A stretch of DNA of 64,000 bases. It comes from Rhodopseudomonas pseudopalustris (GTDB lineage: Bacteria > Pseudomonadota > Alphaproteobacteria > Rhizobiales > Xanthobacteraceae). The translations under genes and the position numbers were made by a program. Positions 1 through 64,000 of this stretch are shown piece by piece. The stretch lies in NCBI RefSeq assembly GCF_900110435.1, contig NZ_FODT01000001.1, forward strand, positions 1 to 64,000, written 5' to 3'. The notes under the pieces were generated by a model. It saw only the letters and a program-made list of their open reading frames with translations. It was not told the DNA's origin and ran no database searches. Position 1 is the stretch's first letter, and each line of letters starts with the position of its first letter.

Positions 1-474
1 AGTTGGACTTGAAACTTTGAACCGGCTGATCACAACGTTTTGACGAGGTCCCACCATATACGCCGACCAACGATTCACATCGCGATCGACACGACGTCCG
101 AAAACGTCATGGTGTAACCTTTGAAACGTGTAACCGCCGAAGTCTTTCGTCCGGTCTCAACGATCAAGAGCCGAAGCCCCCTCTCAATCAAGACCCGCAA
201 GGACTTCGCCGTCCACGTTTCTCTTTCTTCATCTTCACTTGTCAAACAGCCCGGAACCCGAAGGTCCCATGAACCCGAAGGTTCAATGAAGCACAAGCCC
301 GAAGGCCTCAACTTCTGCTCCTACACTTAGAGGAGCCTCAACCTCGACCCGACGGCAATTCGCAACCGACACCTATCGGCTGCTGGATCACTCATCGATG
401 ATCGATGGATGTTCTAGAGACACGGAAGCTCGCTGGTGCCCGTGGGGCTCAGCGGCGCCGCTCTCGATGGGCGG
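1..474 (-). ncRNA. 5' leader of an rRNA operon (16S gene just outside the left edge)
   Basis: Read on the minus strand, positions 250 to 213 give a block (GCTGTTTGACAAGTGAAG, then an AAGAAAGAGAAACGTGG stretch) that I recognise as the conserved alphaproteobacterial rrn leader, with a boxA-like TGTTTGACAA. The final minus-strand bases, ending at position 1, are ...GGTTCAAAG..CAAGTCCAACT, which is how the sequence just before the 16S start (TGAGAGTTTGATCCTGG) reads in this family. The mature 16S is therefore expected to begin at about position 0. Three short hairpins with C(UUCG)G loops lie at 253-267, 271-284 and 295-308 in the transcript. There is no protein-coding evidence; open frames here have no recognisable product. 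The assignment rests on remembered sequence, so confidence is good but not complete. Confidence 0.7.
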
Positions 475-504
475 TTTATAGGCCAGCCCCGTCGAACCTG
501 TCAA
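475..504 (-). promoter_or_regulatory. Strong sigma70-type promoter of the rRNA operon
   Basis: On the minus strand TTGACA (499-504) is followed after 18 bases by TATAAA (475-480), a near-perfect -35/-10 pair. It lies about 230 bases upstream of the boxA-like block and reads toward the rrn leader. A GC-rich GCGGCGCCGC stretch follows the -10, as is common for stringently controlled promoters. Confidence 0.65.
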
Positions 505-1004
505 CGCCCATCGTCAGAAAAATGTCGTGTTCGGTGGAACATTCGATTTCTGTCGATAGCACAAGGCTTTCTGGCCCCTCGCGCCGTACTGAAGCCACAT
601 TCCTCGGACGTTCTCGCGAAAATAGATGGGCCGAGTTTTTCCGGTTGGGGGTCGCCGCAGCCGGATTTCGCCAGACAGGGTCGCGATCGTGACGCAATCA
701 TCGCCAATTCCTCTGTTGGGTTCGGCTTCGAACATTGCCCGCCATTGACGTTCGCGCCGGCTGCCAGCAATTTGGCGCCACTTGTCGAACGTCCGCGGCG
801 CAGTCCCGGCTCCCTGCTTCGCCCGCGCGGCGAAACAGCAGGCCCCGGGGCAGCTGGAGGCTCTCGCGATCCCGCGGATCGTGAGAAGGCTCCGACAGGT
901 CAAGGACACTTGCGACCGGCGAAAGCCGACCGCTTGGGGAATTTGGGGGACGGCGATTGAGCCAAAGGGTTTCACGGGGACGCAGCCACGGGCGTGAGAT
1001 CGGC
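505..1004. other. Intergenic region between divergent rrn promoter and M23 peptidase gene
   Basis: About 500 bases without a convincing gene. It must hold the promoter of the downstream peptidase and any upstream activating sequence for the rrn promoter. An inverted repeat (GTTCCACCGAAC on the minus strand, about 529-540) lies just upstream of the rrn promoter. Open frames across the region have no recognisable product and overlap one another on both strands. Confidence 0.5.
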
Positions 1005-3002
1005 ATGATCGATCTCGGTCACGAGCCGCCGCTTTCTGTCGACGGCTCCGAAGCGGCGGTGATCGATCGCCGCCGCGTGTCGGTACAATGGTTCAGCGGC
1101 ACGATTCTGACGGGCCTGTGCGGCGCAGCCTTGATCGGCGGCGCCGTTTTCGCGTCGCTCGACGGCGAAACCACCTTCGCCAAAGCGCCGGAGCGGGTCG
1201 AGGCCGCGCTGCGCGGGGCGTTCGGCGCCGACAAGAACGCCGCCCTGCATAAGAGCGACCGCCTGCCCCCGCCGAGCGAATCGGCCGCCGCGCGCAACGT
1301 GATTCGAGTCTCGACGGTGTCCCGCGTCGGCAATCGCGACGTCGTCCGGGTCCGCCCCTTCATCAAGATTGCCGGCAACCTGTCGCTGACCACCAGCGAT
1401 CTGTCCGCCAAGATCCCGGCCTTCAATGCGCAGCGGATGCTGAGCGACGTCGGCGCCGCGGCGCCCGCGGCGGAGGATGCGCAGAACCCCGACGCTGTCG
1501 AGCCGGACGCCGAAGTCTCGTTCGTCACCCGCGATCTCGGCCAGGTGCTGCCCAAGGCGAAGATCGCCGGCCAGATCCCGCCCGATGAAATCCTGATGCG
1601 GGTGCGCGACGCCGCGAACTGGAAGGGCAATAGCGGCGTGCGCTACGCCAGCGCGACCTCCGGCGAGATCGGCGGCGACATGAGGCTCGCTTACGCGCCC
1701 GAAGGCGCCTCCGCCGATCCTTATGCCGGCTTCGAAACCCGGATCGTGCCTGAAAACGTCACGCTGCTGCCGAAGACCAAGGAACAGGCGACCGGCGGCA
1801 ATCCCACCGGCGAGCGCGTCCATCTCGTCAAGAAGGGCGATACCGTGGTGTCGGTGCTGCGCGACCAGGGCGCCAGCGAGGAGGACGCCAATGCGGTCGC
1901 GGCGGCGCTGGGCGCACGCGGACGCAGCGGCGGGGTGAAAGAAGGCCAGAAACTGCGAATCCTGATGGAGCCCGCCGGCGCCGGCAAGCCGTCGCAGCCG
2001 TTCCGGGTGATCATCGCCAACGAATCCACCGTCGAGGCCGTCGCGGCGCTGTCCGATCTCGGCCGATACGTCGCCGTCGACGTCCAGAGCCTCAACACCG
2101 TCAGCGACACCGCCGACAACAGCGACGAGGACGAGGACGACGGCACCGGCGTTCGCCTCTACCAGTCGATCTACGAGACCGCGCTGCGCAACAAGGTGCC
2201 GCAGGCGATCATCGACGACATGATCAAGATCTATTCCTACGACGTCGACTTCCAGCGCAAGGTCCAGGCCGGCGACTCGTTCGAGGTGTTCTACGCCGGC
2301 GACGACGAGACCACCGCCACCATCGAGAAGAACGACGTGCTGTTCGCCTCGCTCACGGTGGGCGGCGAGACCAAGAAATACTACCGCTTCCAGACCCCCG
2401 ACGACGCCGTGGTCGATTTCTACGACGAGAGCGGCAAGAGCGCGAAGAAGTTCCTGGTGCGCAAGCCGGTCAACAACGCGATCATGCGCTCGGGCTTCGG
2501 CGGCCGCCGCCATCCGATTCTCGGCTACGTCAAAATGCACACCGGCGTCGACTGGTCGACGCCCTACGGCACGCCGATCTTCGCCTCCGGCAACGGCGTG
2601 ATCGAAAAGGCCGGCTGGGAAGGCGGCTACGGCAAATATATCCGCGTCAAGCACAACAACGGCTACGAGACTGCCTACGGCCACATGTCGGCGTTCGCCA
2701 AGGGCATGGAGCCCGGCAGGCGGGTGCGCCAGGGCCAGGTGATCGGCTTCGTCGGCTCCACCGGCCTGTCGACCGGCGCACATGTCCACTACGAAATCCT
2801 CGTCAACGGCCGCTTCGTCGACCCGATGCGCGTCAAGCTGCCGCGCGGCCGCTCGCTCGATGGCCCGCTGATGGCGAGCTTCGAAAAAGAGCGCGACCGG
2901 CTCGACGGCATGTTGACCAGCCGCGGCGGCAGCAGAATGTCGGAAGACCTGACCGCAGCGGCCCCGGTGCGCAGCGTGAACGCGGCGGCGGCGCGGAAGT
3001 AG
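1005..3002 (+). CDS. Membrane-anchored M23 (LytM-type) peptidoglycan endopeptidase
   Basis: A 665-residue protein with a short cytoplasmic N-terminus, one membrane segment at about residues 29-51, a long periplasmic linker, a LysM/OapA-like stretch near 269-320 (VHLVKKGDTVVSVL) and a C-terminal M23 domain. The zinc ligands are intact: HTGVD at H512/D516 and the HVH pair at H593/H595. M23 enzymes cut peptide cross-links of murein, while some relatives only activate amidases; intact ligands here argue for a working enzyme. I chose the ATG at 1005; an in-frame TTG at 957 would add 16 residues with no sign of being coding. It is transcribed divergently from the rRNA operon. Confidence 0.88.
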   Translation: MIDLGHEPPLSVDGSEAAVIDRRRVSVQWFSGTILTGLCGAALIGGAVFASLDGETTFAKAPERVEAALRGAFGADKNAALHKSDRLPPPSESAAARNVIRVSTVSRVGNRDVVRVRPFIKIAGNLSLTTSDLSAKIPAFNAQRMLSDVGAAAPAAEDAQNPDAVEPDAEVSFVTRDLGQVLPKAKIAGQIPPDEILMRVRDAANWKGNSGVRYASATSGEIGGDMRLAYAPEGASADPYAGFETRIVPENVTLLPKTKEQATGGNPTGERVHLVKKGDTVVSVLRDQGASEEDANAVAAALGARGRSGGVKEGQKLRILMEPAGAGKPSQPFRVIIANESTVEAVAALSDLGRYVAVDVQSLNTVSDTADNSDEDEDDGTGVRLYQSIYETALRNKVPQAIIDDMIKIYSYDVDFQRKVQAGDSFEVFYAGDDETTATIEKNDVLFASLTVGGETKKYYRFQTPDDAVVDFYDESGKSAKKFLVRKPVNNAIMRSGFGGRRHPILGYVKMHTGVDWSTPYGTPIFASGNGVIEKAGWEGGYGKYIRVKHNNGYETAYGHMSAFAKGMEPGRRVRQGQVIGFVGSTGLSTGAHVHYEILVNGRFVDPMRVKLPRGRSLDGPLMASFEKERDRLDGMLTSRGGSRMSEDLTAAAPVRSVNAAAARK

Positions 3003-3083
3003 CTGCTGTTTTTTTGAATCGGCCGACGACAGGCGATGCACATTGCGGGCGCAGGACGGCTCCGTCCCCCGGCATCGCATCGG

Positions 3084-3239
3084 CTATTTTTTCGGATCCG
3101 GGAACGTCGCAGTCAGTGTGTATTTGCCGTTGCTCTGCTCTTTTTTCTCGACCGAGATGGCTTTCGCCTTCTTGAAGGCGGCCGTCAGGAGATCAACGTC
3201 ATCGGCCTTGACGTCCTTGGTGATCAAAATCTGAGGCAT
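3084..3239 (-). CDS. Small conserved-looking 51-residue protein
   Basis: The protein begins MPQILITKDVKADDVDLLTA and ends TATFPDPKK. It is preceded by a very good ribosome binding site, AGGAGGAAG, ending four bases before the ATG. It is lysine/aspartate rich and soluble, with a predicted beta-helix-beta layout (ILITKDV, DLLTAAFKKAK, KYTLTATF). It lies 24 bases downstream of the lipoprotein gene on the same strand, so the two are probably co-transcribed. I do not recognise the family. The strong RBS and codon use like its neighbours are the evidence that it is real. Confidence 0.65.
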   Translation of the reverse strand: MPQILITKDVKADDVDLLTAAFKKAKAISVEKKEQSNGKYTLTATFPDPKK

Positions 3240-3263
3240 CGGCTTCCTCCTGGATAGTTGCGC

Positions 3264-4127
3264 TTATCGGCAGATCCCGGCCTGTCTGGCCTTGCCCAGC
3301 AGGTTGTTTCGGCGGGTTTCCGCGGCGCCCGAAGCGTCGACGAGCAACCGCGCGAACGCCCGCGGGGTCGGCGGCTTGGTCAATGCGATCAGATCATCCT
3401 CCTTCACGTCCGGGTTCATCAGACATGCTCGCAACGCCACGGTCGACGATGTCGATCCGTAGGTGACGGTGATCGATTCGCGCTTCTCCTCCTCGACCGC
3501 CTGCGCATCGGCCGCCAACACTTCGCTGGTCGACAGCATTCCGCCCGTGAAGGTGCCGGCGCGATAGTAAGCCTCGAGATCGGAAAGAGCCGCCGCGAGT
3601 GGATACTCGCTCGTCGAGAGCTGCATCCCGGACACGATGCGCCCATAGATCTCGCCCCTCTTCGCGCGCATCTGGGATTGAATCCACTGCACGCTCTGCG
3701 CGAGCAGGACGTCATTGTCGTAAGCGGCTCGCGTTCCGGTGATGAAACCCGCCGCTCCTGTGAGGATGTTCTTGGTCGCCACCGGCGCAAGCAATCCGGA
3801 AGCCGTCGTCAGACCGAGCGTCGCCGCGGCGGCGCCGAAACCAACGTTTTGCCGCTCTCTGGTCAGCGCGGATTCGTAAGCCGTGTATTGCATGTCGATC
3901 GCGTACATCCGCGCTGCGATGAATGCGTTGCGGTCGGCGGCGCTGTTCGCCAATCTGCTGAGATCGAGCCGGCCGATCGCCTGTCGCACCATCTCGGCCT
4001 CGACATCGACCGGGTAAAGCCGCTTCGGGCCATCGGTGACAAAGACGCAGCCGGTGAGCGCCGACGCCGCGACGACAAGTACAACCGTCGCAACGCTCCG
4101 AAACCCAGACCGAATGAGACCGCCCAT
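3264..4127 (-). CDS. Predicted lipoprotein of unknown function
   Basis: A 287-residue protein with a lipoprotein signal: hydrophobic VATVVLVVAASALTGC with the lipobox Cys at residue 27. The mature part is mostly helical. It has an Ala/Gly-rich segment (GFGAAAATLGLTTASGLLAPVATKNILTG) that could be a membrane-inserting hairpin, and a C-terminal region with two cysteines. The start was placed at the Met just before the signal sequence; an upstream in-frame start would add 28 residues ahead of it. The gene leads a probable two-gene unit with the 51-residue protein and converges on the M23 peptidase gene. I do not recognise a characterised family. Confidence 0.7.
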   Translation of the reverse strand: MGGLIRSGFRSVATVVLVVAASALTGCVFVTDGPKRLYPVDVEAEMVRQAIGRLDLSRLANSAADRNAFIAARMYAIDMQYTAYESALTRERQNVGFGAAAATLGLTTASGLLAPVATKNILTGAAGFITGTRAAYDNDVLLAQSVQWIQSQMRAKRGEIYGRIVSGMQLSTSEYPLAAALSDLEAYYRAGTFTGGMLSTSEVLAADAQAVEEEKRESITVTYGSTSSTVALRACLMNPDVKEDDLIALTKPPTPRAFARLLVDASGAAETRRNNLLGKARQAGICR

Positions 4128-4691
4128 CGTCCGCAATCCTTGTCGCCCGCAATCCTCGCGCTCCCGCAGGGCAGCAAGCATCGCGCCGCAAAGTCGCGAC
4201 GGCCGGCGCACGCTGTCACTGGATCAAACCGCTCGGGCAAGCCGGGAGTAATCAATTCAGCCCGAGGGCAGTAATCGTCAGAGTTTTCGAAATTCGACGG
4301 AGCCAACGCTCCGCGCAACTATCAACAGATCAACGACAAGCTACGTGCAATCAAAATACTTCCGGGAGTGATTGTGCGGCGGAGACCGGATAGCCTGCAA
4401 GCAAATTCTGCGATCGACTATCGCATCAATTCGGATTGTATCCTTGTTGCAACATCGCCTGCTATCAGCCTCTATCAGGACAGCTTCGCGGACGTGTTGA
4501 TCAGGGCCGATCGATGCATCCTGGCTTGTGCTCGCGCGAATGCGGACTCCGCCAGGCGATCGGGGCGGCCCGCATGTTCACCCGAGATCGACAACGCGAT
4601 CTGTCAGTTGGAGACGAAGTAGCTGGAGCGCAGCCGTTCCCCGGACGCGGCGCAGCGCGCGTGCACTGCACCTTGTCCGGGACACGGGTCC
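4128..4691. other. Intergenic region upstream of lipoprotein, downstream of clpB
   Basis: About 560 bases. It should contain the lipoprotein promoter and the clpB 3' end, but I see no clean hairpin terminator and no recognisable gene. An 84-codon plus-strand frame (about 4368-4622) lacks a Shine-Dalgarno sequence and any recognisable product. Confidence 0.4.
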
Positions 4692-7331
<2,640 letters not shown>

Positions 7332-7557
7332 TTGGGATGTCCCTCAGCCTGCCATCGGCGCCTCGAAAGCACGCGGACGGCATCTTCATTGGGGTTCCGC
7401 CGGCCGCGCTGACATTCCTCAACCGGCGGCGGTCGTCGCCTCGCTCTTTGCAGGCGCAGGCTTGAGGGAAATGTGGGCATCGGTTCCGGGAACGGAAGGG
7501 CGCGCCTCACAATTTCGTGCACGTGACAGCCCCGGGCGAAATCTCCTAAACAGCCCC

Positions 7558-8340
7558 ATGCCGAACGAAACGCCTGCCTCGATCCCCGCCTCGATCGCCT
7601 CGATCTACCGCTACCCGGTCAAAGGCCTGTCACCGGAGCCGCTGCCGGAGGTAGCGCTGAGCACCGGGCAGACGCTGCCGGGGGACCGCGCATTCGCGAT
7701 CGAGAACGGGCCGATCGGCTTCGACCCCGCCGCGCCGAAATATTTCCCGAAGATCCGCTTTCTGATGCTGATGCGCAATGAGCGGCTGGCGGCCCTTCGC
7801 ACCCGCTACGATGCGGCGAGCCGGCGATTGGCGATCACCCGCAACGGCGCCGAGCTGGCGAGCGGCGACATCTCCACCGATGACGGCCGCGCCGCCATCG
7901 AACGGTTCTTCGCCGCCGACTTTGCCGACGAGCTGCGTGGGCCGCCGAAGCTGCTGGAAGGCCGCGGCCACAGCTTCTCGGATGTGGCCATGAAAGTGGT
8001 GTCGATCATCAATTTGGCCAGCGTCGCGGCGCTGGAGGGGATGATCGGGCGAAAGGTCGACCCGCTGCGCTTCCGCGCCAATCTCTATGTCGACGGCTGG
8101 CCGGCCTGGCACGAATTCGACCTGCTCGGCCAGACGCTGTCGATCGGCGGCGCCCGGCTGAAGGTGGTGAAGCGCATCGTCCGCTGCGCCGCCACCAATG
8201 TCGACCCGGACACCGCCGCCCGCGACCTCACGATTCCCGAGACGCTGCAGCAGCAGCTCGGCCACGCCGATTGCGGGGTCTATGCCGAGGTGATGAGCGG
8301 CGGCCGGATCGCGCAGGGCGATGAAGTGGGGGTCGCGTAG
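7558..8340 (+). CDS. MOSC domain-containing protein (YcbX-like)
   Basis: A 260-residue protein. The N-terminus (IASIYRYPVKGLSPE) is the MOSC beta-barrel domain found ahead of MOSC domains. The C-terminal half is a MOSC domain ending with the conserved-type segment around VKRIVRCAATNVDP, which carries the single Cys expected to bind sulfur or molybdenum cofactor. Members reduce N-hydroxylated compounds or handle Moco sulfuration. Here the redox partner is not fused: there is no 2Fe-2S ferredoxin domain, unlike E. coli YcbX. The ATG at 7558 places the domain start directly at the N-terminus; upstream in-frame codons have no homologous look. Confidence 0.85.
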   Translation: MPNETPASIPASIASIYRYPVKGLSPEPLPEVALSTGQTLPGDRAFAIENGPIGFDPAAPKYFPKIRFLMLMRNERLAALRTRYDAASRRLAITRNGAELASGDISTDDGRAAIERFFAADFADELRGPPKLLEGRGHSFSDVAMKVVSIINLASVAALEGMIGRKVDPLRFRANLYVDGWPAWHEFDLLGQTLSIGGARLKVVKRIVRCAATNVDPDTAARDLTIPETLQQQLGHADCGVYAEVMSGGRIAQGDEVGVA

Positions 8341-8350
8341 CGGCGCGGGC

Positions 8351-8492
8351 CTTCCCTTCTCCCCTTGTGGGAGAAGGTGGCGCTGACGACGTCAGCGCCG
8401 GATGAAGGGTACCGAACGCGACGGCCGCGCTTAACATCGACCCCTCACCCGGCAGCCTTCGGCTGCCACCCTCTCCCGCAAGGGGAGAGGGT
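8351..8492. repeat. Dispersed intergenic palindromic repeat, CTCTCCCC family, copy 1
   Basis: Two inverted arms (CTTCTCCCCTTGTGGGAGAAG near the left and CTCTCCCGCAAGGGGAGAG at the right) flank a variable centre containing GGCAGCCTTCGGCTGCC and GCGCTGACGACGTCAGCGC hairpins. The same architecture appears at 11637-11797 and 15925-16060. It lies between convergent genes and may act as a transcription terminator. No coding function is visible. Confidence 0.7.
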
Positions 8493-8506
8493 TAGTGCGA
8501 GCGTTC

Positions 8507-9295
8507 TCAGCTCGACGGCATCACATAGGCGTAGATGCGGCCTTTCGAATACACCGACTCGGCGACGCGCCGGCCGTGATTGCCGGACACCACGATCGGA
8601 TTGCCGCGCGCATCGATGCCGCTGACGACGCCGACATGGCCGCCGCGCTTGCCGCGCGACATCACCGCGATGGCGCCGACCTGCGGGCCGGAGATGCGCT
8701 GACCGTAGCGGGCGAACGAACTCGCCATATCCGAGCCGGTGCCGCGATGGCCGCTACGCTCCAGCACCATGTTCATGAAGCGCGCGCACCACAGGCGGCC
8801 GCGTCCGGTCGGATTGCCGCCGATATAGCTGCGCGCCGCGGCGACAAGGTTCGATCCCGAACCGCCGCCGCCGTTCCAGGTCTGCCACTGCGCCTGCTGT
8901 GCCTCGGCCGCCTGCTGCGCCTCAGGCGCCTGCCGTGCCGAGCGGCGCTGCGCGCGCTGCTTGATCATGCGCGGCGCGCTGCTGCCGCTGGCGTCGTTCG
9001 GCGCGTAGCTCTGCGCCTGATTATTCGACGTGACGCCAAACGGCTGCGCGAATCCGTTGTCCGCCGCCAAGCCGGTTTGATTCCAACTGCTCTGACGCTT
9101 GACGTAGCGCTGGTGACGCTGGTGCCGGTGATAGCCACGATGCGACACGTGGTGATCGCCGTGATGCGAAGCGGTGTGACCATGATGACGATGCATCGGC
9201 CGGGCCGATGCGGGGCTCGCCAGTGCGGCGACCGTCGCGACACCCAGAACCCATGCGAAAACGCGACCCATCCGAAACGCAGTGAACTCAACCAT
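8507..9295 (-). CDS. Secreted TIGR02594/CHAP-like family protein
   Basis: A 262-residue exported protein: signal sequence MVEFTAFRMGRVFAWVLGVATV...ASA, then a His-rich linker (HRHHGHTASHHGDHHVSHRG), a Gln/Ala-rich low-complexity stretch, and a C-terminal domain of about 110 residues resembling the TIGR02594 branch of NlpC/P60-CHAP enzymes. The candidate catalytic Cys is in RLWCARFMN and the His in GGHVGVVSG, with a third residue near VVSGNHGRR. These enzymes usually cut peptidoglycan peptide or amide bonds. I chose the Met immediately before the signal sequence; about 53 upstream in-frame residues look non-coding. It lies downstream of metXW on the same strand but 214 bases away, so probably has its own promoter. 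Confidence 0.8.
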   Translation of the reverse strand: MVEFTAFRMGRVFAWVLGVATVAALASPASARPMHRHHGHTASHHGDHHVSHRGYHRHQRHQRYVKRQSSWNQTGLAADNGFAQPFGVTSNNQAQSYAPNDASGSSAPRMIKQRAQRRSARQAPEAQQAAEAQQAQWQTWNGGGGSGSNLVAAARSYIGGNPTGRGRLWCARFMNMVLERSGHRGTGSDMASSFARYGQRISGPQVGAIAVMSRGKRGGHVGVVSGIDARGNPIVVSGNHGRRVAESVYSKGRIYAYVMPSS

Positions 9296-9509
9296 ACAGC
9301 AACTCTCTCCATCGACACGCCGGCTCGTGACGACCGGCAGGCGCCGTAAACAGAGTAGCGATGGCGAGAGAATGACTCGTGCGGCGCAGAGGCAGTGATT
9401 CCGCGGTGATAAGAAGATCATTTCGTGGCGGCGGAACCCGGCTTGCACGTGCAACGGGTTTCACTCATTCGCCACAACGCGTATCACCAGGACCGCGATC
9501 CGCGATCGA

Positions 9510-10202
9510 TCAGGGCGCGATGTAGTCTCCGGGCGCGGGCGGCTTCTTCTGCGCGCGGCTGAGCAGGAACACGCCCTGCTCGCCGAACATGTTCCAGAAC
9601 CACCACGGCGCGTTGAGCCGCAGCGGCCGGCCGTAGCGATCGAGCGCCACCGCGCGCTCCATCTTGACGTTGATCTCGCCGCACAGCACGACGAAATCCT
9701 TGATGGTGCAGAAATGGATGTTCGGCGTGTCGTACCAGGTCGCCGGCAAATTCTCGGTGCGCGGCATCTGACCGTTGATCAGCAATTGCAGCCGCATGTT
9801 GATGTAGCCGAAATTCGGAAACGACACGATCGCACGGCGGCCGATCCGCAGCAGATTTTCCAGCACGACCTTCGGTTGCCGCGTCGCCTGCAACGTCTGC
9901 GACAGAATCACGTAGTCGAACGCATCATCATTGTAGTTGTCGAGGTCGGTGTCGGCGTCGCCCTGCACCACCGCGAGGCCGCGCGAGACGCAGCGATTGA
10001 CGCCCTCGCGCGACAGTTCGATGCCGCGGCAATCGACGCCGCGGGATTCCATCAACTGCATCAGATCGCCCTCGCCGCAGCCGACGTCGAGCACCTTGGA
10101 GCCGGGCTCGACCATGTCGGACACCAGCAGATGGTCGGCGCGATGCACCCGCAGCGCCGGGCGCGCGGAATATTCCAGAGGCAAGCTCTCCTGCACCGCC
10201 AT
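9510..10202 (-). CDS. metW: MetW methyltransferase-like protein of methionine synthesis
   Basis: A 230-residue SAM-dependent methyltransferase fold with motif I VLDVGCGEGDLM and the family-typical ends (LRVHRADHLLVSDMV at the start, NMFGEQGVFLLSR near the end). MetW accompanies MetX in proteobacteria that use O-acetylhomoserine, and has been shown in some species to form a complex with MetX needed for full activity. Its ATG follows the metX stop codon after a single base, so the two are translationally coupled. A longer in-frame extension would overlap metX and is rejected. Confidence 0.93.
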   Translation of the reverse strand: MAVQESLPLEYSARPALRVHRADHLLVSDMVEPGSKVLDVGCGEGDLMQLMESRGVDCRGIELSREGVNRCVSRGLAVVQGDADTDLDNYNDDAFDYVILSQTLQATRQPKVVLENLLRIGRRAIVSFPNFGYINMRLQLLINGQMPRTENLPATWYDTPNIHFCTIKDFVVLCGEINVKMERAVALDRYGRPLRLNAPWWFWNMFGEQGVFLLSRAQKKPPAPGDYIAP

Positions 10203-10203
10203 C

Positions 10204-11403
10204 TCAGCGCCCCGCTTTGCCGAGCCCGCGCGCCGTCGCCGCCGAGTGCAGGAAGGCGCGGGCGATGTCGATGAACTCCGGCACGTCGAGCAGGAAGGCG
10301 TCGTGGCCGCGGTCGGTCTCGATCTCGGCGAACGACACGCGCGCGCCGCCGGCGTTGAGCGCGTGCACGACCGCACGCGACTCCGAGGTCGGGAACAGCC
10401 AGTCGGACGTGAACGACACCACGCAGAACCGCGTCGTGGTGCCGCGAAACGCCTCCGCCAGAACGCCATTGTGGTCCGCGGCGATGTCGAAATAATCCAT
10501 CGCGCGGGTCAGATACAAATAGCTGTTGGCGTCGAACCGCTCGACGAAGGACGAGCCCTGATAGCGCAGATAGCTCTCGACCTGGAAATCGGCGTCGAAC
10601 GAGAACGTCGGCAGGTCGCGATCCTGCATCCTGCGGCCGAACTTGCGATGCAGCGCGGCGTCGGACAGATAGGTGATATGCGCGGCCATCCGCGCCACGC
10701 CGAGGCCGCGATGCGGATAGCAGCCTTCCTCGAAATAGCGGCCGTGCCGCCAGTCCGGATCGGCCATCACCGCCTGGCGGCCGAGTTCGTGGAACGCGAT
10801 GTTCTGCGCCGAGTGCCGGGTGGCGCAGGCCACCGCCAGCGCCGAATACACCCGCTCCGGATAGGCCACGCTCCATTGCAGCGCCTGCATCCCGCCCATC
10901 GAGCCGCCGACCACGCAGAACAGCGTCTCGATCCCGAGCCGGTCGATCAGCATCGCCTGCGCCCGGACCATGTCGGGGATGGTGATGACCGGAAAATCCA
11001 GCCCCCAGGGTTTGCCGGTGGCCGGATTGGTCGAGGCCGGGCCGGTGGAGCCCATGCAGCTGCCGATCACATTCGAGCAGATCACGAAATAGCGGCTGGT
11101 ATCGATCGGCTTGCCGGCGCCGACCAGCGTCAGCCAGCCGCCGGGCTTGCCGGTGATCGGATGCACATTGGCGATGTGCTGATCCATCGTCAGCGCGTGG
11201 CAAACCAGGATGGCGTTGCTCTTGTCGGCGTTGAGTTCGCCATAGGTCTGGTAGGCGATCTGGAACGGGGCGAGGTCGACGCCGCAATCGAGCCGCAGCG
11301 GCTGGTCGGCGCCGAACTGCGCGACCTGCGAATGCGGATGGTCCGCCTCGTGCGTCCGCTCGCCATTGGCGGCGAGCTGTCCCTTTACCGGATGTACATT
11401 CAT
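10204..11403 (-). CDS. metX: Homoserine O-acetyltransferase MetX
   Basis: A 399-residue alpha/beta hydrolase-fold acyltransferase that makes O-acetylhomoserine from homoserine and acetyl-CoA, the first committed step of methionine synthesis. Visible motifs: [21 protein letters not shown], nucleophile elbow GGSMGGMQ (Ser168) and C-terminal Asp/His region ([20 protein letters not shown]). I used the ATG at 11403; a GTG directly before it is also possible. It heads the metX-metW operon, and its leader contains a SAM-II riboswitch followed by an intrinsic terminator, so expression should fall when SAM is abundant. Confidence 0.95.
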
Positions 11404-11466
11404 CACACTGCCATCGGCCTCAGCGGAGGGTATCTCCGCTGACCTCAGATAAGAGTGGCCGAGCCA

Positions 11467-11501
11467 ATAAAAAACCCGGCCTGAACATTGGTTCGGCCGG
11501 G
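11467..11501 (-). terminator. Attenuator terminator in the metX leader
   Basis: On the minus strand CCCGGCC (11495-11501) pairs with GGCCGGG (11475-11481) and is followed by a T6 run and TATT. A GGCCGGGG copy immediately upstream (11513-11520) can instead pair with the same CCCGGCC and would prevent the terminator from forming. This gives a mutually exclusive terminator/antiterminator arrangement downstream of the SAM-II aptamer. Confidence 0.75.
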
Positions 11502-11517
11502 ATCGAAACTATCCCCG

Positions 11518-11573
11518 GCCTGTTTAGCGAATTGTTTAACGTGGCTGCAAGCCGGCCGGCTCAAATGACCACG
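11518..11573 (-). promoter_or_regulatory. SAM-II riboswitch aptamer
   Basis: Minus-strand sequence matches the SAM-II consensus from memory: CGTGGTCATTTGA opens stem P1, the conserved GCTTGCAGCCACGTTAAA closes it (CGTGG at 11569-11573 pairs with CCACG at 11540-11544), and CAATTCGCTAAACAGG supplies the 3' pseudoknot strand. SAM-II is known from alphaproteobacterial metA/metX/metC leaders. Its place about 115 bases before the metX start fits. SAM binding would be expected to favour termination at the attenuator just downstream. Confidence 0.88.
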
Positions 11574-11636
11574 GGATCGCGGGGACTCTAGTCATGAAGG
11601 GCCGGGCCGTCAATATTTGGCTCGGCGACGGCTCCC

Positions 11637-11797
11637 TTCACCCTCCCCTGGAGGGGGAGGGTCGGCACGCAGCCCGCGCCAGCGGGATGCGGGACGGGGT
11701 GGGGTGAACCGCGGGCACAGAGGACAAGCTCTTCGCCACCCCACCCCGCTCGCTGTGCGAGCGACCCTCCCCCTCCAGGGGAGGGTGAACCTAGGGG
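11637..11797. repeat. Dispersed intergenic palindromic repeat, CTCTCCCC family, copy 2
   Basis: The left arm TCACCCTCCCCTGGAGGG and the right arm CCCTCCAGGGGAGGGTGA are inverted copies about 110 bases apart, enclosing a second inverted pair (ACGGGGTGGGGT and ACCCCACCCCG). It lies between the divergent metX and chorismate mutase genes. It matches the copies at 8351-8492 and 15925-16060 in architecture rather than exact sequence. Confidence 0.7.
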
Positions 11798-11892
11798 GCC
11801 GCCCCTGTGCCGAGGGTAAATTCCTTTGCCTTCAATCGTCTGGTTTCCTAAGCAGAAGGTCGGATCGCGTCTCGCCTGAAGGTTCTGAAGCA

Positions 11893-12741
11893 ATGACCCA
11901 GCCGCCCTCGCCGCCGTCGCTCACCGAACTCCGCCAGGAGATCGACAGCATCGACGAGCAGGTCCACCAGCTCTTGATGCAGCGCGGCGATATCATCGAC
12001 CGGCTGATTTCGGTGAAGCAGACCCAGGAGGTCGGCTCGGCGTTCCGTCCGGCGCGCGAGGCCGATATGATGCGGCGGCTGGTCCAGCGCCACACAGGCA
12101 TCCTGCCGCTCGACACCGTCGAGAGCATCTGGCGGGTGATCATCGCCACCTTCACCTATGTCCAGGCGCCGTTTTCGGTGCATGTCGACCAGTCCCTGGG
12201 CGAGTCCGCGATGCGGGACTCCGCCCGGTTCCATTTCGGCTTCACGGTGCCCTATGTGCCGCATTTCTCCGCCTCGGCGGCGGTCGAGGCGGTGGCGTGC
12301 TCCAAGGGCGACCTCGCGCTGGTGTCGGCGACGTCCGGCAGCACCCCGTGGTGGCTGGCGCTGGAGGCCGCAGGCGCCCCGAAAATCATCGCCCGGCTGC
12401 CGTTCATCGAGCGCGCCGACCATCCGGCCGCGCTGCCGGTGTTCGTGGTGTCGCGGGTGGCCGACAGCGCCATGGTGACGGAGGTCGAGACCTGGAGCAT
12501 CCGGGTGTCCGGCTGGAACGCCGAAATCGCCCGGGCGATCTCGCCGCTGGCCGAGGTCGTGGCGGTGCCGGATACCGCTTTCGACGGCGCGGCGCTGCTG
12601 GTTTCGATTTCCGCCCCCGGCAGCCTCGATCATATCAAGGCTGCCCTGATCGAAGCGGGGGCCTCGGTACGCTCATCGGGCCTCGTCGGCAGCCACGCGA
12701 GGCGCTATACGGTGCCCCCGAGCGGCAAGGCCCTGACCTGA
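11893..12741 (+). CDS. Chorismate mutase (AroQ type) with an unusual C-terminal domain
   Basis: A 282-residue protein. Residues about 8-95 are an AroQ chorismate mutase helix bundle (LTELRQEIDSIDEQVHQLLM, RAEDA-like PAREADMMRRL). It converts chorismate to prephenate for Phe/Tyr synthesis. The remaining ~185 residues look like a degenerate periplasmic-binding or prephenate dehydratase-like fold (GDLALVSATSGSTPWWLAL) ending in an ACT-like segment (ALLVSISAPGSLDHIKAAL). I do not see the TRF catalytic motif of dehydratases. It is followed by hisC and tyrC in one direction, with the usual family gene order. The ATG at 11893 sits just before the mutase domain. Confidence 0.85.
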   Translation: MTQPPSPPSLTELRQEIDSIDEQVHQLLMQRGDIIDRLISVKQTQEVGSAFRPAREADMMRRLVQRHTGILPLDTVESIWRVIIATFTYVQAPFSVHVDQSLGESAMRDSARFHFGFTVPYVPHFSASAAVEAVACSKGDLALVSATSGSTPWWLALEAAGAPKIIARLPFIERADHPAALPVFVVSRVADSAMVTEVETWSIRVSGWNAEIARAISPLAEVVAVPDTAFDGAALLVSISAPGSLDHIKAALIEAGASVRSSGLVGSHARRYTVPPSGKALT

Positions 12742-12780
12742 CGGCCCGGCTTTCAGCCGCCTGACACTCCGGAGTTGACG

Positions 12781-13878
12781 ATGTCCCGTCCCGTGCCGAA
12801 TCCCGGCATTCTCGATATTGCGCCCTACACCCCCGGCAAGAGCCCGGTCGCCGAGCCCGGCCGCAAGGTGTTCAAGCTCTCCGCCAACGAAACGCCGTTC
12901 GGCCCCTCGCCGCATGCGATCGCGGCCTATAAGAGCGCGGCGGATCATCTCGAGGATTATCCGGAAGGCACCTCGCGGGTGCTGCGCGAGGCGATCGGCC
13001 GCGCCTACGGGCTCGACCCCGACCGCATCATCTGCGGTGCCGGCTCCGACGAAATCCTCAATCTGCTGGCGCACACTTATCTCGGGCCGGACGACGAGGC
13101 GATCTCGACCACCCACGGCTTCCTGGTCTACCCGATCGCCACGCTGGCGAACGGCGCCAGAAACGTGGTCGCCGAGGAAAAGGATCTGACCTGCAACGTC
13201 GACGCGATCCTCGCCAAGGTGTCGCCGAAGACCAAGATCGTCTGGCTCGCCAACCCGAACAACCCGACCGGCACCTACATTCCGTTCGACGAGGTGAAGC
13301 GGCTGCGCGCGGGCCTGCCCGGCCATGTCGTGCTGGTGCTGGACGCGGCCTATGCCGACTACGTCTCGCGCAACGACTACGAGATCGGGATCGAGCTGGT
13401 GGCGACCACCGACAACACGGTGATGACCCACACCTTCTCCAAGATCCACGGTCTGGCCGCGCTGCGGATCGGCTGGATGTTCGGCCCGGCCAACATTGTC
13501 GACGCGGTCAACCGCATCCGCGGGCCGTTCAACGTCTCGGTGCCGGCGCAGCTCGCTGCGGTCGCCGCGATCCAGGACAGCGCGCATGTCGAAAAGTCGC
13601 GCACCCACACCGAGGCCTGGCGCAACAAGCTGACCGAGGAACTGACCAAGATCGGCCTGACGGTGACGCCGAGCGTCTGCAACTTCGTGCTGATGCATTT
13701 CCCGACCACCAAGGGCAAGACCGCGGCGGAAGCCGACGCGTTCCTGACCAAGCGTGGCCTGGTGCTGCGTGCGCTCGGCAACTACAATTTGCCGCACGCG
13801 CTGCGCATGACGATCGGCACCGACGAGGCCAACGAGCTGGTGATCGAAGGGCTGCGCGAGTTCATGGCGCAGCCATGA
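12781..13878 (+). CDS. hisC: Histidinol-phosphate / aromatic aminotransferase HisC
   Basis: A 365-residue class I/II PLP-dependent aminotransferase of HisC length. Seen: [13 protein letters not shown] substrate segment, GAGSDEIL cofactor loop, [16 protein letters not shown], and the PLP lysine in [14 protein letters not shown] (K221). It transaminates imidazole-acetol phosphate in histidine synthesis; between chorismate mutase and prephenate dehydrogenase it probably also serves phenylpyruvate or prephenate transamination. The ATG at 12781 has GGAG six bases upstream; a TTG at 12775 would lie against the RBS. Its stop overlaps the tyrC start by four bases (ATGA). Confidence 0.93.
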
Positions 13879-14819
13879 CGACTGCGCCGATGTTCTCCAA
13901 AGTGGCGCTGATCGGCTTCGGCCTGATCGGCGGCTCGATCGCGCGCGGCGCGCGGATGCAGGGGCTCGCTGGCGAGATCGTCGCCACCGCGCGCTCCGCG
14001 GCGACGCGGGCGCGGGTGGCCGAATTGGGCGTGGTCGACCGCGTGGTCGAGACCAATGCGGAGGCGGTGAAAGACGCCGATCTCGTCATCCTCTGCATCC
14101 CGGTCGGCGCCTGCGGCGAGGCCGCGCAGGAGATCGCGCACAACCTCAAGCCCGGCGCGATCGTCTCCGACGTCGGCTCGGTGAAGGCCGCGGTGGTGCG
14201 GGCGATGGCCGAGCACCTGCCGTCGACCGTGCATTTCGTGCCGGCGCATCCGGTCGCCGGCACCGAAAATTCCGGCCCGGATTCCGGCTTCGCCGAATTG
14301 TTCATCAACCGCTGGTGCATCCTGACGCCGCCGGACGGCACCGACGCGGATGCAACGGAGAAGCTCGCCGCGTTCTGGCGCGGGCTCGGCGCCAATGTCG
14401 AGATCATGACGCCGGAGCACCACGATCTGGTGCTCGCGGTGACCAGCCATCTGCCGCATCTGATCGCCTACACAATCGTAGGCACGGCCGAGGAGCTCGA
14501 AGGCGTGACGCGCTCGGAAGTGCTGAAGTTCTCCGCCGGCGGTTTTCGTGACTTCACCCGCATCGCGGCCTCCGATCCGACGATGTGGCGCGATGTGTTC
14601 CTGAACAACAAGGACGCGGTGCTGGAGATGCTCGGCGAGTTCCAGGAGGACCTGTCGAAGCTGACCCGCGCGATCCGTCGCGGCGACGGCGAAGGTCTGT
14701 TCGAGCACTTTTCCCGCACCCGCACGATCCGCCGCGGCATTCTCGACATCGGCCAGGACGAAGCCGCGCCCGACTTCGGACGCAAACAGCCGCAACTCGC
14801 GAAGAAGGCGGCGGAGTAA
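13875..14819 (+). CDS. tyrC: Prephenate/arogenate dehydrogenase
   Basis: A 314-residue NAD(P)-dependent dehydrogenase: Rossmann fingerprint [15 protein letters not shown] near the N-terminus, [10 protein letters not shown], catalytic-His region [15 protein letters not shown], and [13 protein letters not shown] in the helical C-terminal domain. It oxidatively decarboxylates prephenate or arogenate toward tyrosine. No ACT domain is present, so feedback control would not be through that module. Translationally coupled to hisC. Low-complexity charged C-terminus ([13 protein letters not shown]). Confidence 0.93.
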
Positions 14820-14821
14820 CA

Positions 14822-14930
14822 ACTGGTCGTCATCGCCGGGCGCGACCCGGCGATCCATCCATCAAGGAAGGCGCGCTCCGCGCACGATGGATTCGCGGGT
14901 CAAGCCCGCGAATGACGACTGATTTCTGGT
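14822..14930. repeat. Dispersed intergenic repeat, 'CGGGTCAAGCCCG' family
   Basis: The block starts with GTCATCGCCGGGCGCGACCC and ends with TTCGCGGGTCAAGCCCGCGA ATGACGAC; the outer parts are imperfect inverted repeats, with GATCCATC and GATGGATTC as inner arms. Short elements of this type are abundant between genes in Bradyrhizobium and Rhodopseudomonas. It lies between convergent tyrC and the dehalogenase gene. Confidence 0.65.
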
Positions 14931-14946
14931 GCAGCGCGCACTCACC

Positions 14947-15852
14947 CTACGATTCGGTGAAAAATTCCAGCAGCGCATTCGCGGTCTGCGCCGGCGCTTC
15001 TTCGGTGAGGAAGTGGCCGGAATCGATCGGACCTCCGCGGACGTCTTTGGCCCAGCTCTGCCAGGTGTCGAGCGGCGTCGCGGCTGATTGGGCGATGCCG
15101 GCATCGCCCCACAGCGCCAGCATCGGCACCGGGATCGTGTTGCCGGCGTCGACATCGACCTTGTCATGCGCGACATCGGCCTCGGCGCCGGCGCGATAAT
15201 CCTCGCACATCGCATGGAGCCGCATCGGATCGCGGAACGGCGCGAGGTAATGCTCCAGCGCGCGCGGATCGAAACACGACAGATCCTTCTTCTTCGTCCA
15301 GCTCGCGAGCGTGGTCTTCAGATAGAAATCCGGGCTCGCGCCGATCAGCGTCTCCGGCAGCGGCGCGGGCTGGGCGAGGAAGCTCCAGTGATAGATCTTG
15401 AGCGCATAGGCCCTGTCCATCCGCATCCAATATTCGTAGGTCGGCAGGATATCGAGCACCGCGAGCCTCGACAGCCGTCCCGGATGATCGAGCGCGAGCC
15501 GGTAGCTGACGCGGCCGCCGCGGTCGTGACCGGCGAGCCCGAAATGCACGTGGCCGAGCTGCTCCATCGCCTCGATCAATTGTGCGGCCATCGCCCGCTT
15601 GGTGTAGGGCGTGTGCGCGGCGTCGCTCTCCGGCATGTCGGACCAGCCGTAGCCCGGCAGATCGGCGATGATCAGCTTGAAGCGCTCGGCGAGCGTCGGC
15701 GCCACCCGATGCCACATCACATGGGTTTCGGAGAAGCCGTGCAGCAGCAACAAAGGCGGGCCGTCGCCGCCGGTGCGCGCGAAGATGCGCCCGGACGTGG
15801 TGTTGATCCATTCCGAACCGAAGCCTGGAAACAAATCGGCGAGATCGGGCAT
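14947..15852 (-). CDS. Fluoroacetate (haloacetate) dehalogenase
   Basis: A 301-residue alpha/beta hydrolase, very close by memory to R. palustris RPA1163, a structurally studied fluoroacetate dehalogenase. Every residue described for C-F cleavage is present at the same number: nucleophile Asp110, Arg111 and Arg114 for the carboxylate, Asp134 and His280 of the triad, and the halide pocket His155, Trp156 and Tyr219. It hydrolyses fluoroacetate (and chloroacetate) to glycolate and halide in the cytoplasm. It lies downstream of purD on the same strand with 238 intervening bases that include a repeat, so is likely monocistronic. The product glycolate could feed the glcDEF oxidase at 51-55 kb, though no physical link shows this. 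Confidence 0.93.
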
Positions 15853-15924
15853 TCGGGGATCCTCCCACGTTCACTCTTGCATCCCAACGACTTCTCGCAT
15901 CCCAAGGCCGGCTGGCACGGCGCA

Positions 15925-16060
15925 ACCTCTCCCGCTTGCGGGGGAGGTCGGATCGCGCCAGCGATCCGGGTGGGGGAAGCCGAGTCTGCGAACTACGCGA
16001 CCTCACTACTCGTGTCGCCCTCACCCCAACCCTCTCCCGCAAGCAAGAGAGGGAGCAGGC
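15925..16060. repeat. Dispersed intergenic palindromic repeat, CTCTCCCC family, copy 3
   Basis: Left arm AACCTCTCCCGCTTGCGGGG and right arm CCCTCTCCCGCAAGCAAGAG bracket a centre with GGATCGCGCCAGCGATCC. It shares layout with copies at 8351-8492 and 11637-11797. It lies in the 3' region of purD. Confidence 0.7.
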
Positions 16061-16090
16061 CGGCATTCGGGCAGCCGTCGAACAACCGAA

Positions 16091-17374
16091 CTACTTGCGG
16101 CCGCGTTCCCGCGCCACCGCCTGCCAGCCGATGTCGCGGCGGCAGAAGCCTTCCGGCCAGTTGATCACGCCGATCGCCTCGTAGGCGCGGCGTTGCGCTT
16201 CCGCCACCGTGTTCGCCGAGGCGGTCACCGCGAGTACGCGGCCGCCATTGGCGAGGATCCAGTCGCCCGATGCCATGGTGCCGGCGTGGAAGATCTCCAC
16301 GCCCGGAATCTGCTCGGCGCGTTCGAGCCCGGCGATCCTGGTGCCCTTCTCATAGGCGCCCGGATAGCCCTTCGCCGCCATCACCACGGTCAGCGCCGGC
16401 TCGTCGACCCAGCGCAGGCTGAAATGCGCGAGCTGGCCGTCGGCGCAGGCGAGCAGCGCGGGCACGATGTCGGACAGCATCCGCAGCATCAGCACCTGGC
16501 ATTCCGGATCGCCGAAGCGGACGTTGTATTCGATCAGTTGCGGGCCGTCCTCGGTGATCATCAGCCCGGCGAACAGCACGCCCTTGAACGGCATCCCCAT
16601 CGCCTTCATGCCCTTCAGCGTCGGGGTGATGATCCGTTCCATCGCCTGCTTGCAGACCGCCTCGGTCATCACCGGCGCCGGCGAATAGGCGCCCATGCCG
16701 CCGGTGTTCGGCCCCTTGTCGCCGTCATAGGCGCGCTTGTGATCCTGGGCGGTGGCGAGCGCCAGCGCGTGCTCGCCGTCGCACAGCACGAAGAACGACG
16801 CCTCCTCGCCGACCAGGAAATCCTCGACCACCACCTCGACGCCGGCTTCGCCGAGCGCACCGCCGAAAATCATGTCGACCGCGTCTTCCGCCTCGGCCAG
16901 CGTCATCGCCACCACCACGCCCTTGCCGGCGGCGAGGCCGTCGGCCTTGACCACGATCGGCGCGCCCTGCACCCGGATATAGGCCTTGGCCTCGCCCGGA
17001 TCGCTGAACCGCTCGTAGGCGGCGGTGGGGATGCCGTGCGCCTTGCACAGATCCTTGGTGAAGCCCTTGGAGCCTTCGAGCTGCGCCGCCTTGCTGCTCG
17101 GCCCGAATGCCTTGATGCCGGCGGCTGTGAGATCGTCGACGATGCCGGCGACCAGCGGCGCCTCCGGTCCGACCACCACGAATTCGATCGCATTGGCCTT
17201 GCAGAAATCGATCACCGCGGCGTGGTCGGCGAGGTCGAGCGGCACGCAGGTGGCGGCGCGCGCGATCCCGGCATTGCCCGGCGCGCACCACAATTTGGTG
17301 ACCAGAGGTGAGGCCGCGATCTTCCAGGCCAGCGCGTGTTCACGGCCGCCTGAACCGAGCAGCAGAATATTCAT
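16091..17374 (-). CDS. purD: Phosphoribosylamine-glycine ligase PurD
   Basis: A 427-residue ATP-grasp enzyme making GAR from phosphoribosylamine, glycine and ATP (purine synthesis step 2). It begins [20 protein letters not shown], the PurD signature, with [17 protein letters not shown]-binding [14 protein letters not shown] and the metal-site region [12 protein letters not shown] used the ATG at 17374 rather than a TTG two codons upstream. It is divergent from xseA, the usual neighbour in this group. Confidence 0.96.
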
Positions 17375-17611
17375 CGACAACCTGACCGTAACCCCGTGGA
17401 CCTGGCGCGAGGATGTAGCACGGCGCGGGTTCGGGGCAATGTGGGGACAGCCGCGGATGTGGATATGTCGTCAGCCGGGCAGCAATTCGGCTGCAGCGCG
17501 CGCGCGCGGCACGCCGCTGCATGGCCGTGGCAGGACAATGTGGCCCCGGCCGGTTGGCGTCGGCTGCGAAAGCCCCTATTTTCCGCACCAACCCAACAAC
17601 TCGCGAATCGC

Positions 17612-19222
17612 ATGGCCCGACTGCTCGCCCCCGAAACCCTCGCCAATGTCGGCGAATTCACCGTCTCCGAACTGTCGCAGGCGCTGAAGCGGACGGTCGA
17701 GGACAGCTATGGCCATGTCCGGGTGCGCGGCGAAATCTCCGGGTTCCGCGGCGCGCATTCGTCCGGGCACTGCTATTTCGCGCTGAAGGACGAGAGCGCC
17801 AAGATCGAGGCGGTGATCTGGAAGGGCGTGGCGGGGCGGATGCGGTTCAAGCCGCAGGAAGGCCTCGAGGTGATCGCCACCGGCAAGCTCACCACCTATC
17901 CGGGCTCGTCGAAATATCAGATCGTGATCGAGGCGCTGGAGCCCGCCGGAATCGGCGCGCTGATGGCGCTGATGGAAGAGCGCAAGAAGAAGCTCGGCGC
18001 CGAGGGCCTGTTCGACGAAGCGCGCAAGCAACTCTTGCCCTGGCTGCCCGACGTGATCGGCGTGGTCACCTCGCCGACCGGCGCGGTGATCCGCGACATT
18101 CTGCACCGGCTGGAAGACCGCTTCCCGCGCCGGGTGCTGGTGTGGCCGGTGAAGGTCCAGGGCGAAGGCTCGGCCGAACAGGTTGCGGCCGCGATCCACG
18201 GCTTCAACGCGCTGCCCGAGGGCGGCCCGATCCCGCGGCCCGATCTGTTGATCGTCGCGCGCGGCGGCGGCTCGCTCGAGGATCTGTGGTCGTTCAACGA
18301 GGAAATCGTGGTGCGCGCCGCGGCGGAGAGCATGATCCCGCTGATCTCCGCGGTCGGCCACGAGACCGACGTGACGCTGATCGATTTCGCCGCCGACAAG
18401 CGCGCGCCGACGCCGACCGCCGCCGCCGAAATGGCGGTGCCGGTGCGCGCCGAATTATTCGTCGAGGTGCAGAGCTTTTCGCGGCGGATGATGCTGTGCT
18501 GGACGCGCGGTCAGGATTCCCGCCGCAACGAACTCCGCGCCGCCGCCCGCGCTCTGCCCGCAGCGAGCGAACTCCTCGCGATCCCGCGGCAACGGCTCGA
18601 CACGGCGGCGGCGGGGCTGCCGCGGGCGCTGCGCGCCAATACGCATGCGCATCATCGCCGCTTCGCCAAGGCCGCGGCGGGCATCACCCTCAACGTTCTG
18701 CGGGCGCAGGTCAGCCACAGCGCGCAGCGGCTCGGCATCACCGGCGAACGGCTGAAGCATGGCGCCCGCGCCACGCTGCGCCATCGCCGCGACCGCTTCG
18801 ACGGTCTCGCGATCCGGCTGCAGGCCTCGAAACTCGCCAATGAGCAAGCGCAGCGGATGCGCATCGCGCGCGAGCGCGAGCGGATGCAGCGGCTCGCCGA
18901 GCGCGCGCGGCGTGCGCTGACGACGCTGCTCGATCGTCAGCAGGCGCGCTTGACGCAATCCGGCAAATTGCTGACCGCCCTGTCCTATCGCGGTGTGCTG
19001 GCGCGCGGCTTCGCACTGGTGCGCGACGCCGACGGCCGCGCCGTCCACGCCGCCGCGGCGGTGAGCGCCGGCGCGCAACTCAGCGTCGAATTCGCCGACG
19101 GCCGCGTCGGCGTCACGGCGGATGGCGGCCATGCCGGCGAACCAGCAAAGCCGACGACGCCAGCGTCCAAACCAACGCAAAAGCGCACGCCGAAGCCGGT
19201 CGATCAGGGGTCGCTGTTCTAG
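17612..19222 (+). CDS. xseA: Exodeoxyribonuclease VII large subunit XseA
   Basis: A 536-residue protein: N-terminal OB-fold ([38 protein letters not shown]), the nuclease core ([55 protein letters not shown] split over residues about 235-270), and a long Arg/Ala-rich coiled-coil C-terminus that binds XseB. It degrades single-stranded DNA. The ATG at 17612 precedes the OB-fold; the long in-frame upstream extension overlaps the purD promoter region and looks non-coding. The stop codon is the first base triplet of a dispersed TAGAGCATG repeat. Confidence 0.94.
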
Positions 19223-19272
19223 AGCATGGCCCCGAACAGCGGACTCCGGTTTTCGGAAAAGATGATGCTCCC
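19220..19272. repeat. Dispersed TAGAGCAT...ATGCTC inverted repeat
   Basis: TAGAGCATGGCCCCGAACAG at the left and CCGGTTTTCGG..GATGATGCTCC at the right form an imperfect inverted repeat of about 50 bases, related to the well-spread Bradyrhizobiaceae element TAGAGCATGATCC. The leading TAG is the stop codon of xseA. A second copy is at 61768-61824. Confidence 0.65.
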
Positions 19273-19299
19273 TACTTGAGGCCGTCGTGACTTCCGGAC

Positions 19300-20127
19300 T
19301 CACCGTCCCAGCCAGTGCATCACGCGCTTCTCGGCGTCGCTGCGCGCGGCGGGATCGAAGCCGAGGTGGCCCTGTTCGGGCACGCTCGGGTCGTTGGCGC
19401 TGGTGAGATGCGGCGTGACGCCGATGTGGTCGAACTCGTGATACGCCCCCGGATAAACCACCATCCGGGCCAGGGCGCTGCGGCCTTGCGCGCCGTCGAC
19501 CATCGACCGGCACGCGCTCGGCGAGCTGATATCGTCGCTGCTGCCGATCAGCACCAGCGTCGGCGCCCGGGCGCTCCACCCCAGCCGGGACGATGTCCGG
19601 CAATCCGGATAGAACGCGACCGCCGAGCGGAAGTCCGGCTCGCCCTTGCCGGGCGCGGTTTGCGGGCGAACCGCCCACAGCAACGCGCTGGCGCCATTGT
19701 CCCAGCCGATCAGGCCGATGCGCTGACGCGCGGTCCAGGGCTGCTGCGCGAGCCAGTGCCGCGCCGCGAGGATGTCGGCGAGTCGCTCGCGCCGCGCCAG
19801 CACGCGGGGGGTCTTGGCGTGGCATTGCGGGCCGAGATCGCGGGAGCCGTAGCTGTCCGGCAGAAGCACGGCATGACCGGATTTCAGCAATTGCTCAGCC
19901 CAATCGGCGTAACGCCGCTTGATCGGACCCGATTTGCCGGCGAGGCCGCCGCAGCCATGCAGCGCGATGACCGCCGGAAACGGCCCGTCGCCGTCGGGCT
20001 TGTACAAGAGCGCGCTGAGCTTGCCGTTGGCGCCGGCGATATCCACCCTTTCGGGCGCCGGCGCGGCGACAGCGGCGTGTCCCGCGGCGAGCAGAATCCC
20101 GATCTGCAACAACAGAGGCAGGCGCAT
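19300..20127 (-). CDS. Exported dienelactone-hydrolase-like protein with Asp at the nucleophile position
   Basis: A 275-residue alpha/beta hydrolase with a signal peptide (MRLPLLLQIGILLAAGHAAVAA). The oxyanion region is ALHGCGGLAGKSGP. The nucleophile elbow reads IGLIGWDNGASALL, putting Asp143 where dienelactone hydrolases carry Cys and most relatives Ser. The acid (IGSSDDISSP) and His (YPGAYHEFDH) of a triad are present. Asp nucleophiles occur in haloalkane dehalogenases and epoxide hydrolases, so the reaction may differ from the family norm, or the protein may be inactive. ATG at 20127 chosen over a TTG two codons upstream. It stands alone between xseA and the DUF2093 gene, against their direction. 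Confidence 0.82.
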   Translation of the reverse strand: MRLPLLLQIGILLAAGHAAVAAPAPERVDIAGANGKLSALLYKPDGDGPFPAVIALHGCGGLAGKSGPIKRRYADWAEQLLKSGHAVLLPDSYGSRDLGPQCHAKTPRVLARRERLADILAARHWLAQQPWTARQRIGLIGWDNGASALLWAVRPQTAPGKGEPDFRSAVAFYPDCRTSSRLGWSARAPTLVLIGSSDDISSPSACRSMVDGAQGRSALARMVVYPGAYHEFDHIGVTPHLTSANDPSVPEQGHLGFDPAARSDAEKRVMHWLGR

Positions 20128-20318
20128 CGTCAAAATCCCGGCGCGGACCCCGGTCGGCCGGCGAGCGCCCTATCGATGCAGGTTAACATGCGACAAAACA
20201 GCGATTTCATCACAACTCGGTGGTTTGCAACCGGGCTCGGCCGTTCTATCTGTGTGAGGCATCGGCCGCGGGCCGCGGAGCGGCGCTTCGCTGGTGGCGG
20301 TATTTTGGGAGATCAGCC

Positions 20319-20546
20319 GTGCTGAACAAATTTAGCCCTTCGGGCTCGGGCGAAGCGCAGGTGCAGTATCTGGATGGGGATTTCCGGGTGATTTCGCCAG
20401 GCACCTATGTCCGCTGCGCGGTGACCGGGGTGCAGATTCCGCTCGACGAGCTGAAGTACTGGAGCGTGGATCTCAAGGAAGCCTACGCCACGCCGATCGC
20501 GGTGCTGCAACGGCATTATCCGATGGCGGCGAAGCCGCTGATCTGA
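20319..20546 (+). CDS. DUF2093 family protein
   Basis: A 75-residue soluble protein with the DUF2093 look: EAQVQYLDGDFRVISPGTYV, RCAVTGVQIPLDELKYWSVD, EAYATPIAVLQRHY. A GTG start at 20319 is preceded by GGGAGA. Function unknown; the family is restricted mainly to Alphaproteobacteria and commonly lies near xseA and lpxK, as here. A dispersed repeat follows the stop directly and separates it from convergent lpxK. Confidence 0.85.
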   Translation: MLNKFSPSGSGEAQVQYLDGDFRVISPGTYVRCAVTGVQIPLDELKYWSVDLKEAYATPIAVLQRHYPMAAKPLI

Positions 20547-20596
20547 CGCGTCTTCTTCACGCGAACCGGTACCCACTTGGCTCGAAAACGCTATCG
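20544..20596 (+). repeat. Dispersed GACGCGTTTTCTTC...CGAAAACGCTAT repeat, short copy
   Basis: The 3' half of the family described at 26298 (GACGCGTCTTCTTCACGCGA, ACCGGTACCCACTTGG, CTCGAAAACGCTAT). Its right end contains CTA at 20591-20593, which on the minus strand is the TAG stop of lpxK, and its left end touches the DUF2093 stop. The element therefore fills the entire gap between two convergent genes. Confidence 0.75.
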
Positions 20597-21607
20597 GGCG
20601 AACTGCTTCGTGCGCGCCTGATTGATCCGTTCGAGCAAGAAGCGCCGCAGCCGGGCTTCCTCCTCGACCACCAGCGTCACCGCCAACGCCATGAGATCGC
20701 TGCCGAGCGATGCTGCGTCCGGCCCGATCCGCGCCAGATCCTTCTCGGTCGTCACCAGCGTCAGACCGCCGCGCCGCGCGCTGTCGGCGAGGCTCGCGAG
20801 TTCATCCGCGGTGAACGGGTGGTGATCTGGAAACGCCCGCTGCTCCGCGATCTCGACGCCGCTGGCGCGCAGCGTCGCGAAGAACCGCGCCGGATCGCCG
20901 ATGCCGGCGAAGGCGAGCACGCGCCGGCCTTTCAGCCTCTCCAGAGACGTCTCGTCGGGCGTCAGACGGGCGCGCAGCACAGGACCGCCGCGCGCGGCGA
21001 TCTGCGCCGCGACCGCATCGGCAGCCTGGCCGTTGCCGACGATGATCATCGCATCGGTGCGGGCGACCTGCAGCGGCAGCGGCGCGCGCAGCGGGCCGGC
21101 GGGAAACACGCAGCCATTTCCGACCCCGCGCCGGCTGTCGATCACGATCAGCGAAGCATCCTTGACCAGCGCCGGATTCTGGAAGCCGTCGTCCATGACG
21201 ATGACGGTCGCGCCCTGCGAGCGCGCCAGCGCCGCGCCGTCGGTCCGCTCGCGCGCGACCACCACCGACGCCGTTCGCGCCATCATCAACGGCTCGTCGC
21301 CGACATCGGCTGCGCTGTGACGTTTCGCATCGACCAGGATCGGTCCGCGCAGCCGGCCGCCATAGCCGCGGCTCAGCACCACCGGATGTTCGCCGAGGTC
21401 GCGAAGTAATTGAACCAGCGCCAGCGTCGTCGGCGTCTTGCCGGCGCCGCCGAGATGATAGTTGCCGACGCAGAGCACCGGCACGCCGGTCTCGATGCCA
21501 ACCTTCTGCATTCGCGCGGCGGTGACTTCGCCATACACCGCGCCGAACGGCAGCAGCAAGCGTGACAGCAGGGAGGGAGGCCGGTGCCAGAAGGCCGGCT
21601 CACGCAT
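20591..21607 (-). CDS. lpxK: Tetraacyldisaccharide 4'-kinase LpxK
   Basis: A 338-residue inner-membrane-associated kinase that phosphorylates the 4' position of the lipid A disaccharide. It opens MREPAFWHRPPSLLSRLLLP, the membrane-contact helix. The P-loop is YHLGGAGKTPTT, followed by LSRGYGG, GDEPLMMA, MDDGFQN and FPDHHPF, all typical. The ATG lies inside the last codons of waaA (overlap of 8 bases), so translation is coupled. The stop codon is supplied by the dispersed repeat at its 3' end. Confidence 0.95.
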   Translation of the reverse strand: MREPAFWHRPPSLLSRLLLPFGAVYGEVTAARMQKVGIETGVPVLCVGNYHLGGAGKTPTTLALVQLLRDLGEHPVVLSRGYGGRLRGPILVDAKRHSAADVGDEPLMMARTASVVVARERTDGAALARSQGATVIVMDDGFQNPALVKDASLIVIDSRRGVGNGCVFPAGPLRAPLPLQVARTDAMIIVGNGQAADAVAAQIAARGGPVLRARLTPDETSLERLKGRRVLAFAGIGDPARFFATLRASGVEIAEQRAFPDHHPFTADELASLADSARRGGLTLVTTEKDLARIGPDAASLGSDLMALAVTLVVEEEARLRRFLLERINQARTKQFAR

Positions 21608-22886
21608 CGGCGGCGCCCTGCTCGATCTGCAATTGCAGCAGATAGGGCTCGAGCGCGGAGAGCGTGCGGTCGAGCGCACCGCCGAGCCGCTCGACCACGG
21701 CCGTGGCGGCATCGATCGAGGTCTGGCGCGCGTGGTCGTCGGACAGCAGCTGCCCGAACCGGCGCACCAGCGCATCGACGTCGCCCGCAGTGAACGCGCC
21801 GCCTTCGTCGTCGAGCGCACGATAGACATCGCTGAAATTCGAGACGTGCGGGCCGTGCACGATCGACGCGCCGAGCTTGACCGCCTCGATCGGATTCTGG
21901 CCGCCATGCTCGATCAGCGAGCCGCCCATGAACACGATCGGCGCCAGCCGATAGAACAGGCCGAGTTCGCCCATGGTGTCCGCGACATAGACCGCGGTCG
22001 CCGCGGTCGGAAGCTGCTCGCGCGAGCGCAGCGCGGTCTGCAAGCCGACGGCCTCGACCAGCCCGCCGATCTGTTCGCCGCGATGCGGATGCCGCGGCAC
22101 GATCACGGTGAGCAGCGTCGGGAACACGCCGGTGAGCGTGCGGTGGACGTCGAGCAGGATTTCCTCCTCGCCCGGATGGGTCGAGGCGGCGACGATCACC
22201 GGCCGGCCGCGCGTCACTGCCATCAGCCGCTCCAGCCGCGCCGGATCGGCCGGCGGCGGATCGACATCCATCTTGAGATTGCCGGTGGTGATGACGTTGC
22301 GGCTGCCGAGCGCCGAAAACCGCTCGGCATCCATCCGCGACTGCGCGAGGCAGATATCGAACTTGCCGAGCAGCGTGCCGATCGTCGCCGCGGCACGCCG
22401 CCAGCGCGGGAACGAACGTTGCGACATCCGGCCGTTGATCAGCACCATCGGCAGCCGTCGCGCGGCGGACGCGAGGATCAGGTTCGGCCACAGATCGGAT
22501 TCGATGAAAAGCGCCAGCGACGGCTGCCAGTGATCGAGAAAGCGCGCCACGAAACGCGGCGCGTCGTAGGGAATGAACTGATGGATGATGTCCGGCGGAA
22601 ACCGCTTTTCCACCACCGACGCAGAGGTCACGGTGCCGGAGGTTAGTAGAATGCGCAGGTTGAGCGCGCGCAGCCGCTCGATCAGACCGGCCGCGGCCAG
22701 CACTTCGCCGACGCTGGCGCCGTGGATCCACACCAGCGGCCCGTGCGGCCGCACATGCGCGGCGACGCCGCGGCGCTCGTCGACGCGCGCCGCCTCTTCC
22801 TTGCCCTGCTTGAGCCGACGCTTGATCAGCAGCGTGGCCAGCGGCGCAAACCCGGCCGTGAGTTTTTGATACACGCGCAGCGTCAT
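21600..22886 (-). CDS. waaA: Kdo transferase WaaA (KdtA)
   Basis: A 428-residue GT30 glycosyltransferase that adds Kdo residues from CMP-Kdo to lipid IVA at the inner membrane. Seen: membrane-anchor start MTLRVYQKLTAGFAPLATLL, WIHGASVGEVLAA (with the catalytic Glu), ESDLWPNLI, NGRMS, ASTHPGEEEILL, and the C-terminal GGSLIEHGGQNPIEA nucleotide-binding segment. The ATG at 22886 gives the family's usual length; upstream in-frame codons overlap the DUF4170 gene. Precedes and overlaps lpxK. Confidence 0.95.
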   Translation of the reverse strand: MTLRVYQKLTAGFAPLATLLIKRRLKQGKEEAARVDERRGVAAHVRPHGPLVWIHGASVGEVLAAAGLIERLRALNLRILLTSGTVTSASVVEKRFPPDIIHQFIPYDAPRFVARFLDHWQPSLALFIESDLWPNLILASAARRLPMVLINGRMSQRSFPRWRRAAATIGTLLGKFDICLAQSRMDAERFSALGSRNVITTGNLKMDVDPPPADPARLERLMAVTRGRPVIVAASTHPGEEEILLDVHRTLTGVFPTLLTVIVPRHPHRGEQIGGLVEAVGLQTALRSREQLPTAATAVYVADTMGELGLFYRLAPIVFMGGSLIEHGGQNPIEAVKLGASIVHGPHVSNFSDVYRALDDEGGAFTAGDVDALVRRFGQLLSDDHARQTSIDAATAVVERLGGALDRTLSALEPYLLQLQIEQGAADA

Positions 22887-22962
22887 CGGCAACGGTTCGG
22901 CCAACGAAGGCCCCGTCTGCCACCGCGGAGTGGACGCGCCCGTCATCGCCGTGCGAGCCCCG

Positions 22963-23208
22963 TCAATGCGCCAGCTTTGCGTCCTGGCCGGGATCCAGCA
23001 GGCGGTGGAGATGAACGATGAAGTAGCGCATATGGGCGTTGTCGACAGTCTGGTGGGCCTTGGCCTTCCACGCCGCGAATGCGGACGCGTAGCTTGGAAA
23101 CACCCCGACGATGTCGACCTTCTCGAGGTCGCGGAAGGTGACGTTCTCGAGATCCTCCAGCTCGCCTCCGATAACGAGGTGAAGCAATTGCTGCGCATTG
23201 TCGGGCAT
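22963..23208 (-). CDS. DUF4170 family protein
   Basis: An 81-residue soluble protein starting MPDNAQQLLHLVIGGELEDL and containing DIVGVFPSYASAFAAWKAKA and AHMRYFIVHLHRLLDP, which I recognise as DUF4170. A GAGGAA ribosome binding site precedes the ATG. Function unknown. It is held between cysQ and waaA in this group, suggesting a link with lipid A/Kdo synthesis or simply operon history. Confidence 0.85.
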   Translation of the reverse strand: MPDNAQQLLHLVIGGELEDLENVTFRDLEKVDIVGVFPSYASAFAAWKAKAHQTVDNAHMRYFIVHLHRLLDPGQDAKLAH

Positions 23209-23243
23209 CAAGGTTCCTCAGCGGCAAACGGGCAGACGCGGGT

Positions 23244-24059
23244 TCAGCTCACAGAACGGCTGCGAAAATGCTCGACGATGCGAGCATGACGATCACGCCC
23301 TGCGGCCACCAGCACCCCATGCGTGACCTCGGGACGGTTGTAGACGATGGGATCACCCGCGAGAGTCGTTAGTGTACCATTCGCTTCGTGCACGATCAAA
23401 TCGGCCGCGGCAAGATCCCAGTCGCGGCTTTGCCCACCTGCGAATGCGACGTCAAGTCGATGATCGGCGACGCCGCATAAACGCAGCGCCAACGAGCCGA
23501 TCCGTGGAAGAATCTGCGTGCTTTCCGGCAAGGCCAACCGCTCGATCAGCGGCTTCGGACCCGCAACCTTGACGGAATCGAGTTCCGCGCCGGCGCTGGC
23601 GCGAATCGTTCCCCCATTGAGCGTGGCGCCGGCGCCGCGCGCGGCGAAAAAGAACTCGTTGGTGACGGGTGCGAATACCACCGCGAGAATCGGCGACGCG
23701 TTTTCGACCAGGGCCGCCGAGACGCACCAATCCTCGCGGCCGGCGAGATAGGAGCGGGTGCCGTCGATCGGGTCGATGATCCACACCCTTTGCTTGTCCA
23801 GCCTTGCAGGCTCGTCGACGCTCTCCTCCGACAACCAGCCGTAATCCGGAACCGCGGATTGCAGCCGCTCGCGGATCAGGTCGTTGACGGCGATGTCGGC
23901 CTCCGACACCGGCGACGACGCGCCCTTGGTCCAGTTGCGCAGCTCGGTGCGGAACATCGACAGCGCCAGCGCGCCGGCCTCGCGGACCGTGTCGGCCAGC
24001 AGCGCTGCATCGCGCGACGCGACCTCGCTATGTTGGATGTCGGGACTAGCGTCCGGCAA
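23244..24059 (-). CDS. cysQ: 3'(2'),5'-bisphosphate nucleotidase / inositol monophosphatase family protein
   Basis: A 271-residue Mg-dependent lithium-sensitive phosphatase family member. Metal-site motifs: WLSEES, IDPIDGTRSYL (motif 1) and WDLAAADLIVHEANG (motif 2). CysQ hydrolyses PAP to AMP; some relatives act on inositol phosphates, so the exact substrate is inferred. The only reasonable start I see is TTG at 24059, which overlaps the end of pmbA by 14 bases, consistent with coupled translation. It lies second in the pmbA-cysQ-DUF4170-waaA-lpxK series. Confidence 0.88.
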   Translation of the reverse strand: MPDASPDIQHSEVASRDAALLADTVREAGALALSMFRTELRNWTKGASSPVSEADIAVNDLIRERLQSAVPDYGWLSEESVDEPARLDKQRVWIIDPIDGTRSYLAGREDWCVSAALVENASPILAVVFAPVTNEFFFAARGAGATLNGGTIRASAGAELDSVKVAGPKPLIERLALPESTQILPRIGSLALRLCGVADHRLDVAFAGGQSRDWDLAAADLIVHEANGTLTTLAGDPIVYNRPEVTHGVLVAAGRDRHARIVEHFRSRSVS

Positions 24060-25443
24060 TCGTCAGCCCCTCGATCCGCAGCGTCGGAGCATTGACGCCG
24101 TAGCGGAAGGTCAGATCGTTGGCCGGCGTCAGCGTCTTGTACATCGCGATCAGATGGCCGGCGATGGTGACTTCGCTGACCGCATAGGTGCATTCGCCGT
24201 TCTCGATCCAGAACCCGGCGGCGCCGCGGCTGTAGTCGCCGGTGACGCCATTGACGCCGGAGCCGATCAGATCGGTGACGTAGAAGCCCTGCTTGATATC
24301 GCTCATCAGTTCGGCGGGGCTGATCGCGCCGCCTTCGAGATGCAGATTATAGGGGCCGGGCGACGGCGACGAGGACACGCCGCGATGCGCATGGCCGGTG
24401 GTGGTCAGCCCGAGTTCGCGCGCTGTCGCACAGTCGAGCAGCCAGGTGGTCAACACCCCGTCATCGACGATCGCCAGTTCCTTCACCGCGACGCCCTCGG
24501 CATCGAACGCCTGCGAGCGCAGCCCGCGCTTGCGCAGCGGATCGTCGATGATGCGGATGCCGTCGCGGAACAGCTTCTCGCCGAGACGATCTTTCAGGAA
24601 CGAGGTTTTTCGCGCGATCGAGGCGCCGTTGGCGGCGCCGACCAGATGCCCGACCAGCGAGCCGGCGACGCGCGGATCGAAGATCACCGGCACCTTGCAG
24701 GTTTCGACCTTGCGCGGATTCACCCGCGCCGCGGTGCGTTCGCCGGCGACGCGGCCGACGGTTTCCGGCGACATCAGGTCCTCGGCGTGCGGCGCCGTGG
24801 TGTATTCATAGTCGCGCTCCATGCCGGTGCCGTCGCCGGCGATCGCGGTCATCGAGATGCCCTGGCTCGAGCGCAGATAGGCGCCGTGGAAGCCGGTCGA
24901 CGTCACCAGCACCATGCCGCCGATGCCCGACGACGCCGATGCGCCGCCCGATTTGCTGACGCCCTTGACCGCGAGCGCAGCCTGCTCGGCTTCGCGCGCC
25001 CGGCGTTCCAGTTCCGCAGTCGACGGCGTCTGCGGATCGAGCATATCGAGCTCGGGAAAATCGCGGGCCAGCAAGGCCGGATCGGCGAGGCCGACATATT
25101 TGTCGTCCGGCGCCACGCGCGCCATCGCCACCGCGCGCTCGGCGAGTTTGGACACGCCGTCGCCGGTGATGTCGTTGGTCGAGACCACCGCCTGGCGGCG
25201 GCCGACCAGCACGCGCAGGCCGACGTCGTCGCCTTCGGAGCGCTCGGATTCCTGCATCCGTCCATCGCGTACTTCGACGCCATGCGAGACGCCGCGCACC
25301 GCGACAGCATCCGCCTGATCGGCGCCGGCGCGCAACGCCGCATCGACCAGACGTTGCGCCAGCGTACTCAGCGCGGACTGATCGAACAGGTCCTGATCCC
25401 CGGATGTCGAAGACGACGATCGCGCGCTTGGTGAAGAGTTCAC
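24046..25443 (-). CDS. pmbA: TldD/PmbA family peptidase subunit
   Basis: About 465 residues. PmbA (TldE) partners with TldD to form a Zn protease that matures or degrades small peptides, including some microcins. Seen: AALRAGADQADAVAVRGVSHG, RDGRMQESERSEGDDVGLRV at the N-terminal domain, and GSGVNGVTGDYSRGAAGFWIENG at the C-terminus, the best family signature. PmbA subunits lack the HExxxH zinc motif of TldD, and I see none here. There is no ATG near the domain start; I used GTG at 25443, which is uncertain by some tens of residues. No tldD in the window. Confidence 0.88.
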   Translation of the reverse strand: MNSSPSARSSSSTSGDQDLFDQSALSTLAQRLVDAALRAGADQADAVAVRGVSHGVEVRDGRMQESERSEGDDVGLRVLVGRRQAVVSTNDITGDGVSKLAERAVAMARVAPDDKYVGLADPALLARDFPELDMLDPQTPSTAELERRAREAEQAALAVKGVSKSGGASASSGIGGMVLVTSTGFHGAYLRSSQGISMTAIAGDGTGMERDYEYTTAPHAEDLMSPETVGRVAGERTAARVNPRKVETCKVPVIFDPRVAGSLVGHLVGAANGASIARKTSFLKDRLGEKLFRDGIRIIDDPLRKRGLRSQAFDAEGVAVKELAIVDDGVLTTWLLDCATARELGLTTTGHAHRGVSSSPSPGPYNLHLEGGAISPAELMSDIKQGFYVTDLIGSGVNGVTGDYSRGAAGFWIENGECTYAVSEVTIAGHLIAMYKTLTPANDLTFRYGVNAPTLRIEGLTIAGR

Positions 25444-25739
25444 AAACGAAAATCCTGCGGCTGGAAGCAATGACGGCGAGCCCGGACAACGATCCGGAGA
25501 CTTCACAGATGTGCCTGTTCGACGCGGACTTCAAGCACTTTGCGCGACGCAGGAACAAATCATTGTCGGGGTTTGCGCAAGCTTCCGTCAATCATGCTGG
25601 CCAAGCTTCTGTCAATCATGCGCGCCGATGCAGCCCGCGCAAGTTTCGATTAACCAGCCTTTTTAAGCGATTCCGGACACGGCTCTGGCAAGCTTCACCC
25701 ATCGACCGGACACATAACTCCGGCGGGGAGAACAAAGCC
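25444..25739. other. Divergent promoter region with a short tandem duplication
   Basis: Separates pmbA (minus) and the DUF6101 gene (plus). A 23-24 base unit beginning CAAGCTTC and containing GTCAATCATG is repeated at about 25578-25625 with one substitution. The rest shows no gene and no clear promoter boxes. Confidence 0.45.
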
Positions 25740-26264
25740 GTGAGGCGTCAAACAGCAACAGGCGGGCGTAATCCCGCCGGGTCGAGCCGTGCTCTACGGC
25801 TCGACCCTCTCTCACTGCCGATCCGCTACGATGCGCACGATACGCGTGCCGACGGCGGCGTCCGGCAAATCGAATTGCATCGCGAACGCGTGATCCTGCA
25901 CCGCGCCGTGGCCGGGATGCGGATGGCGATCAAGGTGCGCGTCAGCGACTTCCGCGGCGTCGGTTGCCGCGGGCTCGACGACGGCCGGATGCTGATGCTG
26001 GTGCATCGCGATCCGTCGCTGTCAGTGCCGCTGTGTATCAGCAGCGACAACGACGAGATCGAACGCGCCTGGGCGCTGTGGAGCGAAATCTTCGCACTGC
26101 CGCAACTGCCCGACGACACCCCGCGCGAGGCCTCGCAACGCCGCCGCCGCCACAGCGTGATGAGCCGCCGCCGCCCCCGTTTTCTGATGCGTCGACGCAC
26201 CGGCGCGCTCCTCAATGCGCCGCGCAGCTACGCGGGCGAGCGCGAAATCATCGCCCGGCATTGA
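25740..26264 (+). CDS. DUF6101 family protein
   Basis: A 174-residue protein starting at a GTG (MRRQTATGGRNPAGSSRALR). The body (LDPLSLPIRYDAHDTRADGG, VILHRAVAGMRMAIKVRVSD) matches what I remember of DUF6101, a Bradyrhizobiaceae family of unknown function. The C-terminus is highly basic (RRRRHSVMSRRRPRFLMRRR), perhaps nucleic-acid binding. A long in-frame upstream extension overlaps pmbA's start and looks non-coding. Confidence 0.72.
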   Translation: MRRQTATGGRNPAGSSRALRLDPLSLPIRYDAHDTRADGGVRQIELHRERVILHRAVAGMRMAIKVRVSDFRGVGCRGLDDGRMLMLVHRDPSLSVPLCISSDNDEIERAWALWSEIFALPQLPDDTPREASQRRRRHSVMSRRRPRFLMRRRTGALLNAPRSYAGEREIIARH

Positions 26265-26297
26265 AGGCCGGACGAGCGCTCGCCGAGCTACTCACGC

Positions 26298-26402
26298 TAG
26301 AGCTTTTCCGGTTCTGATAGAATCAGAACCGGAGCTCTCATTATTGTTTTGACGCGTTTTCTTCACACGAACCGGTGCCCACTTCGTTCGAAAACGCTAT
26401 AA
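26298..26402 (+). repeat. Dispersed GAGCTCCGGTTCTGAT palindrome / CGAAAACGCTAT repeat, full copy
   Basis: About 105 bases in two parts. The 5' half is a perfect-arm palindrome (CCGGTTCTGAT..ATCAGAACCGG). The 3' half carries GACGCGTTTTCTTC, CGAACCGGTGCCCACTTCG and TTCGAAAACGCTAT. Related copies are at 20544, 36562, 48166 and 60561 (same orientation) and 29211, 44234 and 55955 (opposite). The palindrome would fold into a strong RNA hairpin. Confidence 0.8.
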
Positions 26403-26576
26403 TGTGGACAGGCCGACCGGTCTCGTGTGGACCGGTCTGAAGAATTTCGTGATGTCCGCACGTCAGGTCGGCGGAACCTCATCGGGGTTCCGGCCTCGTA
26501 ACACGCCCCATCCTGCGGCGAGCAGCGCCGCGGCGCTCAAAAAAATCCCGCCAAGGTAAGTCCGGCTGCGGCGGCG
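26403..26576. other. ubiA 3' flank with a possible protein-coding remnant
   Basis: Directly after the ubiA stop (26577-26579) the same minus-strand frame stays open for about 37 codons and encodes a hydrophobic segment (TYLGGIFLSAAALLAAGWG) then LRGRNPDEVPPT. There is no ATG or GTG; only a TTG inside the segment. This looks like the remains of a small membrane protein, or a possible read-through tail of UbiA. Confidence 0.35.
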
Positions 26577-27527
26577 TTACGCCATCGTCCGCAGCACCGC
26601 GTCGCAGACGAGGCCGATGAACAGCAGCAGGCCGGCGTCGCGATTCGACTTGAACAGTTTCAGGCACAGCCTGCTGTCGCGAATGTCGAGCCGCACGATC
26701 TGCCAGCCGAGATGAATCGCGAAGGCGGCGAGACCGATCCAGCCGAGCCATCCGGAGCCCGCCAGCATCAAGGCTGAGCCGATCAGCGTCACCGCGAGGC
26801 CGTACAGGATCAGCAGCGCGGTCTGGGTCTTCGCACCGAACAGCAGCGCGGTGGACTTGATGCCGATCATGAGATCGTCCTCGGCGTCCTGGTGCGCGTA
26901 GATCGTGTCGTAACCGACCACCCACACGATCGAACCGGCGTAGAGCACGAAGGCCACCAGATCGAGCCGCGCGAAGGTGACGGCGAAGCCCATCAGCGCG
27001 CCCCACGAGAAGGCGAGACCGAGCACGATCTGCGGCCAATAGGTGATCCGCTTCATGAACGGATAGGCCGCGACGATGATCAGCGACGAGATGCCGGTCG
27101 CGATCGCGAAAGCGTTGAACTGCAGCAGCACCGCCAGACCGATCAGCGACAGCAGCACCATGAAGGCGGCGGCCTGCCTGGCCGTGACCTGCCCCGATGG
27201 AATCGGCCGCGACCGGGTGCGCTCGACCTTGCCGTCGAGATTGCGGTCGGTGATGTCGTTCCAGGTGCAGCCGGCGCCGCGCATCACGAACGCGCCGACG
27301 AAAAACAGCGCGCAGAACAGCGCGAGGTGGCTGAGATCCTTGGCGATGCCGGCCGCCAGCGCCGCCGACCACCAGCACGGCAGCAGCAGCAGCCAGGAGC
27401 CGATCGGACGATCGAACCGCGCCAGACGCAAATAGGGCCGCGACCATTCCGGCGCGTGGCTGTCGACCCAGTTGCCGGTCGAATCGGCAACTGGCGCCGT
27501 CGCGCCGCTGATCGGGACGCCGCTCAT
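26577..27527 (-). CDS. ubiA: 4-hydroxybenzoate polyprenyltransferase UbiA
   Basis: A 316-residue integral membrane prenyltransferase that attaches the polyprenyl chain to 4-hydroxybenzoate in ubiquinone synthesis. It has 7-9 membrane helices and both Asp-rich Mg-diphosphate motifs: NDITDRNLD (N90-D97) and DTIYAHQDAEDD (D207-D218). Its ATG overlaps the stop of the upstream Pro-rich protein gene by four bases (ATGA), so they are co-translated. Confidence 0.96.
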   Translation of the reverse strand: MSGVPISGATAPVADSTGNWVDSHAPEWSRPYLRLARFDRPIGSWLLLLPCWWSAALAAGIAKDLSHLALFCALFFVGAFVMRGAGCTWNDITDRNLDGKVERTRSRPIPSGQVTARQAAAFMVLLSLIGLAVLLQFNAFAIATGISSLIIVAAYPFMKRITYWPQIVLGLAFSWGALMGFAVTFARLDLVAFVLYAGSIVWVVGYDTIYAHQDAEDDLMIGIKSTALLFGAKTQTALLILYGLAVTLIGSALMLAGSGWLGWIGLAAFAIHLGWQIVRLDIRDSRLCLKLFKSNRDAGLLLFIGLVCDAVLRTMA

Positions 27528-28240
27528 CGCTGCAGCACGTTGCCGTTCAGCGTGTCGAAGGTCGTGCCGCCGAACTTCTTGGCCGAGGCATTCGCCTCGG
27601 GCGTCGCGGACGACGAGCCGAGCACGTCGGCCAGACTAGGTCCAGCCGGACCGCGCTGCTGCTGCTGGGCGGCGATGTCGCAGACCTTCTTCTGCATCCC
27701 TTCGGTGTTCTGATGGCCTTTTTTCAGCTGTTCGGCGATCTCGCCCGGGATGCCGCATTTCTTCGAGTTAACGACCACGTATTTGATCATCTTGGTTTCG
27801 GCGGCCGCAAAGGCGCCGATCAGCTTGCAGGCTTCCGCAGCGGGGGCCTTGCGCTTGCCGGCCGCCTGAATCGCGGCGCCGCGCTTCTCGGCGTCCTGCC
27901 GCAGCTTGACGAAGTCGTTCATGCACTCCTCGCCGCCGGCCTGCTGCCCCATCGGCGCAGCCGGTGGCGGCGCCGCAAAGCCGCCTGCACCGCCCGCGAT
28001 CGGCGCTGCGCCGGCGGCCGGAAACGCACCGCCGCTGACCGGCGGAAACGGTGACGATTGCGCAGGCGCCGATCCCGACTGGCCGGGCAACGGCGCCGGG
28101 AATGCCGACGTCGAGGATGGCGTCGGCGAGGAAGTCTGGTTCGGCAGCGGCGCAGGAAATGCGCTTTGGGCATTCGCCTGCACGGCGTGCAAAGTGAAGA
28201 CGGCGGCGACCGTCGGCACTATCAAACGTCGGATGATCAA
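27524..28240 (-). CDS. Exported Pro-rich protein of unknown function
   Basis: A 238-residue protein with a signal peptide (MIIRRLIVPTVAAVF...ANAQS) starting at TTG 28240, chosen because GGAGGAG lies six bases before it. After two copies of SAFPAPLP.Q and a Pro/Gly/Ala-rich linker comes a compact domain with three cysteines (EECMNDF, AEACKLIG, KKCGIP, KKVCDIA: four in all) and a Lys-rich helix. I do not recognise the family; the Cys-containing domain may be disulfide-bonded in the periplasm. It overlaps ubiA. Confidence 0.75.
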   Translation of the reverse strand: MIIRRLIVPTVAAVFTLHAVQANAQSAFPAPLPNQTSSPTPSSTSAFPAPLPGQSGSAPAQSSPFPPVSGGAFPAAGAAPIAGGAGGFAAPPPAAPMGQQAGGEECMNDFVKLRQDAEKRGAAIQAAGKRKAPAAEACKLIGAFAAAETKMIKYVVVNSKKCGIPGEIAEQLKKGHQNTEGMQKKVCDIAAQQQQRGPAGPSLADVLGSSSATPEANASAKKFGGTTFDTLNGNVLQR

Positions 28241-28445
28241 AGTCTGCTCCTCCGGCAAGGTTCGATGGTCCCCAAGAATCCCCAAAAATCCGTCTGGCGC
28301 GACGATGCCGTCGTCGCCAAGGGTCTTCTACGATTCCCGAAGGCCCTTAACAACCCGTCGAATAGGGCGGCAGCACGGCGGTTCGCTAGCTTTAGCCGCT
28401 GATTTTGCTGAATGTTTGGACTAAAAGCGACGCTGGAACCAAGCC

Positions 28446-29201
28446 ATGTCCCGATATGATTTTCGCAGCCCCCGTTTGTTCGTCGACGCCGCGCTCGCCC
28501 CCGGTGCACGAGTGCCGCTCGATCGCGACCAGAGCAATTATCTCGGCAATGTGCTGCGGCTGGGCGCAGGCGCGCCCGTTCTGACCTTCAACGGCCGCGA
28601 CGGCGAATGGCGCGCCGCGATTGCCGGCCGCAAGCGACCCGAGGAACTGGAGGTGACGGACCAGACCCGTCCGCAGGATCGCCTGCCCGACCTCACCTAT
28701 GTGTTTGCGCCGCTGAAGCATTCGCGGCTGGATTATATGACGCAGAAGGCCGTCGAAATGGGCGCCGGCCGGCTGCAGCCGGTGCTGACGCGGCACACCC
28801 AGGTGCACCGGCTCAACACCGACCGGATGCGGGCCAATGCGATCGAGGCGGCCGAACAATGCGGCATTCTCAGCGTCGCAGCGGTCGAGGAGCCGATCGC
28901 GCTGGAGCGCTGGCTCGCCGCGCGCGCCGATGGCGGCCGTCTGCTGGCGTTCTGCGACGAGGACGCGGAGATCGCCGATCCGGTCGCGGCGCTGCAGGGC
29001 GCCCGCCCCGCAGCGGCGCAGGGAATCGACCTGCTGGTCGGCCCGGAAGGCGGATTTTCCAACGAGGAACGTGAGCTGCTGCTGCGGCAGCCGAACATTC
29101 TGCGGCTGGCGCTCGGGCCGCGGATCATGCGGGCCGACACCGCCGCGGTCGCGGCGCTGGCGCTGGTCCAGGCCGTGATCGGCGACTGGAGCGACAATTA
29201 G
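28446..29201 (+). CDS. rsmE: 16S rRNA m3U1498 methyltransferase RsmE
   Basis: A 251-residue SPOUT methyltransferase. The N-terminal PUA-like part (RLFVDAALAPGARVPLD, HYLGNVLRL-type NYLGNVLRLGAG) is followed by the trefoil-knot signature LLVGPEGGFSNEERELL and LALGPRIMRADTAAVAALAL. It methylates U1498 in the 30S subunit using SAM. Divergent from the Pro-rich protein/ubiA unit. Confidence 0.94.
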   Translation: MSRYDFRSPRLFVDAALAPGARVPLDRDQSNYLGNVLRLGAGAPVLTFNGRDGEWRAAIAGRKRPEELEVTDQTRPQDRLPDLTYVFAPLKHSRLDYMTQKAVEMGAGRLQPVLTRHTQVHRLNTDRMRANAIEAAEQCGILSVAAVEEPIALERWLAARADGGRLLAFCDEDAEIADPVAALQGARPAAAQGIDLLVGPEGGFSNEERELLLRQPNILRLALGPRIMRADTAAVAALALVQAVIGDWSDN

Positions 29202-29210
29202 ATTATTGGC

Positions 29211-29300
29211 GAGCGCATTGAGAACCGATGCGCGTGAAGAAACGCGTTAAAACAAAGATCTGGCGGTTCGGTCCTGATCCGGTCGGAACCGAGAGCGCTC
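29211..29300 (-). repeat. Dispersed GAGCTC/CGCGTTTTCTTC repeat, diverged copy (reverse)
   Basis: Reverse-oriented, diverged member: GCGCGTGAAGAAACGCGTTA then GCGGTTCGGTCCTGATCC and GGTCGGAACCGAGAGCGCTC. The outer ends are GAGCGC and GCGCTC. Lies between rsmE and hisZ. Confidence 0.6.
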
Positions 29301-29440
29301 AAGGTCGCATTCGACCATTGACGCCGGACCGCCTCCACAGACCGCTGCGATGACGGTCGAAACTCCGATCGGACCGTGTTAAGGGCTGCGCCGACCATCA
29401 TTTTGCCCCTTCCCTGCCCGGGATCGCAGGAATTTCGACA

Positions 29441-30598
29441 ATGACCAAGACCGCCGCCGCTCGAGCGACCGGATCCGCCGAGTGGGCGGAGGCGCTGCTG
29501 CAATCGTTCACCAAGGCCGGCTATGTCCGGGCCGAACCGGCGATCCTGCAGCCTGCGGAGCCGTTCCTCGACCTCTCCGGCGAGGATATCCGCAAGAACC
29601 TCTACCTCACCACCGACGGCAGCGGCGAAGAGCTGTGCCTGCGGCCCGACCTGACGATTCCCGTGGCGCGCGACTATCTCGCCTCGCCGGGCGCGGGTCA
29701 GCCGACCGGCTTCTGTTATCTCGGCCCGGTGTTCCGGCAGCGCAGCGGCAAGCCGAGCGAGTTTCTCCAGGCCGGGATCGAATCATTCGGCCGCCAGGAC
29801 CGCGCCGCGGCCGACGCCGAGATGCTGGCGCTGGGACTGGAAGCCACGACGGCGTTCGGCGTCGGCGAGGTCGACATCCGCACCGGCGACGTCGCGCTGT
29901 TCTCCGCGCTGATCGATGCGCTCGGCCTGTATCCGGTGTGGCGGCGGCGGCTGATGAAGGATTTCAACCGCAAGGTGAGCCTCGCGCAGGACCTCGAGCG
30001 GCTGACGCTCGCGACCTCCGGCGGCAACGAATATGAGGGCGTGCTCGCGGCGCTGGCCGGCTCCGACCGCAAGGCGGCGCTGGCGCTGGTCACCGACCTG
30101 ATGTCGATCGCCGGCGCGACCACGCTCGGCGGCCGCTCGGTCGCTGAGATCGCCGACCGCTTCCTCGAACAGTCGACGCTGAAGAGCGGCGCCTTGCCGC
30201 GCGACGCGCTGCAGAAAATTCAACGCTTTCTCGCGATCAGCGGCGATCCGAACGAGGCGCTGACGCAGCTGCGCGCGCTTGCCGCCGACGCCAAGCTCGC
30301 GATCGAGCCGGCGATCGATCAGTTCGAGAGCCGGATCGGTTTCATGGCCGCGCACGGCGTCGATCTGAAGAAAACCCGGTTCTCGACCTCATTCGGCCGC
30401 GGCGTCGACTACTACACCGGGTTCGAATTCGAACTGCACCGCGCCGGCAACGGCGACGATCCGCTGGTCGCCGGCGGGCGCTATGATGGGTTGATGACTC
30501 AGCTCGGCGCCGCCGCGCCGATCCCCGCGGTCGGCTTCTCGATCTGGATCGAGGCGATGACGCAGTCCGGCCCCGCCAAAACTGGGAGCGCGTCATGA
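29441..30598 (+). CDS. hisZ: ATP phosphoribosyltransferase regulatory subunit HisZ
   Basis: A 385-residue class II aminoacyl-tRNA-synthetase-like protein resembling HisRS but lacking the anticodon domain. It has HisRS-like motif 2 ([20 protein letters not shown]) and motif 3 region ([23 protein letters not shown]). HisZ binds HisG and is needed for histidine-sensitive ATP phosphoribosyltransferase activity. AGGAA precedes the ATG; the stop overlaps hisG by four bases. Confidence 0.94.
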
Positions 30599-31572
30599 CC
30601 GCGCCGTTCGTTCTTGCGGTCCCCTCCAAGGGCCGCCTGCAGGAAAACGCCGAGGCGTTCTTTGCCCGCGCGGGTCTGGCGCTGTCGAAGCCCGGCGGCG
30701 CCCGCGACTATCGCGGCACCATCGCGGGCCTCGACAATGTCGAGGTCGCGTATCTGTCGGCCAGCGAAATCGCCGCCAATCTGGCGCGCGGCTCGGTGCA
30801 TTTCGGCGTCACCGGGGAAGACCTGCTGCGCGAGAGCATCGCCGACGCCGATCAGCGCGTGCTGATGATCGACGGCCTCGGCTTCGGCTACGCCAATGTC
30901 GTCGTCGCGGTGCCGCAGGCGTGGATCGACGTCCGCACCATGGCGGATCTCGACGACGTCACCACCGGCTTCCGCGCCCAGCACAATCGCCGGATGCGGG
31001 TCGCGACCAAATACATCAACCTGACCCGCGGCTTCTTCGCCGCCCACAACGTCGTCGACTATCGCATCGTCGAAAGCGCCGGCGCCACCGAGGGCGCACC
31101 CGCGGTCGGCACCGCCGAGATGATCGTCGACATCACCACAACCGGCGCGACGCTCGCCGCCAACGGCCTCAAGGTGCTCGACGACGGCGTAATGCTGCGC
31201 AGCCAGGCCAATCTGGTCGCCGCGCGCGACGCCGACTGGTCGGACGAGGCGCGCGAGACCGCGCGGGTGATCCTCGACCACATCGCCGCGCGCGCCCGCG
31301 CCAGCAAGTACAAGGAAGTCCGCACCCGCTTCAAAGGCTGCAACGACGGGCTGCTCGCGGAGGCGCACAAGCGGTTCGGCGTGGTGTCGCCGTTCGGCGG
31401 CCCGACCTCGTCGGGAATGCTGACGCTGCACTGCCCGCCGGCGCAGATCTACGGGCTCGGCAGCTTCCTGCGCGACCACGGCGCCGACACGGTGTCGGTC
31501 GCGTCGCTCGACTACGTGCTCGACAAGGACAATCCGCTGTTCAGCAAACTTGCAGCATTCCTGCGTCAATAA
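30595..31572 (+). CDS. hisG: ATP phosphoribosyltransferase HisG
   Basis: A 325-residue enzyme catalysing the first step of histidine synthesis. N-terminal [20 protein letters not shown], then GVTGEDLL and [21 protein letters not shown], the HisG signature. The length exceeds the ~210-230 residues usual for HisZ-dependent short HisG, with extra C-terminal sequence, yet it is paired with hisZ; the long alphaproteobacterial form is known. Translationally coupled to hisZ (ATGA). Confidence 0.94.
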
Positions 31573-31669
31573 TCCGGGGTGAGGGTTCCGCCGACATGGC
31601 GACAGCGCCGCTCCGGCACCATATAACCATGGGCACTTGCAACGCACGACACGAAGCCGGGACCGACCG

Positions 31670-32713
31670 ATGAAGCCAGGTAGTGACGTCTCAGGTCTGA
31701 ACGGCGGCGAAAGCGCCGCTGCGGCGGGGCTGTCCATCGTCGTGCCGGTCTTTAACGAGGCCGCCGGACTGCAGGCGCTGCATCAGCGCCTCTCGGCGCT
31801 GGCGAACACGCTGCGGCAACGCTACGCGCTGGCCTGTGAGGTCGTCTATGTCGACGACGGCAGCTCGGACTCGACGCTGAGCATCGCCCGCAACCTTCCC
31901 GCCAACGGCATCGACGTCCAGATGGTGTCGCTGTCGCGCAATTTCGGCAAGGAGGCGGCGCTCCTCGCCGGCCTCGATCACGCGCGCCGCGGCGCGGTGC
32001 TGTTCATGGACGGCGATGGCCAGCACGCGCCGGAGATGGTCGAAAAGCTGGTCTCGCACTGGATCGATGACGGCTACGATGTCGTCTACACCGCCAAGGC
32101 GCATCGCGACCACGAGCCGCGGCTGCGCCGCGCCGCGGTGCGCGGCTTCTACGCGCTGATCAATTGGGGCGCACGGCAGAAAATTCCGGAAGACGCCGGC
32201 GATTTCCGTTTGCTGTCGCCGCGCGCGGCGGCGGCGCTGAAGCAACTCCCCGAGCGCAATCGTTTCTTCAAGGGGCTGGCGAGCTGGATCGGCTTTCGTC
32301 AGTTCCGCGTCGACTACGAGCCGGAGCCGCGCGCGCACGGTTTCACGACGTTCAGCGCCGGCCGGCTGATCGGCCTGTCGATCGAAGGGCTGACCTCGTT
32401 CTCGGTGGCCCCGCTGCGGATCGCCAGCGCGCTCGGCGCGGCGCTGGCGATCGGCGCGTTTCTGTTCGGCCTGTCGATCCTGTGGGAGACTTGGATCGAC
32501 GGCAAATCCGTGCCCGGCTATCCGTCGCTGATGGTCGGCATGATGACGATCGGCGGCGTACAGCTGCTGATGATCGGAATCGTCGGCGAGTATATCGGCA
32601 AGATCCTGTCCGAGCTGAAGGCGCGGCCGATCTACTTCGTCGCCGAGCACACCGTCCGGCATTCAGACCCGGCCGCCGACGCCAGCCCGGCCAAACAGAC
32701 CGCGGCCGAATGA
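31670..32713 (+). CDS. GT2 family membrane glycosyltransferase (DPM1/GtrB-like)
   Basis: A 347-residue protein. The N-terminal GT-A domain has SIVVPVFNEAAGL, YVDDGSSDSTL and FMDGDGQHAPEMV (DxD-type metal site). Two membrane helices follow at about 260-285 and 295-320 (IASALGAALAIGAFLFGLSI, SLMVGMMTIGGVQLLMIGIV), the arrangement of enzymes that load sugars onto undecaprenyl phosphate. I chose the ATG at 31670; another eleven codons upstream lacks support. The stop overlaps the next gene by four bases. Confidence 0.88.
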   Translation: MKPGSDVSGLNGGESAAAAGLSIVVPVFNEAAGLQALHQRLSALANTLRQRYALACEVVYVDDGSSDSTLSIARNLPANGIDVQMVSLSRNFGKEAALLAGLDHARRGAVLFMDGDGQHAPEMVEKLVSHWIDDGYDVVYTAKAHRDHEPRLRRAAVRGFYALINWGARQKIPEDAGDFRLLSPRAAAALKQLPERNRFFKGLASWIGFRQFRVDYEPEPRAHGFTTFSAGRLIGLSIEGLTSFSVAPLRIASALGAALAIGAFLFGLSILWETWIDGKSVPGYPSLMVGMMTIGGVQLLMIGIVGEYIGKILSELKARPIYFVAEHTVRHSDPAADASPAKQTAAE

Positions 32714-33615
32714 GCGAGGCTGCGCCACGGCGGATCTGGCTGTGCGCCGACGATTACGGCATCAGCCCCGGCGTCAACCGCGCGATCCGCGATCTGATCG
32801 AACGCCGGCGCATCAACGCCACCTCGGTGATGATGGTGGGGAGTGCGATCGGCCGCGACGATGTCCGCGCGCTGCTCGACGCCACCGCCGACAATCCCGG
32901 CTGCGCCATCGGACTTCACGCGACGCTGACCGCGCCGTTCTCGCCGCTGACGATGCACTATCACCCGCTGCATGGCGGGATGTTCCTGCCGCTCGGCCGC
33001 AAGCTGCGCGGCGCCCTGCTGCGCCGGCACGACCGGCACGTCATTGCGATGGAGCTGACGGCGCAGCTCGAAGCCTTCGCCGAGCGGTTCGGCCGGATGC
33101 CGGACTATGTCGACGGCCATCAGCACGTGCAGCTGTTTCCGCAGGTCCGCGACGCATTCGTCAGCGTGGTGAAGGCGGTGGCGCCGAACGCCTGGGTTCG
33201 GCAATGCGGCCGGGCGCAACCGCTGGCGCAACGGCTCGGTGCGCCGAAGCCGCTGCTGCTCGACGTGCTCAGCCGGCAATTCCGGATCCGCGCCACGCGC
33301 GCCGGGATCGCGTTCAATCCAGGCTTTGCAGGCGCCTATGACTTCCTGCGCGAGAGCGACTTCGAGAAACTGCTGATCTCGTTCTTCGACGGCCTGCCCG
33401 ACGGCGGACTGGTGATGTGTCATCCCGGCTTCGTCGACGAGGTCCTGACCAGCCTCGATCCGTTCACCGATCAGCGCGAACGCGAGCACGCCTTTCTCGC
33501 CGGCGACCGCTTCCTGCCGCTGCTCGCCGCGCATAATGTGACGCTTGATGTGACAGTTGCGAGTAACTCCGAAGTCACTCCAGCGCCGGTCGTTCGGCTG
33601 CCTACCGAAAATTAA
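32710..33615 (+). CDS. ChbG/HpnK family carbohydrate deacetylase
   Basis: A 301-residue YdjC-fold metal-dependent deacetylase. Metal and catalytic motifs: RIWLCADDYGISPGVN (Asp pair), GLHATLTAP, YVDGHQHVQLFPQVRD and VMCHPGFVDE. Relatives deacetylate N-acetylglucosamine units (ChbG) or act in hopanoid biosynthesis (HpnK). Its start overlaps the GT2 gene, so the two probably act in one pathway: transfer of an acetamido sugar to a polyprenyl carrier followed by deacetylation. That pathway is inferred. Confidence 0.88.
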   Translation: MSEAAPRRIWLCADDYGISPGVNRAIRDLIERRRINATSVMMVGSAIGRDDVRALLDATADNPGCAIGLHATLTAPFSPLTMHYHPLHGGMFLPLGRKLRGALLRRHDRHVIAMELTAQLEAFAERFGRMPDYVDGHQHVQLFPQVRDAFVSVVKAVAPNAWVRQCGRAQPLAQRLGAPKPLLLDVLSRQFRIRATRAGIAFNPGFAGAYDFLRESDFEKLLISFFDGLPDGGLVMCHPGFVDEVLTSLDPFTDQREREHAFLAGDRFLPLLAAHNVTLDVTVASNSEVTPAPVVRLPTEN

Positions 33616-33733
33616 TCCTGACCGGGACTTATTGCCGCCCAAAGCCTCCCTACATTTTCGAAGCTCACGCTCGCTGCGCCGCCTTCGGCGGGTCGCGCGC
33701 CGCGTGAGGTAACGGATGCTCAGGGAGACCATC

Positions 33734-34588
33734 ATGACACCGCAAGAACGCCAGCTTGTGGACGATCTGTTCGAAAGGCTCGCCCGTCTCGAATCCGCGC
33801 CGCGCGATCCGGACGCAGCCGCGGCGATCGCCCAGGGCCAGCGGATTGCGCCGAATGCGCTCTATGGACTGGTGCAGACGGTGCTGGTGCAGGACGAGGC
33901 CTTGAAGCGCGCGCACGACCGGATCCAGGAACTGGAAGGCAATCGCGCACCGGAAGGCAATCGCAATGGCGGTTTCCTCGATACCATGCGCGACGCGATT
34001 TTCGGTCAGGGCCAATCGCAGCAGCAAGGCTCGGTGCCGCACGTGCCGCCGCCGGGCGTTGGCGCGCGGCCGGCCTGGAACACCGGGCAGGTGTTGGGTC
34101 AACAGCCGGTCGGTCAGCAGCCGATGAATCAGCAGCCGCCCGGCCAATATGCGCCGGCACAGGGCGGCGGGTTCGGCGGCCCGTTCGGAGCCGGCGCAGC
34201 GTCGCCGATGGGCGGTGGCGGCGGCTCGTTCCTCGGTACGGCCGCGGCGGCTGCGGCCGGCGTGGTCGGCGGCTCGCTTCTGCTGTCCAGCATTCGCGGA
34301 ATGATGGGCGGCGGCAGCGGCCATCAAAGCGCGGCTGATCAGTCCGGCTTCGGCGGCGGCAGCCAGAGCCCGTGGGGCGGCGACTCCTCGGGCGGCAACC
34401 TCGCCCAGCAGGCCGGCCTTGGCGACATCGGCTCGCAGCGCGGCGGCGTCGACGATTCGTCGCGCTATGGCGCCGTGGATCAGGAATCGAACAAGGATTT
34501 CGATCGCGTCGCCGATGCCGGCTACGACCACGACGACATGGACCTCGATTCCGACGATTTCGACGGCGGCGACAGCGATCTCGCCTAG
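33734..34588 (+). CDS. DUF2076 family protein
   Basis: A 284-residue protein. The N-terminus (MTPQERQLVDDLFERLARLE, ALYGLVQTVLVQDEALKRAH) is the DUF2076 helical region. It is followed by Gln/Pro- and Gly-rich low complexity, one hydrophobic segment (AAAAAAAGVVGGSLLLSSI, about 172-190), then a very acidic tail (DHDDMDLDSDDFDGGDSDLA). GGAGA ribosome binding site eight bases before ATG 33734. Function unknown; family members are envelope-associated by prediction. Confidence 0.85.
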   Translation: MTPQERQLVDDLFERLARLESAPRDPDAAAAIAQGQRIAPNALYGLVQTVLVQDEALKRAHDRIQELEGNRAPEGNRNGGFLDTMRDAIFGQGQSQQQGSVPHVPPPGVGARPAWNTGQVLGQQPVGQQPMNQQPPGQYAPAQGGGFGGPFGAGAASPMGGGGGSFLGTAAAAAAGVVGGSLLLSSIRGMMGGGSGHQSAADQSGFGGGSQSPWGGDSSGGNLAQQAGLGDIGSQRGGVDDSSRYGAVDQESNKDFDRVADAGYDHDDMDLDSDDFDGGDSDLA

Positions 34589-34634
34589 TTAGGCGGCTGG
34601 TTTCGCCACGCCCAACAGACACCCGCGAACAGAA

Positions 34635-34656
34635 ACGGCCGCCCAAAGGCGGCCGT
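34635..34656. terminator. Bidirectional terminator between DUF2076 and L,D-transpeptidase genes
   Basis: A perfect 9-bp stem ACGGCCGCC/GGCGGCCGT with loop CAAA. On the minus strand it is followed by TTTCTGTTC, a fair U-tract for the L,D-transpeptidase transcript. The plus-strand side is less U-rich. Confidence 0.7.
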
Positions 34657-34677
34657 CATCGTCAGAAACTCCGCTGA

Positions 34678-35469
34678 TCAGATCACCAGGACCCGCGCGC
34701 CGACATTGACGCGACCGTAGAGGTCGATGACGTCCTCGTTGCGCATCCGGATGCAGCCCGAGGAGACGTTGGTGCCGATCGTCCACGGCTCGTTGGAGCC
34801 ATGGATCCGATACAGCGACGAGCCGAGATACATCGCCCGCGCCCCGAGCGGATTATCCGGACCGCCCTCCATGTACCGCGGCAGGTCGGGCCGGCGCGCC
34901 AGCATTTCCTTCGGCGGCGTCCAACTCGGCCATTCGCGCTTGGCGGAGATCGTCTTGACGCCCGACCAGGTAAAGCCCGGCCGGCCGACGCCGATGCCGT
35001 AACGCATCGCGCGCCCGTCGCCCTGCACCAGGTACAAGAACTTGTTCGGAGTATCGACCACGATGGTGCCCGGCTTCTCGCCGCCGTGGTAGTCGACCAG
35101 CTGCTTTTCGAATTTCGGGTCGAACGCCGGGCGCGCCGGATCGATCGCCTCCTGCTGGCGCATCACCTGCGGCGCCTGCGGGTCCATCGGCGGCAGATAT
35201 TGGCGACGCTGCTCGTAGGACGGCGGCGGCTCGTAGTAACCCGATTGCGGCGACTCCCCGCCCTCGCGGAACAGAAACTCGATGAACCCGCCGCCCATGT
35301 TGGACCGCTGCGCCGAAGCAGTGCGGACCGGCATCTGCTGGCGCACCTGCGGCGCGTAGATCACCGAAGGATCGGGCGCCGGCGAGATTTCATAGGCCGC
35401 CGCCTGCGGCAACCCGGCGGCAAGGCAGGACACACTGGTGAGCAGCGCGAGAGTGGTTTTCCTGAACAT
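34678..35469 (-). CDS. Periplasmic L,D-transpeptidase (YkuD)
   Basis: A 263-residue exported enzyme: signal peptide MFRKTTLALLTSVSCLAAGLPQAAAYE, a Pro/Gln-rich linker, then a YkuD domain (GTIVVDTPNKFLYLV, YGIGVGRPGFTWSG) with catalytic His223 (RIHGSNEP) and Cys239 in SSGCIRM. It forms 3-3 peptidoglycan cross-links or tethers outer-membrane proteins to murein. Converges on the DUF2076 gene. Confidence 0.93.
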   Translation of the reverse strand: MFRKTTLALLTSVSCLAAGLPQAAAYEISPAPDPSVIYAPQVRQQMPVRTASAQRSNMGGGFIEFLFREGGESPQSGYYEPPPSYEQRRQYLPPMDPQAPQVMRQQEAIDPARPAFDPKFEKQLVDYHGGEKPGTIVVDTPNKFLYLVQGDGRAMRYGIGVGRPGFTWSGVKTISAKREWPSWTPPKEMLARRPDLPRYMEGGPDNPLGARAMYLGSSLYRIHGSNEPWTIGTNVSSGCIRMRNEDVIDLYGRVNVGARVLVI

Positions 35470-35762
35470 CGACGTACTCTGAACTGTTTCGTCGTGAATG
35501 CGCGCAAATGCGCCGGTGAACGCAACGGATCAGAAACCAAAACCGGATCGGTTTGGTAAACGGACGCCGCGTTTGGATTCACCACGCCGCCAAACCCGCG
35601 CTGTTCTTGCGGACAGCGTTTATTTTCGATGAAGTCGAGAGCCCATGGTTAATGCGGAGTATCCGGACGGCGCCGGCTATTTCTCAGTTAGTTCCGGGGT
35701 GGCAACGCACCGTTAAACAGATGGTACTAGGAAGAAGTACTGCCTGAAAACGGGATGAGCCG
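35470..35762. other. Divergent promoter region of L,D-transpeptidase and CheZ-like genes
   Basis: About 290 bases without a gene. The 3' part (35640-35740) is comparatively AT-rich, with TTAATGCGG and GGTTAA-type stretches suited to promoters, but I cannot place a specific -35/-10 pair with confidence. Confidence 0.4.
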
Positions 35763-36536
35763 ATGTCACCTCAACGCAAGCGCTTCCGGATCGAAGAATT
35801 CACGCTCGGTAGCGCGCCCCCGCTAGTACCGATCGACACAGAAGCGGGTCCGACCCACCACGATCTCATGTCGGAGCTTCGTGCGATCCGAACCCAGATC
35901 GTGGGTGGAGGTCATGCGACGGGCGTCGGCAACAAGGAGATCGACGCCTCGGTCGCCAACGAGGTCGCGGAAGCGCGGGCGCTGCTGGCGACCTATCGGG
36001 CTCAGATCGAACAATGCGAGAAGCTCAAGATCGAGCTCGACCTGATCCATAACGCGATCGACCAGACCAAACGCGAAATCGCGGTGCTGCACACCAAGAG
36101 CTTCAACGGCGAGGAGATGGCCAAGGTCAACGGCGAACTCGGCGCCGTCGTCGGCGGCACCGAGGAAGCCACGCAGCAGATCCTCGAAGCCGCGGAGGCG
36201 ATCGACCAGGCCGCCACCGCGCTGGGCAAGGTGACTTCGGTCGACCAGCAGAAGGCGCTGAGCGAGGAAATCCAGGAGCGCGTGATCGCGATCTTCGAGG
36301 CCTGCAACTTCCAGGACCTCACCGGCCAGCGCATCAGCAAGGTGATGACCACGATGAAGTTCATCGAGCACCACATCGTGGTGATGATGGACATCTGGGG
36401 CGGCGTCGACGCCATCAAGGCGCATGTTCCGTCGGTCGTCGACACCCGCGAAGGCGACGCCAAGCTGCTGAACGGACCGAAACTCGACGACGACGGACAC
36501 GCCTCGCAGGACGACATCGACGCGATGTTCAACTGA
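35763..36536 (+). CDS. CheZ-like protein phosphatase
   Basis: A 257-residue, mostly helical protein. The segment IFEACNFQDLTGQRISKVM is the CheZ active-site helix: Asp185 and Gln189 correspond to E. coli Asp143 and Gln147, which position water for CheY-P hydrolysis. The C-terminus SQDDIDAMFN resembles the CheZ tail that docks on CheY. A long four-helix bundle (about 60-215) fits. It would dephosphorylate a CheY-like regulator. No che or fla gene is adjacent. Alphaproteobacterial homologues exist, but the partner CheY is unknown here. Confidence 0.82.
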   Translation: MSPQRKRFRIEEFTLGSAPPLVPIDTEAGPTHHDLMSELRAIRTQIVGGGHATGVGNKEIDASVANEVAEARALLATYRAQIEQCEKLKIELDLIHNAIDQTKREIAVLHTKSFNGEEMAKVNGELGAVVGGTEEATQQILEAAEAIDQAATALGKVTSVDQQKALSEEIQERVIAIFEACNFQDLTGQRISKVMTTMKFIEHHIVVMMDIWGGVDAIKAHVPSVVDTREGDAKLLNGPKLDDDGHASQDDIDAMFN

Positions 36537-36561
36537 TCGCGGAAAAAACGACTTCGGCGGG

Positions 36562-36630
36562 TTAGAGCTCCGGTTCTGATAAAATCAGAACCGGAGCTCT
36601 AACTTCTTATTCTGACGCGTTTTCTTCGGG
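36562..36630 (+). repeat. Dispersed GAGCTCCGGTTCTGAT palindrome repeat, 3'-truncated copy
   Basis: A near-perfect palindrome TTAGAGCTCCGGTTCTGAT / ATCAGAACCGGAGCTCTAA, then CTGACGCGTTTTCTTCGGG, after which similarity to the 26298 copy stops. Lies between convergent CheZ-like and MFS genes, where the hairpin could end both transcripts. Confidence 0.78.
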
Positions 36631-36662
36631 CAAAAAGACGATCCGCGCCGCCCGCAAGCGCT

Positions 36663-37871
36663 CTATTGCCGCGACGCCGCGCGCGGCGTCCGGATCAGCA
36701 GGAAGCAGCCGACGCCGACCAGCGCCGCCGCCATCCCGACCTCGATCACCACGGCGTCGGAAAATCGTTCGACCGCCGCCGCGACCACGAACGGCGCCGA
36801 TGCCTGGACGAACAGCGCCGGCCGCGCGATGCGCCCGATCACCCGGCCATAACCTTGCGGCCCGAACATCAGCAGCGGCAGGCTGCCACGCGCGATCGTC
36901 ATCACGCCGTTGGCCGCGCCGAAGGCGATGCAGAACAGCCCTGCGACGACGACCGATACCCCGACGAACGCCAGCATCGCGAACGCGACCGCCATCAGCG
37001 CGATCGCGCCGCGCGCGATCCACAACGGATGGGTGCGGCCCGCCAGCAGGAAATCGACCAGGCGCGCCGCGACCTGCGCAGGACCGAACAGCGCCCCCAA
37101 CGTCACCACCGTAGCCGCGCTCAGCCCGCCGCGTTCGAGCATCGACAGCAGGTTCGAGGTGACGCCGGACAGGATCAGCGCATGCAGCGCGAACCCCATC
37201 GCCAGCAGGATGAAAACCCGCCCTTCGGGCCGCAGCGGTTGCTCCGGCACCAGATGCGGGCTGGGCGGGACCGCCCCCTGGGACGGCGACGGCGTTCTCG
37301 GCAACGCAAAGGCGTGCAGCGGTGCGACGACGAAGGCCAGCACGGCGGCGAACACCAGATAGGTGCCGCGCCAGCCGACATGTTCCAGCAACAGATGCGT
37401 CGCCGGCCAGCCGACCGTCGAGGCGAAGCCCCCTGCGAAAGTGACGAAGGTGATCTGCCGCCGCGCCGAGCTGCCGAACAATCGCGCCAGCGTGGCGAAG
37501 GCCGGATCGTACAGGCTCGAGGCCATCGAAACGCCGATCAGCGCCCAGCTCGCGAAATAGAGCGGCCATGCGTCGGTGCTGGCGAGCAGCGCCAGTCCGA
37601 GCGCCCCAGCCAATGCGCCGGGCGCCATCACGAGATTGCCGCCCCGGCGATCGATCAGGCCGCCGACGATCGGCGACATGATCCCGGACATCACCAGCGC
37701 CAGCGAAAATCCCGCCATCCCGAACGCCAGCGACCAGCCCCGATCCGCCGTCAGATGCGGCATGGTCAGCACAGGAGGGTAGATCAGGATGCCCCAGCAC
37801 AGGATCTGGGTGAACGACAGCACGACGACCGCGCGTCCGGGTCCAAACGCGAGGCTGCGCAGCGCAGTCAT
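36663..37871 (-). CDS. MFS transporter
   Basis: A 402-residue protein with about 12 membrane helices and a central hydrophilic loop near 200-220 (Pro/Ser-rich PRTPSPSQGAVPPSPHLVP). The GGLIDRRGG segment after helix 2 is the MFS loop 2-3 motif. Substrate cannot be inferred. The 5' flank has three imperfect repeats of TCCATGGCG (37895-37927). Confidence 0.88.
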   Translation of the reverse strand: MTALRSLAFGPGRAVVVLSFTQILCWGILIYPPVLTMPHLTADRGWSLAFGMAGFSLALVMSGIMSPIVGGLIDRRGGNLVMAPGALAGALGLALLASTDAWPLYFASWALIGVSMASSLYDPAFATLARLFGSSARRQITFVTFAGGFASTVGWPATHLLLEHVGWRGTYLVFAAVLAFVVAPLHAFALPRTPSPSQGAVPPSPHLVPEQPLRPEGRVFILLAMGFALHALILSGVTSNLLSMLERGGLSAATVVTLGALFGPAQVAARLVDFLLAGRTHPLWIARGAIALMAVAFAMLAFVGVSVVVAGLFCIAFGAANGVMTIARGSLPLLMFGPQGYGRVIGRIARPALFVQASAPFVVAAAVERFSDAVVIEVGMAAALVGVGCFLLIRTPRAASRQ

Positions 37872-37958
37872 GGCGTCATGGAGACGGAGTCTATGGCGCT
37901 GGCGTCCATGGCGTTGCAGTCCATGGCGTCAGCTCGGTTCCGACACGATCGTCAGCGA

Positions 37959-38477
37959 TCAGGCGCGCGGGGAGCAGCGCACATAGACCATGTTGCCGTA
38001 GCGGACGGCGGCATCCTTGTCGAGGAAGCGCGTCACCAGAACCCGGCCGTCGAACGACACGATCTCACGATCCTGCTCGCCGATCGGGCCAGCGGGGCCG
38101 ATATAATTCTTGCCGCCGGCCGAGCCCTTCAGCCGCAATTCCTGCGGCGTCGCCTGGTCGGCGAGATGCATGATCACCCCGCCGGACGAGCCGGCGCCGA
38201 TCACATAGGGATTTCTGCACTGCGACAGCGCGGCTTTTTCGGTGCGAGCGCGGTCCGCCGGATTCTGGAACGACGCCAGCCCCCAGCGGCCGACGATTTC
38301 ATCGGCCCGAATGGTTGCGGGTACTTCCGGCAAAGGCGCGGGCTCTGCCATTTCGGCCGGCTGCGAGCCGCCGAAGCCGCCGAACCCGCCAAAGCTGCCG
38401 CACGCGCCGAGGCCCAGCGCCATCAAACACGCCATCCCGAGATTGAGAGGCGCGCGTGCGTTGCGTGAACTGATCAT
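37959..38477 (-). CDS. Predicted small lipoprotein
   Basis: A 172-residue protein with a lipoprotein signal (APLNLGMACLMALGLGAC) followed by GSFGGFGGFGGS. The mature domain (ADEIVGRWGLASFQN, REIVSFDGRVLVTRFLDKDA, NMVYVRCSP) has a beta-rich look, like small AprI/lipocalin-like envelope barrels, but I cannot name a family. The start at 38477 has GGGGAGAAG upstream; a longer in-frame reading is not supported. It is divergent from groES. Confidence 0.75.
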   Translation of the reverse strand: MISSRNARAPLNLGMACLMALGLGACGSFGGFGGFGGSQPAEMAEPAPLPEVPATIRADEIVGRWGLASFQNPADRARTEKAALSQCRNPYVIGAGSSGGVIMHLADQATPQELRLKGSAGGKNYIGPAGPIGEQDREIVSFDGRVLVTRFLDKDAAVRYGNMVYVRCSPRA

Positions 38478-38625
38478 AACTTCTCCCCGAGAGAACATCC
38501 CCATGCACCCTTCCGCCACACAAGCGCAAATCGTCACGGCAGGCAATGCGCGGCGAAGATCCTGGTGTCCCGATCTGGCCGCCGAGAATCCTACATCCAC
38601 CTCACCAAGCTATTAAGCCCTTAAC

Positions 38626-38654
38626 TTGACAGGAACAGCGGCAAGCCATATTCG
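38626..38654 (+). promoter_or_regulatory. groESL promoter
   Basis: CTTGACA (TTGACA at 38626-38631) and CATATTCG (TATTCG at 38649-38654) are separated by 17 bases. This fits a sigma70 promoter and also the alphaproteobacterial RpoH pattern CTTGAC-N17-CYTATNT, so it may be read by both. The CIRCE-like site begins eleven bases downstream of the -10. Confidence 0.6.
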
Positions 38655-38664
38655 AAACGCACAA

Positions 38665-38691
38665 TTAGCACTCTCGAAGCGCGATTGCCAA
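38665..38691 (+). promoter_or_regulatory. CIRCE-like operator (HrcA site) with a degenerate right half
   Basis: TTAGCACTC (38665-38673), nine spacer bases, then GATTGCCAA (38683-38691). The left half is a perfect CIRCE arm; the right half matches the expected GAGTGCTAA at seven of nine positions. Position at the transcription start suits HrcA repression. Confidence 0.72.
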
Positions 38692-38772
38692 CAACGCGGA
38701 CGATAAACTGAACCGCGCATCGACCCCGGCACTCGACGCCGAGCATCTCCAGCAAACAGCACAGGACATCTC

Positions 38773-39069
38773 ATGGCTAAGCTCAATTTTCGTCCTCTCC
38801 ATGACCGCGTCGTGGTGAAGCGCATCGACGCGGACACCAAGACCAAGGGCGGCATCATCATTCCGGACTCCGCCAAGGAGAAGCCGCAGGAGGGCCAGGT
38901 GGTCGCCGTCGGTCCCGGCGGCCGCGACGAAGCCGGCAAGCTGATCCCGATCGACGTCAAGGCCGGCGACCGCGTGCTGTTCGGCAAGTGGTCGGGCACC
39001 GAGATCAAGCTCGACGGCGAAGAACTCCTGATCATGAAGGAGTCGGACATCATGGGCGTGGTCGGCTGA
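38773..39069 (+). CDS. groES: Co-chaperonin GroES
   Basis: A 98-residue Hsp10: [20 protein letters not shown], the mobile loop [16 protein letters not shown] that contacts GroEL, and [20 protein letters not shown]. It caps the GroEL cage. It heads the groESL operon, 39 bases before groEL, behind a promoter and CIRCE-like site. Confidence 0.98.
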
Positions 39070-39081
39070 GCCGTATCGTAA

Positions 39082-40761
<1,680 letters not shown>

Positions 40762-40794
40762 GCCCGGCCGCTCTCACCGACCGATCAATCATGC

Positions 40795-40823
40795 AAGGCC
40801 GCCTCCGGGCGGCCTTGTTTTTT
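40795..40823 (+). terminator. groESL terminator
   Basis: A 9-bp stem AAGGCCGCC/GGCGGCCTT with TCCG loop followed by GTTTTTT: a classical intrinsic terminator 34 bases after the groEL stop. Confidence 0.9.
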
Positions 40824-40919
40824 GGCGCGGCCCCGGCGATTTGCTAGTCAGGGCCCTGATTCGGATCCAGTTCGAATCGGCAAGGCTTCGAAAACGGCAA
40901 ATCCTGCGAGGAACCCCCG

Positions 40920-42110
40920 ATGCGCGCGCTCCTGTTCAGCCTGCTGATGCTGCTGCCTGCGACCGATCTCGCGTCCGCCCAGGGCAAGGCCGTGCCCAAG
41001 GGAACGACGCCCGTCAACGAGACGCGCTATTTCACAGCCGTCGACGGCTTCATGGACAGCGCCGACGTCATCCTGAAGGAAGCGCGGCAGGGTAAGACGG
41101 TGACCTCAGCGGTCCTCGATGTCTGCTACTCGCCGGTCAAAGGGGCAGACCGCAAGGACCGCTTCGTCGCCAACCTCCAGGTCAATGGGCAATCCCTGAC
41201 CGGGACGACCCAGACGACCGTCGACAAGGCGCCGGTGACGGTCAAGCTGACCCGCAAGCCGAACGGCGAAACCTACGACTTCAAGGGCCAGATCAGCATC
41301 GGAACGACGGCGTACGAGATCGCCTCGAATGACAATTCGGATCTGAGCGAGAAGGAATATCTGGAGAACCAGACCACCGACGACAGCATCGCGGCTTCGC
41401 CGAAGGACTTCACCGAAGTCTCGCCCGAGGCAGTCGGCGTCCGTGTCGGCCTGGAAGCCGCCGCGGATTTCCTGAAGACGCTGAAGGGCCAGAACCTGCA
41501 GGTGTCGCTCTCGAGCCTCAGCGTCGGTTGCGACGCGCTTCGGGCGGGCACGCTGACGATCACCCTGGCCACCGATCCGGCGCGCGCCGCTTCGGTGATC
41601 GCCAAGGCCAAGACGTTCCCGGGCGTGGTCTCGGCCGGCTGGACCAACGGCATCATCGAGATGGATCGCACCATCCTGTTCCCGGCTGCCGGCTGGCGCG
41701 ACGGCGACAAGCTCAGCCGCGACAAGATCGCAACGACGATTGCCGGCGTGCTGTCGCAGACGCTGGGCGCAACGCTGGCGACATCGGCCTGGAACGACGA
41801 CACCGGCAAGCTGAAGCTGACCTTCAAGCGGCCGAGCCATCTGGTTCCTGCGCTGCAACTGACGGATACCATCGAGATCGAAGCGATGGTCAGCGCCGAC
41901 AAGCCGGGCTCGTCCGACAAGCTGATGCTCTGGCTCGGCAATCCTTCGGAAAGCACGGCAGACGAAGGCGCCGGCGCGAAGCTCAACGTCAATGACGACG
42001 CGACTGGCGACGAGGAAGTCGAACCGCACAGTGACGGCGGCGCGGTCGCTGCGCTGGCCAAGGAACTCAAGGGCCAGCGTTGGGACTCGGAAAGCTCGAC
42101 CTGGCAGTAA
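40920..42110 (+). CDS. Exported protein of unknown function
   Basis: A 396-residue protein with signal peptide MRALLFSLLMLLPATDLASAQ. The mature part has beta-rich segments (RFVANLQVNGQSLTGTTQTT, LTRKPNGETYDFKGQIS), a middle region with a single Cys (SVGCDALRAG) and an acidic C-terminus (NDDATGDEEVEPHSDGG). I do not recognise a family. It stands alone between the groESL terminator and the CrtI-like gene. Confidence 0.75.
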   Translation: MRALLFSLLMLLPATDLASAQGKAVPKGTTPVNETRYFTAVDGFMDSADVILKEARQGKTVTSAVLDVCYSPVKGADRKDRFVANLQVNGQSLTGTTQTTVDKAPVTVKLTRKPNGETYDFKGQISIGTTAYEIASNDNSDLSEKEYLENQTTDDSIAASPKDFTEVSPEAVGVRVGLEAAADFLKTLKGQNLQVSLSSLSVGCDALRAGTLTITLATDPARAASVIAKAKTFPGVVSAGWTNGIIEMDRTILFPAAGWRDGDKLSRDKIATTIAGVLSQTLGATLATSAWNDDTGKLKLTFKRPSHLVPALQLTDTIEIEAMVSADKPGSSDKLMLWLGNPSESTADEGAGAKLNVNDDATGDEEVEPHSDGGAVAALAKELKGQRWDSESSTWQ

Positions 42111-42226
42111 CGCCCGACGGTAACATCGCAGTGACCGCAACGACCGTCGCTGTCGGAACTGCGATTTGACTTGCCGCTGCATTGCGGCAATGAAGCGCCT
42201 CCATCCGGCGGCGGGGTTTCGGTTGC

Positions 42227-43741
42227 ATGACGGTCTATGACGTAGTGGTGATCGGCGCCGGCCTCGGCGGCCTGACCGCAGGCGCGATCCTCGCCCGCGA
42301 GGGCCGCAAAGTCCTGGTCATCGAGCGTGGCAATTCAGTCGGCGGAGCGGCGTCGAGCTACAAGGTCGGCGATCTGTTCGTCGAGGGCTCGCTGCATGTC
42401 ACCGGCGATCCGCATCATCCGCGCGACCCGAAGCACTCAGCGCTGATCCGCGCCGGCGCGGGCGATGCGGTGCAATGGATTCCCGCCGGCGCGCTTTACG
42501 AAATGCGCGGCGGCCCGCTGACACAGCCGTTCGTTCTGCCCGATGATTTCGCCGGCGCGCGCGACGCGCTCACGGCGCGGTTTCCCGACGCCCGCAGCGG
42601 CATCGCGCAGTTCCTCGGCGAGATGGAACGGCTGGCGGCGACGGTCGGCGACGGCGGCCTCGAGGCCGTGTTCGCGCTCGCGCCTGAGTTTCCCGACTGG
42701 TCGTCAACGCTCGCCGACAAGCTGCAGGCGCTGTTCGGCGACAATGAAGCGGTGAAATGCGCGATCGCCGGCAACCTCTCCTACTTTCATGATGATCCCG
42801 CCACGTTGTGGTGGGTGCCGTTCGCAATGATGCAGGGCAGTTTCCTGCTGACCGGCGCGCGCTTCGTGCAGGGTGGATCGCAGCGGCTGTCGAGCGGGCT
42901 CGCGCGCGCCGTTCGCGTCGGTGGCGGCGAGGTGTTGCTGCGCCGTGTCGTCAGCGGCGTCGAGATCGGTGAAGCAGGCCATGCCCATCGCATCACCCAC
43001 ACCGCGCGCGACGGCAGCGATCCGCAAACGGTCGAAGCGCTGACCGTGGTGGGCAACGCCGCGCCGGGCGCCCTCGCGGCGCTGATGCCCGATGCGCAAG
43101 GCGAGCGCCTGACCCGGAGCTATGCCGGCCGTACGCCGTCGCTGTCGCTGTTCGCGTTGACGCTCGGGCTGTCGACGCCGCCGCGCGCGTTCGGCTTCAC
43201 CAGCTACGCGACACAGTTGCTGCCGGACTGGATGACGACGCTTGCATCCTACGCCGAGGGGAAGGCGCTGATGGCCGGCGAGCCGACCGGGCGGATGCCG
43301 CCGCTGGCGATCGCCGACTACGCCGCGATCGATTCCGGCGTCCCGTCGCCGCCTTATGTCCTGTCGGTGGTGGGGCCGGATCAGACCTCGAACTGGAGCG
43401 GGCTTACGCAGGACGACTACCGGGCAAAGCGGAGCCGCTGGCAGCAGGCGATCATTGATCAGCTCGACCGCAACTATCCGGGACTAGCCGGCGCGGTGAC
43501 CGCGGCGTCATTCAATTCCGCCCAGTCGGTGCAGCAATATCTCAACCTGCCGGAAGGCTCGGTCTACGGCTTCGCGCCGCTGCCGCCTGACAACACCGGC
43601 GCCCCCTATCGCTCGCCGCGCACGGTGCTGCCGGGACTGTACCTCGCCTCGGCCTATGCGGGCGTCGGCGGCTACAGCGGCGTGGTGCAATCGGCGGCGT
43701 TGTGCGCCGACACGATCCTGCAGGACAATCCGAAACGTTAG
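42227..43741 (+). CDS. CrtI/retinol-saturase-like FAD-dependent oxidoreductase
   Basis: A 504-residue flavoprotein: DVVVIGAGLGGLTAGAILAR dinucleotide fold, VIERGNSVGGAASSY, and a C-terminal FAD segment LPGLYLASAYAGVGGYSGVV. It belongs to the phytoene desaturase / all-trans-retinol saturase superfamily. No other carotenoid gene is near, so substrate is open. The stop codon TAG is the first triplet of a ~52-bp palindromic element whose other end gives the stop of the convergent gene. Confidence 0.85.
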   Translation: MTVYDVVVIGAGLGGLTAGAILAREGRKVLVIERGNSVGGAASSYKVGDLFVEGSLHVTGDPHHPRDPKHSALIRAGAGDAVQWIPAGALYEMRGGPLTQPFVLPDDFAGARDALTARFPDARSGIAQFLGEMERLAATVGDGGLEAVFALAPEFPDWSSTLADKLQALFGDNEAVKCAIAGNLSYFHDDPATLWWVPFAMMQGSFLLTGARFVQGGSQRLSSGLARAVRVGGGEVLLRRVVSGVEIGEAGHAHRITHTARDGSDPQTVEALTVVGNAAPGALAALMPDAQGERLTRSYAGRTPSLSLFALTLGLSTPPRAFGFTSYATQLLPDWMTTLASYAEGKALMAGEPTGRMPPLAIADYAAIDSGVPSPPYVLSVVGPDQTSNWSGLTQDDYRAKRSRWQQAIIDQLDRNYPGLAGAVTAASFNSAQSVQQYLNLPEGSVYGFAPLPPDNTGAPYRSPRTVLPGLYLASAYAGVGGYSGVVQSAALCADTILQDNPKR

Positions 43742-43791
43742 AGTTTGATGCCGAAAGTGGCGACCAGTTTCGGACAACATCCCGGCTCTAG
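43739..43791. repeat. Palindromic element exactly spanning two convergent stop codons
   Basis: TAGAGTTTGATGCCGAAAGT ... GTTTCGGACAACATCCCGGC TCTAG. The outer TAGAG and CTCTA ends and the inner CCGAAA/TTTCGG arms are inverted. TAG at 43739-43741 ends the oxidoreductase gene, and CTA at 43788-43790 is the minus-strand stop of the META-domain gene. It resembles the TAGAGCATG family at 19220 and 61768. Confidence 0.65.
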
Positions 43792-44201
43792 TTTGTGTTG
43801 AGCCGGAACCGCAGCGTCTGGCCGCCGGAGAACGTCACGTAGTCGCCCTGGCGGGTCCAGCCCGTCGCAGCGGTGAGCGCCGCGACCAGCGCGTCATCGG
43901 CCTGGGCGCGATCCGGCGGACAGCCACGATCTTCCAGCGCGCCCGGCACGAACACCACGGTGTTGCCCGCGACTGAGAACTGGCCGGCGCCGCTCTTGCA
44001 CCACAGCTCCAGCCGCGCTTCGCCCTTCTCCCCGATCTCGATCGAGGGAATCCGCTTCGAGCCCGGCTTCGCCGGCGCTTCGAGAGTCATCTCCAGCTCG
44101 AACGGAAATTCGTCTGCAGGCTGAGCCGACGATAGGCCAGGCCACGCGGCCATCAGCGCCGCTGCGAACGCGGCACATGTCGCAATTGAACCAGAACGCA
44201 T
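43788..44201 (-). CDS. Exported META/HslJ-like domain protein
   Basis: A 137-residue protein with signal peptide MRSGSIATCAAFAAALMAAWPGLSSAQ and a small beta domain. The C-terminal half (WCKSGAGQFSVAGNTVVFVP, DDALVAALTAATGWTRQGDY, FSGGQTLRFRL) follows the META pattern (short strands ending with a self-similar 'gdyvtfsgg.tLrf' edge). Function unknown; HslJ relatives respond to heat or novobiocin. Confidence 0.75.
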   Translation of the reverse strand: MRSGSIATCAAFAAALMAAWPGLSSAQPADEFPFELEMTLEAPAKPGSKRIPSIEIGEKGEARLELWCKSGAGQFSVAGNTVVFVPGALEDRGCPPDRAQADDALVAALTAATGWTRQGDYVTFSGGQTLRFRLNTN

Positions 44202-44233
44202 CTTGCCTCGGACGTTGTTGGATCCATCCGATC

Positions 44234-44322
44234 TCTATAACGTTTTCGAGCGAAGCGGGCACCGGTTTGCTTGAAGAAAACGCGTCAACAATAACGCGGG
44301 CTCCGGTTCTGATTCGATCAGC
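44234..44322 (-). repeat. Dispersed CGAAAACGCTAT / CCGGTTCTGAT repeat (reverse copy)
   Basis: Reverse-oriented: ATAACGTTTTCGAGCGAAGC, GGGCACCGGTTTGC, GAAGAAAACGCGTCAACA and CTCCGGTTCTGATTCGATCA. The palindromic half is incomplete. Lies between META and lldP genes. Confidence 0.7.
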
Positions 44323-44391
44323 CTCCAATCCGGAAACCTGAACCCCGCCGCCATGGCCGCGGGGTCCAAGGCTACACGTTCGCCGGTGGCG

Positions 44392-46056
<1,665 letters not shown>

Positions 46057-46320
46057 TCAAATTCCTCCCTTCAAATCTTTTTTTGATCCGCGCCGTGACC
46101 CGGCCGGAACCGAGAAGGGAGGCACCTCGCGCGCGAGAAGGTGAACCCGATCCGTCGAGTTCCTCACAAACGCGCGAAATGGGTAGTCCGCCGTCCCTCG
46201 CCGTTACCGTCATGCTAGGGTGCGACAAGAGGGCGCGACAAGCCGCGGTAGTTCGCCCCACCTACAACTTTCGTCTAACGCTCTCCGCCCGGAGAGCTCC
46301 GCACCCGGAGAAGCTCATCC

Positions 46321-48072
46321 GTGTCCAATATCAGTTCCACGCTCACGACCGTTTGGCGGATTGCTGTTCCGTACTTCAGATCCGAAGACGGACGGATGGG
46401 GCGCACACTATTGGCGGCCGTAGTTGTCATCGAACTCGCGGTCGTCGGCCTGACGGTGTTGTTCAACCGCTGGAACAACGTGTTCTACAACGCGCTGCAG
46501 GAGCGCGACTACGACGTCTTCGCCTATCAGCTCGCCTATTTCTGCGTCCTGGCCGCGATCTGGATCGCGCTCAAGGTCTATCAGCTCTATCTGAACCAGT
46601 GGCTGCAGATCCGCTGGCGGCGCTGGATGACCGAGCGCTATCTCGGCGACTGGCTTTACGAGTCTAACCACTACCAGATGCAGTTGCTCGGCGACGCCGC
46701 CGACAACCCTGACCAGCGTATCGCCGAAGACACCCAGCTGTTCGTCGAGCGCACGCTGTTGCTGGGCGTCGGGCTGTTGAATGCGGTGGTCACGCTGGCA
46801 TCGTTCGTCGTCATTCTGTGGGGGCTTTCCAACGAAGCGCCGTTGCATGTGTTCGGCCAGGACATTCCGATTCCGGGCTATCTGGTCTGGGGCGCGCTGA
46901 TCTACGCGACGATCGGCACCGCGCTGACGCACTGGATCGGCTCGCCGCTCGCCGATCTGAACTTTCGGCAGCAACGGTTCGAGGCCGACTTCCGCTTCAA
47001 CCTGGTTCGCGCGCGTGAAAACTCCGAGCAGATCGCGCTGCTGCGCGGCGAAAGCGCCGAGCGCGGCAAGCTGTCCTCGCGTTTCGGGCTGGTGGCCGAG
47101 AACTTCATGCGGATCATGACGCGCACCAAGCGGTTGACCGCATTCACCGCGAGCTACTCGCAGGCCTCGATCATCTTTCCCTACATCCTGGTGGCGCCAG
47201 CCTATTTCGCCCAGAAGGTCCAGCTCGGTGGCCTGATGCAGACTGCGTCGGCTTTCAACAGCGTCCAGGATTCGCTGTCGTTCTTCATCTCGGCTTACCG
47301 CACGCTGGCGGAATGGCAATCGGTGGTGACGCGGCTCGACGGCTTCGAGGCCTCGATCCGGAACGCCAACGCGCTGCGGGCCAATCCAGGCGTCACCCGC
47401 GTTTCCGCTCCGAGCGGCGATGCCATCAAACTCGACGACCTGAGCCTGACGCTTCCCGCCGGACAAAGGCTGATGAGCGCCGACGATTTCCAGATCCGCA
47501 GTAAGGAACGCACTCTGATCGTCGGCCCGTCGGGCTCCGGCAAGTCGACGCTGTTCCGCGCCATCGCGGGGATCTGGCCATTCGGCTCAGGCTCGATCGC
47601 GATCCCGCCCGGCGCGAGCGTGATGATGCTGCCGCAGCGGCCATACTTCCCGGTCGGCGAGTTGCACGCCGCGATCGCGTATCCCTCGGAGGCCGAGGCA
47701 TTCACAAGCGCGCAGGTCGCCGAGGTGCTGAAAGAAGTCGGGCTGCCTGCCCTGGCCGACCGACTCGCGGAGCACGGCCACTGGAACCGGACGCTGTCGC
47801 TCGGCGAGCAGCAGCGGCTCGGCGTCGCGCGGGCGCTGCTACACCGGCCGCAATACCTGTTCCTTGACGAAGCCACCGCCTCGCTCGACGAGCCGTCGGA
47901 GGCCGCGCTGTACCAGTTGCTCGATCACAGGCTGCCGGACACCACCATCGTCTCGATCGGCCATCGCTCGACGCTCAACGCATTCCACGACCGCGATGCG
48001 ATCCTGACACGCTCCGGTGAGGGCTTTGCGTTGCAGGACAAGACAGCGGCAGCCGAGCCTGCGGCGGGCTGA
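46321..48072 (+). CDS. SbmA/YddA-type ABC transporter, fused permease and ATPase
   Basis: A 583-residue half-transporter: N-terminal membrane domain of the ABC_membrane_2 type with about 6 helices (LLAAVVVIELAVVGLTVLFN, AYFCVLAAIWIALKVYQLYL; WRRWMTERYLGDWL motif) and C-terminal ATPase with Walker A GPSGSGKST (K408), signature LSLGEQQRLG (from 492) and LFLDEATASLD. Related proteins include SbmA/BacA-like peptide or cobalamin transporters and peroxisomal ABCD proteins. Works as a homodimer by inference. GTG start with GGAGAAG upstream. Confidence 0.9.
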   Translation: MSNISSTLTTVWRIAVPYFRSEDGRMGRTLLAAVVVIELAVVGLTVLFNRWNNVFYNALQERDYDVFAYQLAYFCVLAAIWIALKVYQLYLNQWLQIRWRRWMTERYLGDWLYESNHYQMQLLGDAADNPDQRIAEDTQLFVERTLLLGVGLLNAVVTLASFVVILWGLSNEAPLHVFGQDIPIPGYLVWGALIYATIGTALTHWIGSPLADLNFRQQRFEADFRFNLVRARENSEQIALLRGESAERGKLSSRFGLVAENFMRIMTRTKRLTAFTASYSQASIIFPYILVAPAYFAQKVQLGGLMQTASAFNSVQDSLSFFISAYRTLAEWQSVVTRLDGFEASIRNANALRANPGVTRVSAPSGDAIKLDDLSLTLPAGQRLMSADDFQIRSKERTLIVGPSGSGKSTLFRAIAGIWPFGSGSIAIPPGASVMMLPQRPYFPVGELHAAIAYPSEAEAFTSAQVAEVLKEVGLPALADRLAEHGHWNRTLSLGEQQRLGVARALLHRPQYLFLDEATASLDEPSEAALYQLLDHRLPDTTIVSIGHRSTLNAFHDRDAILTRSGEGFALQDKTAAAEPAAG

Positions 48073-48165
48073 GGGGCGAGGCGTGGCTCCCAGCAAGCCG
48101 TCACCCGCGAACGCGGGTGAACCAGTATTCCATGGCGCGCATGACGAGCGCACAACGCATCACCC

Positions 48166-48270
48166 AGAGCTTTTCCGGTTCTGACTGAATCAGAACCGGA
48201 GCTCTAACTTGATGTTATGACGCGTTTTCTCGACGCGAGCCGGTATCCACTTCGCTCGAAAACGCTATAG
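48166..48270 (+). repeat. Dispersed CCGGTTCTGAC palindrome / CGAAAACGCTAT repeat, full copy
   Basis: AGAGCTTTTCCGGTTCTGAC, GAATCAGAACCGGAGCTCTA, ATGACGCGTTTTCTCGACGC and CTTCGCTCGAAAACGCTATA. Nearly the same as 26298-26402. It lies between the convergent ABC transporter and outer-membrane protein genes. Confidence 0.8.
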
Positions 48271-48387
48271 CGCTCTGGGATCACAGGGTCGCCCGGTCGA
48301 GCCGGACGATGACCGCGTGGGTTGCGGGGGCGTGGTCAGAGGCGATCGTCGTGACTGCGTGTCGTCCGAAGACCCAAACAAACGAAA

Positions 48388-48413
48388 AGGGCGGCAGATC
48401 GCTCTGCCGCCCT
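48388..48413 (-). terminator. Terminator of the outer-membrane protein gene
   Basis: A perfect 11-bp stem AGGGCGGCAGA/TCTGCCGCCCT with loop TCGC; on the minus strand TTTTCG follows. It lies 22 bases beyond the stop codon. Confidence 0.85.
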
Positions 48414-48434
48414 CAAACCCCAGAAGGGAATGAC

Positions 48435-49433
48435 TTACTTGATGTTGCTCTGCAGCGTCACGTCAGCCGACAGCTTGGCGATGAAGGTCGCACCGCACCA
48501 CTTCGAGCCGAAACCGCCGGGATTGATCGGGGAGACGTCGCCGGTCAGAGTTGCGGTGTAGTCGCTGGTGAAAGCGTTGCAGTCCGCCTTGGACAGATCG
48601 GTGTCCGAATAGCGCAGGTCAAGCGTGAACACCCTGTAGTTGAACCCAACGCCCACGTTCCAGGTGTTGTAGTCCTTGTACTTAATGCCGTTCGCGAAAA
48701 TGGTGCCCGGAAGACCGTAGAAGGAATCCGAGGTTCCAAGCCACTGGCGGCCGAATTCACCCGACACGTACATTCCGACGCCGCTCGGCCCGAAGACCGT
48801 GGTCGGAGCCGTGAACTTAGCAGTCAACGACGCGTAGTTGCCCCAGGCGCCGCTGTTCAGGAAGCTCGGGGTATAATACTCGTTGGCGCCGATCGTGAAC
48901 ATGTCGTTCACGGTCCAGTTCACCTTGGCGTAGCCCTCGTAGAAGCTGAGGTCTTTCTTGAGAACGTTGCCGTTGGCCAAAGAGATCGAGTTGATGTCGC
49001 CGGGGCACAGCGCGCCGGCGCCGACGCCCGCCGTATCGACGCACTTTCCGCCCGGATACAGGTAGCCGTAAACACCGAAGTCGAACGCGAAGGCGCCGAA
49101 GGTCGGGCGGATACCGCCGTAGATATCGACTTCAGCCGCGGCGCGATTGGCGAACGAGATGCTCGACCACGAGGTACCGACGTAGAGCTGCAGATCCTTG
49201 GTCACGTTGTAACGCGGTTCAAAATACGCGTTGACCGACGGATTGTTGTTCGACTGGGAAACGCCGCGGAACACGTAGTTGCTCATGACCGCCGCACCGA
49301 AGGCGATGTCCCAGGGGTCGAACGCCACGATCGGCGGAGCCTTGGAGTAAACCTTCGCGGGCAGGTCGGCAGCGGAAGCCGAAGTCACGCCGACGGCGAG
49401 TACGGCCGCGACTGAGATAATTGTCTTCTTCAT
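48435..49433 (-). CDS. TIGR02001-type outer-membrane beta-barrel protein
   Basis: A 332-residue protein with signal peptide MKKTIISVAAVLAVGVTSASAAD. The mature sequence alternates aromatic-rich beta strands (DIAFGAAVMSNYVFRGVSQS, AYFEPRYNVTKDLQLYVGTS, FDFGVYGYLYPGG) and matches the TIGR02001 pattern, in which 'SNYVFRGVSQS' is typical. Four cysteines in loops may form disulfides. Likely a porin-like or surface protein of unknown function. An in-frame Met four residues upstream is also possible. Confidence 0.82.
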   Translation of the reverse strand: MKKTIISVAAVLAVGVTSASAADLPAKVYSKAPPIVAFDPWDIAFGAAVMSNYVFRGVSQSNNNPSVNAYFEPRYNVTKDLQLYVGTSWSSISFANRAAAEVDIYGGIRPTFGAFAFDFGVYGYLYPGGKCVDTAGVGAGALCPGDINSISLANGNVLKKDLSFYEGYAKVNWTVNDMFTIGANEYYTPSFLNSGAWGNYASLTAKFTAPTTVFGPSGVGMYVSGEFGRQWLGTSDSFYGLPGTIFANGIKYKDYNTWNVGVGFNYRVFTLDLRYSDTDLSKADCNAFTSDYTATLTGDVSPINPGGFGSKWCGATFIAKLSADVTLQSNIK

Positions 49434-49890
49434 AAGGATCCCCATCGATGTGAAGCTAGCCCGACCGAAGTCATAAAGACGCGATGTCGACCTGCTTAGT
49501 AACTCCCGCACAATCTGCTTCTAAGCCGGGGAACCGTGAAGCAAAAAACACATGCAGCTGCCAGTTTTTTGGGCAATTCCGCACTTCCATTGCCGAGTAG
49601 TTTTGAAGTGTGGCAATTTGACCACGATTTTGCGAGCGGTTCTGATTGGTACTCACGATACCTGGTTGTCCGTACAACACTTTTGGCCGATGGAGGGCGG
49701 GCGACAAATAGCCTGCCATCCGGCTCGCGGCGACTGATTCGCGTCAGCCGAACGCCCGCTACGACGGCGGGCTGACAGCCCCGGCGAGCGGCTCGGCCGC
49801 CATCCATCAACGCCCACAACGAGCAAGGGCCACGGTGATGACCGTGGCCCTACTGATCAATTCGAACTACCCGCCCGGCAGGCGAGGTCC
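49434..49890. other. Long 5' region of the outer-membrane protein gene
   Basis: About 450 bases. The part at 49500-49690 is the most AT-rich stretch around and probably holds the promoter and a long untranslated leader for the outer-membrane protein. Short plus-strand frames here have no recognisable product. A hairpin (49826-49851) closes the H1-like gene. Confidence 0.45.
49826..49851 (-). terminator. Hairpin downstream of the H1-like gene
   Basis: Perfect 11-bp stem AGGGCCACGGT/ACCGTGGCCCT with loop GATG, 39 bases past the stop. The minus-strand sequence after it (TGCTCGTTG) is not a strong U-tract, so termination may be inefficient or Rho-aided. Confidence 0.6.
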
Positions 49891-50913
49891 TCAGACCGAA
49901 TCCGGCGTCCTGGGATGCGGATGGTGATGGTCGTGGTCACCATCGACATCCGCCTCCTCGTCCGATGGCGCCGGGGATTCGACGGAAGCGTTGTCCTCAT
50001 GGGAGGCTTCGGCCGTGGCCGGAAACGGCTCGGCGGGAGCCTCGTCATCGGAATCCTCGGAAGCCGCCTCGGGCGGCGGCGACCAGGATCGCTCCGGTTC
50101 GGATGCCTCGACTTCGGTCGACCCGGCTTCGGACGAGTCACTCTCTGACGAGAGAGGCTCGGACGAGTCGGGCTCGGACGAGTCGGTTTCGGACGAGTCG
50201 GTTTCGGTCGACTCAAGCTGAGACGACGGCGGAGAGAACTCGGTCTCCTCAGGATCAGCGGGCTCGGGCGGCAAGGCGGCGGCCGGCCTTTTGGCTCGTG
50301 GCTTGCGCGGCTTGGCCGGCTTCGTCGGCGCAGGGGCTTCCGCGGGCGCGGCGGCGTCGATCAGTCTAAGTATTTCGCTCGGGGAATCGGCCTTTGGCGC
50401 TGCCTTACCTGCAACCGCCTTCTTCGGCGGAGCCTTCCTGGGGGGTGTCTTTGCTGTCGTGGCCGCTTTCAGCGCAGTCTTTTTTGCGGTCCGCAGCGCG
50501 GCGGTCTTGGCGGCTTTCTTCGCAACTTTCCTGGCGGCTTTTTTGGCAGGCGCTTTTTTCGCGGTGGCCTTCTTCGCCGAAGTTTTCTTCGCGGGTGACT
50601 TCTTTGCCGGTGACTTCTTTGCCGGTGACTTGCCGGCCTTCTTACTGGCTGTCTTGACTGTCTTCTTCTTGTTCTTGGTCGAAGGCTTCTTGACCGAACT
50701 GTTCTTCGAACCGGACTTCACCGCCTTCTTGGCGGATTTCTTCCCGGCTTTTTTCCCGGACGCTTTGGCGGATGTCTTGGCGTCCTTCTTGGCGGCCTTC
50801 TTGGCCTTTTTCTCCGTCAGCAGGAGCTTGGCCTTCTTCGACTGCTCGGCCTTCTTCGACTGCTTGCCCTTCTTGTCCGCCTTGTTCTTTTTGGACTTCT
50901 TGTTTTTCGCCAT
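49891..50913 (-). CDS. Histone H1-like protein with acidic Ser-rich and His-rich tail
   Basis: A 340-residue low-complexity protein in two opposite halves. Residues 1-175 are extremely basic, with AKK/PAKK repeats (GKSPAKKSPAKKSPAKKTSA) like eukaryotic H1 tails and Pseudomonas AlgP. After a short ordinary stretch (SPSEILRLIDAAAPAEAPAP) comes a basic Pro/Ala linker. The last ~125 residues are strongly acidic with SSE/TDSSE repeats and finish DGDHDHHHPHP, a possible metal-binding end. The N-terminus would bind DNA or RNA. The tail may self-mask it. A strong AGGAGG site precedes the ATG. The gene lies 71 bases behind glcF on the same strand. Confidence 0.85.
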   Translation of the reverse strand: MAKNKKSKKNKADKKGKQSKKAEQSKKAKLLLTEKKAKKAAKKDAKTSAKASGKKAGKKSAKKAVKSGSKNSSVKKPSTKNKKKTVKTASKKAGKSPAKKSPAKKSPAKKTSAKKATAKKAPAKKAARKVAKKAAKTAALRTAKKTALKAATTAKTPPRKAPPKKAVAGKAAPKADSPSEILRLIDAAAPAEAPAPTKPAKPRKPRAKRPAAALPPEPADPEETEFSPPSSQLESTETDSSETDSSEPDSSEPLSSESDSSEAGSTEVEASEPERSWSPPPEAASEDSDDEAPAEPFPATAEASHEDNASVESPAPSDEEADVDGDHDHHHPHPRTPDSV

Positions 50914-50984
50914 CGTCGTCCTCCTGTTGTGCGGATCGCCCGGGTGCGGCGGTCACGCAATCCGACAGCAGGCCTGTAGCGCGG

Positions 50985-52298
50985 TCAGCTGATCGCCGGC
51001 CGGGGACCACCTGTCGCCCAATCGAGAAGCTCAATCGTGTGCACTACAGGGACGTCCGTTCCGCTGGCGATCTGCACCATGCAGCCGATATTGCCAGCGG
51101 CAATCATGTCCGGCTTGACGGAAGCGATGTTGGCGACTTTGCGGTCGCGCAATCTGGTCGCGATGTCAGGCTGGAGAATGTTGTACGTGCCCGCCGAACC
51201 ACAACACAAATGACTCTCCGGGATATCTTTCACCACGAATCCGGACTTGGAAAGCAATTCTTTGGGGAGCTGCGTGACTTTCTGACCGTGCTGCAGCGAA
51301 CATGCGGAGTGATACGCGACGACGACATCGCCATGCGGCTGCGGCGGCGACAGCTCAAGGGTGCCGATATATTCGCTGATATCCTTTGCGAGCGCCGAGA
51401 CCTTCGCCGCCGATGCCGCGAATTCCGGATCCTCGCGCAACATGTAACCATAGTCCTTGATGACGGTGCCGCAGCCTGAGGTCGTCACCAGAATCGCGTC
51501 GAGGCCGCCGCGATCGATCTCGCGCAGCCACGCCTTGATGTTGGTACGGGCGTATTCGAGGGTCCGCGTGTCACGCCCCAGATGATGGATCAGGGCGCCG
51601 CAGCAGGCTTCATCCGCCGCGAGCACGACCTCGATGCCGTGGCGTGTCAGCAAATTGATGGCGGCGCGGTTGATACGCGGCGCCAGAACCTGTTGGGCGC
51701 AGCCGTGCAGCAGTGCGACGCGACCGCGCCTGGGTCCGACCGCCGGGAACATGGTTCCAGAGGCCGGGCCAGGCTCCGGCAAATGCTTCGGGGCGAGCGC
51801 CAGCATCGCCTTGATCCGGCTGAGGAACGTCGGATGGGCGAGATCGTGCGATCCTGGCAGCAGCGCCGCCACCGGCCGCAACAGCTGCGCCATCCACATG
51901 CTGAAACGGAACATGCCGGGATGCGGCATCAGCCACGACAACAGCTCGCGCACGAGGCGATCGGGCAGCGGCCTCGTATAGTCCCTCTCGATCCGGACGC
52001 GCGCCTGATCGACCAGATGCATGTAGTTCACGCCCGACGGACAAGTGGTCATGCAGGCGAGGCACGACAGGCAGCGATCGATATGCTTGACCACGTCCGC
52101 CGTCGGCGGCGCGTTGTTTTCCAGCATCTCCTTGATCAGGTAAATGCGGCCGCGCGGGCTGTCCAGTTCATCGCCAAGCAGCACATAGGTCGGGCACGTC
52201 GCCGTGCAGAAACCGCAATGCACGCAGGCGCGCAGGATCTTGTCGGCCTCGGCGATATCCGGATCGGCGAGCTGGGCGAGACTGAATTCAGTTTTCAT
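50985..52298 (-). CDS. glcF: Glycolate oxidase iron-sulfur subunit GlcF
   Basis: A 437-residue protein: two 4Fe-4S motifs near the N-terminus (ACVHCGFCTATCP, Cys25/28/31/35; RCLSCLACMTTCP, Cys76/79/82/86) and two C-terminal CCG domains (ADEACCGAL, SHLCCGSAGTYN). It passes electrons from GlcD/E to the membrane. ATG at 52298 overlaps the glcE stop (ATGA). Last glc gene of the operon, followed by the H1-like gene. Confidence 0.96.
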   Translation of the reverse strand: MKTEFSLAQLADPDIAEADKILRACVHCGFCTATCPTYVLLGDELDSPRGRIYLIKEMLENNAPPTADVVKHIDRCLSCLACMTTCPSGVNYMHLVDQARVRIERDYTRPLPDRLVRELLSWLMPHPGMFRFSMWMAQLLRPVAALLPGSHDLAHPTFLSRIKAMLALAPKHLPEPGPASGTMFPAVGPRRGRVALLHGCAQQVLAPRINRAAINLLTRHGIEVVLAADEACCGALIHHLGRDTRTLEYARTNIKAWLREIDRGGLDAILVTTSGCGTVIKDYGYMLREDPEFAASAAKVSALAKDISEYIGTLELSPPQPHGDVVVAYHSACSLQHGQKVTQLPKELLSKSGFVVKDIPESHLCCGSAGTYNILQPDIATRLRDRKVANIASVKPDMIAAGNIGCMVQIASGTDVPVVHTIELLDWATGGPRPAIS

Positions 52299-53536
52299 AC
52301 TGCGGGTCCTCGCGACAACCGGCCGCGATTGAGAATGTTCCTGGGATCGAAACTGTGTTTGACCCGCAGCCCGAGCGCGGCGAGCCCGCTCGGCTGCGGC
52401 TGGAACACGTCGACGCTCGCGCGAACCTCGTCGCTGGCGCGGATCAGCGACGCGTGGCCGCCGATCTTGTCGACGCGCTGTCGCAACGCCTTGGCGTGGC
52501 CATCCGCGGCCGGCGGCAACGCCGCCCAGATCAATCCGCCGCCCCAGTCGTAGATCACCTCGCCGCCGCTCTCGCGCTGCAGGGCCAGGCCGAATGCCCC
52601 ACCGGACGCCGGCGGGCAGACGATCCGCCACACTGGCCACAGCGCCCGCGGGCCCGAGGCGGCGAACGGCTCGACGTCGCGGACGGCGCGCCACAGATCG
52701 GCCGAGGCCTCGTCCTCGATCAGGTCCGCGGTGCCGAAACTCTTCAGCGCCTCGCGCAGCGACTGGGCGCGATGGCTCGCCGACGAGGTGATCCCCTCGA
52801 GCCGCAGCAGCGTCAGCGCCTGATCCAGAGAAGCGATGTCGGCAAGCGCGCCGCCGGTGGTGCGCAACGCCGAGCCCGGCAGATGCGCCGCGCCGCTGAC
52901 GTCGTAGGGCGAGCCCAGCGCCTGGGTCATCGCCCTGTTGGCGGTGACGTCGTCGAGCCCGCGCAGCACCAGCGTGCGCTCGCTCTCCGGCCGCGGCGTC
53001 ACCTTCAGTGTTACCTCGGTCATCACCGCGAGCGTTCCCCACGAGCCCGCCAGCAGCTTGCAGAGGTCGTAGCCGGTGACGTTCTTCACCACCTTGCCGC
53101 CGGCCTTGAAGCTCTCGCCGAAACCGGACACCGCGTGCGCGCCGAGCAGATGGTCGCGCGCGCCGCCCGACTTGATCCGCCGCGGACCTGCGAGGCCCGC
53201 GGCGATCATGCCGCCGATGGTGCCCTCGGTCTCCGGCGTGCCGAGCAGCAACGACGTGTTGATCGGCTCGAAGGCGAATTGCTGGTTCCTGGAATCGATC
53301 AGCGACAGCACGTCGGCGACCGGGGCGCCGGCCTGCACGGTGATGATCAGTTCGTTCGGCTCGTAGGCGGTGACGGCATTGAGCGCCGACAGTTCCAGCA
53401 CCGCATTGGTCGCCATCGGCTGGCCGACCGGCCGCTTGGTGCCGTGACCAATGATCTCGAGCGGCTGCTCATTGGCGATCGCGGCGCGCACCGCGTCCTC
53501 GACCTCCTGTGCGTCGCGTACTTTCAACGTGTCCAC
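52295..53536 (-). CDS. glcE: Glycolate oxidase FAD-binding subunit GlcE
   Basis: A 413-residue FAD-linked oxidase subunit with the FAD-binding type-4 fold: TVQAGAPVADVLSLID, GTIGGMIAAGLAGPRRIKSG, GGKVVKNVTGYDLCKLLAGS. It forms the GlcDEF complex oxidising glycolate to glyoxylate. GTG start; begins 20 bases after glcD and overlaps glcF by four bases. Confidence 0.95.
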   Translation of the reverse strand: MDTLKVRDAQEVEDAVRAAIANEQPLEIIGHGTKRPVGQPMATNAVLELSALNAVTAYEPNELIITVQAGAPVADVLSLIDSRNQQFAFEPINTSLLLGTPETEGTIGGMIAAGLAGPRRIKSGGARDHLLGAHAVSGFGESFKAGGKVVKNVTGYDLCKLLAGSWGTLAVMTEVTLKVTPRPESERTLVLRGLDDVTANRAMTQALGSPYDVSGAAHLPGSALRTTGGALADIASLDQALTLLRLEGITSSASHRAQSLREALKSFGTADLIEDEASADLWRAVRDVEPFAASGPRALWPVWRIVCPPASGGAFGLALQRESGGEVIYDWGGGLIWAALPPAADGHAKALRQRVDKIGGHASLIRASDEVRASVDVFQPQPSGLAALGLRVKHSFDPRNILNRGRLSRGPAV

Positions 53537-53556
53537 GGTCGAACTTCGTCCTCAGG

Positions 53557-55050
53557 TCAGAAACGCGGGATATCCGGAAACGCCGTCTTGCCGCCATGGA
53601 CGTGCATCCGGCCGAGTTCGGCGCAGCGATGCAGCGTCGGGAACACCTTGCCGGGATTGAGCAGGCCTTCGGAATCGAATGCGCATTTCAACCGCTGCTG
53701 CTGATTGAGATCGATGTCGGAGAACATCTCCGGCATCAGATCGCGCTTCTCGATCCCGACGCCATGCTCGCCGGTCAGCACGCCGCCGACCTCGACGCAC
53801 AGCCGCAGAATGTCGGCCCCGAACGCCTCGGCCTTGTCCATCTCGCCGGGCTGATTGGCGTCGTAGAGGATCAGCGGATGCAGATTGCCGTCGCCGGCGT
53901 GGAACACATTGGCGACGCGCAGCCCGTAGTGCTCCGACATCTCGGTCATCCGCCGCAACACCTGCGGCAACTTCGCGCGCGGAATGGTGCCGTCCATGCA
54001 CAGATAGTCCGGCGAAATCCGGCCGACCGCCGGGAACGCCGCCTTGCGGCCGGACCAGAACAGCAACCGCTCCTTTTCCGACGTCGAGATCTGGCAGGTG
54101 GTCGAGCCGCAGCCGAGCGCAATCGTCTCGACGCGCGTGATCAGTTCGTCGACCTCGACCTGCGGGCCGTCGAGCTCGATGATCAACAGCGCCTCGACGT
54201 CGAGCGGATAGCCGGCGTGGACGAAGGCTTCGGCGGCGTGGATCGCGGGCTTGTCCATCATCTCCATGCCGCCGGGAATGATGCCGGCGCTGATGATGTC
54301 GGCGACGCATCGGCCGGCGGCCTCGACGTCGGTGAAGCCGACCATCAGCGCCCGCGCGGTCTCCGGCTTGCGCAGGATGCGGACGGTGACCTCCGTGATG
54401 ACGCCGAGCAGGCCCTCGGAGCCGGTGATCACGCCCATCAGATCGTAGCCCGCGCACTCCGCAGCCTTGCCGCCGATCCGCAGGATCTCGCCGGTCATCA
54501 GCACGATCTCGCAGCCGAGCACGTTATTGGTGGTCATGCCGTATTTCAGGCAATGCACGCCGCCGGAATTCTCCGCGATATTGCCGCCGATCGAACAGGC
54601 GATCTGCGACGACGGATCGGGCGCGTAGTAAAAGCCGGCGTGGTCGACTGCCTGGCTGATGGCGAGGTTGGTGACGCCGGGCTCGACCACCACTGCGCGG
54701 TTATCGAAATCAATCTCACGGATGCGCTTGAACTTGCCGAGCCCCAGCAACACGCCGTCGGCGAGCGGCAGAGCGCCGCCCGATAGTGAGGTGCCAGAAC
54801 CGCGCGGCACCACCTTGATGCCGTGCTTGTGGCAGTAGCGAAGAACCTCGGAGACCTGCTGCGTCGTGCCCGGCAACACCACCACCATCGGCGGCTGGCG
54901 ATACGCCATCAGCCCGTCGGACTCATAGGGCTTCATCTCGGCGGCGCTGGAAATGACGCCCTCGCCCGGCACGATCTTGCGCAACGCCGCCACGATCTGG
55001 TCGCGGCGCGCCAGCACGGACTGGTCCGGTTCCGGCATCAATATGGTCAT
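53557..55050 (-). CDS. glcD: Glycolate oxidase catalytic subunit GlcD
   Basis: A 497-residue FAD-dependent oxidase of the expected length: VVPRGSGTSLSGGALPLADG FAD site, CSIGGNIAENSGGVHCLKYG, FHAGDGNLHPLI and VLTGEHGVGIEKRDLM. It converts glycolate to glyoxylate, salvaging phosphoglycolate carbon from the RuBisCO oxygenase reaction in autotrophs. It leads glcDEF, 41 bases downstream of the TetR gene. Confidence 0.97.
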   Translation of the reverse strand: MTILMPEPDQSVLARRDQIVAALRKIVPGEGVISSAAEMKPYESDGLMAYRQPPMVVVLPGTTQQVSEVLRYCHKHGIKVVPRGSGTSLSGGALPLADGVLLGLGKFKRIREIDFDNRAVVVEPGVTNLAISQAVDHAGFYYAPDPSSQIACSIGGNIAENSGGVHCLKYGMTTNNVLGCEIVLMTGEILRIGGKAAECAGYDLMGVITGSEGLLGVITEVTVRILRKPETARALMVGFTDVEAAGRCVADIISAGIIPGGMEMMDKPAIHAAEAFVHAGYPLDVEALLIIELDGPQVEVDELITRVETIALGCGSTTCQISTSEKERLLFWSGRKAAFPAVGRISPDYLCMDGTIPRAKLPQVLRRMTEMSEHYGLRVANVFHAGDGNLHPLILYDANQPGEMDKAEAFGADILRLCVEVGGVLTGEHGVGIEKRDLMPEMFSDIDLNQQQRLKCAFDSEGLLNPGKVFPTLHRCAELGRMHVHGGKTAFPDIPRF

Positions 55051-55091
55051 GCGATACTCCTGCGCTGGCTCGGCACGCGCGGCCTGGGAGT

Positions 55092-55766
55092 TCAGGCCCC
55101 GACCAGACTACGTGACGGCACCACCGCCTGTACCACAAGCCCGCGTGCGCGCGCATCCATCACGCCGACCGCCCGCAGCGCCAGCAGTGTCACAGTCTGC
55201 ACCGCATCGCGCAACTTCACCGGGTCGTCGAGATTGTCGGGCGCCAGCGGGCCGACCAGCGATTCATGGACCGCGCCAAGCAGCGCGGTCGCCGCCAGCG
55301 CCGTGTCCTGTGCAGGCAGATGCCCGGCCTGCACCGCAGCGACGATCCGCGATTCGACCTCGTTGGCGATCTCTCGACGGCTGGCGAGCCGCGAGGCCGA
55401 GACATCGACATCGACTGGTTCCGCGAGAATTCCCCATGCCAGCTTGCGGTGCGACAGCACATGGACCGCGACCGTGGTCACCGCAGCGGCCAGCGCCGAG
55501 GACGGACCGGGCGCAGCATCGGCGGCGCGGCGGATTGCAGCCAGTTCGTCGCGCGACACGTCCGCGATCAGTTCGGAGATGAGATCGGCCTTTGACGGGA
55601 AGTAGCGGTAAACTGTTCCGGCGGCGACGTTGGCCCGGTTCGCCACCGGGGCGATCTGCACCGCCGCCATGCCGCCTTCCGCCGCGGCCTCGCGCGCCGC
55701 GGCCAGGATGGCGCTGCGCCGCGCAGCCAGTCGCTTCACGACCTGATGGGTCCGCCGGTAAACCAT
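55092..55766 (-). CDS. TetR/AcrR family regulator
   Basis: A 224-residue one-domain repressor type. Helix-turn-helix: ILAAAREAAAEGGMAAVQIA...VAAGTVYRYFPSKADL at about 18-65; the C-terminal ligand domain is unassigned. I used the Met at 55766 (MVYRRTHQVVKRLAARR); a further in-frame Met 19 residues upstream is possible. It is the first gene of a same-strand run with glcDEF, so it may control glycolate oxidation and its own operon. Confidence 0.88.
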   Translation of the reverse strand: MVYRRTHQVVKRLAARRSAILAAAREAAAEGGMAAVQIAPVANRANVAAGTVYRYFPSKADLISELIADVSRDELAAIRRAADAAPGPSSALAAAVTTVAVHVLSHRKLAWGILAEPVDVDVSASRLASRREIANEVESRIVAAVQAGHLPAQDTALAATALLGAVHESLVGPLAPDNLDDPVKLRDAVQTVTLLALRAVGVMDARARGLVVQAVVPSRSLVGA

Positions 55767-56060
55767 GGCGTTCTCGTCCCGGGATCGAGCGTTCCCGATC
55801 CCGGAAAGAGATCGGACAGTCACCGCTCATCAAGATCTTGGGGCAAAAGGCGGTAGCAAGGTCCGACCGCTTCACCCAAATCAGTTATAAAAGTGAACAA
55901 CTATTCAGAGGCGAAGGCAAGTCCTTACAGCAATGAAGTGAATAGCATGACCGCAGCTATCGCGTTTTTGAGCGAAGTGGACACCGGTTCGCGTGAAGAA
56001 AAACGCGTCAGAACAGAAAGTTAGAGGTTCGGTGCTGATCCCATCCGAACCGGAAAAGCG
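55767..56060. other. Intergenic region between tetR and azlD
   Basis: Two parts: the tetR upstream region (about 55767-55950), which should hold the operon promoter, and a reverse repeat copy running into the azlD stop. GATCGGACAG and GATCGAGCG segments could be operator half-sites, but no clean palindrome is visible. Confidence 0.4.
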
Positions 56061-56064
56061 CTAG
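55955..56064 (-). repeat. Dispersed CGAAAACGCTAT / CCGGTTCTGAT repeat (reverse, nearly full copy)
   Basis: Reverse-oriented: GCTATCGCGTTTTTGAGCGA, GTGGACACCGGTTCGCGTGA, AAACGCGTCAGAACAGAAAG, TTAGAGGTTCGGTGCTGATC and CCGAACCGGAAAAGCGCTAG. CTA at 56061-56063 is the minus-strand stop of azlD. Confidence 0.78.
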
Positions 56065-56378
56065 CCGCCGAAGCCGAGCGCGCGCGCCAGAGCAGCTACC
56101 GACATACCGGTTATCACGGCCATGAAGTCATTGCGACGAATGATGCTGACCGCCATCGCCGCGGCGATTGCGAACATCACAATCGGCCCGCCATTGACCG
56201 CGACCGGCAGCGCCGCGGCGACGATGATCGAACCCGGTAGCGCATCGAGCATCCGCCGCACCCGCGGCGTGACGTTGACGTAGCCCATCAGCCAGTAACC
56301 GCCGAGCCGCGAGGCCACCGTCACCGCGGTCATCACCGCGAACGCGATCATCACGTCGCTGCGCAACACCTCGCTCAT
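56061..56378 (-). CDS. azlD: AzlD family branched-chain amino acid exporter subunit
   Basis: A 105-residue membrane protein with 3-4 helices (MIAFAVMTAVTVASRLGGYW, SIIVAAALPVAVNGGPIVMF) typical of AzlD. It pairs with AzlC to export branched-chain amino acids. ATG overlaps the azlC stop by four bases. The TAG stop lies in the end of a dispersed repeat. Confidence 0.9.
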   Translation of the reverse strand: MSEVLRSDVMIAFAVMTAVTVASRLGGYWLMGYVNVTPRVRRMLDALPGSIIVAAALPVAVNGGPIVMFAIAAAMAVSIIRRNDFMAVITGMSVAALARALGFGG

Positions 56379-57112
56379 GCGGCGCGCTCCGGCGGCGGCG
56401 GCTCGTCCATCAACCCGGCGCTCAGAGCGCCGGAGATCGCACCGGCGATGATGAACCAGTAGCCCGGCGTCAGCCAGTGCACGGTGAGCGCGACCACACC
56501 CGACACCACCCACGGAATCGCGCGCCGCGGCCCTTTCCAGGCCGGCACCAGCATCGCGGCGAAGAACGCCGGCATCGCGAGATCGACGCCGAACTTCTTC
56601 GGATCGGATAGTTGCTCGGCGAGCAGATAGCCCGGGATCGCGGAGACCAGCCAGACGAGATACAGCACGATGCCGCCGGCGACGAAAAACCAGGCATTGG
56701 CGCCGCCATGCTCGCGATAGCGCATCGCCGCGAGCCAGCCGCCATCGGTCACCAGCAGCATCGCCGGATAGGCCTGCCACGCCGGCAGCGTTCCGAACCA
56801 GGGCCGCATCGAGGCGGTCATCAGAAAGAACCGGATGTTCACTGTCGTCGTCAGCAGCGCCAGCGTCGCGATCGTCGACGGCGTAAGCGTCGCCGGCCAG
56901 GACTGCACGGCGACGTATTGCGACAGCCCGCCATAGACTGTGGCCATCATCACTTCGACTTCGGCCAGCGTGAAATTCTTCTGCGCGCACAGCGCACCGA
57001 ACGCCATGCCGAAGGCGAGCGTGCCCGGCAGCAGCGGGCCGATCGCGATGACGCCGGGCCAAATCGCCTCGCGCGACCAAAAGGCCGGGGCTTTCGGAAT
57101 GTGAGTGGTCAT
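56375..57112 (-). CDS. azlC: AzlC family branched-chain amino acid exporter subunit
   Basis: A 245-residue membrane protein of about 7 helices: GVIAIGPLLPGTLAFGMAFG, VYGGLSQYVAVQSW, LTTTVNIRFFLMTASM and the family's YPAMLLVTDGGW. I used the Met at 57112 (MTTHIPKAP) and not one 18 codons upstream. It is the large permease subunit of the AzlCD pair. Confidence 0.9.
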   Translation of the reverse strand: MTTHIPKAPAFWSREAIWPGVIAIGPLLPGTLAFGMAFGALCAQKNFTLAEVEVMMATVYGGLSQYVAVQSWPATLTPSTIATLALLTTTVNIRFFLMTASMRPWFGTLPAWQAYPAMLLVTDGGWLAAMRYREHGGANAWFFVAGGIVLYLVWLVSAIPGYLLAEQLSDPKKFGVDLAMPAFFAAMLVPAWKGPRRAIPWVVSGVVALTVHWLTPGYWFIIAGAISGALSAGLMDEPPPPERAA

Positions 57113-57367
57113 AAATCCTGATTCCGGGTGCGGATCATGCCTGCGGGCCGCGCGCGCCCAGGTCAAGCGGTCGCCGGTTCATGGCACCATGCACGGGGCC
57201 GGAAGGTCGGGAGGTATCCAGGCTGCACCAATGGCGCCGACGTGCCTTGGACGGCGGGCTTTGGTCGGGCCATCGCCTGGGATTGGCGGTCGACCGACCT
57301 CCACATGTCGAGCGCAAAAAAAACGCGGCGTTTCCGCCGCGTTTTCGTAGATTCGAATAGAGACCGA
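57113..57367. other. Intergenic region between ftsH and azlC
   Basis: About 250 bases with no gene: azlC promoter presumably near 57113-57200, ftsH terminator at the other end. Confidence 0.4.
57320..57345 (-). terminator. ftsH terminator
   Basis: 11-bp perfect stem AAAACGCGGCG/CGCCGCGTTTT, loop TTTC. On the minus strand T8 follows, a strong intrinsic terminator 22 bases after the ftsH stop. Confidence 0.88.
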
Positions 57368-59284
<1,917 letters not shown>

Positions 59285-59363
59285 CGGTCTTCCTTATTGG
59301 TCGCGCGGATCGCGACCTTTGGCCCAGGTACGCCGTCAGGGTTTCCTGGACCGGCCAGAACAC

Positions 59364-59393
59364 AATCTAGGTGTCACATGGCCGCCTGCCAAG
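59364..59393 (-). promoter_or_regulatory. Candidate RpoH-type promoter of ftsH
   Basis: Minus-strand CTTGGC (59388-59393), 16 bases, then CCTAGATT (59364-59371), a partial match to CTTGnC-N16/17-CYTATnT. One central -10 base disagrees. FtsH is commonly heat-inducible, but this assignment is tentative. Confidence 0.3.
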
Positions 59394-59497
59394 AGAACCG
59401 TTCAGGACTATTTAGCGCATTCTATTCCACTTCAGGCTCAAATCGCGGCGATCACATTCCGCTTCGCCGCGGGTGGTTAAGCGCTGGTGCAGTTTCG

Positions 59498-60541
59498 CTA
59501 GCCGCTCTTGCGGCGGCGCGGCGGCGCCGGGACGATCAGCAACCGGGCAGGCGTCAAAGTGATGACGGCGCCCGCAAGCGTCTGTTTCAACTTGATTTGC
59601 CCCCGTTCGGGCGCAGGTTTCGCTGCAGCGCCTTCAAGCGCAGCAGCGAGCATTTCCACCTTACCGAGTTCCGGGCGCCCCTCGCCGCCGACCCGGGCGA
59701 GAGTTCGCAGCAACAAGCGAATCCGGATTTCCGCTGCCAATGCGGAAAATGCCGGGGCGTCATAGCCGCCCCCCGGATGACTGCCGCCGCCGCGTAGCGC
59801 CAGAAACCGCTCGGCGCCGTCGACCAGCAGTTCGAGCGCGGCATCGGCACGCGCCACCCGGGCGGCAAACCGGGCCAGGTTTCGCGAATCGCAGCCTTCC
59901 GCGGCGAGACGGGGCATCAATTCACGCCAACGCGGGCGGGTGAAGCGCGGGTCGAGATTGCTGGGGTCGGTCGTGTATTCGATCTGCGCCTTGCTCAGCG
60001 TCGCGATCAGCCGCTGTTTGGAAACGTCGAGCAACGGACGGACCAGCACCGCGCCGTCGCGCTCGGTCTCGCGCGCCATCGCGGCGAGGCCGGCGATGCC
60101 GCTGCCGCGCGACAGCCGCATCAACACGGTCTCGGCCTGATCATCCCGGGTATGCGCCGTCATGATGTGGGTCGCGCCGAATCTTTTCGCCGCCTTCGCC
60201 AGCAACCGGTAGCGCGCCGCGCGGGCCGCCGCGGGCAATCCCGTTGTCGGCTTCTCCCCGGTCCAGCGCAGCGTCCGGTGCGGCAGATCGAGCGTGCGCG
60301 CAAGCTGCTTGACGGCACGCGCTTCGCGGGCTGCTTCCGGCCTCAGGCCATGATCGACAGTGACGACGCCGAGCGCCGGCCCTCGCTTCAGCGCCTTGCG
60401 CCAACGCGCTGCAAGCCACAGCAGCGCGAGAGAGTCCGGGCCGCCGGACACCGCGAGCACGATCGCGGGGACCGCCTTCCAGTCGGCGAACAGGTGGCTG
60501 GCCTCACGCGCCGAAATCGGCGCCTCGTCACTTCCGGACAT
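59498..60541 (-). CDS. tilS: tRNA(Ile)-lysidine synthase TilS
   Basis: A 347-residue N-type ATP pyrophosphatase. PP-loop AVSGGPDSLALLWL (residues 32-37 for SGGPDS), VTVDHGLRPEAAREA, TAHTRDDQAETVLMRL and RPLLDVSKQ. It modifies C34 of the tRNA-Ile2 anticodon to lysidine, allowing AUA reading. The C-terminal domain is shorter than in E. coli TilS, as usual for this class. Between cpoB and ftsH on the minus strand, the common alphaproteobacterial order. Confidence 0.95.
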   Translation of the reverse strand: MSGSDEAPISAREASHLFADWKAVPAIVLAVSGGPDSLALLWLAARWRKALKRGPALGVVTVDHGLRPEAAREARAVKQLARTLDLPHRTLRWTGEKPTTGLPAAARAARYRLLAKAAKRFGATHIMTAHTRDDQAETVLMRLSRGSGIAGLAAMARETERDGAVLVRPLLDVSKQRLIATLSKAQIEYTTDPSNLDPRFTRPRWRELMPRLAAEGCDSRNLARFAARVARADAALELLVDGAERFLALRGGGSHPGGGYDAPAFSALAAEIRIRLLLRTLARVGGEGRPELGKVEMLAAALEGAAAKPAPERGQIKLKQTLAGAVITLTPARLLIVPAPPRRRKSG

Positions 60542-60560
60542 GAGCGGCTCGCGCCCTGAC

Positions 60561-60648
60561 GATCAACTCCGGCTCGACCGGAGTTCTGGATTCATGTTTC
60601 GACGCGCCTCTTGCGCGCCGCAATCCGTTTCTCCTGAAAGCGCTCTAG
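60561..60648 (+). repeat. Dispersed CCGGTTCTGAT / CGAAAACGCTAT repeat, degenerate copy
   Basis: Degenerate member: AACTCCGGCTCGACCGGAGT (short palindrome), GTTTCGACGCGCCTCTTG and CCTGAAAGCGCTCTAG. CTA at 60645-60647 is the cpoB stop on the minus strand. Confidence 0.55.
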
Positions 60649-61682
60649 CATTTCAGCTTCTTCTGCTCGGTGTCGACCGCCTTCTTCACGCCGGCCGAAG
60701 CCTTCGGATATTTGCGGCCGATCTCGCCGAGCGCGGCGCAGGCGGCTTCCTTCTCCTTCAGCGCCGACAGCGACTGGCCGAGCCTTAACAGCGCATCCGG
60801 CGCCTTGGCCGACTTGTCGTATTTGCTGGTCACCGCAAGGAAGGCTTCCGCAGAGTCGCGATACATCTGGCGCTGGAAGTAGCTTTCGCCGAGCCAATAT
60901 TGCGAATCCGGCGTCAGCGCGTCATTCGGATATTTCGTCGCGAAGTTGCGCATCGTCTCTTCGGCGAGCGCGTAGTCGCGACGCTGCATGTAGCCGATGC
61001 CGAGGTCGAACTCGTCGCGCGGCGTCGCCGACGGCGGCAACGTGGCGAGCCCTCCGCCGGCCGGACCGCGCGGCGCCTGCTGCGCGCCGGCGTCCGGATA
61101 GCGCCCGGAATTGGCGTTGGAGAGGTCGATCGGCGCGCCGGGGTCACGGCCGGGCAGATTGCCGCCCTGCTCGGACGGGATCGGGAGCTGACCGCCGCCC
61201 AGCGCGCGCGGGACGCCAGGGGCCTGCGGATTCTGGCTCGGATCGAAGGCATCGCCGCGACGGCGGCCCGAGGGCGGCGGCGCGGCGGCCTGGTCCTGCA
61301 CGATCGGCGCCTGCGGCTGCGGTTGCTGACCGTAGACCTGCCCCTGCGGCTGCTGGCCATAACCCGGCGACTGTTGCGGCGACTGGTTGTAGACCGGCTG
61401 CTGCTGCGAAGCGGCTGGCGGCGGAGCGGCGGCCGCATTGCCGGGCGCGCTTTGCCCCCCGGCATTGCCCTGCAATTGCCGAAGCTGATCTTCGAGCCGG
61501 CGATTGCGGAATTGCAGCTCCTCGTTTTGACCGGTAAGCGCGCGCAGCCGCTCTTCGAGCTGCTGGACCCGGATCTCCGGATCGACCTCGCCGCGATATT
61601 GCTGGGCCAGCGCGGGGGCGGCGAGAGCGAGCATCGCGAAGACCGCGAGGCTACGCGCAGAGGCGGCGGTGACTGATGACAT
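60645..61682 (-). CDS. cpoB: Cell division coordinator CpoB (YbgF), Tol-Pal associated
   Basis: A 345-residue periplasmic protein: signal peptide ending APALAQQ, N-terminal coiled coil (VQQLEERLRALTGQNEELQF; about 35-72), a Gln/Pro/Ala-rich linker (70-220), and C-terminal TPR repeats (FDLGIGYMQRRDYALAEETM, KYPNDALTPDSQYWLGESYF). CpoB couples murein synthesis to outer-membrane constriction with Tol-Pal. ATG at 61682. Downstream of pal, the normal order. Confidence 0.9.
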   Translation of the reverse strand: MSSVTAASARSLAVFAMLALAAPALAQQYRGEVDPEIRVQQLEERLRALTGQNEELQFRNRRLEDQLRQLQGNAGGQSAPGNAAAAPPPAASQQQPVYNQSPQQSPGYGQQPQGQVYGQQPQPQAPIVQDQAAAPPPSGRRRGDAFDPSQNPQAPGVPRALGGGQLPIPSEQGGNLPGRDPGAPIDLSNANSGRYPDAGAQQAPRGPAGGGLATLPPSATPRDEFDLGIGYMQRRDYALAEETMRNFATKYPNDALTPDSQYWLGESYFQRQMYRDSAEAFLAVTSKYDKSAKAPDALLRLGQSLSALKEKEAACAALGEIGRKYPKASAGVKKAVDTEQKKLKC

Positions 61683-61767
61683 GGGGACCCGACGTGTTGG
61701 TGATGGCGCGCCAGATTGGAGCAGGATGACGCATCTTCGAACCGTCATTCTGCTCCAGATTCTTGTT

Positions 61768-61824
61768 CGAGCATGATCTTTTTCGAAAACCGGTATCCGC
61801 TTTTCCGGATCATGCTCTCGTAGC
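61768..61824. repeat. Dispersed GAGCATGATC...GATCATGCTC inverted repeat
   Basis: CGAGCATGATCTTTTTCGAA, AACCGGTATCC, TTTTCCGGATCATGCTCTCG: inverted arms GAGCATGATC and GATCATGCTC with CCGGTATCCGC in the middle. Same family as 19220-19272. It lies between pal and cpoB. Confidence 0.75.
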
Positions 61825-61899
61825 GCCGGATTGATCGCCGGACTACGCCAAAAATGTGACTGGAGCGACGGCCGACGGTCGCAGCGCCTCAAATAGCAA

Positions 61900-61917
61900 C
61901 GGCGCCCGAAGGCGCCG
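61900..61917 (-). terminator. Hairpin after pal
   Basis: A 7-bp stem CGGCGCC/GGCGCCG with CGAA loop on the plus strand; on the minus strand the loop is UUCG and the sequence after it is TTGCTATTTG. Possible weak terminator or mRNA-stabilising hairpin 26 bases after the pal stop. Confidence 0.55.
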
Positions 61918-61942
61918 CCCATTCAACTTGTGCTGGACGCAC

Positions 61943-62440
61943 TCAGGCGCCGGCGTTCAGCACCGTCACCGCGCGGCGGTTCTGCGACCAGCACGAGATG
62001 TCGTTGCAGACCGCGACCGGGCGCTCCTTGCCGTAGGAAATCGTCCGCATCCGGGACGGCTCGATGCCGCGCGAGGAGAGATAGTTGCGGACCGACTGCG
62101 CCCGGCGAGCGCCCAGCGCGATGTTGTATTCGCGGGTGCCGCGCTCGTCGGCATGTCCCTCGATGGTGAAGGAGTAGCGATTGTAGGTCTGCAGCCACTG
62201 TGCCTGCTTGTCGAGAGTCGCCGCCGCCTGCGGCGAAAGTTCGGTCTGGTCGCTCTCGAAGAACACGCGGTCGCCGACGTTGACGACGAAATCCTGCTGG
62301 CTGCCGGGAGTCGCCGCGCTGGCCATTGCTCCATCGGAGCCGAGACCCGTCTTGTTGTTGGCGCAAGCCCCCATCGACAGGGCCACCGCGAGCACCGCGG
62401 CCAGCTTCAATCCCTGGAGGATTCGCTTCTGATGTGTCAT
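61943..62440 (-). CDS. pal: Peptidoglycan-associated lipoprotein Pal
   Basis: A 165-residue outer-membrane lipoprotein: lipobox ALSMGAC (Cys26), short linker, OmpA-like murein-binding domain (FVVNVGDRVFFESDQTELSP, IEGHADERGTREYNIALGAR with the diaminopimelate-binding Asp and Arg, MRTISYGKERPV). Anchors the outer membrane to peptidoglycan and works with TolB/TolA at division. tolB is not immediately upstream in this window. Confidence 0.96.
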   Translation of the reverse strand: MTHQKRILQGLKLAAVLAVALSMGACANNKTGLGSDGAMASAATPGSQQDFVVNVGDRVFFESDQTELSPQAAATLDKQAQWLQTYNRYSFTIEGHADERGTREYNIALGARRAQSVRNYLSSRGIEPSRMRTISYGKERPVAVCNDISCWSQNRRAVTVLNAGA

Positions 62441-62782
62441 TCCGGAGCCTCCACGCTCGCGATATTCGGACTGTGATCCGGTCTACAGGTCGATGGTTAA
62501 GCGAACGTTCCGTCAACCTTGATGAGACGTTGCCGGCCCCGATCAAATGCCTCCGACCTGCGAAAAGCAATCGCGATGGTTAATGAGATGCAAATATGGC
62601 GCGATGGTGAAGCAAGGCGCCGATTGCGCCTCTTTCGACCGCGACCGTGGGATCAACGGGACTCTTGACTACCGCCGCGGCGCGACTTTCCTGAAAGCCC
62701 GCCCAAAACGCACAAAAGCCGCCGGAGGCCGGCGGCTTGAGCGGTCATCGGGCGAGCGCCAAACGGCTCGCCGCCGGACTGA
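62441..62782. other. Intergenic region upstream of pal
   Basis: About 340 bases with no gene, unusually AT-rich near 62540-62600. It should hold the pal promoter, since the next gene upstream ends with its own terminator. Here pal is therefore probably transcribed separately from any tol genes. Confidence 0.5.
62716..62738 (-). terminator. Terminator of the FeeM-like gene
   Basis: 10-bp stem AAGCCGCCGG/CCGGCGGCTT, loop AGG; on the minus strand TTGTGCGTTTTGGG follows, a moderate U-tract. It lies 45 bases past the stop. Confidence 0.8.
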
Positions 62783-63541
62783 TCACATATAGCAGTCAGC
62801 CGAGTTGACCGGCGCCGTGCTCGGCGCATCGGCCGACCGCAGCGTCGGCCCGGCGAAAGCCGCCGGACGTTCGAACAGCATCCGGCGCTCGAACGCACTT
62901 GAACGCATAAACGGGAACCTCGCGTAGACCCGGTCGCGGATCTCCCGATAGTTGGCTCCCATCAGCCCGACCGGCTTTAGCAGGCCTGGAAACAGCCGCG
63001 GCTCGCACATCGGCTGCTGCAGAAATACGCGGCGGTAAAACGCTCTGTGCTCCGCGCGTACGGTCGCCAGCCCGATATCGGCGTCGAAATAGCAGCAGGC
63101 GATATAACCGAGCCGAACCGTGACATAGGGCAATTCCGGAAGACGCTCGATCCGATCGGGATCAGCGACGAAACGGGTGGGGTCGACGATGACCTTCCCG
63201 CGCTCGAGTTCGGGCTGCAAGATGTCAGGAAACACATCGACCGACGGCGACGTCGGCAACGATGGGGTGGCTACGCTGATTCGAATTGATCCCGACAGGG
63301 CGCCATCGACATGGATGCCGAATACCCAGGAGTTTGGCATCTCGTCATGGCTGTCCGTTACGAGCCCATCGGCGTTCGGCTCGATCGCCCCCTCGTTCAG
63401 ATAGGCGCGGTAGCGCAGTTGGTAGATCGCCTCTTTCTCGGCGACGGTCTCAGCCACCCGGTAGTCTATTCGATCGAGCAACTCGTGACCGCGCACTGCG
63501 GCAACGACGCGAGTCTTCTGCGCTTGTTGAGCAGAGCTCAT
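62783..63541 (-). CDS. N-acyl amino acid synthase (FeeM-like) GNAT-family acyltransferase
   Basis: A 252-residue protein. The N-terminal part (IDYRVAETVAEKEAIYQLRY, RAYLNEGAI) and the core (SWVFGIHVDGALSGSIRISV) have the autoinducer-synthase/FeeM-like GNAT fold. FeeM-type enzymes join long-chain acyl groups from acyl-ACP to amino acids; LuxI enzymes use the same fold to make acyl-homoserine lactones. This is not a LuxI by sequence. I chose the Met at 63541, with AGGGTGG upstream. Not adjacent to a luxR. Next to an EAL-domain protein and upstream of pal. Confidence 0.65.
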   Translation of the reverse strand: MSSAQQAQKTRVVAAVRGHELLDRIDYRVAETVAEKEAIYQLRYRAYLNEGAIEPNADGLVTDSHDEMPNSWVFGIHVDGALSGSIRISVATPSLPTSPSVDVFPDILQPELERGKVIVDPTRFVADPDRIERLPELPYVTVRLGYIACCYFDADIGLATVRAEHRAFYRRVFLQQPMCEPRLFPGLLKPVGLMGANYREIRDRVYARFPFMRSSAFERRMLFERPAAFAGPTLRSADAPSTAPVNSADCYM

Positions 63542-63701
63542 ATTACCACCCTGAATACGATGAACGCCCGCCTCAGAGGTTAACAAATCGCTAATCACAA
63601 CGCAAAGTGATTGAATCGTTAGGGTTAACCTCTCGCGCCCCTCCGAGACTTTTCGCGACGCCGGACTAAGTATTCGTTAAGGAGGGATTGGTCAGAAGCG
63701 A

Positions 63702-64000
63702 TCAAGCGATCGAGCGAAACGGCAGCACCAGAGGCTCGCCGTCCGTCTGTCGATTGCCGTGCGAAGCCGCGAGTAGCTGGCGGATTCGCGATGCGGGGAC
63801 CGGACGACTGAACAGATATCCCTGCCCTTCGGTCACGGTGCCTTCGGAGTTGATCCGTTCGAGCTGTTCGTTGGTCTCGATGCCCTCGACGACCACGGCC
63901 ATGCCGAGATCGGCGCTCAACCGTGCAACGCCGTGCAGCAGGGTCAGCGGCCGATCGCTGTCGATGCCCTCGAGGAAAGACCGATCGATCTTGACCTTCT
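63702..64000 (-). CDS. C-terminal part of an EAL-domain protein (truncated by window edge)
   Basis: The last ~99 residues of an EAL cyclic-di-GMP phosphodiesterase domain: VKIDRSFLEGIDSD, LSADLGMAVVVEGIETNEQLE and EGQGYLFSRPVPASRI, the standard C-terminal EAL motifs, with the glutamate in VVVEGIE conserved. Whether a GGDEF or sensor domain precedes it cannot be seen. The gene continues past position 64000. Confidence 0.9.
   Translation of the reverse strand, partial: KVKIDRSFLEGIDSDRPLTLLHGVARLSADLGMAVVVEGIETNEQLERINSEGTVTEGQGYLFSRPVPASRIRQLLAASHGNRQTDGEPLVLPFRSIA

Follow-up and report, generated by a model that had tools for sequence, protein, structure and literature searches.

A putative histone H1-like protein with its own acidic tail, encoded behind the glycolate oxidase genes of Rhodopseudomonas

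What would a protein do whose first half is strongly basic and whose second half is acidic, and why is it encoded directly behind the genes for glycolate oxidase? The gene in question lies on the reverse strand of the 64,000-nucleotide stretch of DNA analysed here (the window), where its open reading frame, strand and both ends are confirmed (Table 1). Residues 1-174 hold 65 Lys, 40 Ala and 10 Pro, while residues 216-340 hold 39 Asp/Glu and 26 Ser with no Lys, and the best split, after residue 209, divides the chain into a basic part of +68 and an acidic part of -37, leaving +31 for the whole protein. The resulting charge difference of 105 lies above every one of 5000 shuffles of the same charges (mean 34, maximum 51), and kappa is 0.36 versus 0.17 in 50 shuffles, so that the two-part H1-like architecture with an inversion of charge, as proposed by the first-pass annotation, is borne out. 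Its further claim that the tail neutralises the basic half goes too far, as about half of the basic charge is cancelled. No match above threshold was found for the protein in Pfam, NCBIfam or PDB sequences, the top Pfam match being DUF2208 with an E value of 0.27.

Table 1. Coordinates in the window of the H1-like gene, of the segments and motifs it encodes, and of the neighbouring features.
Feature	Coordinates	Strand	Remarks
11-bp hairpin, 39 nt past the stop codon	49826..49851	-	without a long T run
H1-like bipartite protein, 340 aa	49891..50913	-	coordinates include the stop codon
Acidic Lys-free tail, residues 216-340, net -37	49894..50268	-	
HDHHHPHP end, residues 327-334	49912..49935	-	sub-clade only
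Conserved tail block PAEPFP...HEDNxxVES, residues 293-313	49975..50037	-	dN/dS 0.25 (residues 277-315)
15-bp tandem array, 6.6 copies	50113..50211	-	encodes the DSSE repeats
Hinge, residues 175-215, net +4	50269..50391	-	includes PRKPR
PRKPR, residues 202-206	50296..50310	-	in the hinge; locally highest pLDDT
Basic AKK half, residues 1-174, net +64	50392..50913	-	
Ribosome-binding site AGGAGG	50920..50925	-	6 nt upstream of the ATG
glcF, glycolate oxidase iron-sulfur subunit	50985..52298	-	NF008434, 457 bits, cut-off 333
glcE-like	52295..53536	-	top match GlcE, 268.6 bits, below the cut-off of 284
glcD-like	53557..55050	-	top match GlcD, 690 bits, below the cut-off of 897

The genes are ordered glcD-like, glcE-like, glcF and then the H1-like frame, which starts 71 bp after the glcF stop codon. 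Within 25 nt upstream of the start, AGGAGG is found in 96 of 126 unique orthologues (9 of the 13 closest, defined below) and GGAG in 123, and this ribosome-binding site, together with the operon position, suggests that the protein is expressed. Proteomic evidence for it was not found among the matches listed in the literature searched, and the main text of an R. palustris proteomics paper (PMC13289028) is without the words 'histone', 'glycolate' or 'glcF'; nor did the matches listed from the open-licence PMC literature include a paper on the H1-like protein or on a histone-like neighbour of glcF. A consensus sigma-70 scan of 49700-51100 returned no promoter, though one may lie there. The hairpin past the stop codon is a possible transcript end: the 76-nt stretch that contains it (49815-49890) folds with an MFE of -37.8 kcal/mol (z -3.86), and the consensus scan did not pick it up. 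Just past the H1-like gene lie a TorF-family putative porin (48438-49436, reverse strand) and an SbmA/BacA-like ABC transporter (46321-48069, forward strand). An L-lactate permease family protein near glcDEF (44395-46056, reverse strand) is a candidate that might import glycolate or lactate. At a greater distance, a Cpn60/TCP-1 family protein (39109-40758, forward strand) falls within a stretch, 36-42 kb, where the AT skew is raised to 0.17-0.29 per 2 kb.

Similarity searches lose power with sequences of low complexity, and one made with the H1-like protein gave matches in 10 of 61 genomes, its own included; orthologues were therefore assigned by position behind glcF, not by similarity. The nine nearest named contigs are all Rhodopseudomonas, with GlcF identities from 92% down to 83%, and glcF was present in 15 of the 16 Rhodopseudomonas genomes searched, the one without it being an 800-contig assembly. 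A Lys/Arg-rich frame stands behind glcF at 148 of 154 loci examined, a sample that is not random, as it comes from two collections with some genomes counted twice, includes the best 80 of 407 named loci and has 40 loci hand-picked to span genera. The six exceptions comprise a contig end (L070), a fusion to malate synthase (L143) and four loci at which no such frame was found behind glcF (L146, L155, L156 and L157). A further 16 loci yielded eight free AKK genes, seven malate synthase fusions and one locus with neither (L175). Dropping identical proteins and three odd ones left 126 orthologues of 84-399 aa. One orthologue (L044), short at 103 aa, has a Leu/Arg/Pro-rich end unlike that of its relatives, probably the result of a frameshift in that genome.

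Across the family most proteins at this locus are of the plain AKK type, their C-terminus being nearly neutral, and the acidic tail follows relatedness. In the core of Rhodopseudomonas, by which we mean the 13 orthologues with a GlcF identity of at least 89.5%, the C part carries -23 to -39 and the N part +58 to +68, and in all 13 the charges are more widely separated than in any of 5000 shuffles. The charge of the C part is -13 to -33 at 82-89% GlcF identity (n=3), -3 to -13 at 77-82% (n=79), -2 to -6 at 70-77% (n=14) and +1 to -5 below 70% (n=17). Homologues with both halves, the search for which had been suggested at the outset, are thus found, with an acidic tail in all of the core and in all three proteins at 82-89% identity. 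Within the genus the long tail belongs to the 13 core members of the 15 with glcF, and in the two divergent members outside the core (L028 and L029, GlcF 80%) the tail is short and carries -10. By this gradation the tail may have been built up inside the Rhodopseudomonas lineage, starting from a C-terminus that was short in the ancestor; 72 of the 82 proteins with 77-89% GlcF identity have SW[AST] at that end, typically as PSWATP. Over the 126 orthologues the total net charge stands at 39.6 with an SD of 6.7, where 12.2 would be expected if both parts varied independently, and the raw correlation between N and C charge is -0.70. Independent contrasts on the GlcF tree, however, reduce this to r -0.20 (sign-flip p 0.23), by which charge homeostasis as a general rule is rejected; compensation between the two parts is therefore mainly the event of one clade, on which the case for it essentially rests.

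Selection on the tail was assessed over six close pairs, one protein belonging to two of them, and the pooled dN/dS is 0.33 for the basic half, 0.31 for the hinge, 0.55 for the DSSE region, 0.34 for the C-end and 0.37 for the whole tail, falling to its lowest value around the conserved block (Table 1). Differences in the tail at codon positions 1, 2 and 3 number 118, 96 and 199, and the acidic frame is open and alignable in all 13 core orthologues, which indicates that this is the selected frame and that the tail is under purifying selection. These results bear on the suspicion, raised with the first description, that the acidic half is absent in relatives or arises by a frameshift from a longer basic protein. 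Read in the +1 frame (49894-50295, reverse strand), the tail is indeed Arg/Pro-rich and basic, and 10 of the 13 core genes have no stop there, as a frameshift would have it; no coding-type third-position pattern was seen in that frame among the core orthologues, whereas differences pile up at the third position of the acidic one. As the tail is conserved and selected in its own frame it is not a frameshift product, and on both the codon-position differences and dN/dS we regard that origin as practically excluded.

A second explanation, that simple Lys/Ala and acidic repeats have grown neutrally under little counter-selection and that the charge inversion has no role, is unlikely but draws on real features of the gene. 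The core proteins range from 300 to 399 aa, several in-frame arrays of 12-18 bp lie within the gene, and the fast-evolving DSSE region owes its repeats to an array found solely in this genome, missing from the other 15 of 16 tailed proteins. Neutral growth is at odds, however, with a tail that is net negative without exception in the core and that evolves under the constraint described above, most of all at residues 277-315. Motifs are conserved as well: PRKPR occurs in all 13 core proteins, in 16 of 82 in the next group and in none of 31 more distant ones, [ED]PFP in 12 of the 13, and the MAKxKKSK start and the DNxPVE block are likewise conserved. The same distribution weighs on the idea of a switch sensitive to metal or phosphorylation, for which the serines of the tail and the terminal HDHHHPHP had been adduced. 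Conservation does not support metal sensing, since a His end (at least 3 His among the final 25 residues) is present in 4 of the 13 core orthologues, nor does it support phosphorylation of the DSSE array as a conserved purpose, the array having been seen in this genome alone among the 16 compared; we hold such a switch to be very unlikely, a judgement to which the simulations below also contribute on either side.

We propose instead, with a confidence that stays somewhat short of even, that the protein is a disordered H1-like polycation whose acidic tail mimics nucleic acid in cis and thereby damps its own binding. The H1-like protein would probably be co-expressed with the glycolate oxidase genes, and its AKK half would bind nucleic acid, as we infer for DNA from the composition of that half. 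In the Rhodopseudomonas lineage the short ancestral C-terminus would have lengthened to about 100-130 residues and become a polyanionic tail, alongside a longer basic half, yet with the net charge held near the family value. The tail would fold back on the basic half and compete there with DNA or RNA, lowering non-specific binding and aggregation, and would be displaced wherever nucleic acid is plentiful. What we infer in this model is the binding of nucleic acid, autoinhibition in cells and co-transcription with the glycolate oxidase genes. It speaks against masking that L028 and L029 manage with tails of only -10, and that the tail contains a conserved, non-repetitive block for which pure masking of charge has no need.

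The model presupposes a flexible chain, and the protein is predicted to be disordered, as AlphaFold with 10 sequences gives a mean pLDDT of 51.3 and a pTM of 0.18, with one low-confidence helix at residues 17-40 and the best confidence around the hinge at residues 191-220 (block means 71-84). A toy Monte Carlo simulation, which knows only charges and excluded volume and consists of short, non-converged runs, was carried out on the free chain (four runs for each of five variants) and with DNA whose phosphates carry half charge (three runs for each of four variants, the scrambled one excepted). The radius of gyration of the free wild-type chain is 4.15-5.45 nm, as against 7.2-8.1 nm with an uncharged tail and 6.3-6.7 nm for one scrambled charge order, and 29-35% of the N-half cations lie within 1.2 nm of the tail in the wild type, in comparison with 1-2% and 3-5%, respectively. 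The N cations in contact with DNA number 6.7-9.7 in the wild type, 10.9-16.0 with the uncharged tail, 9.8-13.2 for the N part alone, the lowest run of which nearly meets the highest of the wild type, and 6.5-7.5 with 13 phosphoserines. Coverage by the tail, again from runs that had not converged, is 0.16-0.27 with DNA (three runs) and 0.29-0.35 without it (four runs). Phosphorylation at 13 sites makes the free chain more extended (Rg 4.7-8.6 nm), with a coverage of 0.21-0.40; coverage is kept or raised in three of the four runs (0.34-0.40), as a phosphorylation switch would like, but in the fourth it drops to 0.21 and the chain is much more stretched out. Folding back of the tail with partial masking of the basic half is thus physically reasonable in this model. 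With a net charge of +31 the masking can only be partial, and of the self-masking first suggested for this protein, the physical plausibility holds in the toy model and full neutralisation does not.

The position behind glcF invites another explanation, in which the protein is an accessory of the glycolate/glyoxylate pathway: the AKK part would be a polycationic tether holding the enzymes of the operon in a metabolon or on a polyanion, be it the nucleoid, polyphosphate or the membrane, with the PAEPFP...DNxPVE block as a docking site. In most of the family members examined the gene keeps its place after glcF, and in deeper relatives the next gene encodes malate synthase A (Pfam MS_N, MS_TIM-barrel and MS_C). 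A polybasic, AKK-like N-terminal extension is carried by malate synthase A at 18 of 21 loci near glcF in family members, or in 10 of 13 genera, six of the 18 belonging to a single genus that was fetched to test the fusion. The extended enzyme occurs in some cases with no separate AKK gene (L143, L147, L148, L169-L174 and L176) and in others together with a free one (L136, L138, L140, L142, L150, L151, L153 and L180); it is without the extension at L156 and L157, and the remaining locus, L177, gave no clear reading. The three extensions that were read to their full length measure 140, 206 and 150 aa, values that hinge on the start codon chosen, here the frame's first Met. Elsewhere in the order, in other families, the extension is present on none of 26 malate synthase A genes, 11 of which lie at loci that also hold a GlcF match; an MS_N match was present in 86 genomes, of which the 30 best-scoring loci were read, and 4 of these were without malate synthase A. 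No paper on a Lys-rich extension of malate synthase was found among the matches listed from the open-licence PMC literature.

As the extension and the free AKK gene occur in the same operon, the AKK unit belongs to the glycolate-malate operon of the family, and the protein of the window reads as its free, tailed form. Free and fused AKK units may be homologous, or may resemble each other only in composition, and any order of events between them is tentative. The conserved tail block would suit a docking role. Against the accessory role it counts that malate synthase A was not found in 9 of 12 genomes searched, that of the window included (it is present in the other three), and the eight further genomes without it, all family members, have a free AKK gene; in those genomes the link to the enzyme is therefore historical. 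The genome of the window does have another MS_N-bearing frame elsewhere, of 738 aa, which from its size we take to be malate synthase G. A shared operon may, moreover, mean mere co-expression, and on balance we judge the accessory role unlikely.

Our preferred model, a polycation damped by its own tail, would make this protein a bacterial example of a polycation that is disordered and has its polyanionic partner built into the same chain. The locus provides a natural series from tail-less proteins on the Bradyrhizobium side to tailed ones in Rhodopseudomonas, all at one conserved position, which allows a direct test of how the segregation of charge affects the binding of nucleic acid. Furthermore, as malate synthase, encoded in the same operon, can bear an AKK-like extension, one may ask what H1-like modules do outside the nucleoid. 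More speculatively, and with rather little confidence, the AKK module may have arisen in the glycolate-to-malate operon of the family, either free or as the N-terminal extension of malate synthase, and in Rhodopseudomonas stayed free and gained its tail; this tailed free form would be a single-chain analogue of the H1-prothymosin pair, and through it the state of the nucleoid or of RNA may be coupled to glycolate (photorespiratory) metabolism.

Among known systems the closest in kind are AlgP/AlgR3, the C-terminus of PhaF and Chlamydia Hc2, with which the protein shares disordered Lys/Ala/Pro-rich repeats, variable length and a presumed binding of nucleic acid. Bordetella BpH1 is a bacterial H1-like protein of the same Lys/Ala/Pro-rich type. 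The low-complexity disordered segment typical of AlgP and Hc2 is present here, as is the variation in length, from 84 to 399 aa with the DSSE array in one of 16. Unlike the protein described here, AlgP and Hc2 are not credited with an acidic half in the passages cited (PMC9239181; PMC2848022), and AlgP begins with a helical domain of 124 residues (PMC9239181) that is absent here; the operon differs as well. The H1-like C-termini of AlgP (net +55) and PhaF (net +35), likewise rich in Lys, Ala and Pro, are tied in that account to the spacing of granules (PMC9239181), from which one might take the present protein for an organiser of storage granules, such as polyphosphate for AlgP or PHA for PhaF, with its basic half on DNA and its tail or tail block on a granule protein; as neither a phasin nor another folded domain was detected by Pfam, and no granule gene is among the neighbours identified in the annotated part of the window, we consider this quite unlikely.

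The mechanism we prefer, autoinhibition by the tail, has its nearest counterpart in Hfq, where the acidic tip of the C-terminal domain is described as a mimic of nucleic acid that autoinhibits (PMC5606850), so that in both cases a disordered acidic tail would compete with nucleic acid for the protein's own basic residues; Hfq, however, is a folded Sm ring, and we liken the mechanism with no claim of homology. Histone H1 with prothymosin alpha also pairs a disordered polycation with a disordered polyanion, as two proteins in the account cited (PMC7661507) and as one chain here. The winged-helix globular domain of linker histone H1 was not found in the protein by Pfam or as a confident AlphaFold fold. 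Myxococcus CarD likewise has adjoining acidic and basic disordered segments, in its HMGA-like domain, but is described with RGRP AT-hooks and a CdnL-like N-terminal domain (PMC8156234), and the H1-like protein has neither RGRP in its sequence nor a match to Pfam CarD_CdnL. Similarity to the Rv3852 family (NF050153) is weak, extends over the Lys/Ala repeats and reaches 17.7 bits against a cut-off of 100, which places the protein outside that family. Judged by its composition, the protein is of the bacterial H1-like kind, with an acidic tail of its own as the addition.
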